Source of the DNA: Bacteroidaceae bacterium
GTDB taxonomy: Bacteria; Bacteroidota; Bacteroidia; Bacteroidales; Bacteroidaceae
Length of the DNA: 51,943 nt
Direction of reading: 5' to 3'
Assembly: GCA_017466325.1 (NCBI GenBank)
Contig: JAFTUK010000006.1
Span: 1 to 51,943 of the forward strand
Numbering within the stretch: the stretch's first letter is position 1; each line of letters opens with the position of its first letter. Below the pieces are notes generated by a model. That model saw only the letters and a list, made by a program, of their open reading frames with translations. It ran no database searches and had not been told where the DNA came from. The position numbers were made by a program, and so were the translations under genes. Of the stretch, positions 1 to 51,943 are shown piece after piece.

Positions 1-78
1 TTTAAACTTCTGTTGAGAATGTTCGCCGTTATCAAGCGCGGCAAAGCGTTCTGGAGGAAGGCGGAACATCTAATTTGA
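1..78 (+). CDS. C-terminal fragment of an unknown, possibly transposase, protein
   Basis: The first frame is open from the window edge to a TGA at 76-78, giving 25 residues; the other two plus frames stop within 15 bases. The fragment is very basic and contains RMFAVIKRGKAFWRK, the kind of tail seen on some insertion-sequence transposases. That assignment is a guess from composition only. If right, the window begins inside a mobile element, which would fit an assembly break at a repeated sequence. No terminal inverted repeat can be seen downstream. Confidence 0.35.
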   Translation, partial: FKLLLRMFAVIKRGKAFWRKAEHLI

Positions 79-149
79 GAAAATAATAAAAATAATTGCA
101 GATTTATTTGGTTATATCCTATATTTCTGTGGCCAATCCCGCTCCCCGT

Positions 150-184
150 TCACCACTCACCGCTCACCGATTACCGATTACCGC
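150..184. repeat. Five tandem 7-bp units (TCACCGN / TTACCGN)
   Basis: Five consecutive heptamers, TCACCAC, TCACCGC, TCACCGA, TTACCGA and TTACCGC, run from 150 to 184. On the strand of the neighbouring gene they read as units with CGG every 7 nt, and the array starts inside the TAA stop codon (178-180) of that gene. Similar CGG-phased heptamers lie at 30391-30491 and 44542-44576. Confidence 0.7.
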
Positions 185-933
185 ATCCACCCCTCCACGG
201 CATAGACCTTCTCCATGAGTTTCCTTTCCTTCCCGTTGGAGTCCTTGAACCACACCTCTATCCTTGCGGCATAGTACTCTCCCCAATCTCCTTCGTATAT
301 TGTGAAGCGTTTTGAATTTACATGGCAAGTGAATTTATCGGAACCTTCAGTCTTTTGTGTCGTCGCCTTTTTTATACTCTTCTCTGACAGGGGAAGATTC
401 TCTGTCACTTCATAGCATCGCAGGAATATGGTTCCCTCGGGTAGTTGGGGATAGAAGAAGGAATATTCGTAAATGCCTCCTTGGAAAGCGTTGCGCATTT
501 GCAACCATGTTGTGGAGTCGGATACATTGACTTCCTCCTCCAAGTTTGCGTCATCATCCTTGGGCGTATGATACTTCAAGTCTTCCGGAATGGGATGCTC
601 CTCGGCAAAGCCTGTCGGAGCAGATTGCAGAACCAACCCGAGGAATGCGGTGGCAAGAAACTGGATTACCATCCCAAAAGCGGCAATGCACAGTTGAACG
701 GCCTTACGTCTGATCAAAAGGAACAGGGCGGCTATGATGAGCAGAAGGAATGCCCACAGGTAAATTGCCAGAAAGAAATCTGTCTTGGCGGGAGAATCGT
801 CCATATTCAACCATATCCCCCTGAAGCAGTAGATGGAAACGATGGGCAGAAGAAACCATACGAGCGACAGGTAGTAACCGGCCTTGTAAAGGAGTTTATA
901 TACCCTTTTAATAATTTCGGATAATTGTCCCAT
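178..933 (-). CDS. Membrane protein of unknown function
   Basis: A 251-aa protein that I do not recognise. It has three predicted membrane segments at about residues 18-40, 53-74 and 79-102. These are followed by a soluble part of about 150 residues with no familiar motif, rich in acidic residues just after the third segment. This suggests a small inner-membrane anchor with a domain on one side. The ATG at 933 lies 63 bp beyond the stop of tsaE on the same strand, so it may be the last gene of the psd-pssA-tsaE unit. A heptamer repeat array overlaps its stop codon. No function can be assigned. Confidence 0.7.
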   Translation of the reverse strand: MGQLSEIIKRVYKLLYKAGYYLSLVWFLLPIVSIYCFRGIWLNMDDSPAKTDFFLAIYLWAFLLLIIAALFLLIRRKAVQLCIAAFGMVIQFLATAFLGLVLQSAPTGFAEEHPIPEDLKYHTPKDDDANLEEEVNVSDSTTWLQMRNAFQGGIYEYSFFYPQLPEGTIFLRCYEVTENLPLSEKSIKKATTQKTEGSDKFTCHVNSKRFTIYEGDWGEYYAARIEVWFKDSNGKERKLMEKVYAVEGWMR

Positions 934-996
934 GATGTATCGGAAGCAAGTGGTTGGTGGGGGCAGGAAGTGTCTGGGGCGGGTGCAAGGTCTTTG

Positions 997-1410
997 TCAG
1001 CCGACGGTAACCTTGCGCATGCCGTTGTCGGTTTCCTCGATGTGCACGCTGACGGTATTGTCGGGAAGCAGGTCCTCTATCAGTTCCGGCCATTCCATCA
1101 GGCAGAGGTGGCCGCTATAGGCATAGTCGTCAAAACCGAGGTCCATGACCTCAGCAAGGTTCTTGATGCGGTAAAAGTCGAAATGATAGATGGGACCTAT
1201 GTCGGAACCGTATTCGTTGACGATGGCAAAGGTGGGGCTTGTTACGGCATCCTTCACGCCCAGTTGCTGGCAGAGGGCCTTTATGAAGGTTGTCTTGCCT
1301 GCCCCCATGCCGCCATAGAAGGCAAAAACGCGCCTATGACCCATCTGTGCCACAAACTCCTGTGCGGCATCGGCAATCTTGTCCAGCGAAGGGATGAGGA
1401 TTTCAGTCAT
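997..1410 (-). CDS. tsaE: TsaE, tRNA threonylcarbamoyladenosine biosynthesis ATPase
   Basis: This 137-aa protein is the small P-loop ATPase that works with TsaB and TsaD to place threonylcarbamoyl on A37 of ANN-decoding tRNAs. The Walker A motif GGMGAGKT is at residues 33-40 and the family SPTF motif at 58-61. A DFYR motif and the LMEWPE segment, typical of TsaE, follow. Length is normal for the family. Its start overlaps the end of pssA by 8 bp, which implies a shared transcript. No tsaB or tsaD lies in the window, so its partners must be encoded elsewhere. Confidence 0.95.
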   Translation of the reverse strand: MTEILIPSLDKIADAAQEFVAQMGHRRVFAFYGGMGAGKTTFIKALCQQLGVKDAVTSPTFAIVNEYGSDIGPIYHFDFYRIKNLAEVMDLGFDDYAYSGHLCLMEWPELIEDLLPDNTVSVHIEETDNGMRKVTVG

Positions 1411-2125
1411 CTGCTCTGCCGGAGTTTATCAGGGGGGATACGATGGAGAGGATAACATACCACAGGATGATGCCGGCAAAGCAACTTTCCTCCAGCAGGA
1501 AACACGGCAGGCAACCCAGCAGGAAGAGGTACTTCACCTTGTTGTCCTTCCATGAAAGGTTCTTGAACTTCAGGGCAAACAGGGACAACTCTGCCACCAG
1601 CAGGAAGCAGAAGAGCATCATGAAGAGGAAGAGGAACATGGCATTGAACTTGCCGCTTACCAGGAAGGCATGCTGCCCTACGATGAGGCTGCCCCAGAAC
1701 AATGCGTTGGCAGGTGTTGGCAGGCCTATGAACGAGGTGGTTTGTCGGGTGTCGATGTTGAACTTTGCCAGTCTCAGGGCAGAGAATGCCGCCATGATGA
1801 AGGCGGTGTAGGGCATGAAACCGCGTAGGGGTTCCATGAACTGGGGGTACTGCACCTCCTGGAACAGGCTGAAGAGCATGGCGCTGGGTGCCACGCCGAA
1901 GGTCACCACGTCTGCCAGCGAGTCAAGTTCCTTGCCGATGGGAGAAGACACTCCCAGGGCGCGGGCCACCATACCGTCGAAGAAGTCGAAGATGGCTCCC
2001 AGGAGGATGAATACTATAGCCCAGAAGTAATTGACGGGAATGGGGTTCTGGAATGCCGCACCCACGGCGATGCAGCCGCAAATCAGGTTGCAGCAGGTGA
2101 TGATGTTGGGGATGTGCTTCTTCAT
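1403..2125 (-). CDS. pssA: CDP-diacylglycerol-serine O-phosphatidyltransferase
   Basis: A 240-aa multi-pass membrane enzyme that joins CDP-diacylglycerol and L-serine to give phosphatidylserine. The CDP-alcohol phosphotransferase signature is complete: D50-G51, A54-R55, G64, D68 and D72. I place the start at the ATG at 2125 (MKKHIPN), because upstream in-frame sequence does not look like this family. That ATG overlaps the TGA of psd by four bases (ATGA), a usual sign of translational coupling. The product, phosphatidylserine, is the substrate of the psd gene just upstream, so two consecutive steps to phosphatidylethanolamine are encoded together. Confidence 0.95.
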
Positions 2126-2820
2126 GACAATCTGGCGATAATGGTTTCGTTGCCCGTGGTGCGCTGGCCGAGTTCCACGTTCACTTTGGTGCCTACGGGA
2201 AGATAGATGTCCACACGGCTGCCGAACTTGATGAAGCCCATGTGCTCGTCTATCTCGCATGCCTCACCCTCCTGCAGATAGGTGACGATGCGTCTGGCCA
2301 TGGCTCCGGCAACCTGTCTGACAAGGATGTCCTGACCGGTGGATGCGGTGATTACCACGGTGCTGCGCTCGTTCTCGGTGCTGGCCTTGGGTAGCCATGC
2401 GGCCTTGAAGCGGCCGTCGTGGTGGCGCACCAGTTTCACCTTGCCGTCGCAGGGAACCCAGTTGGCATGTACGTTGAACAGGCTCATGAAAATGCTCACC
2501 ATCAACCGGCGGTCATGGAAGTATTCGTTCTCCTCCACCTCCTCGATGACCACGACTTTTCCGTCGGCGGGAGCGATAATCAGCCCGTCGGTATCATCGT
2601 CTTCATAGTGCCTGATGGGGCAGCGGAAGAAGTTGACAACGATAAGGTAGATTATGCCGGTTATGCCCAAGAATATGTAACTTGCCATCGGGCAGTTGGA
2701 GCCTGCCCAATAATAGACCAAGGCATTCAGTGCGGCAAACGCGATGAATCCCAATATCAGTGTGGCGGTTCCTTCCCGGTGCAGTCGGATTTTCTTAAGT
2801 TTGCGGAGTCTTTTGCCCAT
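2122..2820 (-). CDS. psd: Phosphatidylserine decarboxylase
   Basis: A 232-aa membrane-associated enzyme that decarboxylates phosphatidylserine to phosphatidylethanolamine. Two hydrophobic segments lie at about residues 19-38 and 47-66. The C-terminal KFGSRVD motif carries the G200-S201 bond at which the proenzyme cleaves itself and makes the pyruvoyl cofactor. The length and the FGS form of the cleavage site fit the short, archaeal-type Psd class rather than the longer E. coli type. It is the first gene of a unit with pssA and tsaE, and a perfect -7 box lies 21 bp upstream of the ATG. Confidence 0.95.
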
Positions 2821-2840
2821 TATTCAATAATTTTTACGTA

Positions 2841-2848
2841 CAAAGATA
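2841..2848 (-). promoter_or_regulatory. Promoter -7 box for psd-pssA-tsaE
   Basis: The minus strand reads TATCTTTG, an exact match to the Bacteroidetes -7 consensus TAnnTTTG, 21 bp before the psd ATG at 2820. No clear TTTG -33 element is present at the usual 19-21 bp spacing. Confidence 0.7.
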
Positions 2849-2943
2849 CAAATATATATGAATAAAAGGCGTTCCGCTGTCACTTTTTTGATAAAAACAC
2901 ATAAAAAACACCGTTGTGTCAAGGTATCTAAAGGAAATTGCCA

Positions 2944-2951
2944 TATCTTTA
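2944..2951 (+). promoter_or_regulatory. Candidate -7 box for dnaE
   Basis: TATCTTTA differs from TAnnTTTG at the last base and lies 43 bp before the dnaE ATG. It is the only -7-like site in the 174-bp gap between the divergent psd and dnaE genes that faces dnaE. Confidence 0.4.
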
Positions 2952-2994
2952 TGCCGTAAATTAAACATTGACTATCGGCTAAAGCATCGGACAA

Positions 2995-5900
2995 ATGGAG
3001 GATTTTGTACATCTTCATGTTCATACACAATACTCTTTGCTGGACGGACAGGCCAGCATACCTCGTCTTGTGGACAAGGCCATCTCCGACGGAATGCGCG
3101 GAATGGCCGTAACGGACCACGGCAACATGTTCGGAATAAAGGACTTTTTCGACTATTGCGCCAAGGTGAACGGAAAGCGAAAGAAGGAAGGCCTGGAACC
3201 GTTCAAACCCATTTTCGGATGCGAGATGTACGTGGCACGCCGTGGCGACAAGTCCCTGCGCGAAATCAAGCAGGACCAGAGCGGTTGGCATCTGGTGGTT
3301 CTGGCGAAGAACGAGAAGGGCTATCATAATCTTGTGAAACTCGTCAGCCGGGCATGGGTTGACGGCTATTATATGCGTCCACGTACTGACCATGCCGATC
3401 TTGAAAAGTTCCACGAAGGACTCATCATAGCCTCTGCCTGTCTGGGCGGCGAGATTCCCAAAAAGATAATGTCGGGCGACATATCCGCCGCAGAGGAGGC
3501 CATACAGTGGTTCAAGGGCATTTGGGGCGACGACTATTACCTGGAGGTCCAGCGCCATCAGGTGAAAGACCCCCGCCAGAGGGCAAACCGTGAGGTCTTC
3601 GAATTGCAGCAGAAGGTAAACAAGGTTATCCTGGACTTGGCAAAGAAACACGGAGTGAAGGTGATTGCCACCAACGACGTGCATTTCGTTGACGAGGACA
3701 ATGCCGAGGCCCACGACCACCTGCTTTGCCTCTCCACCAACAAGGACCTGAACGACCCCACACGCATGCTCTACACCAAGCAGGAGTGGTTCAAGACCCG
3801 CGAGGAGATGAACGAGGTGTTTGCCGACCTGCCCGAGGTGCTTGCCAACACGACAGAGATACTGGACAAGGTGGAGACCTACAATCTGGACTCCAACCCC
3901 ATCATGCCCTTCTTCCCCATACCCGAGGACTTCGGCACGGAGGAGCAGTGGCGCGAGCGCTTCACCACAGAGGACCTTTTCCGCGAGTTCACCTCCGACG
4001 AGAACGGAGAGAACCCCATGCCTCGCGAGGAGGGCGAGAAGAAGATTGCAAAACTGGGAGGACTGGACAAACTGTACCGCATAAAGTTTGAGGCCGACTA
4101 TCTTGGTTTCCTTGCATACCAGGGCGCCAGGAAACTCTACGGAGAGAACCTTTCCAAGGAGGTGGACGACCGCATACGCTTTGAGTTGCACATAATGAAG
4201 ACGATGGGTTTCCCCGGCTACTTCCTTATCGTGCAGGACTTCATCAACTCCGCACGCAACGAACTTGGCGTGTGGGTGGGCCCAGGCCGTGGTTCGGCTG
4301 CCGGCAGCGTGGTGGCATATTGCTTGGGCATCACCCGTCTGGACCCCATGAAGTACGACCTTCTGTTCGAGCGTTTCCTGAACCCCGACCGTATATCTCT
4401 TCCTGATATAGATACTGACTTCGACGACGATGGGCGCGGACGTGTGCTCCAATGGGTAATGGACAAGTACGGCAAGGAGAACTGCGCCCACATCATCACA
4501 TACTCCACCATGGCCACGAAGAATAGCCTGAAGGACGTGGCGCGAATAGAGAAACTGCCTCTGGACAAGGCCAATGCCCTTTGCAAGGCCATACCCGACA
4601 GGCTAAGCCTGGACGGCAAGGACCTGAAGATGAACCTTACCAATGCCATCAAGTGCACCGTGGAGTTGCAACAGGCAGAGGCAAGCCCCGACCCCGTGCT
4701 GGCAAACACCATCAAGTATGCCCGCATGCTGGAGGGCAATATCCGAGGCACAGGCATACACGCCTGCGGCTTCATCATCTGCCGCGACCCGATATCCGAG
4801 CATGTCCCCGTAAGCACGGCCGACGACCCGGACTTCCCGGGGCAGAAGACTGCCGTCACACAGTACGACGGTCATGTCATAGAGTCCACCGGCCTTATCA
4901 AGATGGACTTCCTCGGCCTGAAGACCCTGTCCGAGATGAAGGAGGCCTGCCGCGTGATAAAGGAAGCCCACGGCATAGACATCGACCCGGACACGCTCCC
5001 CATAGACGATGAACTGACATACAAACTCTACCAGGAAGGCCGCACCATCGGCACTTTCCAGTTCGAGTCGGCAGGCATGCAGAAGTACCTCAAGGAACTA
5101 CGTCCCACGGTGTTCGAGGACCTCATTGCCATGAACGCCCTGTACCGTCCCGGCCCCATGGATTATATCCCGTCCTTCATTGCCCGAAAGAACGGACAGG
5201 AGGAAATCAAGTACGACATCCCCATCATGGAGAAGTACCTGAAGGACACCTACGGCATTACCGTGTATCAGGAGCAGGTCATGCTGCTGAGCCGTCTGCT
5301 GGCCGACTTCACCCGAGGCGAGAGCGATGCCCTGCGCAAGGCCATGGGTAAGAAGAAGAAGGACATCGTAGACGCCATGAAGCCCAAATTCATCAAGGGC
5401 GGTGTGCGCAACGGCCACGACCCGAAGGTGCTGGAAAAGATATGGGGCGACTGGGAGAAGTTCGCCTCCTATGCCTTCAACAAGTCGCATGCTGCCTGCT
5501 ATTCCTGGGTGGCATACCAGACGGCCTACCTGAAGGCACACTACCCGGCCGAATTCATGGCGGCACTGCTTACACGCCGAAAGGACGACATCAAGGAAAT
5601 CACAAAACTTCTGGACGAATGCCGTGCGCTGAAGATAGAGGTGCTGGGACCCGACGTGAACGAGTCGCATGCCAACTTCGGCGTGAACTCCAAGTCGCAG
5701 ATACGTTTCGGCCTGATGGCCATCAAGGGATTGGGCGAATCGGCGGCGGAAGCCATCGTGGCGGAAAGGGAGAAGAACGGCCCATACAAGGACCTCTTCG
5801 ACTTCGTCCAGCGCGTGCCCATGTCATCCGTTAAGCGAAGCGGCATGGAATGCCTGGCCCTCAGCGGAGCCTTTGACGCCTTCAAGGAGCAGATCAGGCG

Positions 5901-6711
5901 CGAGCAGTTCTTCGGCCTGAACGCCAAGGGAGAGATATTCCTGGACACGCTTACACGCTATGGCAACAGTTACCAGCAGAGCATGATGGAAGCCCAGTTC
6001 TCGCTCTTCGGAACAGACATGGTGGAGGTTAGCACTCCGCCCATACCTCAGGCCGAACCATGGAGCACCCTGGAACGTCTGAACAAGGAACGCGACCTCG
6101 TGGGCATATACCTTTCTGGCCATCCTTTGGACGAGTATGCGGTGGTATTGCGGGATATATGTACCATGCGTGCCACAGACCTGGACGACCCGTCGGAGTT
6201 TGTCGATTGTGAATTCTCGCTTGGCGGAATTGTCACCAACGTAAAGACGGGCATCAGCAAGAGAGGTTCCGGCTATGGAATAGTGACTATAGAGGACTAT
6301 AGCGGACAGGGCGAGTTGGCCTTGTTCGGCCAGGACTGGCCCAAGTGGGGAGGCTACATGATGGTGGGCAGCACCCTGTATATCACAGGACAGGTACAAC
6401 CAGGCCGCTACGATGCCACCCGTGTCCAGTTGAGCATCGGCGACATACAGTACCTTGGCGATATCAAGGACAACCTGATACAGAAAATCACCATCCACCT
6501 GAATGTGGAACTGCTTACCGACGAGTTGGTTATGCATCTGGGCGAGATACTGACCGGAGAGTCCGGCAATGTGGCGGTGGAGATAGTCTTCCGCAACAGC
6601 GACGGTTCAACGCTGGCCATGAAGCCGGCAGAACTGAAGGTGCGTGCTACCCGACGCCTCATGGACTTCCTGCAGACCTGCGAGGGTGTGGAATATACGA
6701 TAAACGATTAA
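2995..6711 (+). CDS. dnaE: DNA polymerase III subunit alpha
   Basis: The 1238-aa replicative polymerase catalytic subunit. The PHP domain begins at once with the HLHVHTQYS motif (residues 5-13). The glycine-rich GPGRGSAAGS motif and the PDIDTDF motif at residues 470-476 mark the palm, with D471 and D473 as expected metal-binding catalytic residues. A helix-hairpin-helix stretch and an OB-fold region follow in the last third. Length is normal for a DnaE1-type enzyme. The ATG at 2995 directly precedes the conserved PHP start. It is the first gene of a plus-strand run; trxA starts 37 bp after its stop. Confidence 0.98.
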   Translation: MEDFVHLHVHTQYSLLDGQASIPRLVDKAISDGMRGMAVTDHGNMFGIKDFFDYCAKVNGKRKKEGLEPFKPIFGCEMYVARRGDKSLREIKQDQSGWHLVVLAKNEKGYHNLVKLVSRAWVDGYYMRPRTDHADLEKFHEGLIIASACLGGEIPKKIMSGDISAAEEAIQWFKGIWGDDYYLEVQRHQVKDPRQRANREVFELQQKVNKVILDLAKKHGVKVIATNDVHFVDEDNAEAHDHLLCLSTNKDLNDPTRMLYTKQEWFKTREEMNEVFADLPEVLANTTEILDKVETYNLDSNPIMPFFPIPEDFGTEEQWRERFTTEDLFREFTSDENGENPMPREEGEKKIAKLGGLDKLYRIKFEADYLGFLAYQGARKLYGENLSKEVDDRIRFELHIMKTMGFPGYFLIVQDFINSARNELGVWVGPGRGSAAGSVVAYCLGITRLDPMKYDLLFERFLNPDRISLPDIDTDFDDDGRGRVLQWVMDKYGKENCAHIITYSTMATKNSLKDVARIEKLPLDKANALCKAIPDRLSLDGKDLKMNLTNAIKCTVELQQAEASPDPVLANTIKYARMLEGNIRGTGIHACGFIICRDPISEHVPVSTADDPDFPGQKTAVTQYDGHVIESTGLIKMDFLGLKTLSEMKEACRVIKEAHGIDIDPDTLPIDDELTYKLYQEGRTIGTFQFESAGMQKYLKELRPTVFEDLIAMNALYRPGPMDYIPSFIARKNGQEEIKYDIPIMEKYLKDTYGITVYQEQVMLLSRLLADFTRGESDALRKAMGKKKKDIVDAMKPKFIKGGVRNGHDPKVLEKIWGDWEKFASYAFNKSHAACYSWVAYQTAYLKAHYPAEFMAALLTRRKDDIKEITKLLDECRALKIEVLGPDVNESHANFGVNSKSQIRFGLMAIKGLGESAAEAIVAEREKNGPYKDLFDFVQRVPMSSVKRSGMECLALSGAFDAFKEQIRREQFFGLNAKGEIFLDTLTRYGNSYQQSMMEAQFSLFGTDMVEVSTPPIPQAEPWSTLERLNKERDLVGIYLSGHPLDEYAVVLRDICTMRATDLDDPSEFVDCEFSLGGIVTNVKTGISKRGSGYGIVTIEDYSGQGELALFGQDWPKWGGYMMVGSTLYITGQVQPGRYDATRVQLSIGDIQYLGDIKDNLIQKITIHLNVELLTDELVMHLGEILTGESGNVAVEIVFRNSDGSTLAMKPAELKVRATRRLMDFLQTCEGVEYTIND

Positions 6712-6748
6712 ACAAACATTAAGTATAAACGCTAAAACATTTGTTATT

Positions 6749-7063
6749 ATGGCACAAGTTATCAACAGCGCAAATTTTGAAGAACTGGTTGCAACAGGCA
6801 AGCCTGTAGTGTTGGACTTTTGGGCAACATGGTGCGGTCCCTGCAAGCGTGTGGCTCCATTGGTAGAGCAACTTGCCGAAGAGTATGCCGGACAGGCTAT
6901 CATAGGCAAGTGCGACATAGAGGACGACGAGGACCTGCCCATGCGCTTTGGCGTGCGCAACATCCCCACCATCCTGTTCATCAAGAACGGTGAGGTTGTT
7001 GACAAGCAGGTGGGCGCATGCGCAAAGGCTGTTCTGGAGGAGAAACTCAAGGCTATCTTGTAA
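6749..7063 (+). CDS. trxA: Thioredoxin
   Basis: A 104-aa cytoplasmic disulfide reductase with the classic active site WCGPCK (C29 and C32) and the cis-proline segment RNIPT. There is no signal peptide, so it should act in the cytoplasm and take electrons from a thioredoxin reductase not present here. It sits between dnaE and a small acidic gene, all on the plus strand with short gaps, so co-transcription is likely. The length is typical of a single-domain thioredoxin. Confidence 0.97.
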   Translation: MAQVINSANFEELVATGKPVVLDFWATWCGPCKRVAPLVEQLAEEYAGQAIIGKCDIEDDEDLPMRFGVRNIPTILFIKNGEVVDKQVGACAKAVLEEKLKAIL

Positions 7064-7103
7064 TGCTGCCTAAAGTAGGATTATCAATAAACGCATACAA
7101 ACG

Positions 7104-7421
7104 ATGAGCGAATTCAACGAAGAACTCCTCTTTGCCGAGGAGGACCGCCAGACCGTGGCCTTCATCCAGGGCTATCTGCCACAGGAGATAAAGGAGAAGT
7201 TTACCGAAGACGACCTCTACTATTTCCTGGATGCCTTTGCCGAGTACTGCGAGACATCCGGCCTTATGGACAATGAGGACGAGGAGGCTGAGATAGACAT
7301 CGAGGAGGCCGCCGCCTTTATGGCCAAGCAGGCCAAGAAGGAGAAAATAGGCACCTTCGACGCTGAGGATGTCCGCTGGATAGTGGACGGCCAGTTGGAG
7401 TTCTGGGAAACACAGGAATGA
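7104..7421 (+). CDS. Small acidic protein of unknown function
   Basis: A 105-aa soluble protein rich in Asp and Glu, with a cluster EDEEAEIDIEEAA near the middle and no signal peptide or membrane segment. Its predicted all-helical, low-pI character gives no functional clue. The TGA stop overlaps the ATG of tadA by four bases (ATGA), so its translation is probably coupled to that of the tRNA deaminase. The gene looks real because of this overlap and its even codon use. I do not recognise a named family. Confidence 0.8.
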   Translation: MSEFNEELLFAEEDRQTVAFIQGYLPQEIKEKFTEDDLYYFLDAFAEYCETSGLMDNEDEEAEIDIEEAAAFMAKQAKKEKIGTFDAEDVRWIVDGQLEFWETQE

Positions 7422-7849
7422 CCGACGAGCAGTACATGAAGCAGGCCCTTCTGGAAGCGCAAAGGGCGCTTTCCGAAGGCGAGGTGCCCATTGGGGCCGT
7501 CATAGTGTGCCGTGGGCAGATTATTGCCCGTGGGCACAACCTCACCGAGCGCCTGCACGATGTCACTGCCCATGCCGAAATGCAGGCCATCACCGCCGCA
7601 ACGGAACGCCTTGGAGGCAAGTACCTGACGGACTGCACCCTGTATGTCACCGTGGAACCGTGCATAATGTGTGCCGGTGCTCTCGGGTGGAGCCAGATAC
7701 CCCGTGTGGTATATGGGGCAGGCGATGAAAAGCGTGGCTTCCGCCGTTTCGCTCCGAAGGCCTTGCATCCCCGATGCGAGGTTGTTGCCGGTGTGCTGGA
7801 GGAAGAGTGTGCCGCGCTCATGAAGTCCTTTTTCCAAAAGAAACGGTAA
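7418..7849 (+). CDS. tadA: tRNA-specific adenosine deaminase
   Basis: A 143-aa zinc deaminase that converts A34 to inosine in tRNA-Arg(ACG). The catalytic HAE motif is at residues 52-54, with E54 as proton shuttle, and the zinc ligands C83 and C86 are in EPCIMCAGA. The length and the single-domain layout match TadA rather than the two-domain RibD found at 18307. It overlaps the preceding acidic gene by 4 bp and is followed 6 bp later by yraN. Confidence 0.95.
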   Translation: MTDEQYMKQALLEAQRALSEGEVPIGAVIVCRGQIIARGHNLTERLHDVTAHAEMQAITAATERLGGKYLTDCTLYVTVEPCIMCAGALGWSQIPRVVYGAGDEKRGFRRFAPKALHPRCEVVAGVLEEECAALMKSFFQKKR

Positions 7850-7855
7850 CATCAC

Positions 7856-8224
7856 ATGGCGCAACACAACGACTTCGGCGCACAGGGCGAGGACATAGCC
7901 ATAGACTATCTCCGCAGGAAGGGCTACGTCATTCTGGACAGAAACTGGCGTAGCGGTCACAGGGAGATAGACATCGTGGCTCGAAAGGACGATACCGTGG
8001 TGTTCGTGGAGGTGAAGGCCCGTGCCAATGCCTTCTACGGCAACCCCGAGGATGCCGTCACTCGCAGGAAGATGCACTTGCTGGTACTTGCCGCGGATGC
8101 ATATCTGCGCTACAATGCCATCGACCTGGAGGTCCGTTTCGACGTGATTACCATCACCGGCACAACCGGGAAACCCTACATAAGACACTATGAACGTGCA
8201 TTCAGACCTGGCATTGGAATATAG
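7856..8224 (+). CDS. yraN: YraN family (UPF0102) nuclease-like protein
   Basis: A 122-aa protein of the YraN family, with an endonuclease-like fold related to Holliday-junction resolvases. Visible family features are the start GAQGEDIAIDYLRRKGY, the core IDIVARKDD and the VFVEVKAR segment, which carry the acidic and lysine residues of a PD-(D/E)xK site. The biological role of the family is unsettled. Its 3' end overlaps the start of birA by 35 bp, an unusually long overlap that argues for coupled expression. Confidence 0.9.
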   Translation: MAQHNDFGAQGEDIAIDYLRRKGYVILDRNWRSGHREIDIVARKDDTVVFVEVKARANAFYGNPEDAVTRRKMHLLVLAADAYLRYNAIDLEVRFDVITITGTTGKPYIRHYERAFRPGIGI

Positions 8225-8945
8225 TCATCTGGACGAAGTCTGTTCCACCAACGACTATCTCCGTTCCTATGCCCCCTCTGCCGACATCACCGTGGCGTCA
8301 GCCGATTTCCAGACGAAAGGGCGCGGGCAGATGGGCAACACATGGGTGAGCAACCCGGGAGAGAATGCCCTCTTCAGCGTGCTTGTGTGCCCCGAGAACC
8401 TGAAGGCCACGGACGGTTTCATCCTCAGCCAGGCCATGGCACTGAGCATCAAGGAGGAACTGGATCTGTACCTTGACGGAGTCTGCATCAAGTGGCCCAA
8501 CGACATATACGTGAACGGGGAGAAAATCTGCGGCACGCTCATAGAGAACTCCCTCATTGGCAAGAACGTGGGCCGTTCCGTCATAGGCAGCGGGATAAAC
8601 GTGAACCAGACGGACTTCCCCGACGGACTTGCGGCACCGCCTACCTCCCTATGCCTGCATACGGGCAAGACCATGTCACCCTCCGACCTTATTCGCGCCG
8701 TGGTGCTCAGGTTTGCCCGCTATTACATGGAGGTGCAGGAGGGACACTATGACCGCATCAGGGAACTATACCACCGTTCCATGTATCTTAGAGGGGAGAG
8801 GCACTGTTTCAGGGACGGGGACGGAACGTTCATGGGCACTATATCCCATGTGGAGGCGGACGGACACATCATCATTACGGACGATGACGGCAGGGCAAGG
8901 CGCTATGCCTTCAAGCAGGTCGCTCTGGTCCGTACAGCAGGATAA
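8190..8945 (+). CDS. birA: Biotin-[acetyl-CoA-carboxylase] ligase
   Basis: A 251-aa ligase that activates biotin with ATP and attaches it to the carboxyl-carrier lysine of biotin enzymes. The biotin/ATP loop is visible as KGRGQMGNTWVS and the core motif as KWPNDIYV. There is no N-terminal helix-turn-helix domain, so this is the monofunctional type and not a transcriptional repressor like E. coli BirA. The start at 8190 puts the conserved LDEVCSTNDYLR segment near the N-terminus, as expected, even though it overlaps yraN by 35 bp. Confidence 0.95.
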   Translation: MNVHSDLALEYSHLDEVCSTNDYLRSYAPSADITVASADFQTKGRGQMGNTWVSNPGENALFSVLVCPENLKATDGFILSQAMALSIKEELDLYLDGVCIKWPNDIYVNGEKICGTLIENSLIGKNVGRSVIGSGINVNQTDFPDGLAAPPTSLCLHTGKTMSPSDLIRAVVLRFARYYMEVQEGHYDRIRELYHRSMYLRGERHCFRDGDGTFMGTISHVEADGHIIITDDDGRARRYAFKQVALVRTAG

Positions 8946-8969
8946 TAACTAACCATTAAATACAGGACT

Positions 8970-9677
8970 ATGAAATTCAATCGTATCTTACTGAAACTCT
9001 CCGGCGAAAGCCTGGCAGGAGAGCAGAAACAGGGCATCAACACCGAGCGTCTCAACGACTATGCCCGCCAGATCAAGGAAATTGCCGAGATGGGAGTGCA
9101 GATAGGCATTGTCATCGGTGGAGGCAACATCTTCCGTGGCCTTACCGGAGCAGGCAAGGGCTTTGACCGCGTGAAGGGCGACCAGATGGGCATGTGTGCC
9201 ACGGTTATCAACTCCCTGGCACTGAGCAGTGCCCTTGGTGCAATCGGGCAGAAGAACCGCGTGCTTACCGCCATCCGCATGGAGCCTATCGGCGAGTTCT
9301 ACACCAAGTGGAAGGCCATCGAGGCCATGGAACGCGGCGAGGTTGTCATCATGAGTGCAGGCACAGGTTCTCCCTACTTTACCACCGACACGGGTTCCTC
9401 CCTGCGTGGCATAGAGATAGAGGCCGACGTGATGCTGAAGGGAACCCGTGTGGACGGCATCTACACCGCCGACCCCGAGAAGGATCCCACCGCCACCAAG
9501 TTCCAGGACATCACCTATCAGGATGTCATTGCCAAGGGCCTGAAGGTCATGGACATCACCGCCACCGCCATGTGCATGCAGAACGACCTCCCCATCTACG
9601 TCTTCAACATGGACATCGTGGGCAACCTGAAGAAGGTAATCTCCGGCGAGGACATCGGCACTCTGGTGCACAACTAA
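8970..9677 (+). CDS. pyrH: UMP kinase
   Basis: A 235-aa hexameric kinase that phosphorylates UMP to UDP. The sequence opens with RILLKLSGESLAG, the usual PyrH N-terminus, followed by IGIVIGGGNIFRG and the GTGSPYFTTDT motif. It has no close relationship to NMP kinases of the adenylate kinase fold. It is the last gene of the dnaE run and starts 24 bp after birA. A strong hairpin with a T-run follows at 9790-9860. pyrE, a second pyrimidine gene, lies at 16216 on the opposite strand and is separately controlled. Confidence 0.97.
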   Translation: MKFNRILLKLSGESLAGEQKQGINTERLNDYARQIKEIAEMGVQIGIVIGGGNIFRGLTGAGKGFDRVKGDQMGMCATVINSLALSSALGAIGQKNRVLTAIRMEPIGEFYTKWKAIEAMERGEVVIMSAGTGSPYFTTDTGSSLRGIEIEADVMLKGTRVDGIYTADPEKDPTATKFQDITYQDVIAKGLKVMDITATAMCMQNDLPIYVFNMDIVGNLKKVISGEDIGTLVHN

Positions 9678-9789
9678 CATTGGGAGTTGAGCGATTGACG
9701 TCTGAATCACAACAAGGACGACATTACGCCCGTTTAACTCAAATCGGCCATTAGTGCGCAACAGCCTAATGACCAATTGGACTTTAACC

Positions 9790-9860
9790 CGTGTCATCGT
9801 GCTGATAGAAAAGAGTCAAATGTGCAAAGACAATGAATCAACACGATGACACGCTTTTTG
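9790..9860 (+). terminator. Long-stem terminator after pyrH
   Basis: CGTGTCATCGTGCTGAT at 9790-9806 pairs with 9837-9853 over 17 bp with one mismatch. A loop of about 30 nt separates the arms and CTTTTTG follows directly. The stem plus T-run fits an intrinsic terminator, though the loop is longer than usual. Confidence 0.6.
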
Positions 9861-9922
9861 TACCCTACCGCCTACCCTATCCATCACGGGTAGTACACTT
9901 TGCCTTATCAAGCCCCCATTCC

Positions 9923-10003
9923 GTCCTCGGTGGCGGTAAATCTCATCGCCACTGGCGGTGAACTTTATCGCCGAGGGCGGCTCATTTTACCGCCACCGAG
10001 GGC
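9923..10003 (+). repeat. Cloverleaf palindromic repeat, copy A
   Basis: A perfect 16-bp outer stem (CCTCGGTGGCGGTAAA at 9925-9940 with its complement at 9986-10001) encloses two small hairpins, CGCCACTGGCG at 9947-9957 and CGCCGAGGGCG at 9969-9979. A related element in inverted orientation lies at 27708-27786. Size, palindromy and intergenic position recall REP/BIME elements, but I cannot name the family. Confidence 0.75.
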
Positions 10004-10119
10004 TCGGGAAGGGGTTCGGGAGGACAAAACGGTATTGCCGTTCGCCCTATTCCAGATTTTCATGATTCCTTTGCCTGTTTTTTAACTCGGCGATGGGGTG
10101 GCATGTCACAAATTATTCT

Positions 10120-10127
10120 TATCTTTG
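10120..10127 (+). promoter_or_regulatory. Promoter -7 box for the ncRNA
   Basis: TATCTTTG matches TAnnTTTG exactly and is followed by a transcript-like region without a gene that ends in an intrinsic terminator at 10443-10480. No TTTG -33 box at standard spacing. Confidence 0.65.
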
Positions 10128-10129
10128 CA

Positions 10130-10480
10130 TCGAAGCCACACAAATGCAGGCTCGTTTCCTTAAAAGGTTAGGCAAGCGGGAGTGGGGTTTCATATATATG
10201 AAAAGGCGTTTACTGCGCTTTGTTCTTGCCGTCTTGAAACTTCGCAAACTTCATGGTATGTGCAGAACAATAGCATCGTAGATGTCCTCGGGCGTGTATA
10301 AATATATGCGTGTACAGCCTTCATTGTATCCCAATAGTATGGAGATACGTATGATGGTTTCGTATACCTTATTTGTATACATATTGCGTGGGGCTTCTTC
10401 GTTGCTCGTTCTAACATACCGGGTAATGCGAAGACCTCAAGACGTGGAACGGGTAACAGGACACTCTCCACGCTTTTTTT
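10130..10480 (+). ncRNA. Probable structured non-coding RNA (Bacteroidales-specific, possibly 6S-like)
   Basis: About 350 bp with no credible reading frame, bounded by an exact -7 box (10120-10127) and a terminator hairpin with seven T (10443-10480). It holds several stems, including the palindrome TTTCATATATATGAAA at 10188-10203. From memory, the stretches around CTTCGCAAACTTCATGG and CTAACATACCGGGTAATG resemble a conserved Bacteroidales RNA; the Bacteroidales-1 motif, which has been discussed as a 6S RNA counterpart, is my best candidate. The promoter and terminator are seen directly; the family name is a recollection and unverified. The exact 5' end is inferred. Confidence 0.6.
10443..10480 (+). 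terminator. Intrinsic terminator of the ncRNA
   Basis: CGTGGA at 10443-10448 pairs with TCCACG at 10467-10472, followed by C and seven T. The stem is short but closes on a plausible loop. Confidence 0.65.
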
Positions 10481-10639
10481 GTATATATATGCAATCCACT
10501 ACACAAAGGCCAAGTCTGGGAGAGGGAGGAGGCAGAAGAGGAGGTTGATTATGAATAGATAGTTTAACTTCAAGAAAACGTATTGTAGCAAAGAAATCCA
10601 TCTTTAAACTTTAAACAATAATCCTCAAAGCAAAACATT

Positions 10640-10882
10640 ATGAGTATTATCAAAAATGTCGACGACAAAGTTGAGCAGATAATAAATTGCCTGCCATTAG
10701 ATTATTCGGAAGCCGATTTCGTTGAATTGTTTAAAAATACATTTCCTGATGATTACGAAAAATGCTGGAAAGTATTTCAAAACGAAGAGCGGAAAAACAA
10801 AGGCAAGCCTCACCCGATGCAACACCCAAATAAACACATAACGAACGCCTTGAAATCTTATTTAAGTAGAAAGAACAAATGA
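10640..10882 (+). CDS. Small protein of unknown function (80 aa)
   Basis: An 80-aa protein with no signal peptide. The first half is acidic and hydrophobic (DYSEADFVELFKNTFPDDYE); the second half is basic, with a His/Pro segment HPMQHPNKHI and a lysine-rich tail. I do not recognise a family. Its TGA overlaps the possible first ATG of the BspA-like gene by four bases (ATGA), which supports expression as a pair. The codons are AT-richer than in the housekeeping genes around, as in the next gene. Confidence 0.65.
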   Translation: MSIIKNVDDKVEQIINCLPLDYSEADFVELFKNTFPDDYEKCWKVFQNEERKNKGKPHPMQHPNKHITNALKSYLSRKNK

Positions 10883-13203
10883 CTATGAAAAAAATTATAT
10901 TATTTAGCCTTTTAGGATTACTTTTGTCTATCAAAATCAATGCCACAGTCGATGTCGTCTCCATCTACTCTGGAAAATGCGGTCACATGCTTACCTGGAC
11001 CCTAAATACTGCCACAGAAGAATTAAGAATCAGTGGACGCGGTGAGATGGATGAATATTTAGAAACGGAACCTGCACCATGGGATGATTACAAATATAGG
11101 GTAAAATCTATTGTAATCGAAAATGGTGTGACTTCTATCGGCAGCCACGCATTTTCAAATTCCGATGTTGAGCATGTTTCTATACCCAAAACAGTTAAAC
11201 ACATCGGTGCATACTCGTTCGAGTGGTGCAGTCGACTGAAAAATATTGTTATACCAGAAGGAGTTGAAACTATTAGCAATAATGCATTCTACCATTCCGG
11301 ATTAGAATCCATTACTCTTCCCAGTAGTCTTAAAGATATTTATTGGGATGCTTTTTCTTATGCAAATTTAAAATATGAAATTGTTGATGGAGTAAAATAC
11401 ATTGGAAATTGGGCAATGGGAGTGACCAACACGGAGCAGACAGAATATACTGTACGAGAAGGAACAATAGGGTTATATCAGACATTTGAAGATTGCTATA
11501 TAAAAAAAGTCAATCTACCATCAAGCCTAAAGACAATAACTGACGCATCTTTTAGTAGTTTAGATAGTATCAATATCCCTCATGGAGTACAATCAATAGG
11601 AAGAGGCGCTTTCGAGAGTTGCGGTAATCTTGTATCGGTCACCATACCAAATAGCGTCACTTACATAGGGGAGTCGGCTTTCGAGGATTGTTCTAAACTT
11701 GTATCGGTCACCATGCCAGATAGCGTCACTTACATAGGAGATTATGCTTTCATGAGTTGTAGCAAACTTGCATCGGTCACCATGCCAGATAGTGTGCGAC
11801 GGATAGGAGTTAACGCTTTTTATAATTCACCAAACATTGAATACGAAATTGTGGATGGTGTAAAATATCTTGGAAATTGGGCAGTCGGAATAACAGATAA
11901 GAATCAAACTGAGTATACTTTGAAAGAAGGAACAGTAGGATTGTGTGACGCATTATTCAAAGATTCTAAAATAAAGAAAATCAATCTACCTTCAAGTTTG
12001 AAGATTATTGGCGAGAACGCATTTTACAATTGTATCGCTTTAGATACTGTTATTGTTCCAGATGGCTTTAAGGATTTTGGTGAGTCCGCCTTTACGGGGA
12101 GCGGACTTGATTATATAAATATTCCTCAAAGCGTAGAAAGGATTGGAGCCTATGCTTTCAGCAGTTCTTATATAGACACCCTTTACATCCCAAATAGCGT
12201 GCAAGAAATCGGACAGGGTATTTGTTCCTCTTGTAAAAGCCTTCGTGCTGTAACTTTTCCCAGCAATACCACAGAAATAAGCCTATATAATTGCAGATCA
12301 TTGTCTTCAGTAACAATACTTTCTCAAATACCACCTTATATAGGATCAAGTGCCTTTTACAATGTCCCACAAGAATGTGTGTTTACGGTACCAGAGGAGT
12401 CTGTAAAGGCATATTCGTCTCTTGAATATCGCAAATTCGAAATACGAGGAATAGACTTGTCCTCAAATCTGGATATTGTTGACGGAAAGGAAAACGAAAT
12501 TCAAAATGCTTATATCTGTGATTATGATAAAATAAGTTATACACGTACACTTCCGAATTTGCTTTGGAATCCCCTATATGTACCTTTTGAGATACCATGT
12601 TCTGAACTTTCCGACAAATACGACATAGCCTACATTAATGCCATACATTCTTACGATAGAGATGACAATGGTACGATTGACGATTTGACTATGGAGGTAG
12701 TGAAAATCAAGTCGGGAAACCTAAAAGCCAACTATCCCTACGTTATCAGGGCAAAGAATGAGGAGTCCAAAGAAATGTCCATTGTCCTTGAGAACACTTA
12801 CCTTCATGAAACCAAGGATATTACAATAGATTGCTCCTCCGTGCTTCACAATTTCGAAGTCTCTGGTACATACTCCAGGAAAACGGCATCAGAACTTGAC
12901 GGGAAATTGGCGATTTCCACGGAAGGCGCATGGCAACCTTTGGTATCTGGAACATCACTGAACCCCTTCCGTCTGTACCTTACTGTCAGCAACAGAGAGG
13001 GTTCCCCAGTGAAAATGGACGCAGACGCCATGTCACGTATAAACATTCGCGCTTTCGATGAGGACGATGTAACAGGAATTGAAGAAATTGAAGATGAGGG
13101 CGGTATAAGCCGAAAAAAAATCTATGACCTGAGCGGCCGACCCATACAGACTCCAACTAAGGGAGGAATATACTTGGTTAATGGCAAAAAGATAGTATAC
13201 TAA
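10879..13203 (+). CDS. BspA-like leucine-rich repeat surface protein
   Basis: A 774-aa secreted protein; the signal peptide is about residues 1-24. The MKK at 10885 is an equally good start. Residues from about 40 to 500 are LRR_5 (BspA/TpLRR) repeats of about 23 residues with the pattern SVTIPNSVTYIGESAFEDC, built by 69-bp DNA repeats near 11630-11800. A larger internal duplication repeats the YEIVDGVKY block 156 codons apart (11374 and 11842). The C-terminus, with YDLSGRPI and GGIYLVNGKK, resembles the sorting or anchoring tails common on Prevotella and Bacteroides secreted proteins. Such proteins usually bind host or bacterial surfaces. AT-rich codons suggest an accessory gene. Confidence 0.85.
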   Translation: MTMKKIILFSLLGLLLSIKINATVDVVSIYSGKCGHMLTWTLNTATEELRISGRGEMDEYLETEPAPWDDYKYRVKSIVIENGVTSIGSHAFSNSDVEHVSIPKTVKHIGAYSFEWCSRLKNIVIPEGVETISNNAFYHSGLESITLPSSLKDIYWDAFSYANLKYEIVDGVKYIGNWAMGVTNTEQTEYTVREGTIGLYQTFEDCYIKKVNLPSSLKTITDASFSSLDSINIPHGVQSIGRGAFESCGNLVSVTIPNSVTYIGESAFEDCSKLVSVTMPDSVTYIGDYAFMSCSKLASVTMPDSVRRIGVNAFYNSPNIEYEIVDGVKYLGNWAVGITDKNQTEYTLKEGTVGLCDALFKDSKIKKINLPSSLKIIGENAFYNCIALDTVIVPDGFKDFGESAFTGSGLDYINIPQSVERIGAYAFSSSYIDTLYIPNSVQEIGQGICSSCKSLRAVTFPSNTTEISLYNCRSLSSVTILSQIPPYIGSSAFYNVPQECVFTVPEESVKAYSSLEYRKFEIRGIDLSSNLDIVDGKENEIQNAYICDYDKISYTRTLPNLLWNPLYVPFEIPCSELSDKYDIAYINAIHSYDRDDNGTIDDLTMEVVKIKSGNLKANYPYVIRAKNEESKEMSIVLENTYLHETKDITIDCSSVLHNFEVSGTYSRKTASELDGKLAISTEGAWQPLVSGTSLNPFRLYLTVSNREGSPVKMDADAMSRINIRAFDEDDVTGIEEIEDEGGISRKKIYDLSGRPIQTPTKGGIYLVNGKKIVY

Positions 13204-13219
13204 GTACAATAGGAAAAAC

Positions 13220-13390
13220 ATGAAAAGGAAATATCAAATACCGATGGTTTCATTGATAAACCTTAGAACAGAATCAATGCTTGCATTGTCGTATACAGAA
13301 ATACCCATTGAACCAGACACCCCAGGAACACCTGCCGCCCGTGAAGAGCATCCCCGTCATGGCAACAATGTCTGGAACAAGGAGTGGTAA
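13220..13390 (+). CDS. 56-aa peptide downstream of BspA-like gene
   Basis: An ATG at 13220 opens a 56-codon frame ending in TAA at 13390, 16 bp after the BspA-like stop. The peptide begins MKRKYQIPMVSLINLRTESM, followed by LALS, a Pro/Thr-rich middle (EPDTPGTPA) and an Asn/Trp tail (NNVWNKEW). Small Bacteroidales peptides with this plan (basic start, hydrophobic TESMLALS-like core, polar tail ending in Trp) occur, to my recollection, near secreted-protein genes; the function is unknown. A clear terminator hairpin follows 19 bp later, so it is the last gene of the unit. Confidence 0.6.
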   Translation: MKRKYQIPMVSLINLRTESMLALSYTEIPIEPDTPGTPAAREEHPRHGNNVWNKEW

Positions 13391-13408
13391 CACAAGGAAA
13401 AAACACCC

Positions 13409-13439
13409 AAGGTGCGGTCTCCCGTTCAGACCGCACCTT
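13409..13439. terminator. Strong hairpin terminator ending the BspA unit
   Basis: AAGGTGCGGTCT at 13409-13420 pairs perfectly with 13428-13439 around a 7-nt loop. On the minus strand it is followed by GGGTGTTTTTTCC, so it may act in both directions. Confidence 0.8.
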
Positions 13440-13488
13440 ATTCTTATCTCACCTGCGTGCCCCATACAAAATATTGTCACACTAACGA

Positions 13489-13523
13489 GTTGGGGATGTT
13501 GCCATTATGGCAACATCCCCAAC
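13489..13523 (-). terminator. Perfect 15-bp hairpin after tRNA-Lys
   Basis: GTTGGGGATGTTGCC pairs perfectly with its complement around ATTAT. It starts 6 nt past the 3' end of the minus-strand tRNA and probably ends that transcript, although no T-run follows. Confidence 0.6.
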
Positions 13524-13528
13524 TTCTG

Positions 13529-13601
13529 TAACCCGCTCGGGGTTCGAACCCGAGACCCCTTCATTAAAAGTGAAGTGCTCTACCTACTGAGCTAGCGAGT
13601 C
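13529..13601 (-). tRNA. tRNA-Lys (anticodon TTT)
   Basis: The minus strand folds into a complete 73-nt cloverleaf. The acceptor GACTCGC pairs with GCGGGTT; the D arm is GCTC/GAGC; the anticodon arm is CTTCA/TGAAG with loop CTTTTAA (anticodon TTT); the T arm is TCGGG-TTCGAAC-CCCGA; the discriminator is A. CCA is not encoded. Confidence 0.96.
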
Positions 13602-13637
13602 AACCTGAAATGCTAATCATCTGAACATTAGCGGGTG

Positions 13638-13645
13638 CAAAGGTA
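13638..13645 (-). promoter_or_regulatory. Promoter -7 box for tRNA-Lys
   Basis: Minus-strand TACCTTTG matches TAnnTTTG exactly, 37 bp before the tRNA 5' end. Confidence 0.65.
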
Positions 13646-13697
13646 TGACAAAAAAACGATACGACCAAGGAAAAGGTGGGAAAACTACACTTTTAGC

Positions 13698-14285
13698 CTA
13701 ATTATTGTTGATTGTCAGACTCTGAGTGGGGGCATAGTAATGCACATAATAGCGGAAAAGGGAACGGCCGGCATCCCCCTTGGACACCATGCCCTGATTG
13801 TTGAGGTCATAGCTCCGGTGGCATGAGGTACAGGTGGCCAAACCTCCGACATGGAGTTCCAACTGCTTGAGGATATGGTAGGCCTGATAGCAGTTGGGGC
13901 AGCAGAGGTCGTAACATGTGACCTGGCTTTCCTGTTCCAGCATCTCCGGTATGGTGGGCATGCCCACTATAAGGCCTCCCCCGACACCAAGGACAAATCC
14001 CTGATAACCCTGCAGGGCGGTACGCTGGATATAGTCCACCGCCGACGGGGTGCTGGGACTCTTTATCACATAGTTGACACCGGGGGGATACGTTATGGAA
14101 CAGAATTCCCCCAGAGAGGTGCAGGCACGGTACAGGTTGGGCTTGGCGCTGACAGGGGCGTACTTGAAGTAGGCACGGTAACCGCAGTATCTGTTTTCCG
14201 CCTTCTCGCAGGAAGAGACAATGCCGGTTGCCACAAGGACAACCAGCATTGCTATAAGTGACTTTATGCTTCTGTGTAACCTCAT
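13698..14285 (-). CDS. Lipoprotein with a zinc-ribbon / Rieske-like C-terminal domain
   Basis: A 195-aa protein with a type II signal peptide: basic N-terminus, hydrophobic stretch and lipobox IVSSC with C26 as lipid site. The C-terminal half has two cysteine pairs, CCPNC and CTSCH, followed by SYDLNNQG, a small GDAG segment and a final YYVHYYA strand. That layout resembles a Rieske fold in which the second histidine-cysteine pair is rearranged, so it could bind zinc or an iron centre. This is inference. Its ATG overlaps the argH stop (ATGA at 14282-14285), so the two are probably co-translated, although no metabolic link is evident. Confidence 0.75.
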   Translation of the reverse strand: MRLHRSIKSLIAMLVVLVATGIVSSCEKAENRYCGYRAYFKYAPVSAKPNLYRACTSLGEFCSITYPPGVNYVIKSPSTPSAVDYIQRTALQGYQGFVLGVGGGLIVGMPTIPEMLEQESQVTCYDLCCPNCYQAYHILKQLELHVGGLATCTSCHRSYDLNNQGMVSKGDAGRSLFRYYVHYYAPTQSLTINNN

Positions 14286-15616
14286 GCCAGCAGAGCCTCC
14301 ACGGCATTGTCTATACGTTCAAAATGGAACTCGCCGACAAGGGAATCCATCAGTCGGGCTATTTCCTCGTTGCACAGGTTGCCTATGCTGCCTTCGTGGG
14401 TATGGCGGATGTTCTTGTCGGGGGTGAAGTTGCCGGCCTCTATGTCCAGACCCACCTTCTTGTATGCATCGCGGAAGGGCATGCCTTCGGTAGCAAGGCG
14501 GTTCACCTCCTCCACGGAGAACATGAGGTCGTAACGTGGGTCGGAGAGGATTTCCTCGTTTACCTCCATCTTGCGGATTATGTAGGCCGACATCTGCAGG
14601 CAGTCGCGCAACTCCTGGAAAGCAGGGAGGAAGACCTCCTTGATAATCTGCAGGTCGCGGAAGTATCCGGAGGGCAGATTGTTCATTATCATCATGATCT
14701 GCTGGGGCAGAGCCTGGAGTTTGTTGCACTTGGCGCGTGTCAGTTCGAAGACATCGGGGTTCTTCTTGTGGGGCATGATGCTGCTTCCCGTGGTGCACTC
14801 CTTGGGAAGGCTCACGAAGGAGAAGTTCTGCGAGTTGAACAGGCAGGCATCGAAGGCCATCTTGCTGACGGTACTTGCCACGGAAGCCATGGCAAAGGCC
14901 ACGTTGCGCTCCGTCTTGCCGCGTCCCATCTGTGCGTACACCACGTTATAATCCATGGAGTCAAAGCCCAGCAGGCTTGTGGTCATGCTGCGGTTCAGGG
15001 GGAAACTGCTGCCATAGCCTGCCGCAGAACCGAGGGGGTTGCGGTTTGTCTGGCGATATGCCGCCTGAAGCATCATCATGTCGTCCACGAGAGATTCGGC
15101 ATAGGCGCCGAACCAAAGGCCGAAACTCGACGGCATGGCCACCTGCAGGTGGGTGTAGCCGGGCATGAGCACGTTCTTGTAGCGCTCGCTCTGTGCCTGG
15201 AGTTCGCGAAACAGGGAGCAGACGTCCTCCACGATAAGGCGCAACTGACGGCGCGTGAAGAGGCGCAGGTCCACAAGAACCTGGTCGTTGCGCGAACGGC
15301 CGGAATGTATCTTCTTGCCCATCTCGCCCAGAGAGCGTGTAAGCATGAGTTCCACCTGTGAGTGCACGTCCTCTATGCCGTCCTCAATCTCGAAGTCGCC
15401 CTGAAGCGCCTGGCCGTAGATCTCTTTCAGTTTGGCAAGGAGTGCCGCCAGCTCATCCCTTTCCAGCAGGCCGATGCTCTCCAGCATGGTGATGTGCGCC
15501 ATGGAGCCAAGCACGTCGTCCTGAGCCAGATACAGGTCCAGTTCGCGGTCGCGGCCTACGGTATACTTTTCTATCTCGGCATTTATCTCAAAGCCTTTGT
15601 CCCAGAGTTTTGCCAT
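14282..15616 (-). CDS. argH: Argininosuccinate lyase
   Basis: A 444-aa cytoplasmic enzyme of the fumarase/aspartase superfamily that splits argininosuccinate into arginine and fumarate, the last step of arginine synthesis. The superfamily signature GSSIMPHKKNPD is complete and contains the active-site loop serine. The N-terminal GRDRELDLYLAQDD and the HSGRSRNDQV motif are also present. No other arg biosynthesis gene is adjacent. A terminator at 15636-15685 separates it from the genes upstream, so its own promoter must lie in the short interval before 15616. Confidence 0.97.
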   Translation of the reverse strand: MAKLWDKGFEINAEIEKYTVGRDRELDLYLAQDDVLGSMAHITMLESIGLLERDELAALLAKLKEIYGQALQGDFEIEDGIEDVHSQVELMLTRSLGEMGKKIHSGRSRNDQVLVDLRLFTRRQLRLIVEDVCSLFRELQAQSERYKNVLMPGYTHLQVAMPSSFGLWFGAYAESLVDDMMMLQAAYRQTNRNPLGSAAGYGSSFPLNRSMTTSLLGFDSMDYNVVYAQMGRGKTERNVAFAMASVASTVSKMAFDACLFNSQNFSFVSLPKECTTGSSIMPHKKNPDVFELTRAKCNKLQALPQQIMMIMNNLPSGYFRDLQIIKEVFLPAFQELRDCLQMSAYIIRKMEVNEEILSDPRYDLMFSVEEVNRLATEGMPFRDAYKKVGLDIEAGNFTPDKNIRHTHEGSIGNLCNEEIARLMDSLVGEFHFERIDNAVEALLA

Positions 15617-15635
15617 ATTGTGTCTTTAATAGTCT

Positions 15636-15685
15636 AAAAAACGGCGCACGGAATGCCCCATCATACGATGGAGACCCCTGCGCCG
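15636..15685 (-). terminator. Intrinsic terminator between the SRPBCC gene and argH
   Basis: On the minus strand CGGCGCA (15679-15685) pairs with TGCGCCG (15642-15648), enclosing an inner CCATC/GATGG hairpin, and is followed by six T. It ends the pyrE transcript. Confidence 0.75.
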
Positions 15686-15699
15686 GATATGTCTGTTGT

Positions 15700-16188
15700 T
15701 TAATAGGGTATTTGCGAAAGGAACTGTGCCAGGCCTTCGGGAGCCTTCTCCAACTTAGACTCTATCATCTTGCGGATGAAGAAGTTGAGTTCAGCGCCCA
15801 AGGTAACCTTCAGGCGGCTGGTGTTTTCGTCGGAGGGAAGCATCTGTACCCACATGGTCACGCCGATGGGAGCGCCTTCCAGTTCCATCTTCACCAGTTT
15901 GGGCTCGGCACGCTCAACGATTCTCAGGGTGATGTCGCCGAGAGGACCTATGTGGCCGGACATGGTGTCCTGGGTGAGTTCCATCTTGCGTATGTTGTTG
16001 CGCAACTTCTCGAACTGCTCGGGGGTTGGGCGCTTGTCTGCAGGAACCTGGGTGTTGATGAGTTCCTCGAAACGGGGATCATCCACCCTTTCCTTGAGCA
16101 CCTCCAATGATGTGAGGTCGGAGAGACGGGCATAGACACGCTCAACGGGAGCGAAAACCGTCTTGACCGAACTTTCGTATTTATTCAT
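15700..16188 (-). CDS. SRPBCC family protein of unknown ligand
   Basis: A 162-aa protein with the spacing and hydrophobic pattern of the START-like SRPBCC fold: an N-terminal strand with VKTVFAPVERVYARLSDL, a middle series of amphipathic strands and a C-terminal helix (KMIESKLEKAPEGLAQFL). The family binds hydrophobic ligands, and no catalytic residues can be named. I choose the ATG at 16188 (MNKYESS); a longer version from a TTG at 16215 is possible but unlike relatives. It follows pyrE by 27 bp on the same strand and ends at a terminator, so the two form a short operon. Confidence 0.8.
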   Translation of the reverse strand: MNKYESSVKTVFAPVERVYARLSDLTSLEVLKERVDDPRFEELINTQVPADKRPTPEQFEKLRNNIRKMELTQDTMSGHIGPLGDITLRIVERAEPKLVKMELEGAPIGVTMWVQMLPSDENTSRLKVTLGAELNFFIRKMIESKLEKAPEGLAQFLSQIPY

Positions 16189-16215
16189 ATACAACGGTTT
16201 ATTAGCGTTAGACAA

Positions 16216-16848
16216 TTAGCCCTGCCACTCGGATGGAGCCTTGCGCCACTGGTTGAGCAGTTCCACGTCCTCCTCCTTGATGTAGCCTGTGGCAAGTGCC
16301 TGGGCAACAACGGCCTCGTAGTTGGTGAGGGTTACCAGTTCCACGTTGGCATCCTTGAATGCCTTCTCTGCCACGTCGAAACCGTAGGTGTATGATGCCA
16401 CCATGCCAACAACCTCGCATCCGTAGTTGCGGATAGCCTCAACGGCCTTCAGCGAACTGCCACCTGTGCTGATGAGGTCCTCGACAACGACCACCTTGGT
16501 GCTGGGCTTCAATTCACCTTCGATGAGGTTCTCCAGACCGTGGTCCTTGGGTTTTGAACGCACATACACGAAAGGCATGTTCAGTGTGTCTGCCACCATG
16601 GCGCCCTGGGGAATGGCACCTGTAGCCACACCGGCAACGGCCTCTGCCTCGGGGAAACGCTCCAGAATGAGGCGGGCGGTCTGTATCTTTACAAAGGAAC
16701 GGAGATCGGGATAAGAAAGGGTCTTGCGGTTGTCGCAATAGAAGGGAGACTTCCATCCGCTTGCCCATGTGAAGGGGTTTGTGGGTTGGAGTTTGATTGC
16801 CTTTACCTTAAGCAGCTTGTCTGCAAAAATAGATTCGAGCGTTTTCAT
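16216..16848 (-). CDS. pyrE: Orotate phosphoribosyltransferase
   Basis: A 210-aa enzyme that joins orotate and PRPP to form OMP in pyrimidine synthesis. The PRPP-binding loop is at about residues 119-131 (VVVVEDLISTGGS). The K100-x-H103 region (RSKPKDHGL) forms the catalytic flexible loop. Length is normal. An exact -7 promoter box lies 38 bp upstream. It heads a two-gene unit with an SRPBCC protein and is not linked to pyrF or pyrB here. Confidence 0.97.
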   Translation of the reverse strand: MKTLESIFADKLLKVKAIKLQPTNPFTWASGWKSPFYCDNRKTLSYPDLRSFVKIQTARLILERFPEAEAVAGVATGAIPQGAMVADTLNMPFVYVRSKPKDHGLENLIEGELKPSTKVVVVEDLISTGGSSLKAVEAIRNYGCEVVGMVASYTYGFDVAEKAFKDANVELVTLTNYEAVVAQALATGYIKEEDVELLNQWRKAPSEWQG

Positions 16849-16885
16849 TACTTGAATATTTTATAAGTTTAACTTTGTTTCCACG

Positions 16886-16893
16886 CAAAGATA
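16886..16893 (-). promoter_or_regulatory. Promoter -7 box for pyrE
   Basis: Minus-strand TATCTTTG, an exact match to TAnnTTTG, lies 38 bp before the pyrE ATG in the 60-bp gap after recX. Confidence 0.7.
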
Positions 16894-16908
16894 AGGATTT
16901 TTGCGGAG

Positions 16909-17388
16909 TTAATCCTCATAATCCGATACAAATTTCACTATTTCGTGCATTTCGAAGCCTCGTTGCAAGGCAAAGCGGATTACTTTGGTGCGTGAGGCAT
17001 AACTCCCGTCATCGCCGATGCTTCTGCGCTTGGCGGCGATAACATCCTTAAGGACACTCAGATACTGCTGTTCGTCAATATCATCAAGGGCCTCATTTAT
17101 GTCGGCATCACTGATGCGGAGCATACGGAGCATTGCGCGTATCTTCACTCTGCCCCAGTGCGAGAAGCGGACCTTGTCGCTGACGTAGGCACGGGCATAG
17201 CGTAGTTCGTCAATATATTTCTCGCCAAGGAGGTAATCAACCACCCTTTCGGATTCCTGCCTGGAGAGGCCCCACCGGGAGAGTTTCTCCATCATGTCCG
17301 AAACACAATGCTCTGAGCCCGAGCACAGGGCTGTGGCACGTTGCAGAGCCTGCTCATAAGTGAGCGTATGCGATGCGGTCCTTGCCAT
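16909..17388 (-). CDS. recX: Regulatory protein RecX
   Basis: A 159-aa protein of the RecX family, which limits RecA filament growth. The three-helix repeats typical of RecX are visible: an N-terminal repeat with LCSGSEHCVSDMMEKLSRWG, a middle repeat with YIDELRYARAYVSDKVRFSHWGRVKIRAML, and a C-terminal repeat with VIRFALQRGFEMHEI. There is no recA nearby. Its start overlaps the 3' end of prmC by 35 bp, a long overlap suggesting coupled translation. Confidence 0.92.
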   Translation of the reverse strand: MARTASHTLTYEQALQRATALCSGSEHCVSDMMEKLSRWGLSRQESERVVDYLLGEKYIDELRYARAYVSDKVRFSHWGRVKIRAMLRMLRISDADINEALDDIDEQQYLSVLKDVIAAKRRSIGDDGSYASRTKVIRFALQRGFEMHEIVKFVSDYED

Positions 17389-18181
17389 ATTGATCTTTTT
17401 GTATGGTTACATCCTTGAAGCCGAAAGAAGAGAGCAACTTCTCCATTTCATCGGGATAAGCCTGGTTTATCTCCAGACAGAGCCATCCGCCAGCCGAGAG
17501 GTGCGACATGGCATAGGAGGCTATGGCACGGTAGAATATGAGAGGGTCGGTGTCGGGTACGAAAAGGGCATTGTGCGGCTCATAGTCGAGGACATTGCGC
17601 TCCATGGCTTCCGCCTCGTGCAGGCATATATAGGGAGGGTTGCTCACAATAACGTGCCATTGTTGGGCAGTGCGTGAAGGCTGTAAAATATTTTCATGAA
17701 CAAAGACTACCTCGGCATTGAGGGCGGTTGCATTCTGCATGGCTATCCCAAGGGCCTCTTCGGAAATGTCCATTGCCGTGACCCGACAACCTGCCAAGGC
17801 CATGCTGACGGCAATGCACCCGCTACCCGTACCGATGTCCAACACTTCAGGTTCCGTCACCCCCTCCATGCCGTGGCCAAGTTCCAGGGCCTTCTGCACG
17901 AGCAACTCCGTTTCGGGGCGCGGAATCAGTACGCCGGGGCGCACCGCAAACCTGTGTCCGCAGAAGTCGGCATAACCCAAAACATACTGCACCGGCTCGT
18001 TTTTGAGCAGGCGGCCGGTGATTTCAAGGAGCCTCGCTTGGTTTTCTTCCGAAATTTGGTTATCTTTGCCAAGCAATATGTCCGTGTGCGTCAGGCCGAA
18101 GCACTCCTCCATGACAAGACGATAGAGGGCATACCCTTCGGCCGTACCATAATGTTGCTTGAGTTCTTTAAGGCAATTCAT
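17354..18181 (-). CDS. prmC: Release factor glutamine methyltransferase
   Basis: A 275-aa SAM-dependent enzyme that methylates the glutamine of the GGQ motif in release factors 1 and 2. The substrate-binding NPPY motif is at residues 181-184 and the SAM-binding DIGTGSG at 115-121. The N-terminal helical domain is present with the PVQYVLG segment. An exact -7 box ends only 4 bp before the ATG, so the mRNA may lack a leader. It is the first gene of a unit with recX and diverges from ribD. Confidence 0.95.
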   Translation of the reverse strand: MNCLKELKQHYGTAEGYALYRLVMEECFGLTHTDILLGKDNQISEENQARLLEITGRLLKNEPVQYVLGYADFCGHRFAVRPGVLIPRPETELLVQKALELGHGMEGVTEPEVLDIGTGSGCIAVSMALAGCRVTAMDISEEALGIAMQNATALNAEVVFVHENILQPSRTAQQWHVIVSNPPYICLHEAEAMERNVLDYEPHNALFVPDTDPLIFYRAIASYAMSHLSAGGWLCLEINQAYPDEMEKLLSSFGFKDVTIQKDQYGKDRIAYAHL

Positions 18182-18185
18182 GTTG

Positions 18186-18193
18186 CAAAGGTA
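18186..18193 (-). promoter_or_regulatory. Promoter -7 box abutting the prmC start
   Basis: Minus-strand TACCTTTG is an exact TAnnTTTG match separated from the ATG by only CAAC, which places the expected transcription start at or within a few bases of the start codon. Confidence 0.65.
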
Positions 18194-18221
18194 CGATTAA
18201 GTGAGCGAAATACCAAACTTG

Positions 18222-18251
18222 TTTGAGGATTTCCGAGCGAGAGTACCTTCG
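18222..18251 (+). promoter_or_regulatory. Candidate promoter for ribD (TTTG and TACCTTCG)
   Basis: TTTG at 18222-18225 and TACCTTCG at 18244-18251 are 18 bp apart, close to the Bacteroidetes -33/-7 layout. The -7 box has one mismatch. The ribD ATG is 55 bp further on. Confidence 0.45.
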
Positions 18252-18306
18252 GGACAAGCCCCAGAGACGACTAAACGAGAGAGAGAAACAAAATAAGCCC
18301 CGAAAT

Positions 18307-19377
18307 ATGACAGAGGACGAGAAGTACATGCGAAGAGCCATACAGTTGGCGAAATGCGGAGAGGCAGGCACTGCCCCCAATCCCATGGTGGGTGCCGTGA
18401 TAGTACGCGAAGGCCGTATAGTGGGCGAAGGCTACCACAGAAAATACGGCGGTCCGCATGCCGAAGTGAATGCCGTGAGGAGCGTCCGCATTCCGGGAGG
18501 CCACACAATACTTTGTGACGGCCAAGGCAATGTATCGTGTGAGGTCAAACAATACTTTGCCCAATGCACTATGTACGTTACCCTGGAACCATGCTCACAT
18601 TGGGGCAAGACTCCGCCCTGTTGCGACATGATTGTGGCGCACGGTTTCAAGAGGGTGGTAGTAGGCACACAGGACCCCAACGCCAAAGTGAACGGCGAAG
18701 GAATCCGACGCATGCGGGAGGCTGGCATTGATGTCTGCGTGGGTGTGTTGGAGGAGGAATGTCGTGCCATAAACACGTGTTTCAATACCAGCCATGGCAT
18801 GCTCCGACCGAGAATCACGTTGAAATGGGCACAAATGGCAGACGGCACCATGGGCGTCAAGGCGGAAGCAGGGCAAAGGCTCCGCATCTCCACCCCGTTT
18901 ACGGAAATGCTCGTGCACCGCTTGCGTTCCCGATGCCAGGCAATTATGGTGGGCACCAACACGGCCATTCAGGACAATCCCTCGCTTACCACCCGCCTCT
19001 GGAAAGGTGCGTCGCCTCTTCGTGTCACCATCGACCGCAAAGGGCGTCTGGACAGTTCTGCCAAAGTGCTGAGCGACGGATTGGAGACAGTGGTTTACCA
19101 CAACGAAATCCTCTCGGAGATACTCTTCGACCTGCACAAGCGCGGTGTACAGCACCTGCTTGTTGAGGGTGGAAGCAAACTCCTGCAAAGCTTCATAGAC
19201 AGCAACATGTGGGACGACGCACGGGTGGAGATTTGCCGCAGAAATACGGGCGAAACGCGACACCTTACCCAAGAGCAAAAAGTTGTTGCACCGGTGCTCC
19301 GCAATGCAGAAGTATGTGAAGAATACGAGGCTGACGGCAACAAATTGCTAATTTTACTTAATTCAAGGCACATTTGA
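18307..19377 (+). CDS. ribD: Riboflavin biosynthesis protein RibD (deaminase/reductase)
   Basis: A 356-aa bifunctional enzyme for two steps of riboflavin synthesis: deamination, then reduction of the ribosyl group. The deaminase zinc site is HAE at residues 51-53 and EPCSHWGKTPPC (C96 and C105). The reductase domain follows with LKWAQMADGTMG. The start at 18307 (MTEDEKYMRRA) matches the family; upstream codons do not. Between the HAE and EPCSH motifs there are about 20 more residues than in E. coli RibD, with two extra cysteines. No other rib gene is adjacent. Confidence 0.95.
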   Translation: MTEDEKYMRRAIQLAKCGEAGTAPNPMVGAVIVREGRIVGEGYHRKYGGPHAEVNAVRSVRIPGGHTILCDGQGNVSCEVKQYFAQCTMYVTLEPCSHWGKTPPCCDMIVAHGFKRVVVGTQDPNAKVNGEGIRRMREAGIDVCVGVLEEECRAINTCFNTSHGMLRPRITLKWAQMADGTMGVKAEAGQRLRISTPFTEMLVHRLRSRCQAIMVGTNTAIQDNPSLTTRLWKGASPLRVTIDRKGRLDSSAKVLSDGLETVVYHNEILSEILFDLHKRGVQHLLVEGGSKLLQSFIDSNMWDDARVEICRRNTGETRHLTQEQKVVAPVLRNAEVCEEYEADGNKLLILLNSRHI

Positions 19378-19412
19378 TGCCCGCAAATAGCAGAGATTTG
19401 GAATAATTGCCG

Positions 19413-19420
19413 TACTTTTG
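19413..19420 (+). promoter_or_regulatory. Promoter -7 box for the envelope gene block
   Basis: TACTTTTG matches TAnnTTTG exactly, 20 bp before the ATG at 19441. No -33 box at standard spacing. Confidence 0.6.
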
Positions 19421-19440
19421 CACCCAAATTGCATATTATA

Positions 19441-20856
19441 ATGTACACGAAGACGAAAAAGGCTTTCAAGACTCTGCTTCAAACCACCCTGCCGGCGGTC
19501 CTCATGATGGTACTGCTGACATCGTGCCTGTCTGAGTCTGACGACGTTTCAGTAGGGACCAATTCCTGCTATATCTCCAACGTTTCGTTCAGTTCCTTCC
19601 GCCGCCTCACCACAACGAAGGCTTCGGACGGTGTGACAGACACCACGTTCTACACAACGTATACGGCATCAAACTGGGTGTTCACCATCGACCATAAAAA
19701 CTTGCTCGTGGAAAACAGGGACTCGCTCCCCTACAACACCGACTTGTCCCGTGTGGTCATGAACCTGTCATACACCGCAGGCCTGGCATACTACCGCGCC
19801 TCCGACGCCTGGGACGACGATCCATGGATACCATACCAGTCATCGGACAGCATAGACATACGCAAGCCCCTGCACATCAAGTTGGTAGCAACGGACAACA
19901 CGGAGCGCAAGTATACGCTGAAAATCAACGTGCACACCATGGAGAGCGACACACTCAGATGGGTGGCAGTGAATGGTGATGACGCCATCAGTGGCACACA
20001 CCCCATGAAGGCCCTGTCCTGGAACAACGAAATGTCTGTATTGGTGAACGATGGCAATGCCGTACTGATGATGACACATCCGCTGAGCAACCTCGGCGAT
20101 TGGACACGTCAAGTGACCGATCTGCCTTCAACCGCAGACCTCACTTCCCTGTCCAAAGGTCCCAAGAACCTCTTCATCAGTTCCACGGATGGCAGTCTAT
20201 ACTCCAGTGCCGACGGATTGGCCTGGACAAGGTTGTTCCAGCATGAAGGACTGCGCCTTGTGGGAGTATCCCACGATAAACTCTACGCAAAATACAACGG
20301 AGTCATAAATAGCATCTATATAGGTTCGGGCGGATGGTCTATAGACCCCTTGGATGAAGATGCTTCATTCCTGCCCGATGAGGAGATTGCTGCCATCACC
20401 TACACTCAGAACGAGAATCTGACGAGAATGATAATTGTAGGTAACCGCAGTGTGGAGTCGGACACCTGTGCCGTGGTGTGGTCAAAGTGCTGGACAGACT
20501 TCGAGGAGGAAGATACCGAGAGTTGGATGCACTATAGCAAGAGCTGGGACAACACCATGCCACTGCCCATTTTCACGCAAATAAACCTGATGTACTACGA
20601 CAATATGCTGATGGCCGCCTGTGGCAAGAGCAAGGACGGCAAAATTGCCGCCTTGGAACGCTTCTACATCAGTCAGGACAACGGCCTTACATGGTGGCGT
20701 CTAAGCACAATAATACCACCTGCCGATCTGCACGGTGCTGAAGGACATATCGCCTCTACCGTGGACGAAAGCAACTTCATCTGGCTCATTGCCAATGGCA
20801 AAGTGTTCCGTGGCCGTCTGAACCGTCTGGGATTTGAACGCCCCGACATATACTAA
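19441..20856 (+). CDS. DUF6242-like lipoprotein
   Basis: A 471-aa exported lipoprotein; the signal peptide ends in LLTSC. The N-terminal part looks like an Ig-like or cadherin-like strand domain. The rest has short repeats such as STDGSLYSSADGLAWTRLF and ISQDNGLTWWRL, typical of BNR/beta-propeller blades. Length, order and neighbours fit the DUF6242 family of Bacteroidales, which is my best match. The ATG at 19441 is preferred over a TTG 12 bp upstream. It heads a block with a DUF6089-like protein, uppS, bamA and ompH genes, so a role in the cell envelope is likely but unproven. Confidence 0.75.
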   Translation: MYTKTKKAFKTLLQTTLPAVLMMVLLTSCLSESDDVSVGTNSCYISNVSFSSFRRLTTTKASDGVTDTTFYTTYTASNWVFTIDHKNLLVENRDSLPYNTDLSRVVMNLSYTAGLAYYRASDAWDDDPWIPYQSSDSIDIRKPLHIKLVATDNTERKYTLKINVHTMESDTLRWVAVNGDDAISGTHPMKALSWNNEMSVLVNDGNAVLMMTHPLSNLGDWTRQVTDLPSTADLTSLSKGPKNLFISSTDGSLYSSADGLAWTRLFQHEGLRLVGVSHDKLYAKYNGVINSIYIGSGGWSIDPLDEDASFLPDEEIAAITYTQNENLTRMIIVGNRSVESDTCAVVWSKCWTDFEEEDTESWMHYSKSWDNTMPLPIFTQINLMYYDNMLMAACGKSKDGKIAALERFYISQDNGLTWWRLSTIIPPADLHGAEGHIASTVDESNFIWLIANGKVFRGRLNRLGFERPDIY

Positions 20857-20868
20857 AGGGAAACAGAA

Positions 20869-21555
20869 TTGAAGAAACTGCTCACGATACTGCTACTCGT
20901 ATGTAGCATACACGGAACCACGGCCCAAGAGATATTGGAATACCGTTGGGATATCGGAGGTGGCACAGGACTATGCTATTATCTGGGCGATGTGAACAGA
21001 ACTCCGTTTTCGGGCAGTAGCGCAATGGCGGCATTCACGCTAAGACGTAATTTCAACCCGCGCATGTCCTTGAAGACAAACTTCGCCTACGGACGGTATG
21101 GAGGGAACACCAAGGGATGGTACCTGCCGGAAGAGTCCGGTTCCACCAGCCAAAGCGCTGACCTGACTTTCAGTGGCAACGTGGTGGACATAGGCGCCCA
21201 GTTTGAACTCAACTTCTGGGGCTATGGCATGGGACCCGGATACAAGAAACTCTCGCGAATAACTCCCTACGCAATAGTGGGAATAGGTGCAACTGTGGGA
21301 ATAACGGAAGACGGCACAAGTTTCGGAGCAAACTTCCCCGTAGGTGCCGGTGTGAAATACAAAGTAAAGCCACGCCTCAACCTCATCTTCGAGTGGACAC
21401 ACCGCTTTACCACCATAGACAAACTGGACGGCGTCAAACTTAGCGACCCACACTATATAGAAAGTTCAGGACTGAAGAACAGGGATACGTACTCCTTCTT
21501 CATGTTCACATTAACATACGACATTAGTCCAAAACTAAGACTATGCAACAATTAG
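20869..21555 (+). CDS. DUF6089-like outer-membrane beta-barrel protein
   Basis: A 228-aa protein with a signal peptide ([19 protein letters not shown]) and alternating amphipathic strands with many glycines and aromatics, ending in a phenylalanine-rich [15 protein letters not shown] strand, as in small outer-membrane barrels. DUF6089 is the likely family. The start is a TTG at 20869; no ATG exists that would keep the signal peptide. Its stop overlaps the uppS start by 13 bp. Position just before uppS and bamA suggests an envelope role. Confidence 0.75.
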
Positions 21556-22277
21556 ACAATAGCCGTATACCGGCACACGTTGCCATCATCATGGATGGAA
21601 ACGGCCGTTGGGCCAAGGCAAAGGGACTGCCACGCACGGCAGGCCACGTAGAAGGAGTAGCCACGGTAAAGAAGATTACCGAGGAGGCAACCAGACTTGG
21701 CGTAAAATACCTGACACTATACACTTTCAGCACCGAGAACTGGAACAGACCCGTTGAGGAGATTGAGGCTCTGATGAATCTCGTCCTGACAAACCTCGAG
21801 GAAGAGATATTCATGAAAAACAACGTCCGCTTCCGCATGATAGGCGAAATGGAACGTCTACCTTTGAGCGTACAGAAGCGTCTTGGAGAATGTATTGAGC
21901 GCACTAGCACAAACACCGGCATGACTATGGTGGTGGCGCTAAGTTACAGTAGCCGTTGGGAGATAACAAGGGCCACCCGCATGATTGCTGAAGAGGTGAA
22001 AAACGGCACACTCGCTATTGAAAACATAACCGAATCTACGATAGACTCCAAACTTACCACCGACTTTATGCCAGACCCGGATCTTCTTATCCGTACCGGA
22101 GGAGAGTTGCGAATCAGCAATTATCTGCTTTGGCAATGTGCATATTCTGAGTTCTATTTTACAGACCAGTTCTGGCCTGATTTTAACGAGGAGTCGTTCA
22201 GAGAGGCTATCGCCGATTATCAGCAGCGCCAGCGTCGCTATGGAAAAACAGGAGAACAGGTTTCAGATGAAGAGTAA
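21543..22277 (+). CDS. uppS: Undecaprenyl diphosphate synthase
   Basis: A 244-aa cis-prenyltransferase that makes the C55 lipid carrier for peptidoglycan and O-antigen units. The catalytic MDGNGRWAK motif is at residues 17-25 with D18 as the key residue. The C-terminal [15 protein letters not shown] and [12 protein letters not shown] segments are intact. The gene overlaps both neighbours, 13 bp with the barrel protein and 11 bp with bamA, so the block is tightly coupled. The placing with BamA and MurI fits a cell-envelope operon. Confidence 0.97.
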
Positions 22278-24927
22278 GACACTACTATACCTTATTATAT
22301 TTGCATTTGCTTCATGCCTTTGTGCCCTACCCTCACATGCACAGTATCTGAAGCGCGACACAGCAGTTACCATTGACTACAGCCGCACACCACGTCAAGT
22401 CGTAGTCAAGAACATTGCAGTTGACGGAATTCCCAATTATGACCCCGCCATGCTGATACGACTTTCTGGCATCAGCGTGGGAGAGACTATTTCCGTTCCC
22501 GGCGAGGAGATAACACAAGCCATCAAACGATATTGGAAGAACGGATTGTTCTCTGACGTTTCGATTAGAGTGGACTCCATCATCAACGATTCTGCATACC
22601 TGCACATAAACCTGGCTCCTCGCCCACGTATCTCCAAGATTAACTACAACGGAGTAAAGAAAAGCGAAAGGGACGATCTGAAGGATAAACTGGGCCTTAT
22701 TGAAGACAACCAGCTTACCCCCAACATGATTGACCGTGCCAAGATATTGGGCCAGCGTTATTTCGAGGACAAGGGTTTCAAGAATGCAGAGATAGAGATC
22801 CTGCATCACGACGACCCCGCCGCACCTGACAAGGTAATCGTTGACGTGAACATCCGCAAGAACGGCAAGATACTTATCCGCAACATCAACGTTTACGGAA
22901 ACACCGTCATCCCAGAAAGGAAACTGAAGGGCAAGATTTACTCAAAGGGTGTACTGAAGACAATACGCGAGAAGAAAGGTTTCCACAACTGGTTCCGTAG
23001 TCATAAGTTCATCGACTCCAAATACAAGGAAGCCAAAGAAAACCTGCAGAACTACTACGCAGAACTTGGCTACCGCGACGCCATCATCGTGGCAGATACC
23101 GTGAAGAACGTGGACGACAAGCATGTGGACATCAACATCCATGTGGAAGAAGGAAACAAGTATTACCTCCGCAATGTAGAGTGGGTAGGCAATACCGTGT
23201 ACAACACCGATTACCTGTCTGCCGTGCTCAACATGAAGAAGGGCGACGTCTACAACCAGAAGTTGTTGTCTGAACGTCTGTCCTCCGACGAAGATGCAGT
23301 GGGCAATCTGTATTACAACAATGGTTATGTGTTCTATAGACTTGACCCTGTCGAGGTAAACATTGTGGGCGACAGTATCGACCTGGAAATGCGCATCTCA
23401 GAAGGTCCCCAGGCACGTATCAGCCGCGTAAAGATTACCGGAAACGACCGTGTGTACGAGAACGTTGTACGACGTGAACTGCGCAATAAGCCAGGTGACC
23501 TCTTCTCCAAGGATGCCCTGGAGCGTTCCTTCCGTGAAATAGGAAGCATGGGGCACTTCAATCCAGAGAATATCCAGTATGATATCCAGCCCGACCCCAA
23601 CAACGGCACAGTAGACCTTGGCTGGGGACTGGAACCCAAGAGCAATGATCAGATTGAATTCTCTCTCGGTTATGGCCAGACTGGTGTCATAGGCAAAATA
23701 GGTTTGAAGTACGCCAACTTCTGCCTTGCCAACCTGTTCAAGAAAGGAGGCATGCGCCGAGGTGTAATGCCGCAGGGCAATGGCGAGACCTTCAGTATCA
23801 GCGGACAGACCAACGGTTCATACTACCAGCAGTACAGCATACAGTATGTCAACCCGTGGTTCGGAGGCAAGCGTCCCAACACATTCTCGTTCAGTGCATT
23901 CTATAGCAAGCAGACCGACGTGAGCGACCGCTACTACAACTCTGCCTACTACGACAACTACTATAACAGCATCTATGGCGGAGGATACGGCTATGGGTAC
24001 GGTTATGGCTATGGTGGTAACTATGAGAACTTCTACGATCCCGACAAGTATCAGCAGATATTCGGCGTATCCCTTGGTTGGGGTAAGCGCTTGCGCTGGC
24101 CCGACGATTATTTTACCCTCAGCGCAGAACTGTCCTATACACGCTATATGATGAAGGACTGGAACTACTTCTCGCTGATGACCAATGGCAACTGTAACAA
24201 TCTGGCCCTGCGCTTCACCCTGTCACGCAACAGTACCGACAACCAGATATTCCCGCGCCGCGGTTCGGAAATCCAGCTCTCCGTTGCCTTCACCCCCCCC
24301 TACTCTCTTTGGGACGGCAAGGACTATGCCAATCTGGCCAACAACCCCTCCAGCAGCACGTACATGAGGGAACTGCAGGACAAATATTCCTGGATTGAGT
24401 ATCACAAGTGGAAGTTCAAGGCACGCACCTTCACCGCCCTGTCCGGCCACAACAAGTGTTTCGTGCTGATGACCCGTGCCGAGATAGGTCTGCTTGGCTC
24501 ATACAACAAGCACAAACCCTCGCCCTTCGAGAACTACTACATGGGTGGCGACGGAACCTCCGGCTACTCATCTCTCTACTCCACCGAGACCATCGGTCTG
24601 AGAGGTTACGACAACGGTTCTATCACACCTCCCGGCAACATGGGTTATGCCTATACACGTTTCTCTGTGGAACTCCGCTACCCCTTCATGCTGGGAGCCA
24701 GCACCAACGTGTTCGGCCTCATCTTTGCCGAGGGAGGTAACTGTTGGAGCAGCATTGGCGAATTCAATCCCTTCGACATGAAGAAGTCCGTTGGTGTGGG
24801 TGCACGTATCTTCCTGCCCATGGTTGGTCTTCTGGGTATCGACTGGGCATACGGTTTCGACAAGGTACAGGGTGTAAGCACATACGGCGGAAGTCATTTC
24901 CACTTCGTTCTGGGTCAGGAATTCTAA
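22267..24927 (+). CDS. bamA: Outer membrane protein assembly factor BamA
   Basis: An 886-aa Omp85-family protein that folds and inserts beta-barrel proteins into the outer membrane. A signal peptide of about 27 residues ends in SHAQ. About five POTRA domains follow over the first half, then the 16-strand barrel. An extracellular loop carries a Tyr/Gly tandem stretch ([14 protein letters not shown]) next to an Asn/Tyr-rich tract. The start at 22267 (MKSKTLLY) overlaps uppS by 11 bp and gives a clean signal peptide; an in-frame ATG at 22240 is less likely. Two OmpH/Skp chaperone genes follow at once, the partners that deliver its substrates. Confidence 0.95.
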
Positions 24928-25009
24928 TGACATACGCTCAGCATACATAGAGACGATACAACACATCATGAGGCATCTGCCTCCAATTAACATCTTAAAG
25001 GAAAACACA

Positions 25010-25522
25010 ATGAAAAGAGTATTATTTGCAATCATCGCCATGGCGGCACTTGCCCTACCTGCAAGCGCACAGAAGTTTGCCCTTGTTGACATGGAATATA
25101 TCCTTAACCATATTCCTGCCTACGAGCGTGCAGGCGAGCAGTTGAATCAGGTATCAAGAAAATGGCAAGCCGAAGTAGAGGTGCTTCAGGAAGAGGCACA
25201 GACCATGTACAAGAAGTATCAGGCAGAGTCCGTATTCCTCTCAGACGAACAGAAGGCAAAGAGCGAAGAGGCAATCATTGCCAAGGAGAAGGAGGCAAGC
25301 GAACTGAAGAAGAAATACTTCGGTCCTGAGGGCGAACTTTTCAAGAAACGTGAAAGCCTTATGGCTCCCATTCAGGATGAAATATACAATGCCATCAAGG
25401 ACATTGCCGAACTCAAAGGCTATAGTCTCATATTGGACCGCGCATCCGATGCCGGCATAATCTTCGCATCTCCCAAAGCAGACATCTCAAACGATGTACT
25501 GACAAAACTGGGATATAATTAA
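25010..25522 (+). CDS. OmpH/Skp family periplasmic chaperone (first copy)
   Basis: A 170-aa protein with a signal peptide ending at about residue 20 (LPASAQ). A long coiled-coil middle follows, rich in Glu, Lys and Gln. Skp trimers carry unfolded outer-membrane proteins through the periplasm to BamA. The start of the mature part, KFALVDMEYIL, matches the family. I use the ATG at 25010; an upstream one at 24968 would add 14 residues with no signal-peptide character. It lies 82 bp after bamA and is the first of three tandem copies. Confidence 0.88.
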   Translation: MKRVLFAIIAMAALALPASAQKFALVDMEYILNHIPAYERAGEQLNQVSRKWQAEVEVLQEEAQTMYKKYQAESVFLSDEQKAKSEEAIIAKEKEASELKKKYFGPEGELFKKRESLMAPIQDEIYNAIKDIAELKGYSLILDRASDAGIIFASPKADISNDVLTKLGYN

Positions 25523-25572
25523 ACAACGACACAAACAGTAACAATTACAACTACTAATAATAATAAACAATT

Positions 25573-26112
25573 ATGAAAAAGATTCTTTTGGCCATTCTGA
25601 TGGCAGCACCTCTGACCATCATGGCACAGTCAAAGTTTGCACACTTCAACTTAGCAGAAATCCTTCCCAACATGAAGGAATATGCCACTGCGCAAACTGA
25701 ACTGCAGAACATGGAGAAGCAGTTCTCTGACGACCTCAAACTGATGCAGGACGAGATGCAGAAGAAGTACGAGGACTACCAGAAGGAGGCTGCAAACCTG
25801 CTGGAAAATGTACGTGCACGTCGTGAACAGGAACTGAACGACCTTGGCCAGCGCTACCAGCAGAGTCTTCAGGACAGCCAGGCTGCCATGCAGAAAGCCA
25901 CTCAGGAGAAAATGGCTATGATCAGCGAGAAGGTAATGGCTGCTGTCAAGAAGATTGGTGAGGCTGGAGGTTATGTCTACGTAGTCGACACCAGCACAGG
26001 TGCCATTTCCTTTGTTAACAATGCACTGAGCACCGACATCACCGCTCAGTTGAAGAAAGAACTGGGCATCAGCGCAACAGCAACGGCGACAACCGCTACA
26101 CCCGCAAAGTAA
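25573..26112 (+). CDS. OmpH/Skp family periplasmic chaperone (second copy)
   Basis: A 179-aa protein with the signal peptide MKKILLAILMAAPLTIMAQ, followed by SKFAHFNLAEILPNM and a charged coiled-coil. The C-terminus has a globular tip domain and an Ala/Thr-rich tail (SATATATTATPAK) that the first copy lacks. Start ATG at 25573, 50 bp after the first copy. The two share the plan but differ clearly in sequence, so the duplication is old. Confidence 0.88.
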   Translation: MKKILLAILMAAPLTIMAQSKFAHFNLAEILPNMKEYATAQTELQNMEKQFSDDLKLMQDEMQKKYEDYQKEAANLLENVRARREQELNDLGQRYQQSLQDSQAAMQKATQEKMAMISEKVMAAVKKIGEAGGYVYVVDTSTGAISFVNNALSTDITAQLKKELGISATATATTATPAK

Positions 26113-26183
26113 AGAAAAGGAATCCGGTATGTCCGCGAGTAAACTATAAGATTACCCGCGGACACCAACAAACAAACATAGCA

Positions 26184-26801
26184 ATGAAAGCACTCAACTT
26201 CTCTACATTTTTCAAAGCCCTCTGCCTTACATGCTTCGTGGCATGCTGTGATACGCTTCAGGCACAGGTTCAGGATTCCGTACAGGTAGACTCAACCAAT
26301 ACTGCCCAGACTCAGGCCAGGCCACGCCCCAGGTCGCATGCATTCATTTTCGGACAGGTAAGCACGTCCAAGATTCTTACACGCATGCCCCAGTATCAAG
26401 CCGTGCAGAAAAACCTAAAGGCACTGAAGGAGCAATATGAGGCGGAGGCCAAGAAGAGCGAGAATGAGTTTCAGCGCAAGTTCGAGGAGTTCATGCAGGG
26501 ACAGAAAGAGTTTCCAAAGACAATACTGGAAAAGCGTCAGAATGAACTGCAGAACATGCTGGAGACCAATGCATCTTTCCGCATAAAAGTTCAGGCTCTG
26601 CTCAAGGAGGCTGAGGCAAGTATGATGGCAGACGTAAAGGCTGAACTGAATGATGCCATCACCATCGTAGCTCAGGAGAAGGGAATAAGCATTGTTTATG
26701 ATTTGGACGGAGGCAGTGTACCGTACATTGTGCCAGGTTTGGCAACAGACATCACTGCTGCAGTAATAAAGCAATTGGGCATAGAGGATACTGCCAGATA
26801 A
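26184..26801 (+). CDS. OmpH/Skp family protein (third, divergent copy)
   Basis: A 205-aa protein. The signal peptide (KALCLTCFVACCDTLQAQ) contains several cysteines and may end at LQA-Q. An extra Gln/Thr/Arg-rich segment of about 25 residues precedes the HAFIFGQVSTSKIL start of the family domain. The coiled-coil is present but the C-terminal tip is different. The first base of the murI ATG is the last base of its TAA. It may have a more specialised client or partner than the other two; this is inference. Confidence 0.82.
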   Translation: MKALNFSTFFKALCLTCFVACCDTLQAQVQDSVQVDSTNTAQTQARPRPRSHAFIFGQVSTSKILTRMPQYQAVQKNLKALKEQYEAEAKKSENEFQRKFEEFMQGQKEFPKTILEKRQNELQNMLETNASFRIKVQALLKEAEASMMADVKAELNDAITIVAQEKGISIVYDLDGGSVPYIVPGLATDITAAVIKQLGIEDTAR

Positions 26802-27628
26802 TGTCTCCTATCGGTATCTTCGACAGCGGTTATGGCGGATTGACCATCTTACGGACAATCCGCCAACTCATGCCCCAATATGACTACCTCTATTTGGGTG
26901 ACAATGCGCGTACCCCATATGGCACACGCAGTTTTGAGGTAGTGTATGAATTCACCCTTCAAGCCGTACGCCGGCTGTTTCAGGAAGGTTGTCCCTTGGT
27001 CATTTTGGGCTGTAATACAGCATCAGCCAAGGCACTCCGTACCATCCAGCAGAATGATTTGCCGCAGATTGACGCTTCGCGACGCGTCCTTGGCGTCATC
27101 CGCCCCACAGCAGAATGCATCGGAGACATCACGCAGACACGCCACGTAGGCATTTTTGCCACACCAGGAACCATACGCTCGCACACCTATGATCTGGAAA
27201 TAGCCAAGTTACATCCAGACATTAAGGTTACGGGGGTCGCATGCCCCATGTGGGTTCCTCTAGTGGAGAACAATGAGGCGCACATGCCAGGTGCCGACTA
27301 TTTCATCAAGCAGAAGATAGAGGAATTACTTACCTTGGATCCACAGGTGGACTCCGTTATACTCGGGTGCACGCACTACCCTCTGCTCATGGACAAGATA
27401 GTGCAACACATGCCTTCCGGCATAAAGGTAATACCCCAGGGAGATTATGTTGCCACAAGCCTGCAGGATTACCTCCGGCGCCATGCCGACATGCAAAGTC
27501 GGATTTCCCAGTCAGGCACCCTGCGACTGCTTACCACGGAACAACCTGAGCAGTTCAACGAAAGTGCCACTATTTTCCTTGACCATCCCGTTGAAGCAGA
27601 GAAAATAACATTATCCCAAATCACATAG
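26801..27628 (+). CDS. murI: Glutamate racemase
   Basis: A 275-aa cofactor-independent racemase that makes D-glutamate for peptidoglycan. The two catalytic cysteines are C71 in LGCNTAS and C190 in ILGCTHYPL; the N-terminal FDSGYGGLT holds D8. Length and layout are normal. Its ATG shares a base with the TAA of the previous gene (TAATG), so it is read by coupled translation after the ompH genes. It ends the envelope block; no clear terminator follows, but the cloverleaf repeat copy B starts 80 bp later. Confidence 0.97.
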   Translation: MSPIGIFDSGYGGLTILRTIRQLMPQYDYLYLGDNARTPYGTRSFEVVYEFTLQAVRRLFQEGCPLVILGCNTASAKALRTIQQNDLPQIDASRRVLGVIRPTAECIGDITQTRHVGIFATPGTIRSHTYDLEIAKLHPDIKVTGVACPMWVPLVENNEAHMPGADYFIKQKIEELLTLDPQVDSVILGCTHYPLLMDKIVQHMPSGIKVIPQGDYVATSLQDYLRRHADMQSRISQSGTLRLLTTEQPEQFNESATIFLDHPVEAEKITLSQIT

Positions 27629-27707
27629 CCTGCAAATCATACAGAAATACGGACAAAGAGATAACGCTGCCAGCAATGGGAAAAACCATGCCGAGCAGCA
27701 TATTTTG

Positions 27708-27786
27708 TCCTCGATGGCGGTAAAATGAACCGCCAAGGGCGGTGATTCTTATCGCCAGTGGCGGTAAAGTTCATCGCCACCGAGAA
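27708..27786 (-). repeat. Cloverleaf palindromic repeat, copy B
   Basis: Same plan as copy A at 9923-10003 but inverted. The outer arms are CTCGATGGCG (27710-27719) and its near-complement at 27775-27784, with one mismatch. They enclose CCGCCAAGGGCGG (27730-27742) and CGCCAGTGGCG (27753-27763). It lies in the gap between the convergent murI and radical SAM genes. Confidence 0.75.
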
Positions 27787-27887
27787 CGGGAAAACTGGTC
27801 GATAAAGTCTCGCTAAGATTCATGTAAGGATAAGTATGAACGTAATTAGCAATTCAAAGAATGATTACAGCATCCTTACCCAATACC

Positions 27888-29090
27888 TCAAAGGGAAGGT
27901 CCTTCCTTATCACAGAATCTCTTCTTAAGTTCGTCCATAAAGGGAGCCACATGCTCAAAGAAACTATGGTATCCTGAGCATAGATAGTTCAGGCCAGGTT
28001 CTCCGTCCTTTGTCCTGACAAAACGGTTCCTCGGACATTCACCATGACAGGCAAACTGCCAACGGCACTGCAGGCATTGTGTTGGCAAGCCCTTGGTTTT
28101 CATATCGGCAAAGGCCATCTGCTTTTCACTGTTCAACATATCCAGAATACCACGGTGACGAATGTTGCCCAGATAATATTCAGGAAAGACAAAATGATCA
28201 CAACAGTATATGTCGCCATTATGTTCCATAACGGCGGCATGCCCACACCAGTCAGATAGAGAACATACGCCAGGAGTCACACCTGCCCAGTTTGCCAAGG
28301 TCGCTTCAAATGTCTGTACAAACATTTCGCCTACATCGTTACTGTACCACTCATCGAAAATGGTGCAGAGGAACGTTCCCCATGCCTCGGGGGTGACACT
28401 GAACGGTGCTACGTTATACTCCTCACCATCCATGACATGTGCAAGATGGCGTCCGTCCTCATGTCTGCGTATTCTTTCTACCACAGGAGTGAACTGCAAG
28501 TATTGGCATCCCAGTTCATCGCGGAAAAATCGGTAGAAATCCAACGGACGTGCCGCCGTAATATCGTTGACCACAGCCATTGCATTCCATTCCACCTCAT
28601 AGCGGTCCAACATTTCAATACCTTTCATGACCTTCTCCCATGTCGGGCCGCCATTGCGTTTCATACGATAAGCATCATGCATATCCTGCGGACCGTCGAT
28701 GCTTACACCCACCAGCCATCCCTCATCATGAAGGAAACGACACCATTCCGGGGTCAGCAATGTGCCATTGGTCTGCAGGCAGTTCAGTATAGCCTTGCCT
28801 TCAGCATACTGGCGCTGCCAGCGGACAACGTTCTTATAATAAGACAACGGACGTATCATCGGTTCGCCTCCATGCCATGTGAAGTTCACCTCGCGGACAA
28901 ACTGCGACTGGATGTATTCACGCACAAAAACCTCGGTCAACTGATCCGACATGACATGTTTCTCAGCGTTCTGGTACAGTTTCTGCTTCTCAAGATAATA
29001 GCAATAGTCACATGCAAGGTTGCAATGCGCTCCGGCAGGTTTTGTCATGACGTACAGAGGACGTGCAAAGGGATTAATTATGTTGCTCAT
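27888..29090 (-). CDS. Radical SAM maturase, anaerobic sulfatase-maturating type
   Basis: A 400-aa radical SAM enzyme. The iron-sulfur motif CNLACDYC gives C23, C27 and C30 (CX3CX2C). The C-terminal part holds a SPASM-type cysteine-rich region (CSLSDWCGH, CLQCRWQFACHGECP). Family members convert a Cys or Ser of sulfatases into formylglycine. No Cys/Ser-type sulfatase is encoded in the window: the sulfatase-fold enzyme at 44598 has Thr instead. The substrate must be elsewhere or of another kind. It follows sufS by 52 bp, so it may be co-expressed with the iron-sulfur system it needs. Confidence 0.85.
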   Translation of the reverse strand: MSNIINPFARPLYVMTKPAGAHCNLACDYCYYLEKQKLYQNAEKHVMSDQLTEVFVREYIQSQFVREVNFTWHGGEPMIRPLSYYKNVVRWQRQYAEGKAILNCLQTNGTLLTPEWCRFLHDEGWLVGVSIDGPQDMHDAYRMKRNGGPTWEKVMKGIEMLDRYEVEWNAMAVVNDITAARPLDFYRFFRDELGCQYLQFTPVVERIRRHEDGRHLAHVMDGEEYNVAPFSVTPEAWGTFLCTIFDEWYSNDVGEMFVQTFEATLANWAGVTPGVCSLSDWCGHAAVMEHNGDIYCCDHFVFPEYYLGNIRHRGILDMLNSEKQMAFADMKTKGLPTQCLQCRWQFACHGECPRNRFVRTKDGEPGLNYLCSGYHSFFEHVAPFMDELKKRFCDKEGPSL

Positions 29091-29142
29091 TGAATTTTAT
29101 AAATTGACACTCTTACCTTCTATGAATCACATAATAAACTCT

Positions 29143-30384
29143 TCAGAACATGCCCTGTATCCTCTTTATTCCTGCCACGAGGGTGTCCACCTCCTCGCGT
29201 GTGTTGTAGAGGCCGAAGGAGGTACGGCAGGTGCCTTCTACGCCCAGTCGGCGCATGAGGGGTTCGGCACAGTGGTGGCCTGTGCGCACGGCTATGCCGA
29301 GGCGGTCGAGCAGAGTGCCCATGTCCAGATGGTGGATGTAGGAAGTGGTGTCGGTTGTGCCAAGAGGTTTTACCTCAAATGAAATTACGGCATCGTGCTC
29401 ATTGATGTATTCGCCAAGGGGACCGAAGATATGCATGCCTTCAATCTCCTGCATCTTCTCTATGGCATAACGTGTCAGGTCCCGTTCATGTTCTTCTATC
29501 TTGTCCATGCCTATGGCAGAGAGATAGTCGAGCGCCTTGGCAAGACCAGTGGAAGCAACATAGTCGGGCGTTCCTGCCTCGAACTTGTAAGGGAGGTCGT
29601 TGAAGGTGGTCTTCTCGAAGGATACGGTCTTTATCATGTCGCCACCGCCCATGTACGGGGGCATCTTGTCCAGCCACTTTTCCTTGCCGTAGAGGACGCC
29701 GATACCAGTGGGGCCGTATGTCTTGTGTCCGGAGAAGGCAAAGAAATCGCAATCCATCTCCTTTACGTCCACGGCAAAGTGCGGTGTGCTCTGTGCTCCG
29801 TCTATCAGCACCGGTACATCGTGCCCGTGTGCTATGTCTATGATGTCCTTTACGGGGTTTATTGTTCCCAGAACATTGCTCACGTGGGTTACGGACACCA
29901 ACTTGGTGCGCTCGTTGAAGAGAGCCTTGTACGCCTCCATGTCCAAGCGTCCGTCGTCCGTCATGGGGATGACACGCAGACGTATGCCGGTGCGTGCCTG
30001 TGCCAGTTGCCATGAAACTATGTTGGAGTGGTGCTCCATCTGGCTGATGATGACATCGTCGCCTTCCTTCATGAAGGCCTGTGTGAAGCATGATGCCACC
30101 AGGTTTATGCTCTCCGTGGTGCCACGAGTGAAGATGATTTCCGAGGTCTTGCCGGCACCGATGAACTGGCGCACCGTCTCGCGGCTTCCCTCGTGCAGGT
30201 CGGTAGCGGCTTGCGAAAGGAAGTGTACGCCACGGTGCACGTTGGCATTCACATTGTAGTATTCATGGCTCATTGCCTCTACCACGCACTTAGGTTTCTG
30301 CGTTGTGGCACCATTGTCCAGATACACCAGCGGATACTTGTTGTATATGGTTTTCTCCAGTATGGGAAAGTCTTGTCGGTTCAT
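29143..30384 (-). CDS. sufS: Cysteine desulfurase SufS
   Basis: A 413-aa PLP enzyme of the SufS/CsdA group that frees sulfur from cysteine for iron-sulfur cluster assembly. PLP binds to K221 in FSGHKTYGP and the persulfide-carrying cysteine is C372 in RTGHHCAEP. The N-terminal YLDNGATTQKP motif is typical. It is the last gene of the sufBCDS set; no sufE or sufU is seen in the window. A 108-bp gap with heptamer repeats separates it from sufD. Confidence 0.96.
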   Translation of the reverse strand: MNRQDFPILEKTIYNKYPLVYLDNGATTQKPKCVVEAMSHEYYNVNANVHRGVHFLSQAATDLHEGSRETVRQFIGAGKTSEIIFTRGTTESINLVASCFTQAFMKEGDDVIISQMEHHSNIVSWQLAQARTGIRLRVIPMTDDGRLDMEAYKALFNERTKLVSVTHVSNVLGTINPVKDIIDIAHGHDVPVLIDGAQSTPHFAVDVKEMDCDFFAFSGHKTYGPTGIGVLYGKEKWLDKMPPYMGGGDMIKTVSFEKTTFNDLPYKFEAGTPDYVASTGLAKALDYLSAIGMDKIEEHERDLTRYAIEKMQEIEGMHIFGPLGEYINEHDAVISFEVKPLGTTDTTSYIHHLDMGTLLDRLGIAVRTGHHCAEPLMRRLGVEGTCRTSFGLYNTREEVDTLVAGIKRIQGMF

Positions 30385-30390
30385 ATTTTA

Positions 30391-30491
30391 AACGGAAATG
30401 TGAAAACGGAAAACGGAAAACTGAGTTGAACGGATGAGAGGGTGAGAGGTGAGCGGATTAGTTTTCCGTTTTCCGTTTTCCGTTTTCCGTT
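30391..30491. repeat. Inverted heptamer arrays between sufD and sufS
   Basis: Tandem heptamers run in both directions. AAAACGGAAAACGGAAAACT at 30403-30422 is a perfect 20-bp inverted complement of 30460-30479, and the right arm continues as TTTTCCG repeats up to the sufD stop. Between them lies GGTGAGA-GGTGAGC-GGATTAG, also 7-nt phased. The transcript would form a long hairpin. AACGGAAATGTGAAAACGGA also occurs just after the stop of the gene at 44134. Confidence 0.75.
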
Positions 30492-30492
30492 C

Positions 30493-31704
30493 TTAACATA
30501 GTTTACACCCCTCGCACTTGCTCAGTTCGCCACGCATGCGCTTGTCCACGATAAGGTGCAGGCGGTCGCGCAAGGCTTCCAGGGGGATGCTGTCTATTAC
30601 TTCTGTTATGAAGGCGGATTTTAGCAGGAGGCGTGCCTCGCTGAGCGAGATGCCACGCTGGCGCATGTAGAACAGCGCCTGGTCGTTCATCTGTCCCACG
30701 GTACTGCCATGCGAGCACTTCACGTCGTCGGCATATATCTCCAGCATGGGTTGGGTGAACATGCGTGCCTGGCGTGTGGAGCACAGGTTGGCATTAGTCA
30801 TGGAAGATGAGGTTTTCTGCGCCCCTTTGTCCACAAGAATCATGCCGGCAAAGGCACCTACGGCGCTGTCGTCCAGAACATATTTGTATAGTTCGCGTGA
30901 CTGGCAGTTGGGCACCATGTGGCGGATGACGGTATTGTTGTCCACACGTTGCATCTTGTCGGCAATGACACAACCGTTCAGTATGGCCTCGGAGTTCTCT
31001 CCGGTCATCTCCACACGGCATGCATTGCGTGTGTGGCCGTTGAAAAGGGTCAGCACGGTATGTCTGACAGAGCAGTCCCTACCCTCTCTGATGAACACGT
31101 TGCTATAGCGTGTGCACATCAGGTTAGTCTCCTCTATTTCATAGAGGTTCAGGTGGCTGTTGTCGGCACAATGCACCTCTATTACCTGGTTTGTGAGGAA
31201 CTGCTGATGGTCCACGGCATGGTCGGTGATGATGATGTCGGCCTGCGAGCCTTCCTCCATAATCACCAGAATGCGGCGGTTTACCATAGTGTCCTGCTTG
31301 CCCTTGAGCACGTTGTTTATCTGTATGGGGTGCTTGGCGCGGATGTTGCGAGGCACATGGATGAGCAGGGCGTCCACGGCAAGCATGGTGTTCAGTGCCA
31401 CGATGCTGTCCTGGCGGTCCGCTATATTATTATAATAAGGTGTAAGGTCTATGTCCGCCTCCCTGACTGAGCAGCAGAACTCGGTACGCTCTGCAGCAGA
31501 GGCTGACAGCTGTATGCCGTAGTCGGGAGCAAAGTCCTGTGCTACGTCGGTATATTTGTAACGCTCTACCTTCTTGGACGGGAAACCCTGTTCGGAGAAG
31601 ACGCGCAGGACCTCCTCCCTGTGGGCGTTCATCAGTGTGCATGAGCGCTGCGCTATGGTGTCCCTTACCTGAGTGTAGAAATCTATGTACTGGTTGTTCT
31701 TCAT
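30493..31704 (-). CDS. sufD: SUF scaffold subunit SufD
   Basis: A 403-aa subunit of the SufBC2D complex that builds iron-sulfur clusters. The right-handed beta-helix region and the C-terminal SufBD segment (KCSHGSTVGQMNDQALFYMRQRGIS) are present. The start is set at MKNNQYID (31704); an ATG 12 bp upstream directly after the sufC stop (TAAATG) is also possible. Its stop is followed by CGG-phased heptamer repeats before sufS. Confidence 0.95.
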   Translation of the reverse strand: MKNNQYIDFYTQVRDTIAQRSCTLMNAHREEVLRVFSEQGFPSKKVERYKYTDVAQDFAPDYGIQLSASAAERTEFCCSVREADIDLTPYYNNIADRQDSIVALNTMLAVDALLIHVPRNIRAKHPIQINNVLKGKQDTMVNRRILVIMEEGSQADIIITDHAVDHQQFLTNQVIEVHCADNSHLNLYEIEETNLMCTRYSNVFIREGRDCSVRHTVLTLFNGHTRNACRVEMTGENSEAILNGCVIADKMQRVDNNTVIRHMVPNCQSRELYKYVLDDSAVGAFAGMILVDKGAQKTSSSMTNANLCSTRQARMFTQPMLEIYADDVKCSHGSTVGQMNDQALFYMRQRGISLSEARLLLKSAFITEVIDSIPLEALRDRLHLIVDKRMRGELSKCEGCKLC

Positions 31705-31716
31705 CTGCAAAAGCAT

Positions 31717-32460
<744 letters not shown>

Positions 32461-32475
32461 AGTTGTTTAATGTTG

Positions 32476-32694
32476 AGGACCCCCTCAATCCCCCTGTAGG
32501 GGGAGGAGAGGGGGAGCGGAATTTGGAGTAATCGGAGTAGTCTGAATAATCTGAGTAATCCGAATAATCCGATTTTTGTTTTCCGTTTTCATCTCCAGTT
32601 GTAACTACTCCCTCCCATACAGGGGAGGGCTGGGGAGGGGTCTGCTCTCTCCCTTGTGGGAGGGATGGGGAGGGGTCCTCCCTTTTCCGTTCCC
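32476..32694. repeat. Repeat-rich gap between sufB and sufC
   Basis: Several repeat types share this gap. At 32525-32572 five and a third 9-bp units (consensus NGARTAATC) run in tandem. At 32481-32515 and 32608-32680 lie G-rich/C-rich inverted repeats with two G-quadruplex-capable tracts on the plus strand (32622-32640 and 32658-32675). GTTTTCCGTTTTC at 32579-32591 and CTTTTCCGTTCCC at 32682-32694 belong to the heptamer class. No gene is evident. Confidence 0.6.
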
Positions 32695-34131
32695 TTATCC
32701 CACCGAACCTTCCAGACTTACGCCCAGGAGTTTCTGTGCCTCCACGGCAAACTCCATGGGCAGTTTGTTTATCACGTCCTTGGCATATCCGTTTACGATG
32801 AGGCTTACGGCATCCTCGGTGGATATGCCGCGTTGCTGGCAATAGAACAACTGTTCTTCGGAAATCTTGCTGGTTGTTGCCTCGTGCTCCACTATGGCGG
32901 TGTCGTTGTGTATGTCCATATATGGGAACGTGTGGGCACCGCACGAACTGCCCAGAAGCAGGGAGTCGCAGGAGGAATAGTTTCTTGCCCCCTCGGCATT
33001 GGCCCCCACCTTGACAAGACCACGATATGAATTCTGGCTCTTGCCGGCACTGATACCCTTACTGATGATGGTGCTCTTGGTGTTGCGACCGATGTGTATC
33101 ATCTTGGTGCCTGTATCCGCCTGCTGGTGGTTGTTGGTAACCGCCACGGAATAGAACTCAGCCTGCGAACCGTCGCCAGAGAGGATACAGGAGGGGTATT
33201 TCCATGTGATGGCGCTACCCGTCTCCACCTGTGTCCACGACAGACGGCTGTCCACGCCACGCAGATGTCCGCGCTTGGTAACAAGGTTCAGCACGCCTCC
33301 CTTGCCGTCCTTGTCGCCGGGATACCAGTTCTGTACCGTAGAGTACTTCACCTCGGCCCTGTCCTTTACCACTATCTCCACTATGGCGGCATGCAACTGG
33401 TTTTCGTCGCGCATGGGAGCCGTACAACCCTCCAGATAGGAAACATAGGCATCATCATCGCACACTATCAAAGTGCGCTCGAACTGCCCCGTACCCATGG
33501 CATTGATGCGGAAATAGGTGCTCAGTTCCATAGGGCACCGTACGCCCTTGGGGATATATACGAAACTGCCGTCGGAGAACACAGCCGAGTTTAGTGCGGC
33601 AAAGTAGTTGTCTCTGTACGGCACCACGGTGCCAAGGTATTCGCGGACAAGGTCGGGATGGTTCTTCACCGCCTCGGAGATGCTGCAGAAGATAATTCCC
33701 TTCTCCTTCAACTTCTCCTGGAAGGTGGTCTTCACGGACACGCTGTCCATTACGGCATCCACAGCCACGCCGGCCAGTGCCATGCGTTCCTCCAAGGGAA
33801 TGCCCAACTTGTCGAAAGTCTTCATCAGTTCAGGGTCTATCTCCTTGGGTCCGTCCTTCTTGGCACTTGCCGTAGGGTCGGCATAGTATGATATGTCCTG
33901 GTAGTCTATCTGCGGCATGTCCAGATGCGCCCACGAGGGCTGCTTCTGTGTCTGCCAGTTTCGGAAGGCCTGCAACCTGAATTCCAGCAACCAGTCCGGT
34001 TCGCCCTTCTTTTCCGAGATAAGGCGGACAACGTCCTCGTTCAGTCCCTTCTCTATAATCTCGGTGTGGACGTCAGTGTGGAAGCCATATTCGTAATCCT
34101 TGTTTACAAACTCTCTCGTAATGTCTTCCAT
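32695..34131 (-). CDS. sufB: SUF scaffold subunit SufB
   Basis: A 478-aa core scaffold subunit of the iron-sulfur assembly complex. The start [17 protein letters not shown], the [17 protein letters not shown] block and the C-terminal [10 protein letters not shown] segment are typical of SufB rather than SufD. Its start overlaps the 3' end of cvpA by 28 bp. In the minus-strand order it is the first suf gene and receives transcription from the nusA-infB unit. Confidence 0.97.
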
Positions 34132-34577
34132 TTCTCTTCAATATAAGTGACACCCGGCACGGATTTCCTGTCCACGTACTTGTCCAGATATTCCACCTGC
34201 CCCGTCATCACTGCCACGCAGACAATAAGTACTGCCCATTTGGTGACTCCGAATATGCATCCGAGCACACGGTTCATCAGGCCTCCCACCAGCGTCCAGT
34301 CAAGAAGTTTGGTGGCCAACGAGGCCAGTATGCCCAATGCTATGGGGGTGACTATCCATATTCCTATGAAGGCTATGGCGCCTCCGCCTATCTGGTCGTA
34401 GTACTTCCATGCCAGATACAGACCAATGAAGAAACCGGTCATGCTGGCCAGTTCCTTCAAAAATCCGTTCTTAAGCCCCATAACTGCTCCGTAGAGCAGT
34501 ATTGCCAGGGCCACTATTTCTGTTGTATTCAGAGGTATCATCTCGACGTACTTGCCGAGCTGCTGAATAAATTCCAT
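34104..34577 (-). CDS. cvpA: CvpA family membrane protein
   Basis: A 157-aa protein with about four membrane segments: residues about 14-34, 40-56, 66-89 and 104-124. The short [25 protein letters not shown] motif after the first segment is the CvpA hallmark (NGFxxE plus the second helix). CvpA is needed for colicin V export in E. coli and is widespread with no settled general role. It sits between infB and sufB, overlapping sufB by 28 bp, an order seen in Bacteroidales. Confidence 0.88.
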
Positions 34578-34589
34578 CTCTATGTCTTG

Positions 34590-37394
34590 TTACAACTTTG
34601 CCTTGATCTCTACTTCAGCAAACGTTTCCAGGATATCGCCTTCGCGCAGGTCGTTGTAGTTAACCAGCGAGATACCGCACTCGAAGTTGGTGGTAACCTC
34701 CTTCACATCGTCCTTGAAGCGCTTCAAGGCATTGATTTCGCCTGTGTAGACAACAATACCGTCGCGGATGACGCGTGCCTTGTTGGTACGGCTCACCTTG
34801 CCGTCGATAACGTAGGCACCTGCCACTGTACCAACCTTGGAGATATGGTAAACCTGGCGTACCTCCACCTGGGCGGTAATCTCTTCCTTGATTTCGGGAG
34901 AGAGCATACCCTCCATGGCGTCCTTGACCTCCTCGATGGCATCGTAGATGACGCTGTACTGACGGATGTCCACACCCTCCTGCTCTGCCAGACGGCGGGC
35001 CTGGGCGCTGGGACGTACCTGGAAGGCAATGATGATGGCATCCGATGCGGCTGCCAGTGTAACATCGCTCTCGCTGATCTGACCCACGGCCTTGTAGATG
35101 ACGTTCACCTTGATCTTCTCTGTAGACAGGCGCTCGAAGGAGTCCTTCAGAGCCTCGATAGAACCGTCCACGTCGCCCTTTACCAACAGGTTCAGTTCCT
35201 GGAAGTCGCCAAGTGCGATACGGCGTCCGATTTCGTTCAGGTCCACACGCTTCATGGTGCGCAGGCCCTGCTCGCGTGCCAACTGCTCGCGCTTGTTGGC
35301 AATTTCGCGTGCCTCCTGGTCGTTCTCCATGATGTGGAAGGTGTCACCTGCGGTGGGAGCACCGTTCAAGCCCAGGATGGTGGCTGCCTGAGAGGGACCG
35401 ATCTCGTTGATGCGGCGTCCGCGCTCGTCGAACATGGCCTTGACACGACCGTAGTTGGTGCCTGCCAGCATAACGTCGCCAACACGCAGCGTACCGTTGC
35501 TTACCAGTACAGTGGCAACATAGCCGCGGCCCTTGTCCAGCGAGGACTCGATGATGGAACCTGTAGCCTTGCGGTTGGGGTTGGCCTTCAGATCCAGCAT
35601 CTCTGCCTCCAGAAGAACCTTCTCCAGCAGTTCCTCCACACCGATACCGGCCTTGGCGCTGATGTCCTGGCTCTGGTACTTGCCGCCCCAATCTTCCACG
35701 AGGAAGTTCATTGCTGCCAGTCCCTCCTTGATCTTGTCGGGATTGGCGGTGGGCTTGTCTATCTTGTTGATGGCGAATACTATGGGCACATTGGCAGCCG
35801 TGGCGTGTGCTATGGCCTCCTTTGTCTGGGGCATGATATTGTCGTCGGCAGCAATGATGATGATGGCGATGTCAGTAACCTGTGCACCGCGGGCACGCAT
35901 GGCGGTGAAGGCCTCATGACCGGGAGTATCCAGGAAGGTAACGTGGCGTCCGTCCTTCAACTTCACGTTGTATGCACCGATGTGCTGGGTAATGCCACCT
36001 GCCTCGCCGGCAATAACGTTGGCCTGGCGAACATAGTCGAGCAGAGAGGTCTTACCATGGTCTACGTGACCCATCACAGTTACGATGGGAGCGCGGGGAA
36101 CGAGATCTGACTCGTCGTCCTCCTCCTCTACAACTGCCTCGCTAACCTCGGCACTCACGTATTCTGTCTTGAAACCGTATTCCTCGGCAACGATGTTGAT
36201 GGTCTCGGCATCCAGACGCTGGTTGATGCTGACCATGATGCCGATGCTCATGCAGGTACCGATAATGCTGGTAACGGGCACGTTCATCATGGTGGCCAAC
36301 TCGTTGGCAGTAACGAACTCGGTAAGTTTCAGTACCTTGTTCTCTGCCATCTCGTTCATCATCTCCTCTTCCATCTGCTCGCGGAAAGCCTCGCGCTTCT
36401 CGCGGCGGTACTTGGCACCCTTGCCCATCTTGCTGCCCTTGGCGGTCAGGCGTGCCAGAGTCTCGCGAACCTGCTTTGCAACTTCCTCTTCGCTAACCTC
36501 TACGGGCTGTGGCTGCTGCTTGGGCTGGTTCTTCTGCTTGTTCTTGGCCTTCTTGCCCTGACCCTGCTGCTGGCTGGCGGCGTTGTTGTTCTTGCCGCCC
36601 TGAGCCTGCTGGTTCTTGCCTTGCTGGTTCTTGCCCTGACCCTGCTGCTTCTGCTGGGAAACTACGGCATTCACGTCTACCTTCTCCTTGCCGCCGCGCA
36701 TGCGCTGCTTCTTGCGGTCGGCCTGGGCCTGCTGCTGCTTCTCCTCGCGTTCACGCTTGCGCTCGTCCTTGGATTTCTTCTTGGGACGTGTGCTCTGGTT
36801 CAGTGCAGACAGGTCTATGTGGCCCTGCACCTTCAGTCCTGCGTTGGGCTGCTGGGGGGCGTTCAGACGGAAGACACCGTTCTCCAGTGTGCCTGTAACC
36901 TTGCCGTCGGTAATTATCTGAGGTTCGTCGGCAGAGGGCTGTGCAACCTTTGCGGGTTCGGCTACGGGCTCTTCAACCTGCTTCTTCTCCTCTACGGCAG
37001 GTTCTGCCTTCTTCTTGGGAGCATCCAGGTCTATGTGGCCTACGACCTTCAGTGCCTGCTTCTTTGCCTTGGCCTCTTCCTCGGCCTTTGCCTTAGCCTC
37101 TTCTTCGGCTTTCGCCTTGGCATCGGCTTCTGCCTTGGCCTTTGCTTTGGCTTCTGCCTTTTCCTTTTCCTTGCGTTCCTTCTCCTCCTTCTGCTGCTGG
37201 AGCATGAGGTTGGCGGCATCCTTCAGCACACTGTCAGGTTTGAACTCCTTCAGGAGCAGTTCGTACTGCTCGTCCGAAATCTTGGTGTTGAGGTTTGCCT
37301 CCACCTCGGTGCTTCCCTTCTTGTTGAGGAAATCGACGGCCGTCTGCAAACCTACATTACACTCCTTTATGGCTTTGCTTAATCTTATACTCAT
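34590..37394 (-). CDS. infB: Translation initiation factor IF-2
   Basis: A 934-aa GTPase that brings initiator tRNA to the 30S subunit. The G1 motif GHVDHGKT is at about residue 440 and the NKID motif follows. The N-terminal 330 residues are low complexity: Ala/Lys/Glu repeats ([19 protein letters not shown]) and Gln/Asn/Gly-rich tracts, as is usual for Bacteroidetes IF-2. Domains II to IV follow the GTPase domain. nusA lies 50 bp upstream and cvpA 12 bp downstream. Confidence 0.98.
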
Positions 37395-37444
37395 TATGTG
37401 TATCCCTCCCGGGGTATTATCCTGTTAGTGTATGTGTTTTGTTG

Positions 37445-38716
37445 TTATTTCTCGAATTCTGCGCTCAGTATGCGGATGATCTCATCGATGGTCTCCTCCT
37501 CGAGGTCGGCCTGCTGTGCCAGTTCCTCGCGGTTGGTGCCCAGTACCTGGCGTGCAGTGGTGTATCCCTGCTTCTTCAGGATGTCGATGATCCAGTCTTC
37601 GATGTCATCGCTGAACTGGTCCAGGCTGATGTCGTCCTCGTCCATTTCCTCGTCTATCTCGCGGTAAACGTCGATGGTGTAGCCGGTGAGCATGCTTGCC
37701 AACTTGATGTTGGCACCGCCCTTACCGATGGCCAGGGAAATCTGGTCGCTGTCCAGAAGTACCTCGGCCTTCTTCTCCTCCTCGTTCATGTTCACGCTGT
37801 TTACTCGGGCAGGACCCAGGGCACGGGTTATCATGAGTTGTGTGTTTGAGGTCCAGGGCAGAACGTCGATGTTCTCGCCGTGCAGTTCGCGTACGATGCC
37901 GTGAACACGGTTACCCTTCACACCCACACATGCACCTACGGGGTCGATGCGCTCGTCGAAACTCTCCACTGCCACCTTGGCGCGCTCGCCGGGGATGCGT
38001 GCCACCTTGCGGATGGCAATCAAGCCGTCGAGAATCTCGGGCACCTCGGCCTCCATCATGCGCTGGAGGAACATGGGGTCGGTACGCGAGATGAAAATCT
38101 TGGGGTTGCCGTTGCTGTTGTCCACCTTGCTGATTACGGCACGCAGTGTTTCGCCCTTGCGGAAGAAGTCGCCGGGCACCTGCTCTGTCTTGGGCAGGAT
38201 CATTTCGTTGCCCTCGTCGTCGGTAACCAGTGTCTCGCGCTTCCAACTCTGGTACACTTCGCCATGTATCACCTCGCCCACACGGTCCTTGAACTTGTTG
38301 TACAGGGTGTCGTGCTCCAGTTCCAGGATACGGCTTGCCAGGGTCTGGCGCAGGGTCAGGATGGCACGGCGTCCGAAGTCGGCAAATTCCACGCGCTGGC
38401 TCACCTCTTCGCCCTCCTCATAGTCGTCGTCGATCTGGCGTGCCTCGCTCAGGCTTATCTCCATGTTGGGATTCTGCACTTCACCGTCGGCCACCACCAC
38501 GCGGTTGTGGTAGATTTCCAGGTCGCCCTTGTCGGGGTTCACGATGACATCGTAGTTCTCGTCGGTTCCGTGAATCTTGGCTATTACGCTGCGGAAGCAT
38601 TCTTCCAGCACGCCCACCAGTGTGGCACGGTCGATGTTCTTTGTCTCCTTAAAGTCTGCAAAGGACTCTATCAGGTCCACAGAACTCAGTGTGTTGTTCT
38701 TCTTTGTTGTTGCCAT
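37445..38716 (-). CDS. nusA: Transcription termination/antitermination factor NusA
   Basis: A 423-aa RNA polymerase-binding factor. The N-terminal polymerase-binding domain is followed by an S1 domain (about residues 135-200) and two KH domains (about 230-350, with GACVGVKGNRVHGIVREL and IGKGGANIKLAS). The acidic C-terminal repeats of E. coli NusA are absent, as is normal in this phylum. It lies between rimP (12 bp) and infB (50 bp). In E. coli this operon is autoregulated by NusA; a leader hairpin here suggests something similar. Confidence 0.97.
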   Translation of the reverse strand: MATTKKNNTLSSVDLIESFADFKETKNIDRATLVGVLEECFRSVIAKIHGTDENYDVIVNPDKGDLEIYHNRVVVADGEVQNPNMEISLSEARQIDDDYEEGEEVSQRVEFADFGRRAILTLRQTLASRILELEHDTLYNKFKDRVGEVIHGEVYQSWKRETLVTDDEGNEMILPKTEQVPGDFFRKGETLRAVISKVDNSNGNPKIFISRTDPMFLQRMMEAEVPEILDGLIAIRKVARIPGERAKVAVESFDERIDPVGACVGVKGNRVHGIVRELHGENIDVLPWTSNTQLMITRALGPARVNSVNMNEEEKKAEVLLDSDQISLAIGKGGANIKLASMLTGYTIDVYREIDEEMDEDDISLDQFSDDIEDWIIDILKKQGYTTARQVLGTNREELAQQADLEEETIDEIIRILSAEFEK

Positions 38717-38728
38717 TTATGTTGTTGT

Positions 38729-39190
38729 TTATTTCATCCAGTATTTGGTGTATGCGGCCTCCTCGTAGGTGAAGGTGTGCGGCACCTGTTCCATCTTGGG
38801 GCGCTTTTCTCCCTCGCGCTTTACTTTCTCCTCGCAGGTGATGGTAAAGGTCTCGTCCTCCACGGCGGTCAGTATGCCACGGTATTTGTGTCCGTCCTTC
38901 AGTTGTGTCTCTACGGGTTTGTCCAGATGTATCTCCCACTGGCGGCGCACCTTGAATGGATAACCCAAACCGGCGCTGCCTACCTCCAGTTCATAGTCCT
39001 CGTCCTCGCGGTTGATTCTTGACTCGATGTGGCGGCTCAGGTCGGCACAGTCCTCAATCCACACACCCTCGGCGTGGTCAATCAGAACCTCGATGCGGTC
39101 GTCTGCACTGATGTTCACTTCTACCAGGAAATACTCCTTTCCTTCCAGCCATTCGTTGACGGCTTGTTCTACGGCACTCTTACTGATCAT
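38729..39190 (-). CDS. rimP: Ribosome maturation factor RimP
   Basis: A 153-aa factor needed for 30S subunit assembly. The RimP pattern is visible in YFLVEVNISADDRIEVLID, CADLSRHIES, YELEVGSAGLGYPF and the C-terminal SH3-like part. I set the start at the ATG at 39190 (MISKSAVEQ); the frame stays open far upstream but without family similarity, and the promoter lies at 39287-39294. It is the first gene of the nusA-infB-suf run. Confidence 0.93.
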   Translation of the reverse strand: MISKSAVEQAVNEWLEGKEYFLVEVNISADDRIEVLIDHAEGVWIEDCADLSRHIESRINREDEDYELEVGSAGLGYPFKVRRQWEIHLDKPVETQLKDGHKYRGILTAVEDETFTITCEEKVKREGEKRPKMEQVPHTFTYEEAAYTKYWMK

Positions 39191-39240
39191 CTTCTGAATA
39201 ATGCTTAATGCAAGATTATTACTGCTTCCTTTAACGAAAA

Positions 39241-39265
39241 GTGAGGAACCTTTGTGGCTCCTCAC
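39241..39265 (-). promoter_or_regulatory. Terminator-like hairpin in the rimP-nusA-infB leader
   Basis: On the minus strand GTGAGGAGCC pairs with GGTTCCTCAC around ACAAA (10 bp, one mismatch), followed by TTTTCGTT. It lies about 20 nt downstream of the -7 box and 51 nt before the rimP ATG, so it is inside the leader. It could attenuate the operon. Confidence 0.55.
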
Positions 39266-39286
39266 TCTCTCGTGGTTTTCTGCGTG

Positions 39287-39294
39287 CAAAGATA
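39287..39294 (-). promoter_or_regulatory. Promoter -7 box for the rimP-nusA-infB-suf operon
   Basis: Minus-strand TATCTTTG, an exact TAnnTTTG match, 97 bp before the rimP ATG. No -33 TTTG at standard spacing. Confidence 0.7.
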
Positions 39295-39409
39295 CGGAAT
39301 TTCCCTTATATATGCGCGCGATGCTTGCTGATATGTTAAAAGCAGGCTTAATATTTAACAATCTTTTGCATTTGCTGTGGTGTTTGCATGTCCTTTGCGA
39401 GACATTTTG

Positions 39410-39784
39410 CTAAAGTTCGGTCTTCCAAAGGCCGTGCAGGTTGCAGTACTCGTACACTGTCAACGGCTTGGCTCCGCAAGTGCATACCTCTGCCACGGGT
39501 TCGTCCTTCAGGTCGATGCGGATACCGCCCTTGTCGGTCTCCACATAGATGAACGCGATGTAGTGCTCGGGCATCATGGGATGGTGCACGCTGCCCACCT
39601 CGATGCGCAGACGGCCGTCCTCCAGGGTTGTAACCACGGGTACGTGCTTCTCCTGACTTGCATCCACGGTGTTCGCTACCAGTTCCTCCATCTTCTTGCC
39701 GCAGCATACTACGGGAACGCCGGAGTCAACCATCTTTACTATCACATTGCCACATACAGAGCATTTATAAAATTTCGTTGCCAT
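39410..39784 (-). CDS. Desulfoferrodoxin (superoxide reductase)
   Basis: A 124-aa two-domain iron protein that reduces superoxide to peroxide without making oxygen, a typical defence of anaerobes. The N-terminal desulforedoxin domain has C8, C11, C27 and C28 for the rubredoxin-like iron. The superoxide reductase domain has the ligands H47 (EKHVP), H68 (HPM), H74 (EHY), C114 and H117 (CNLH). E45 and K46 are the usual residues next to the first histidine. Its promoter is at 39839-39846, and the yeiH-cysK pair is divergent. Confidence 0.93.
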   Translation of the reverse strand: MATKFYKCSVCGNVIVKMVDSGVPVVCCGKKMEELVANTVDASQEKHVPVVTTLEDGRLRIEVGSVHHPMMPEHYIAFIYVETDKGGIRIDLKDEPVAEVCTCGAKPLTVYEYCNLHGLWKTEL

Positions 39785-39838
39785 AATCTTTTCTTCTTTT
39801 GGTGGTTAAACATATGGAATCTCTCTTCGATTCCGATG

Positions 39839-39846
39839 CAAAGATA
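39839..39846 (-). promoter_or_regulatory. Promoter -7 box for desulfoferrodoxin
   Basis: Minus-strand TATCTTTG, exact TAnnTTTG, 55 bp before the ATG. A small hairpin GGAATC/GATTCC (39816-39834) lies at the predicted 5' end of the transcript. Confidence 0.7.
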
Positions 39847-39949
39847 TGATAATTCTGCGTATTTATGTCTGTAATGACTCCAGTATTCACATAAATTAAA
39901 TTAGTATCACATTTGTTTGCAGAAAAGCATGCTTATCGGCATTTTTTCG

Positions 39950-39957
39950 TACATTTG
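39950..39957 (+). promoter_or_regulatory. Promoter -7 box for the yeiH-cysK pair
   Basis: TACATTTG matches TAnnTTTG exactly, 19 bp before the ATG at 39977. No -33 at standard spacing. Confidence 0.6.
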
Positions 39958-39976
39958 CCGTCTGTTAACATGATGT

Positions 39977-40963
39977 ATGGTTAGTATGCTTACGTATCTT
40001 CAACGTTTCAACAGGTCCTTGTATGTGGCCATCCTTTCCGTTCTCGTTGTCTGTTTGTTGGCCTCGTATATTCCGGGACTCGGCTTCATGTCGGCATGGG
40101 TTACTCCTCCAGTAGCATTGTTTCTAGGACTTGCCTTTGCACTGCTTTGCGGACAGGCTTACCCTGCCTTTAACAAGAAGGTGTCCAAGAAACTTCTTCA
40201 ATACAGTGTCGTAGGACTTGGCTTTGGCATGAACCTGCATGCTTCGCTGGCATCGGGTGGCGAGGGCATGGCCTTTACCATAATTTCAGTGGCAGGCACC
40301 ATGATTGTGGGTATGTTGATAGGAGTGAAGATGCTGCACCTGAACCGCGACACCGCATATCTGGTCAGTTCCGGTACGGCCATCTGCGGAGGCAGTGCCA
40401 TAGCCGCCGTGGGACCTGTAATAAAGGCCAGAGAGTCGGACATGTCTGTTGCTCTGGCAACAATTTTTGTGCTCAATGCCGTTGCCCTGTTCGTCTTTCC
40501 TGTACTCGGCCAGTGGTTGGGTATGTCGCAACAAGAGTTCGGCATGTGGGCGGCCATTGCCATACACGACACAAGTTCGGTGGTGGGAGCGGGTGCCACC
40601 TATGGCGAAGAAGCCCTGCAGGTGGCCACCACTATCAAACTGACCCGTGCTCTTTGGATCATTCCCCTTGCCCTGGCAACGTCCTTCATATTCAAGAGGG
40701 AGGGACGGCGCATCAGCATACCATGGTTCATCCTCTGGTTCGTTGTGGCGATAATGCTGAACACTTATCTTTTTGCTCCTGTTCCTATGATAGGTCAGGC
40801 CATCTCCTCTCTGGCACGCAAGGGACTCATCATCACCATGTTCTTCATTGGAGCATCGCTTTCTGTTGACGTGCTGAAATCCGTAGGTTTGAAGCCCCTT
40901 CTGCAAGGTATACTCTTATGGATTGTCATCAGCGTGGGTTCGTTGGCATATATACTTATGTAA
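39977..40963 (+). CDS. YeiH family transporter (putative sulfate exporter)
   Basis: A 328-aa membrane protein with about ten hydrophobic segments and the family motif SSGTAICGGSAIAAVGP, plus IHDTSSVVGAGATYGEEAL. The UPF0324/YeiH family is annotated as sulfate exporters on thin evidence. The start is 39977 or 39986 (both ATG). cysK starts 11 bp after the stop, so the pair is likely an operon. That context supports a sulfur-related substrate but does not show direction of transport. Confidence 0.85.
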   Translation: MVSMLTYLQRFNRSLYVAILSVLVVCLLASYIPGLGFMSAWVTPPVALFLGLAFALLCGQAYPAFNKKVSKKLLQYSVVGLGFGMNLHASLASGGEGMAFTIISVAGTMIVGMLIGVKMLHLNRDTAYLVSSGTAICGGSAIAAVGPVIKARESDMSVALATIFVLNAVALFVFPVLGQWLGMSQQEFGMWAAIAIHDTSSVVGAGATYGEEALQVATTIKLTRALWIIPLALATSFIFKREGRRISIPWFILWFVVAIMLNTYLFAPVPMIGQAISSLARKGLIITMFFIGASLSVDVLKSVGLKPLLQGILLWIVISVGSLAYILM

Positions 40964-40974
40964 AACTGATTTCT

Positions 40975-41910
40975 ATGGCAAGAATACATGAAAACCTGAC
41001 AGAACTGGTGGGGCACACTCCCCTACTCCACCTCTCACGCCTGTCGCAGGCATGGGGCATCGACCCCAGTACCCGTGTGCTGGCAAAACTGGAATACTTC
41101 AATCCCGGAGGCAGTGTGAAGGACCGTGTGGCCCTTAACATGATTCTGGATGCCGAGCAACGCGGCATGCTGCGCCCCGGAGGAACTATCATAGAACCCA
41201 CCAGCGGCAATACGGGAGTGGGGCTTGCATGGATAAGCCGAGTGCGTGGTTATGAGGCCGTTATCGTCATGCCCGACACCATGAGTCAGGAGCGTCAGCA
41301 ACTGCTCCGTGCCGCCGGGGCAAGACTTGTCCTCACTCCTGGCATAGAGGGCATGGCAGGTGCCATTGCCGAGGCAGAACGCCTGAACAAGACCATTCCC
41401 GGGTCCGTTATTCTTGGCCAGTTCTCCAACCCAGCCAACCCCGAAGCCCACGTCCTCACCACTGCCCAAGAGATATGGGAAGACACCGACGGACAAGTGG
41501 ACATCCTTGTGGCCACCGTCGGCACAGGCGGAACCCTCTGCGGCACTGCCCGTGGCCTCAAGGCACATAACCCGCAACTCCTCTCCATTGCCGTAGAACC
41601 CCAGGAATCCCCTCTGCTCAGCGGAGGTACAGCTTCCCCCCATGGCATACAGGGCATTGGCGCCAACTTCATCCCCGAGAACTACGACCCCACTGTGGTT
41701 GACCGCATCATGCAGGTATCCACAGAACAAGCCATGCAAACGGGTCGCGAACTCTCCCGCCACGAAGGCCTCATCACGGGCATTTCCTCCGGTGCTGCCG
41801 TCCATGCCGCACTCACCTATGCCCTCACCCCCGAAGCCAAGGGCAAGGCCATCGTCGTCGTTTTGCCCGACACCGGTGAACGCTATCTCAGCACGGAACT
41901 ATACGGATGA
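40975..41910 (+). CDS. cysK: Cysteine synthase (O-acetylserine sulfhydrylase)
   Basis: A 311-aa PLP enzyme that makes cysteine from O-acetylserine and sulfide. The PLP lysine is in NPGGSVKDRVALN, the substrate loop is PTSGNTGVGLA, and the phosphate-binding GTGGTLCGTARGL is present. The start is set at the ATG at 40975 (MARIHENLTEL); a longer frame overlapping yeiH is unlikely. No serine acetyltransferase gene is adjacent. Downstream lie three 22-bp palindromic units (41919-41979). Confidence 0.96.
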   Translation: MARIHENLTELVGHTPLLHLSRLSQAWGIDPSTRVLAKLEYFNPGGSVKDRVALNMILDAEQRGMLRPGGTIIEPTSGNTGVGLAWISRVRGYEAVIVMPDTMSQERQQLLRAAGARLVLTPGIEGMAGAIAEAERLNKTIPGSVILGQFSNPANPEAHVLTTAQEIWEDTDGQVDILVATVGTGGTLCGTARGLKAHNPQLLSIAVEPQESPLLSGGTASPHGIQGIGANFIPENYDPTVVDRIMQVSTEQAMQTGRELSRHEGLITGISSGAAVHAALTYALTPEAKGKAIVVVLPDTGERYLSTELYG

Positions 41911-41918
41911 CGAACTTT

Positions 41919-41979
41919 TGTTGTCGTATCAACACTGCCCTGTTGTCGTATCAACACTGGCCTGTTGATAGTACAACAC
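41919..41979. repeat. Three palindromes at 22-bp spacing
   Basis: TGTTGTCGTATCAACA occurs at 41919-41934 and 41941-41956, and TGTTGATAGTACAACA at 41963-41978. Each is TGTTG-N6-CAACA, and the third is nearly the reverse complement of the first two. The spacing is exactly 22 bp, about two helical turns. It could be a tandem operator or a minisatellite. Confidence 0.75.
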
Positions 41980-42330
41980 AAACATGACATCATGGCGAGG
42001 TATAATGGAATTACTGGATATATGAGCAAAAATACATTTACCATTAGGAGTTTCTTGAAATAAAACTCTATCTTTGTGGCAAGAAAAGAAATACCAAATA
42101 CAAACCCATTAACAAGACATCTTTGCCTATGAAGCATAGCGTATAGTCAGATACGCACATTTAGACATATTGGAAAAGCGTTTTAGCTTTATTCTGCATT
42201 CCGAAAGTTTGGCGACTAATGGATACTGAACCTTGCCATCGACAAACGTGTGAGACTGTTTCATGGCGACAGGTTCTCCATAGGTCAGACTACATTCACA
42301 TATATCGAACACTATACATAATTATATATA
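41980..42330. other. Gap before argS without a recognised gene
   Basis: Apart from the -7 box at 42069-42076 and the resulting leader of about 250 nt, nothing is recognised. A 61-codon minus frame at 42127-42312 lacks any supporting feature. Confidence 0.5.
42069..42076 (+). promoter_or_regulatory. Promoter -7 box upstream of argS
   Basis: TATCTTTG matches TAnnTTTG exactly, 254 bp before the argS ATG. A weaker CATCTTTG lies at 42118-42125. If used, argS has a long leader. Confidence 0.5.
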
Positions 42331-44130
42331 ATGAGCATACAAGAAAAGATTATCTCTGCCGCACTGAACGGCGTGAAAGACCTCTATGATGCAGAGGTTC
42401 CCGAGAAGATGATACAGTTGCAGGAAACACGCCCCGAGTTTGAGGGCGAACTGACACTGGTGGTATTCCCTCTGCTGAAGACCAGCAAGAAGGCTCCCGA
42501 AGCCACGGCACAGGACATGGGCGAATACCTGACACAGAAGTGTCCCGACCTGATAAGCAAGTTCAACGTGGTGAAGGGTTTTCTGAACCTTTCCATTGCC
42601 AGCGCCCAGTGGATACAGTTGCTGCAGGAGATAGAGCACAATCCCAAGTTCGGTTTCCTTCCCGTCACCGACGAGTCTCCCCTGGTAATGATAGAATACT
42701 CCAGTCCCAACACCAACAAACCCCTGCATCTGGGACACGTGCGCAACAATCTGCTGGGCTGGGCCCTGGCACAGGTCATGGAGGCCAACGGCAACCGTGT
42801 GGTGAAGACCAACATCGTGAACGACCGTGGCATACACATCTGCAAGAGCATGCTGGCATGGCAGAAGTATGGCAACGGCGAGACTCCCGAAAGCAGTGGC
42901 AAGAAGGGCGACCACCTTATCGGCGACTACTACGTGGCCTTCGACAAGCACTACCGCGAGGAGGTGAAGCAACTCGTGGCTCAGGGCATGGACGAGGAGA
43001 AGGCCAAGCAGGAGGCCCCCCTCATCAAGGAGGCACACGACATGCTGGTTCGCTGGGAACAGAACGACCCCGAGGTGCGTGGTCTTTGGAAGACCATGAA
43101 CGACTGGGTGTATGCCGGTTTCGACGAGACATACAAGGCCCTTGGCGTTGGCTTTGACAAGATATACTACGAGAGTGACACCTATCTGGAGGGTCGCGAA
43201 AAGGTGGAGGAAGGCCTGGAGAAGGGTTTCTTCTATCGCCGCGAGGACGGTTCCGTATGGGCAGACCTCACAAAGGAGGGTCTGGACGAGAAGTTGCTCC
43301 TGCGCAGCGACGGCACCTCAGTGTACATGACACAGGACATAGGTACCGCCAAACTCCGCTTCCAGGACTTCCCCATCGACAAGATGATATACGTGGTGGG
43401 CAACGAGCAGAACTACCACTTCCAGGTGCTCTCCATCTTGCTGGACAAACTGGGCTTCAAGTGGGGCAAGGACCTCGTACACTTCAGTTACGGCATGGTG
43501 GAACTGCCCAACGGCAAGATGAAGTCCCGCGAAGGCACCGTGGTGGATGCCGACGATCTGGTGGCAACCATGATAGAGGATGCACTGCAGATGTCGGAGG
43601 ACAAGATAAAGAAACTGGAGGGCATCACCGAGGAAGAGACCCGCGAGATAGCACGCATCGTGGGCATGGGCGCCCTGAAGTACTTCATCCTGAAGGTGGA
43701 CGCACGCAAGAACATGCTCTTCGACCCCGAGGAAAGCATCGACTTCAACGGCAACACCGGTCCCTTCATCCAGTACACCTATGCACGTATCCGCAGTATC
43801 CTGCGCAAGGCTGCAGAGCAGGGAATATCCATCCCCGAAACCCTGCCCACAAGTGCAGAACTGAGCGACAAGGAAATCAGTCTCATACAGCACCTCAACG
43901 GTTTCACCGCCACTCTGCGCCAGGCCGGTGCCGACTACAACCCTGCCTCCATCGCCAACTACTGCTACGAGTTGGTAAAGGAGTACAACCAGTTCTATCA
44001 CGACTTCAGTGTCCTGCGCGAAGAGAATGCCGACAAGCAGGCTGTACGTCTGGCCCTCAGTTCTGCCGTGGCACAGGTGGTGAAGAACGGCATGTCACTT
44101 CTGGGTATTGAGGTTCCCGAGAGAATGTAA
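42331..44130 (+). CDS. argS: Arginyl-tRNA synthetase
   Basis: A 599-aa class I synthetase that charges tRNA-Arg. The N-terminal Add-1 domain is followed by the HIGH-type motif in NKPLHLGHVRNNLLG (about residues 130-144). The KMSKS counterpart is the degenerate KMKSREGTVV, as is common in ArgS. The C-terminal anticodon-binding domain contains the DALON-like part with ARIRSILRKA. It may have a long leader. The RNase H gene starts 4 bp after its stop. Confidence 0.98.
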   Translation: MSIQEKIISAALNGVKDLYDAEVPEKMIQLQETRPEFEGELTLVVFPLLKTSKKAPEATAQDMGEYLTQKCPDLISKFNVVKGFLNLSIASAQWIQLLQEIEHNPKFGFLPVTDESPLVMIEYSSPNTNKPLHLGHVRNNLLGWALAQVMEANGNRVVKTNIVNDRGIHICKSMLAWQKYGNGETPESSGKKGDHLIGDYYVAFDKHYREEVKQLVAQGMDEEKAKQEAPLIKEAHDMLVRWEQNDPEVRGLWKTMNDWVYAGFDETYKALGVGFDKIYYESDTYLEGREKVEEGLEKGFFYRREDGSVWADLTKEGLDEKLLLRSDGTSVYMTQDIGTAKLRFQDFPIDKMIYVVGNEQNYHFQVLSILLDKLGFKWGKDLVHFSYGMVELPNGKMKSREGTVVDADDLVATMIEDALQMSEDKIKKLEGITEEETREIARIVGMGALKYFILKVDARKNMLFDPEESIDFNGNTGPFIQYTYARIRSILRKAAEQGISIPETLPTSAELSDKEISLIQHLNGFTATLRQAGADYNPASIANYCYELVKEYNQFYHDFSVLREENADKQAVRLALSSAVAQVVKNGMSLLGIEVPERM

Positions 44131-44133
44131 GTG

Positions 44134-44541
44134 ATGAGCGAAATAAAAGAAGCCCTTTGTGTGGACGCCGCATGTAGCGGAAACCCCGGCCCCATGGAAT
44201 ACCGTGGGGTACACATGCCAAGTGGCAAGGAGGTTTTCCGCTTCGGCCCCATACAAGGGACCAACAACATAGGCGAGTTCCTGGCCATAGTGCACGGTCT
44301 GGCACTGATGGAACAGAAGGGCATCCGCATGCCCATCTACAGCGACAGTGTCAGCGGTCAGGCATGGGTCAGGAACAAGAAGGCCAAGACCACCCTGGCA
44401 CGCACCCCGGAGACAGAAAAGGCACTCGACCTTGTTGCAAGGGCAGAAAACTGGCTTCGCACGCACACCGTAAGCGTGCCCATTCTGAAATGGAACACCG
44501 AAGAGTGGGGAGAGATTCCTGCCGACTTCGGACGTAAGTAA
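44134..44541 (+). CDS. RNase H family protein
   Basis: A 135-aa protein with the RNase H fold. The first active-site aspartate is D11 in CVDAACSGNPGP; the glutamate is in NNIGEFLAIVHGL; the next aspartate is in YSDSVSG. A final acidic residue is less clear. Bacteroidetes carry several short RNase H proteins of this type, cleaving RNA in RNA-DNA hybrids. The start ATG at 44134 is chosen over a GTG one codon upstream. CGG-phased heptamers begin directly after its stop. Confidence 0.85.
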   Translation: MSEIKEALCVDAACSGNPGPMEYRGVHMPSGKEVFRFGPIQGTNNIGEFLAIVHGLALMEQKGIRMPIYSDSVSGQAWVRNKKAKTTLARTPETEKALDLVARAENWLRTHTVSVPILKWNTEEWGEIPADFGRK

Positions 44542-44576
44542 AACGGAAATGTGAAAACGGAAAACCAGAAAACCGG
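44542..44576 (+). repeat. CGG-phased heptamers after the RNase H stop
   Basis: Five 7-nt units, AACGGAA, ATGTGAA, AACGGAA, AACCAGA and AAACCGG, follow the TAA at 44539-44541. The first 20 bases also occur at 30391. Confidence 0.65.
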
Positions 44577-44597
44577 ACACATCAATATCTCTAAACA

Positions 44598-46469
44598 TTG
44601 AAACGCACACTATACATCCTTTCGCTGACGGCATTGCTGCTTGTCGCTACCATCTTGGGCAAGGTGGAGTTCCTTGCCTACAACAGGGACATCATGTTTT
44701 TCACCATGTCTGAACTGATGCAGGTTCTGTGGCACGGACTGCCGCTGGACATAAGCACCGTGACCATGGCCGTACTGCCTGTATGGTTCATAACACTGCT
44801 TACCGTGAAATGGCCCTCCATGCCCCTGCGTTGGATAGTGGGACCATACATCGGCATCGTCACCTTCCTGATGGGATGTGTAACCGGAGCCACCATCATC
44901 ATGTACGAGAACTGGAAGTTCCTGCTTGACGCCTCCATATTCAGTTACATGTCCTCTCCGGGCAATGCCACTGCCAGTGCATCGGTGTACTACATCGTCA
45001 CACGCATCGGCCTTATCCTGCTGTCCTCCATCCTGTTGTCGTTCCTGTCGGTAGCCATCACACCAAAAAGCATTGTTCCCCGGAAGAGCAGATACGGAGG
45101 CGGCGGACGCAGACAACAGCATGCTCCGCAACGCCATACCGCCTACCTGCTGACAGGCTTGTTGCTCTGTTTCATGCTTTGGGGGGTGAACGGGCGTCGT
45201 GCCGACGAGCGCAGTGCTTTCCATAGCGAAAAAATACTGCAGAATCATGCCGCCATCAATCCGGTGGGACACATGGTACGTTCCCTATGGACGTACAGCA
45301 AGGACTTCAACGAGCAGTTCCGCCTCATGCCCGAGGAGGAATGCGACAGCATCTTCGCGCAGATATTCCCCACAGACACGGAGGACATTACCGACACACT
45401 ACTTCGTACCAGACGCCCCGACATACTGACCATCCAGTTGGAAAGCATGGGAGCGCCTTTCATTGAAAGCCTTGGCGGTGCAAAGGGCGTGGCACCTGAA
45501 CTATGCCAGTGGATGACACGCGGTGTGAACTTTACCAACGCATGGGCCACGAGTTTCCGCACCGACCGGGGTACTGTCAGCGCCCTGTCCGGCTACGTAT
45601 CATACCCCACCACCTCACTGATGATGACGGACTCATGCCTGCCACTGCTGCCAAGTCTGGCAAAGACGCTGAAGGGATATGGCTACACAGCCGACTACAT
45701 GTATAGCGGCAACTCCAACCACATGAACAAGCGCAAGTACATGGAGGCGGTGGGCTTCCGCATGTGGGACATAGAGGACATCAATGTCAGCGAGGAAGAG
45801 CGCGATGTGTGGGGTGCCAACGACAGCATTGCCATGAACCGCATGCTGGGCCTTATCCAGCGTACCAAGCAGGAGAACGGAGCGGAAAAGCCTTTCTTCT
45901 GGGCATGCCAGACCATCAGCAGTCACGAACCGTGGGAGGTGCCCTACCACCGTCTGGACAACAAGGTGCACAATGCCTTTGCCTACACCGACCATTGTGT
46001 GGGACTGTTCCTGGACAGCCTGAGCCGTACCTCCGTTTGGGACAACCTGCTTGTGGTGGTGTATGCCGACCACGGACATACCTACGGACTGACGTTCGAC
46101 AATCCGGAATTTTTCCACATGCCCCTGTTCTTCATTGGAGGTGCCGTAAGCAAGGTGCGTACCTATGACACCATCATCGCACAGAACGATATGGTTGCCA
46201 CCATACTGAGCCAGATGGGCATCCCCCACAACGAGGAATTCCCCTGGAGCCGCAATGTCTTCAGCCGCAACTACACCTATCCCTTTGCCTATTGCAACTA
46301 TCCTGCCGGTGCCCTGTTTGTGGACGGCAGCGGCAAGACCATGATGGATGTACAATCCGGCTACATCATGGCCGACGAACCGGAGTCAAGTGGGGAAAGG
46401 TTGAAGCACCTGCAGGTAATGCTCCAGAAAACATACGACACCATACCTCAGGCAGACAAGACAGAGTGA
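44598..46469 (+). CDS. LtaS/MdoB-like sulfatase-fold membrane enzyme
   Basis: A 623-aa protein with five N-terminal membrane segments (about residues 4-22, 50-72, 78-103, 131-154 and 184-202) and a large periplasmic alkaline-phosphatase/sulfatase-like domain. The likely nucleophile is T326 in RTDRGTVSALSG. Metal ligands include the Glu in LTIQLESMG and the Asp and His in YADHGHTYG. Such enzymes move phosphoglycerol or phosphoethanolamine groups onto surface glycans or lipids. The start is a TTG; no suitable ATG exists. The Thr nucleophile excludes formylglycine activation. A hairpin terminator follows. Confidence 0.88.
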   Translation: MKRTLYILSLTALLLVATILGKVEFLAYNRDIMFFTMSELMQVLWHGLPLDISTVTMAVLPVWFITLLTVKWPSMPLRWIVGPYIGIVTFLMGCVTGATIIMYENWKFLLDASIFSYMSSPGNATASASVYYIVTRIGLILLSSILLSFLSVAITPKSIVPRKSRYGGGGRRQQHAPQRHTAYLLTGLLLCFMLWGVNGRRADERSAFHSEKILQNHAAINPVGHMVRSLWTYSKDFNEQFRLMPEEECDSIFAQIFPTDTEDITDTLLRTRRPDILTIQLESMGAPFIESLGGAKGVAPELCQWMTRGVNFTNAWATSFRTDRGTVSALSGYVSYPTTSLMMTDSCLPLLPSLAKTLKGYGYTADYMYSGNSNHMNKRKYMEAVGFRMWDIEDINVSEEERDVWGANDSIAMNRMLGLIQRTKQENGAEKPFFWACQTISSHEPWEVPYHRLDNKVHNAFAYTDHCVGLFLDSLSRTSVWDNLLVVVYADHGHTYGLTFDNPEFFHMPLFFIGGAVSKVRTYDTIIAQNDMVATILSQMGIPHNEEFPWSRNVFSRNYTYPFAYCNYPAGALFVDGSGKTMMDVQSGYIMADEPESSGERLKHLQVMLQKTYDTIPQADKTE

Positions 46470-46539
46470 CTGAAGCCCAACTAATCACTCTTGATTACCA
46501 TCTGCTCCTAATCCCTATAATACATTATTATACATATAG

Positions 46540-46573
46540 CCCCCGCAATACCCAATAGTAGGTAATGCGGGGG
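46540..46573 (+). terminator. Hairpin terminator after the LtaS-like gene
   Basis: CCCCCGCAATACC pairs with GGTAATGCGGGGG (13 bp, one mismatch) around an 8-nt loop, followed by a T/A-rich stretch. Confidence 0.65.
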
Positions 46574-46603
46574 TATATTGTATGTATTCATGTAGTTTTT
46601 TCG

Positions 46604-46611
46604 TAACTTCG
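46604..46611 (+). promoter_or_regulatory. Candidate -7 box for the TonB receptor
   Basis: TAACTTCG differs from TAnnTTTG at one base and lies 20 bp before the ATG. Confidence 0.45.
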
Positions 46612-46631
46612 CACGCCAAAATATAGCAAGT

Positions 46632-48965
46632 ATGATAAAATTATTACGTATTTTCCTGTTACTGACACTATTGTTTCCCACCACCTTCGTATGGGCCGAC
46701 GACAGGCACACCGACGCCAACATCATCGGCCATGTAATCGATGCCGACGAGAAGCAGCACCTCCCACACGTGGTCATACGCGTGCTCGGCACCACCATCT
46801 CCACTACCACCGATGCTACGGGACACTATTTCTTCAAGAACCTGCCCAAGGACACCATCACTCTGGAGGTCCGCTACACGGGATTCCGCACTATCACGCG
46901 CAAGGTAGTCATCCGAAGGAACGAGACACGCGAGATAAACTTCGTCATGCAGCCCGACGACATCGACCTGGACGAGGTGGTGGTTTCCGCCAACCGCAGC
47001 GAGACAAAACGCCGCGAAGCGCCAAACCTGGTGAATGTGCTGGACGGCAAGGAGTTCGAGACCACCCAGTCCACCTGTCTGGCACAGGGGCTCAACTTCC
47101 AGCCCGGCGTGCGCACCGAGGACAATTGCCAGAACTGCGGTTTCACACAGGTACGCATCAATGGTCTGGATGGTCACTACTCTCAGATCCTCATCAATTC
47201 GCGCCCCATCTTCTCCGCCCTGACCGGAGTGTACGGTCTGGAGCAGATTCCTGCCAACATGATAGAGCGCGTGGAGGTGGTGAGAGGCGGCGGCTCTGCC
47301 CTCTATGGCGCATCTGCCATAGGCGGTACCATCAACGTCATCACCAAGGACCCCTTGCACAACTCTGCCGAGGTGGGACACACGCTCATGAACATCGGGG
47401 GGAGTTCATCTTTTGAGAACGTTACCACGGCCAATGCCTCGCTGGTAACGGACAACCGCAAGGCCGGCATCTTCCTGTACGGACAGATACGCAACCGCGA
47501 CGAATATGACCACGACGGGGACGGCTACACGGAACTGCCCGGCATGAAGAACAAGACCCTTGGCTTCAACTCCTTCCTGCGCCTTAGCACCAACTCGCGC
47601 CTGACCCTGGAATACCATGGCATCAACGAGTTCCGCCGTGGCGGCAACCTGATGGAGCAGCCTCCTCACATGGCCAACATTGCCGAGCAGACAGAGCACG
47701 ACATCCATGGCGGCGGTCTGGGCTACGACTTCTTCAGCGACAACACCAAGCACCACCTGAATGCCTACTTCTCCTTCCAGTACACCAACCGCGACAGTTA
47801 CTACGGCGGCATCGGTTCCGGTTCGCCAGAAGAGGTGGAGGCGGCAAACCTGGCCTATGGCAATACCAAGGACTTTACCTATGTGCTGGGAACACAGTAT
47901 GTCTACAAGTTCGACCGTTGCCTGTTCATGCCTGCCGACCTTACCGCCGGCATAGAGTACAACTACGACGGTCTGGACGACGTCATCCTGGGCTACAACC
48001 GCAACTTCAACCAGGACATCCACATTACCAGCGCCTTCCTGCAGAACGAGTGGAAGAACAAGCAGTGGAGTTTCCTCGTTGGCGGCCGTCTGGACAAGCA
48101 CAACCTCATTGACAATGTCATCTTCAGCCCCCGTGTAAACCTCCGTTACAACCCCACGGAGTCTGTGAACCTCCGTGCCTCCTATGCCGGCGGTTTCCGC
48201 GCGCCACAGGCTTTCGACGAGGACCTGCACGTGGGGGTGGTAGGCGGAGAACGCCTCGTCACCGTGCTGGCCGACAACCTGAAGGAGGAACGCTCACATA
48301 GTTTCAGCCTTTCTTCCGACATGTACTTCCGCTTCGGCAACGTGCAGACCAACTTCCTCGTGGAGGGCTTCTATACCAAACTGAACAACGTATTTGCCCT
48401 CCGCAAACTTAGCGGCACGGATGCACAGGGCAATATCGTGCAGGAGCGCTACAATGCCTACGGGGCACACGTCTATGGTATGAACCTCGAGGCACGTGCC
48501 TCCCTGACCAAGTGGTTCCAGTTGCAGGCAGGCTTCACCCTGCAGCGCAGCCAGTACGACCGCGAGATAGTGTGGAACGAGGACGTCCCCGACCAGAAGA
48601 CAAAGCGCATACTGCGCAGCCCCGATGCCTACGGATACTTCACCGCATCGCTGACACCCATACGCAACCTCACCGTTGCGCTGACCGGAAACTACACCGG
48701 CAGCATGCACATAGGCCACAATGCAGGTTCCGGCACTCCTGTTCCCGAGATTGTGGAGACTCCTGCTTTCATGACTCTGAATGCCAAGGTAAGCTACGAA
48801 ATGTCCATCGTGGATTCCTTCCGCATGCAGATAAGCGGTGGTGTGCAGAACATTGCCAATGCCTATCAGAACGACTTCGACCAGGGCTGGGAGCGCGACT
48901 CCGACTACATGTACGGTCCCAGCACTCCCCGCAGTTACCACCTCGGTGTGAAACTTATTTATTAG
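46632..48965 (+). CDS. TonB-dependent receptor with carboxypeptidase-like N-domain
   Basis: A 777-aa outer-membrane receptor. The signal peptide is about residues 1-23. A carboxypeptidase regulatory-like domain follows at about residues 27-110 (IIGHVIDADEKQHLPHVVIRV). The plug domain has DEVVVSANRSETKRRE and the VEVVRGGGSALYGASAIGGTIN core. The rest is a beta-barrel ending in the strand SYHLGVKLIY with a terminal aromatic. The plug holds a Cys pair, NCQNCG. This is the single-receptor type without a SusD partner, used for metal chelates, cobalamin or similar; the ligand cannot be told. A terminator follows. Confidence 0.93.
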   Translation: MIKLLRIFLLLTLLFPTTFVWADDRHTDANIIGHVIDADEKQHLPHVVIRVLGTTISTTTDATGHYFFKNLPKDTITLEVRYTGFRTITRKVVIRRNETREINFVMQPDDIDLDEVVVSANRSETKRREAPNLVNVLDGKEFETTQSTCLAQGLNFQPGVRTEDNCQNCGFTQVRINGLDGHYSQILINSRPIFSALTGVYGLEQIPANMIERVEVVRGGGSALYGASAIGGTINVITKDPLHNSAEVGHTLMNIGGSSSFENVTTANASLVTDNRKAGIFLYGQIRNRDEYDHDGDGYTELPGMKNKTLGFNSFLRLSTNSRLTLEYHGINEFRRGGNLMEQPPHMANIAEQTEHDIHGGGLGYDFFSDNTKHHLNAYFSFQYTNRDSYYGGIGSGSPEEVEAANLAYGNTKDFTYVLGTQYVYKFDRCLFMPADLTAGIEYNYDGLDDVILGYNRNFNQDIHITSAFLQNEWKNKQWSFLVGGRLDKHNLIDNVIFSPRVNLRYNPTESVNLRASYAGGFRAPQAFDEDLHVGVVGGERLVTVLADNLKEERSHSFSLSSDMYFRFGNVQTNFLVEGFYTKLNNVFALRKLSGTDAQGNIVQERYNAYGAHVYGMNLEARASLTKWFQLQAGFTLQRSQYDREIVWNEDVPDQKTKRILRSPDAYGYFTASLTPIRNLTVALTGNYTGSMHIGHNAGSGTPVPEIVETPAFMTLNAKVSYEMSIVDSFRMQISGGVQNIANAYQNDFDQGWERDSDYMYGPSTPRSYHLGVKLIY

Positions 48966-48990
48966 GAAAACAATCTACCGCCATACATAC

Positions 48991-49021
48991 AGGAGGGTGT
49001 GCCTTTTTGACACACCCTCCT
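48991..49021 (+). terminator. Hairpin terminator after the TonB receptor
   Basis: AGGAGGGTGTG pairs perfectly with CACACCCTCCT (11 bp) around CCTTTTTGA, followed by ATTCTCTCT. It lies between two convergent receptor genes. Confidence 0.75.
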
Positions 49022-49240
49022 ATTCTCTCTAAAACCCAAATCGGGCAATAGAGTATTACTTTTTCCGCTTAATATAATAGCACGATTATGGTATATTGAC
49101 ATGTACTAAATAAGTTGACACAACAAAAAAGTCATGTCACTTTGCAAAGGTTTTGATACCAACAAGCAAAAGGTAATTAATATACATATATTCTTAGACA
49201 TCGGTTGTGTTCAGTTTAGGGTTTATATGTATTTGGTTAT

Positions 49241-51895
49241 TCAAATCCTCTTCTTTGGTTGCTTGCTAAACTTATATCCAATGGTGAAGAGAAAATAGGA
49301 AGGCAGAGTTACGGAACGTGTTTCACGGATACCCTGCTCGTTCATCACGTATGCAATGCTCTTGTGCTGGCGGAGCAGGTCAACTGCCGTCAGCCTAAGG
49401 TCTATTTTATTATTCCATACTGACTTAGACAAGGTTACATCCCATTGGCATGCCAGTTTGTTCAAATCCTCGCCGGAATATCCTTGACGCTTTACCAGCT
49501 CGAAATCCGTATCAATGTATATGCCTGCTACTATTGGGGCTGAAATCCATAAACCGGCGGTATATTCCAACGCATTCTGGTAGTCGGCATTAGACATGCT
49601 GCCCAAAGGCCGGCGCCATCCAATACCTGCGGAAAGAGTATATTCCACATTTTTGTACATTCCCCATAGACTCAGAGGAACGTTTATGTAAAGTTCATCG
49701 TTGTTGATTAGCGATTGCTTCCCTGCTTCTCCATCGAAAGTGTAGTTCTTCATTCTACGGAATGAGGTGTTCAATTTCCACCTGAACGAATTATCCTGAT
49801 TAAACAAGGGAAGCTTAAAGGAATGGGCACCTGACGAATTCAAACTTACATCCCAGGTTCCATCTATATTGATTGGCATGTATGTATATACTCCCGATTC
49901 GTAACTATATGAATTGACAATCCTATTGAAGTACATATTGTATTTCAGGTCCATATCCATGCTGAATGGAAACTTCCAATACAGGCGTGACTTCCAGGTC
50001 ATAGGCGACTTAAGATTGGCATTACCCTTGTATATATTTATTCTGTCTGATGTCAGCGGAAGGTCTATAAGTTGGGTAGCTTCTGGAAGATTGTGCGTTA
50101 GCGAACTGGAAAACTGCACCTTCCATGACGTGATATTAAGTATTTGCCCCTTCCATTTACTATATGTAACAGTAAGCGATGGTTCATAGAAAAGGGGATT
50201 TTGCTTCAGGCATGTATCTACGGTGTAACGTGTATACATTGTGCTACGGTCAATGAAAGATAGAGGCAGATCCAACTGTATTTCCGTATGTAGTTTCTTC
50301 TCCGGATTCCTGTGGTCATAATAGTAATCAACACCTGCTGTATATCTGTTCTCTGACATTTGGCGATTGTAGCTGTTCTCGTCATCTGCCATGGACGAAG
50401 CAACATCAGTTATCGTTTCCCTGTCGTTGTCGCGGTTGAACCGATATCCTGCATAAAACTTCAAAGTTGTATTGTAAAATAGACGCGAAGTCTTATATGA
50501 CAGGTCGGCCTTTGCCCCTATGTGACTATTGGGGCGGAGTATAGTTTCAGTAATGTCGCTTTGGCTAAGTTCCGTTTGCCATTTCAGATAGTTCTCAAAC
50601 CGCTCCGCATTGTGCTTGCTTTGATTGTAATCTACTCCTGCACTGACGTCAATAATGTCGCTATTGAAAACATTTTTTGCAAAGGCAATATCCTGCGACA
50701 TACCATAGGACTTCGTCCTGCTGCTCTGCAGACGCTTGCGTGCCATAATCATAGAAGGGTCGTTTACAGCAACACCAATATTGAAGAGTGAATCCAGCAC
50801 TTCTATTCCCTGTTGCCGCGTATCTGCACCTGACTCGTAGTATCGCTCTTCGTTGTTGTCCCTGCTGCTGTTTATGTGCAGTTTCGTTGTGCCCTCCATC
50901 CAGAAAGGCATCTTCAGTGTGTATGTGTTCGATACCGTAGCACCGAGGTTACGGCTGACATTCCAGTTCTGACTTGTACTGAATGTGCTTGTTTCGTTAT
51001 GGTAAATCTCGGCAAACTCGTCACATCCCTGTTCCGGCCTTTTCCTATCGAGCTGAAGTGTCAGCACATTCTTGTTGCGCTTGTTGTCCGTCAGCAATTC
51101 GGCTGCCAGCAGTTGCTTGTCGGTCCTTCCGTCTCTTGAATTATAATAATGATAGTTTCCGTTGAACGAATAGCTGCTCATGTTCAGGTTGTTTGCACCA
51201 CCCACAACAGCAAGGCGTGACACATCGGTAAACCGTAGCCCGAACAAACGTGCAAGATAACTCTTTTCCGTACCACCACCGGCTTCCACGTTGGCCATAT
51301 AGCCTTTGCTATATTCCTTTTTCAGAATAACATCCATCACATAATCCTTCCTGGCACTTTCGTCACCTAATGCCACCGCCTTTTCCGTGGTCTGCTCATA
51401 TACTTTAATATTCTGAACTGTGTAGTATGGCAGGTTTTCCAGCATTATATGGTGGTTACCCTTAAAGAAATCCTTGCCATTGAGCAACAGGTTTTCCACC
51501 TTCCTGCCATTGACAAATATCTCACCCTGTCTGTTCAGTTCTACTCCTGGCATCTGGCGTATTAGGTCGTCAAGCATACTGCCGTTGGCCAGATTGAAAG
51601 CATCAGCATTGTATACCAGCGTATCCCCCTTATAGTACATCTTCACCTTGGTGGCTGTTACCGTCAGTTCCTCTAAAGTCCGTTCTGTCAGTGTGTTCCT
51701 CTTCTTCATGAACAAATCCGGAACTCTATGGAATTGAGTCTTGCCTACATATCTGAGCGAGTGACTGCTGTAATGCGTCCTATAACCTGGAGAAGTAATC
51801 TTTATTATTGGTGTCCGATAAAAGTTTAAAAGTGTATAAGAGTGTGTCTCAATCGCAGTATTTATGCGGTTGAGATTTCTTTTTTCAAATTCCAA
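49241..51895 (-). CDS. Outer-membrane beta-barrel receptor, N-terminus probably lost
   Basis: An 884-aa frame. From residue 78 it is a standard plug-plus-barrel receptor, with LTVTATKVKMYYKGDT, the plug segment MLDDLIRQMPGVELNRQGEI and NLLLNGKDFFKG, ending in a barrel strand with FLFTIGYKF. The family normally starts with a signal peptide and a full carboxypeptidase-like domain. Here only the end of that domain (IIKITSPGYRTHYSS) is seen, preceded by 25 unrelated residues with no signal peptide. Next to that junction is a hairpin (51847-51886) and a possible transposase end. It may thus be a broken gene. A shorter start at 51709 would not restore a signal peptide. Confidence 0.7.
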   Translation of the reverse strand: MEFEKRNLNRINTAIETHSYTLLNFYRTPIIKITSPGYRTHYSSHSLRYVGKTQFHRVPDLFMKKRNTLTERTLEELTVTATKVKMYYKGDTLVYNADAFNLANGSMLDDLIRQMPGVELNRQGEIFVNGRKVENLLLNGKDFFKGNHHIMLENLPYYTVQNIKVYEQTTEKAVALGDESARKDYVMDVILKKEYSKGYMANVEAGGGTEKSYLARLFGLRFTDVSRLAVVGGANNLNMSSYSFNGNYHYYNSRDGRTDKQLLAAELLTDNKRNKNVLTLQLDRKRPEQGCDEFAEIYHNETSTFSTSQNWNVSRNLGATVSNTYTLKMPFWMEGTTKLHINSSRDNNEERYYESGADTRQQGIEVLDSLFNIGVAVNDPSMIMARKRLQSSRTKSYGMSQDIAFAKNVFNSDIIDVSAGVDYNQSKHNAERFENYLKWQTELSQSDITETILRPNSHIGAKADLSYKTSRLFYNTTLKFYAGYRFNRDNDRETITDVASSMADDENSYNRQMSENRYTAGVDYYYDHRNPEKKLHTEIQLDLPLSFIDRSTMYTRYTVDTCLKQNPLFYEPSLTVTYSKWKGQILNITSWKVQFSSSLTHNLPEATQLIDLPLTSDRINIYKGNANLKSPMTWKSRLYWKFPFSMDMDLKYNMYFNRIVNSYSYESGVYTYMPINIDGTWDVSLNSSGAHSFKLPLFNQDNSFRWKLNTSFRRMKNYTFDGEAGKQSLINNDELYINVPLSLWGMYKNVEYTLSAGIGWRRPLGSMSNADYQNALEYTAGLWISAPIVAGIYIDTDFELVKRQGYSGEDLNKLACQWDVTLSKSVWNNKIDLRLTAVDLLRQHKSIAYVMNEQGIRETRSVTLPSYFLFTIGYKFSKQPKKRI
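51847..51886 (+). terminator. Hairpin with T-run at the right edge
   Basis: TCTCAATCGCA (51847-51857) pairs with TGCGGTTGAGA (51865-51875), 11 bp with one G-U pair, followed by TTTCTTTTTT. No plus-strand gene is visible to end here; such hairpins often lie near insertion-sequence ends. Confidence 0.5.
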
Positions 51896-51904
51896 GCCCC
51901 CAAT

Positions 51905-51943
51905 TCAGAAAAGAGTTAATTGATGTGGCGAAATTTCATCAAA
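51905..51943 (-). CDS. Possible C-terminal scrap of a transposase
   Basis: On the minus strand a frame open at the window edge gives FDEISPHQLTLF and a TGA at 51905-51907. It is too short to identify. Its position, about 60 bp before the hairpin and the break in the receptor gene, would suit the 3' end of an insertion-sequence transposase. Confidence 0.25.
   Translation of the reverse strand, partial: FDEISPHQLTLF

Follow-up and report, generated by a model that had tools for sequence, protein, structure and literature searches.

Bacterial palindromic repeats are named by their sequence, and their known mover, the RAYT transposase, reads sequence tags. BOX elements of Streptococcus pneumoniae, which constitute a single family, combine a pair of end modules with inner modules that vary in number. 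Plasmid iterons, located at one replication origin, are direct and usually non-palindromic repeats with a spacing of about 22 bp, i.e. two helical turns. Porphyromonas gingivalis belongs to the same order as the source of the DNA studied here. The BrickBuilt MITE of this species is described as an intergenic, species-restricted element with predicted stem-loops, present in 19 copies and built from 1 to 22.8 units of a 23-nt tandem repeat with inverted-repeat ends (PMC4596501). It is accompanied by a leader of up to 285 nt and a tail of up to 318 nt, for a whole length of up to 991 nt (PMC4596501). BrickBuilt is one sequence family, and the main text of that report contains no word beginning with "palindrom" (PMC4596501).

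The window, i.e. the whole stretch of 51,943 nucleotides that was analysed, comes from a Bacteroidaceae genome (G000) whose assembly is 88% complete. It holds two elements of a repeat that we call family A, whose unit is the imperfect palindrome GGCGRT-N7-AYCGCC followed by a 3-bp linker, and one array of an unrelated sequence family:

8970 to 9677, + strand: ORF upstream of element 1, putative pyrH as judged by eye
9923 to 10003, no strand assigned: family-A element 1, three 22-bp palindromic units within inverted caps (model match 9922-10004)
9925 to 9940, + strand: left arm of the perfect 16-bp terminal inverted repeat of element 1 (cap and first arm)
9932 to 9950, + strand: core of unit 1 of element 1, GGCGGTAAATCTCATCGCC, 0 mismatches to the unit pattern
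9954 to 9972, + strand: core of unit 2 of element 1, GGCGGTGAACTTTATCGCC, 0 mismatches to the unit pattern
9976 to 9994, + strand: core of unit 3 of element 1, GGCGGCTCATTTTACCGCC, 2 mismatches to the unit pattern
9986 to 10001, - strand: right arm of the perfect 16-bp terminal inverted repeat of element 1
27707 to 27787, no strand assigned: family-A element 2, between convergent ORFs ending at 27628 (+) and 27888 (-)
27716 to 27734, + strand: core of unit 1 of element 2, 1 mismatch
27738 to 27756, + strand: core of unit 2 of element 2, 0 mismatches
27760 to 27778, + strand: core of unit 3 of element 2, 0 mismatches
41921 to 41986, no strand assigned: array of an unrelated family (TTGTCGTATCAACACTGCCCTG; the TTGTCGTATCAACA family), three units with a 22-bp period

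Element 1 is formed by three tandem copies of the unit, spaced by 22 and 22 bp and joined by the linkers ACT and GAG, inside an inverted repeat whose caps are GTCCTCGG and CCGAGGGC; element 2 follows the same plan. The perfect outer stem of 16 bp that a preliminary description of this DNA had claimed is found at 9925-9940 and 9986-10001, and the cap columns are conserved across an alignment of 29 copies. The same description had recognised the second element and its plan, but its limits of 27708-27786 are now replaced by 27707-27787, which is the model match at 27706-27788 minus one flanking base on each side. It had also read two separate hairpins within the outer stem. These inverted repeats are real, but they are the product of a 22-bp tandem array of palindromes, in which any arm can pair with several others; neither this unit nor the many unrelated arrays of the same period in the genus had been perceived. 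The units abut via 3-bp linkers, so that the unique spacers between identical repeats that define a CRISPR array are absent, and the copies, of ~81 bp with short caps, have no leader or tail segments around the repeats. By eye, some copies perhaps have longer shared flanks. Just upstream of element 1, at 9733-9778, lies a second dispersed repeat with the inverted arms GGCCATTAG and CTAATGACC; similar stretches match the genomes G088, G139, G094 and G150, and adjoin family-A copies at loci L004 and L022.

Family A is a dispersed intergenic palindrome family of G000, as had been anticipated, with at least 56 distinct sites and none of 43 loci lying within an ORF of at least 120 aa. The unit pattern, with up to 3 mismatches, gave 336 and 369 matches on the two strands of G000, against 127 and 114 for the reversed control. 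A pattern of two units matched 105 times in G000 and not at all in a set of 60 other genomes that included 36 from the same genus; with 3 mismatches allowed, it matched 118 times in G000 and once or twice in each of 8 out of 398 other genomes of the taxonomic family, a draw that did not include G093 and G088 and in which the reversed control matched in 4 genomes, once 11 times. The covariance model returned 113 strand-wise matches in G000, corresponding to the figure of at least 56 sites (150 of 1088 candidates scored), and, with 150 candidates scored per genome, 2 sites in G093, 6 in G088, a weak one in G069 (E 5e-4) and none in six further relatives. In G061, a single unit-like match was observed, with no second unit in the surrounding stretch read. 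Named genome contigs yielded 0 stretches with the element, in a search from which the window's own and near records were possibly excluded. Three units are present at 30 of the 43 loci and four at 10, and one, two and five units occur once each, with L004 and L022 set to three units by hand, their fourth unit having 3 mismatches. With regard to genes, 23 loci are tandem, 16 convergent and 2 divergent, and 2 are without assigned context. The asymmetric centre unit makes the elements directional, and their direction is unrelated to that of the genes (7 versus 6 in tandem contexts, with one undecided). In addition, family-A elements lie at or near contig ends of G000, at the starts of C43 (1-51) and C50 (3-44) and at the end of C49 (66912-66972). 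Since two contigs start and one ends in an element or within a few bases of it, the repeat seems to break the assembly.

Folding is stronger than expected by chance. The stretch 9918-10008 reached -30 kcal/mol as single-stranded DNA, compared with -14.0 (sd 2.4) for its shuffles (z -6.8; 0 of 200 as good), and element 2 as RNA gave z -5.8, with 0 of 200 shuffles as good. One long nested hairpin is the preferred fold of element 1 as DNA, of element 2 as RNA and of the consensus of the 29 three-unit copies. The three-armed cloverleaf put forward in the preliminary description is rejected as the preferred fold, given the nested hairpin in both single folds and in the consensus, and the lack of covariation support. 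The alignment used for covariation (A1) is made of paralogous copies and leaves out L004 and 13 loci with other unit numbers. In this alignment, standard pairs amount to 88.1% in the nested structure versus 88.0% after shuffling, and 10 of its pairs show double changes versus 7.6 (56 of 500 shuffles as high). The cloverleaf arms show 0 double changes versus 1.5 in shuffles, the inner nested arms 3 versus 2.2, and the separate hairpins 1 versus 3.1. Taken as a whole, compensatory changes in family A are at chance level, and none of the nested, cloverleaf or separate-hairpin structures is clearly above shuffles. In one copy, both ends read GGCGCC; the G093 orthologue retains one of them intact and all but one base of the other. 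The presence of only two copies, together with a lack of compensatory changes, had been named as grounds to abandon a repeat family: the copies are far more numerous, and compensatory changes are indeed lacking among those tested. The idea that the shape is kept rather than the sequence finds no confirmation in compensatory changes within family A; it is supported instead by the arrays of the genus that are unrelated in sequence and share the 22-bp geometry. A search of the window against Rfam returned only a tRNA above the gathering score and nothing at the elements.

The arrays of the genus come from a de novo search of 1.54 Mb, sampled from 28 of its genomes, in which tandem repeats with periods between 12 and 60 were first detected and then scored for palindromicity; as three units are required, arrays of one or two units escape this search. 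The unrelated arrays share the palindromic layout at 22 bp and differ freely in sequence. Among 79 palindromic arrays, 41 have a period of 22, 9 of 23 and 5 of 44, and a period of 22 is found in 41/79 palindromic arrays versus 3/148 clearly non-palindromic ones (p 1.4e-19), a contrast that leaves out the 69 genus arrays with scores of 2.5-4.5, 11 of them at 22 bp. When counted by sequence family, the figures are 17/39 versus 3/94 (p 2.6e-8). When each stretch was resampled once with a first-order Markov model, 0 palindromic arrays at 22-23 bp appeared. An array with a period of 22, 23, 44 or 46 is present in 20 of the 28 genomes, and none was seen in the other 8 within the stretch sampled. The sequences of the 22-bp arrays are mutually unrelated (TTGCTTCATCGCGATGAAGCAA, AGGTTAACCATTATTGCCAAAT, AGTTTCCTCATTGGGAAACTCG and more; the palindromicity cut was lowered to 3.5 for the listing of sequence families and for gene-context counts), and after extension 55 of 67 arrays have at most three and a half units. 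In G088, which is 88% identical to G000 at the ORF upstream of element 1, the version encountered is AGCSGT-N7-ACSGCT with ATC or ATT linkers, which has the 22-bp spacing and a sequence unlike that of family A; one G088 copy retains a GTCCTCGGT cap. Other tandem repeats were also observed. Among non-palindromic arrays, period 14 forms a peak of its own (27/148 in the genus sample); several of these, among the 12 of 27 listed, are heptamer-like repeats such as CTCACCG and TTTTCCG. Window examples start at 142 and 30458. At 32521-32574 lies an 18-bp palindromic tandem repeat of the GGAGTAATC type, through which an open reading frame runs, and similar 18-bp arrays occur in G093.

Outside the genus, 251 kb from other genera of the same family, not chosen by content, contained one array at 22 and one at 44. 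Other families of the order, sampled over 627 kb, yielded 19 palindromic arrays, none of them at 22 bp and 1 at 23 bp, and 200 kb of E. coli K-12 contained 0 palindromic arrays. In this sample, the class is thus dense in the genus and sparse in the family; further out, it is rare at most, with a family limit that is not sharp, because two period-22 arrays below the palindromicity cut (scores of 4.1 and 3.2) were found in other families of the order. A query holding the 8970-9677 ORF matches 132 of 139 genus genomes, G000 included.

The arrays are mostly intergenic and biased to convergent gene ends. With genes taken as longest-ORF calls, made with no gene finder, ORFs of at least 150 aa are overlapped by 7 of 67 arrays, and ORFs of at least 70 aa, some of which may be spurious, by 17 of 57. 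Of the 62 arrays in gaps between the longer ORFs, 26 are in convergent gaps versus 14.7 expected by length (p 0.0015), 27 in tandem gaps versus 32.0, and 9 in divergent gaps versus 15.4 (p 0.08).

The arrays turn over between sister species and are associated with synteny breaks. These comparisons, for which a still looser palindromicity cut of 3.0 was used, were made with G093, a sister of G000, to which its aligned segments are ~90% identical. Of 77 edges of orthologous alignments, 4 have arrays in both genomes, 13 in G000 only, 8 in G093 only and 52 in neither. All 4 shared edges have arrays of different sequence, two of them sharing one G093 array, and 4/77 orthologous gene ends with arrays in both sisters, versus ~2.7 expected, is not a significant site preference. 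Downstream of the 8970-9677 ORF, for instance, family A is present in G000 and the TTGTCGTATCAACA family in G093; the latter is also that of the window's array at 41921-41986. Of the 23 G000 arrays on the contigs that were compared, 2 fall within aligned shared sequence. An array within 500 bp, in either genome, accompanies 13/21 synteny breaks versus 2/19 variable collinear gaps (p 0.001), a contrast that counts paired edges of one junction separately, becomes weaker if 2 shared arrays join the collinear side, and is confounded by the draft state of the genomes and by long dispensable gaps, in which arrays and breaks alike may accumulate. Both family-A elements of the window are at synteny breaks. 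Three further family-A sites were compared with six relatives. The flanks of L019 are on different contigs in 5 of 6 relatives, i.e. wherever both flanks were found, and the same holds for L015 (5 of 6). At L017, four relatives (G093, G094, G088 and G061) retain the gene order, their intergenic gaps being ~185-390 bp long, and two (G004 and G085) do not. The gaps at L022 and C11:117425 are too diverged from G093 to be aligned, and show no readable target duplication and no clean empty site. Separately, a four-unit array with inverted caps GTTCCGTG and CACGGAAC is located at C15:72973-73166 (L117) of G093, where the gap in G000 is a few bases long. The arrays may be a cause, rather than a correlate, of the breaks.

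We propose, with a probability of roughly 0.5, that family A is a REP/MITE-like non-autonomous intergenic DNA repeat. Its arrays would be copied or inserted by a putative machinery recognising hairpin or cruciform DNA in 22-bp steps, would survive mainly at gene 3' ends, where they would do little harm, and would decay neutrally and then be replaced; while present, they may act as, or mark, points of recombination and rearrangement. The occurrence of the same 22-bp spacing in quite different sequences points to shared copying or binding machinery. A length of 22 bp is about two helical turns, so that, with this period, dyad axes recur every 11 bp on one face of the helix, as would suit a protein reading palindromic or cruciform DNA in two-turn steps. 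A geometry that stays fixed while the sequence varies freely, together with single-family bursts in each genome, decay and replacement, fits a generator better than selection on each array. More tentatively, it can be surmised that the arrays constitute an intergenic class defined by geometry only, present in the whole genus and sparsely in the family, with about three palindromic units of 22-bp period in dozens of unrelated sequences, continually gained and lost and marking rearrangements, which would imply a putative machinery that would write or copy such arrays by a 22-bp ruler, whatever their sequence.

The mobility that we propose could be thought to be that of classical REP/BIME elements moved by a RAYT (Y1) transposase, as the preliminary description had envisaged. 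The part of that likeness which stands is the high-copy intergenic palindrome, and a Y1_Tnp match does occur in 10 of 22 genus genomes. However, PF01797 (Y1_Tnp) had 0 matches in G000 (88% complete), which is one of the 12 genomes without it, and the search for a RAYT partner thus came out negative, in a setting in which the control search matched 5 of 14 named genomes. There were likewise 0 matches in nine genomes, themselves incomplete, that carry arrays of the 22-bp class in the stretches sampled (G093, G088, G085, G004, G151, G012, G024, G160 and G126), and neither GTAG nor CGTC is found in the consensus of the 29 copies, CGTC occurring only as a variant in single copies. This explanation is therefore very improbable, and no candidate for an array-making enzyme was found. 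It is also rather unlikely that the arrays are scars of repair, in which template switching or slippage at breaks would build palindromic arrays with no dedicated enzyme: such a process would agree with the arrays at 13/21 synteny breaks and with the freedom of sequence, but it leaves unexplained the dozens of dispersed copies of one family, the single value of 22 bp and the lack of a 22-bp peak in other families of the order.

Functions under selection must also be considered. Hairpins acting as bidirectional terminators or as 3'-end RNA structures, which would stop or protect transcripts between convergent genes, would account for the convergent bias, and terminator-like matches lie inside the elements (1 of 3 near element 1 and 2 of 2 near element 2). 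Yet these matches, with stems of 5-6 pairs, have T tails that are interrupted, the 3 and 2 found comparing with shuffled means of 0.8 and 0.5, and the 29 copies carry no compensatory signal. Neither an orientation bias in tandem contexts nor a conservation of arrays at orthologous gene ends beyond chance is observed, and the folding of an RNA gives no reason for a strict 22-bp period in the DNA, so that we attribute a low probability to this function. Phased operators, on which dimeric DNA-binding proteins of nucleoid or regulatory type would occupy palindromes every two helical turns, a spacing comparable to that of plasmid iterons, would make good use of palindromic units whose dyads, every 11 bp, put all sites on one helix face. 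Such a role is nevertheless difficult to reconcile with the rarity of family A between divergent genes (2/41) and with the turnover between sisters, and, as each genome holds several unrelated sequences, many different proteins would be needed; we regard it as improbable. Under the preferred reading of a non-autonomous DNA repeat, a class whose sole constant is a 22-bp palindromic period raises the question of what measures that distance. As arrays already differ between sisters at ~90% identity, the making or moving of arrays should be visible among strains of a single species, and the link to synteny breaks suggests that arrays help to reshape chromosomes in this genus.

When compared with known systems, family A is modular, as are BOX elements, from which it differs in host phylum and in module sizes. 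Its spacing is like that of iterons, but these are direct repeats at one origin and family A is palindromic. With REP, BIME and REPIN elements, it shares short palindromes, high copy number, intergenic location and turnover at the species level, and it differs from them by the lack of a GTAG or CGTC tag and of a RAYT in the genome, and by its fixed 22-bp tandem period (PMC3733652). The literature covered, which includes PMC4596501, PMC3733652 and PMC8040213 and extends to few subscription papers, contains no report of a class of 22-bp palindromic arrays in Bacteroidales. Within these sources, BrickBuilt is the nearest described element: family A is likewise an intergenic, species-restricted tandem repeat with predicted stem-loops, a unit of near-identical length (22), a variable number of units and inverted-repeat ends. 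Family A is distinguished from BrickBuilt by its length of ~81 bp, its short caps, its usual number of 3 units, and a geometry that is common to many sequence families.
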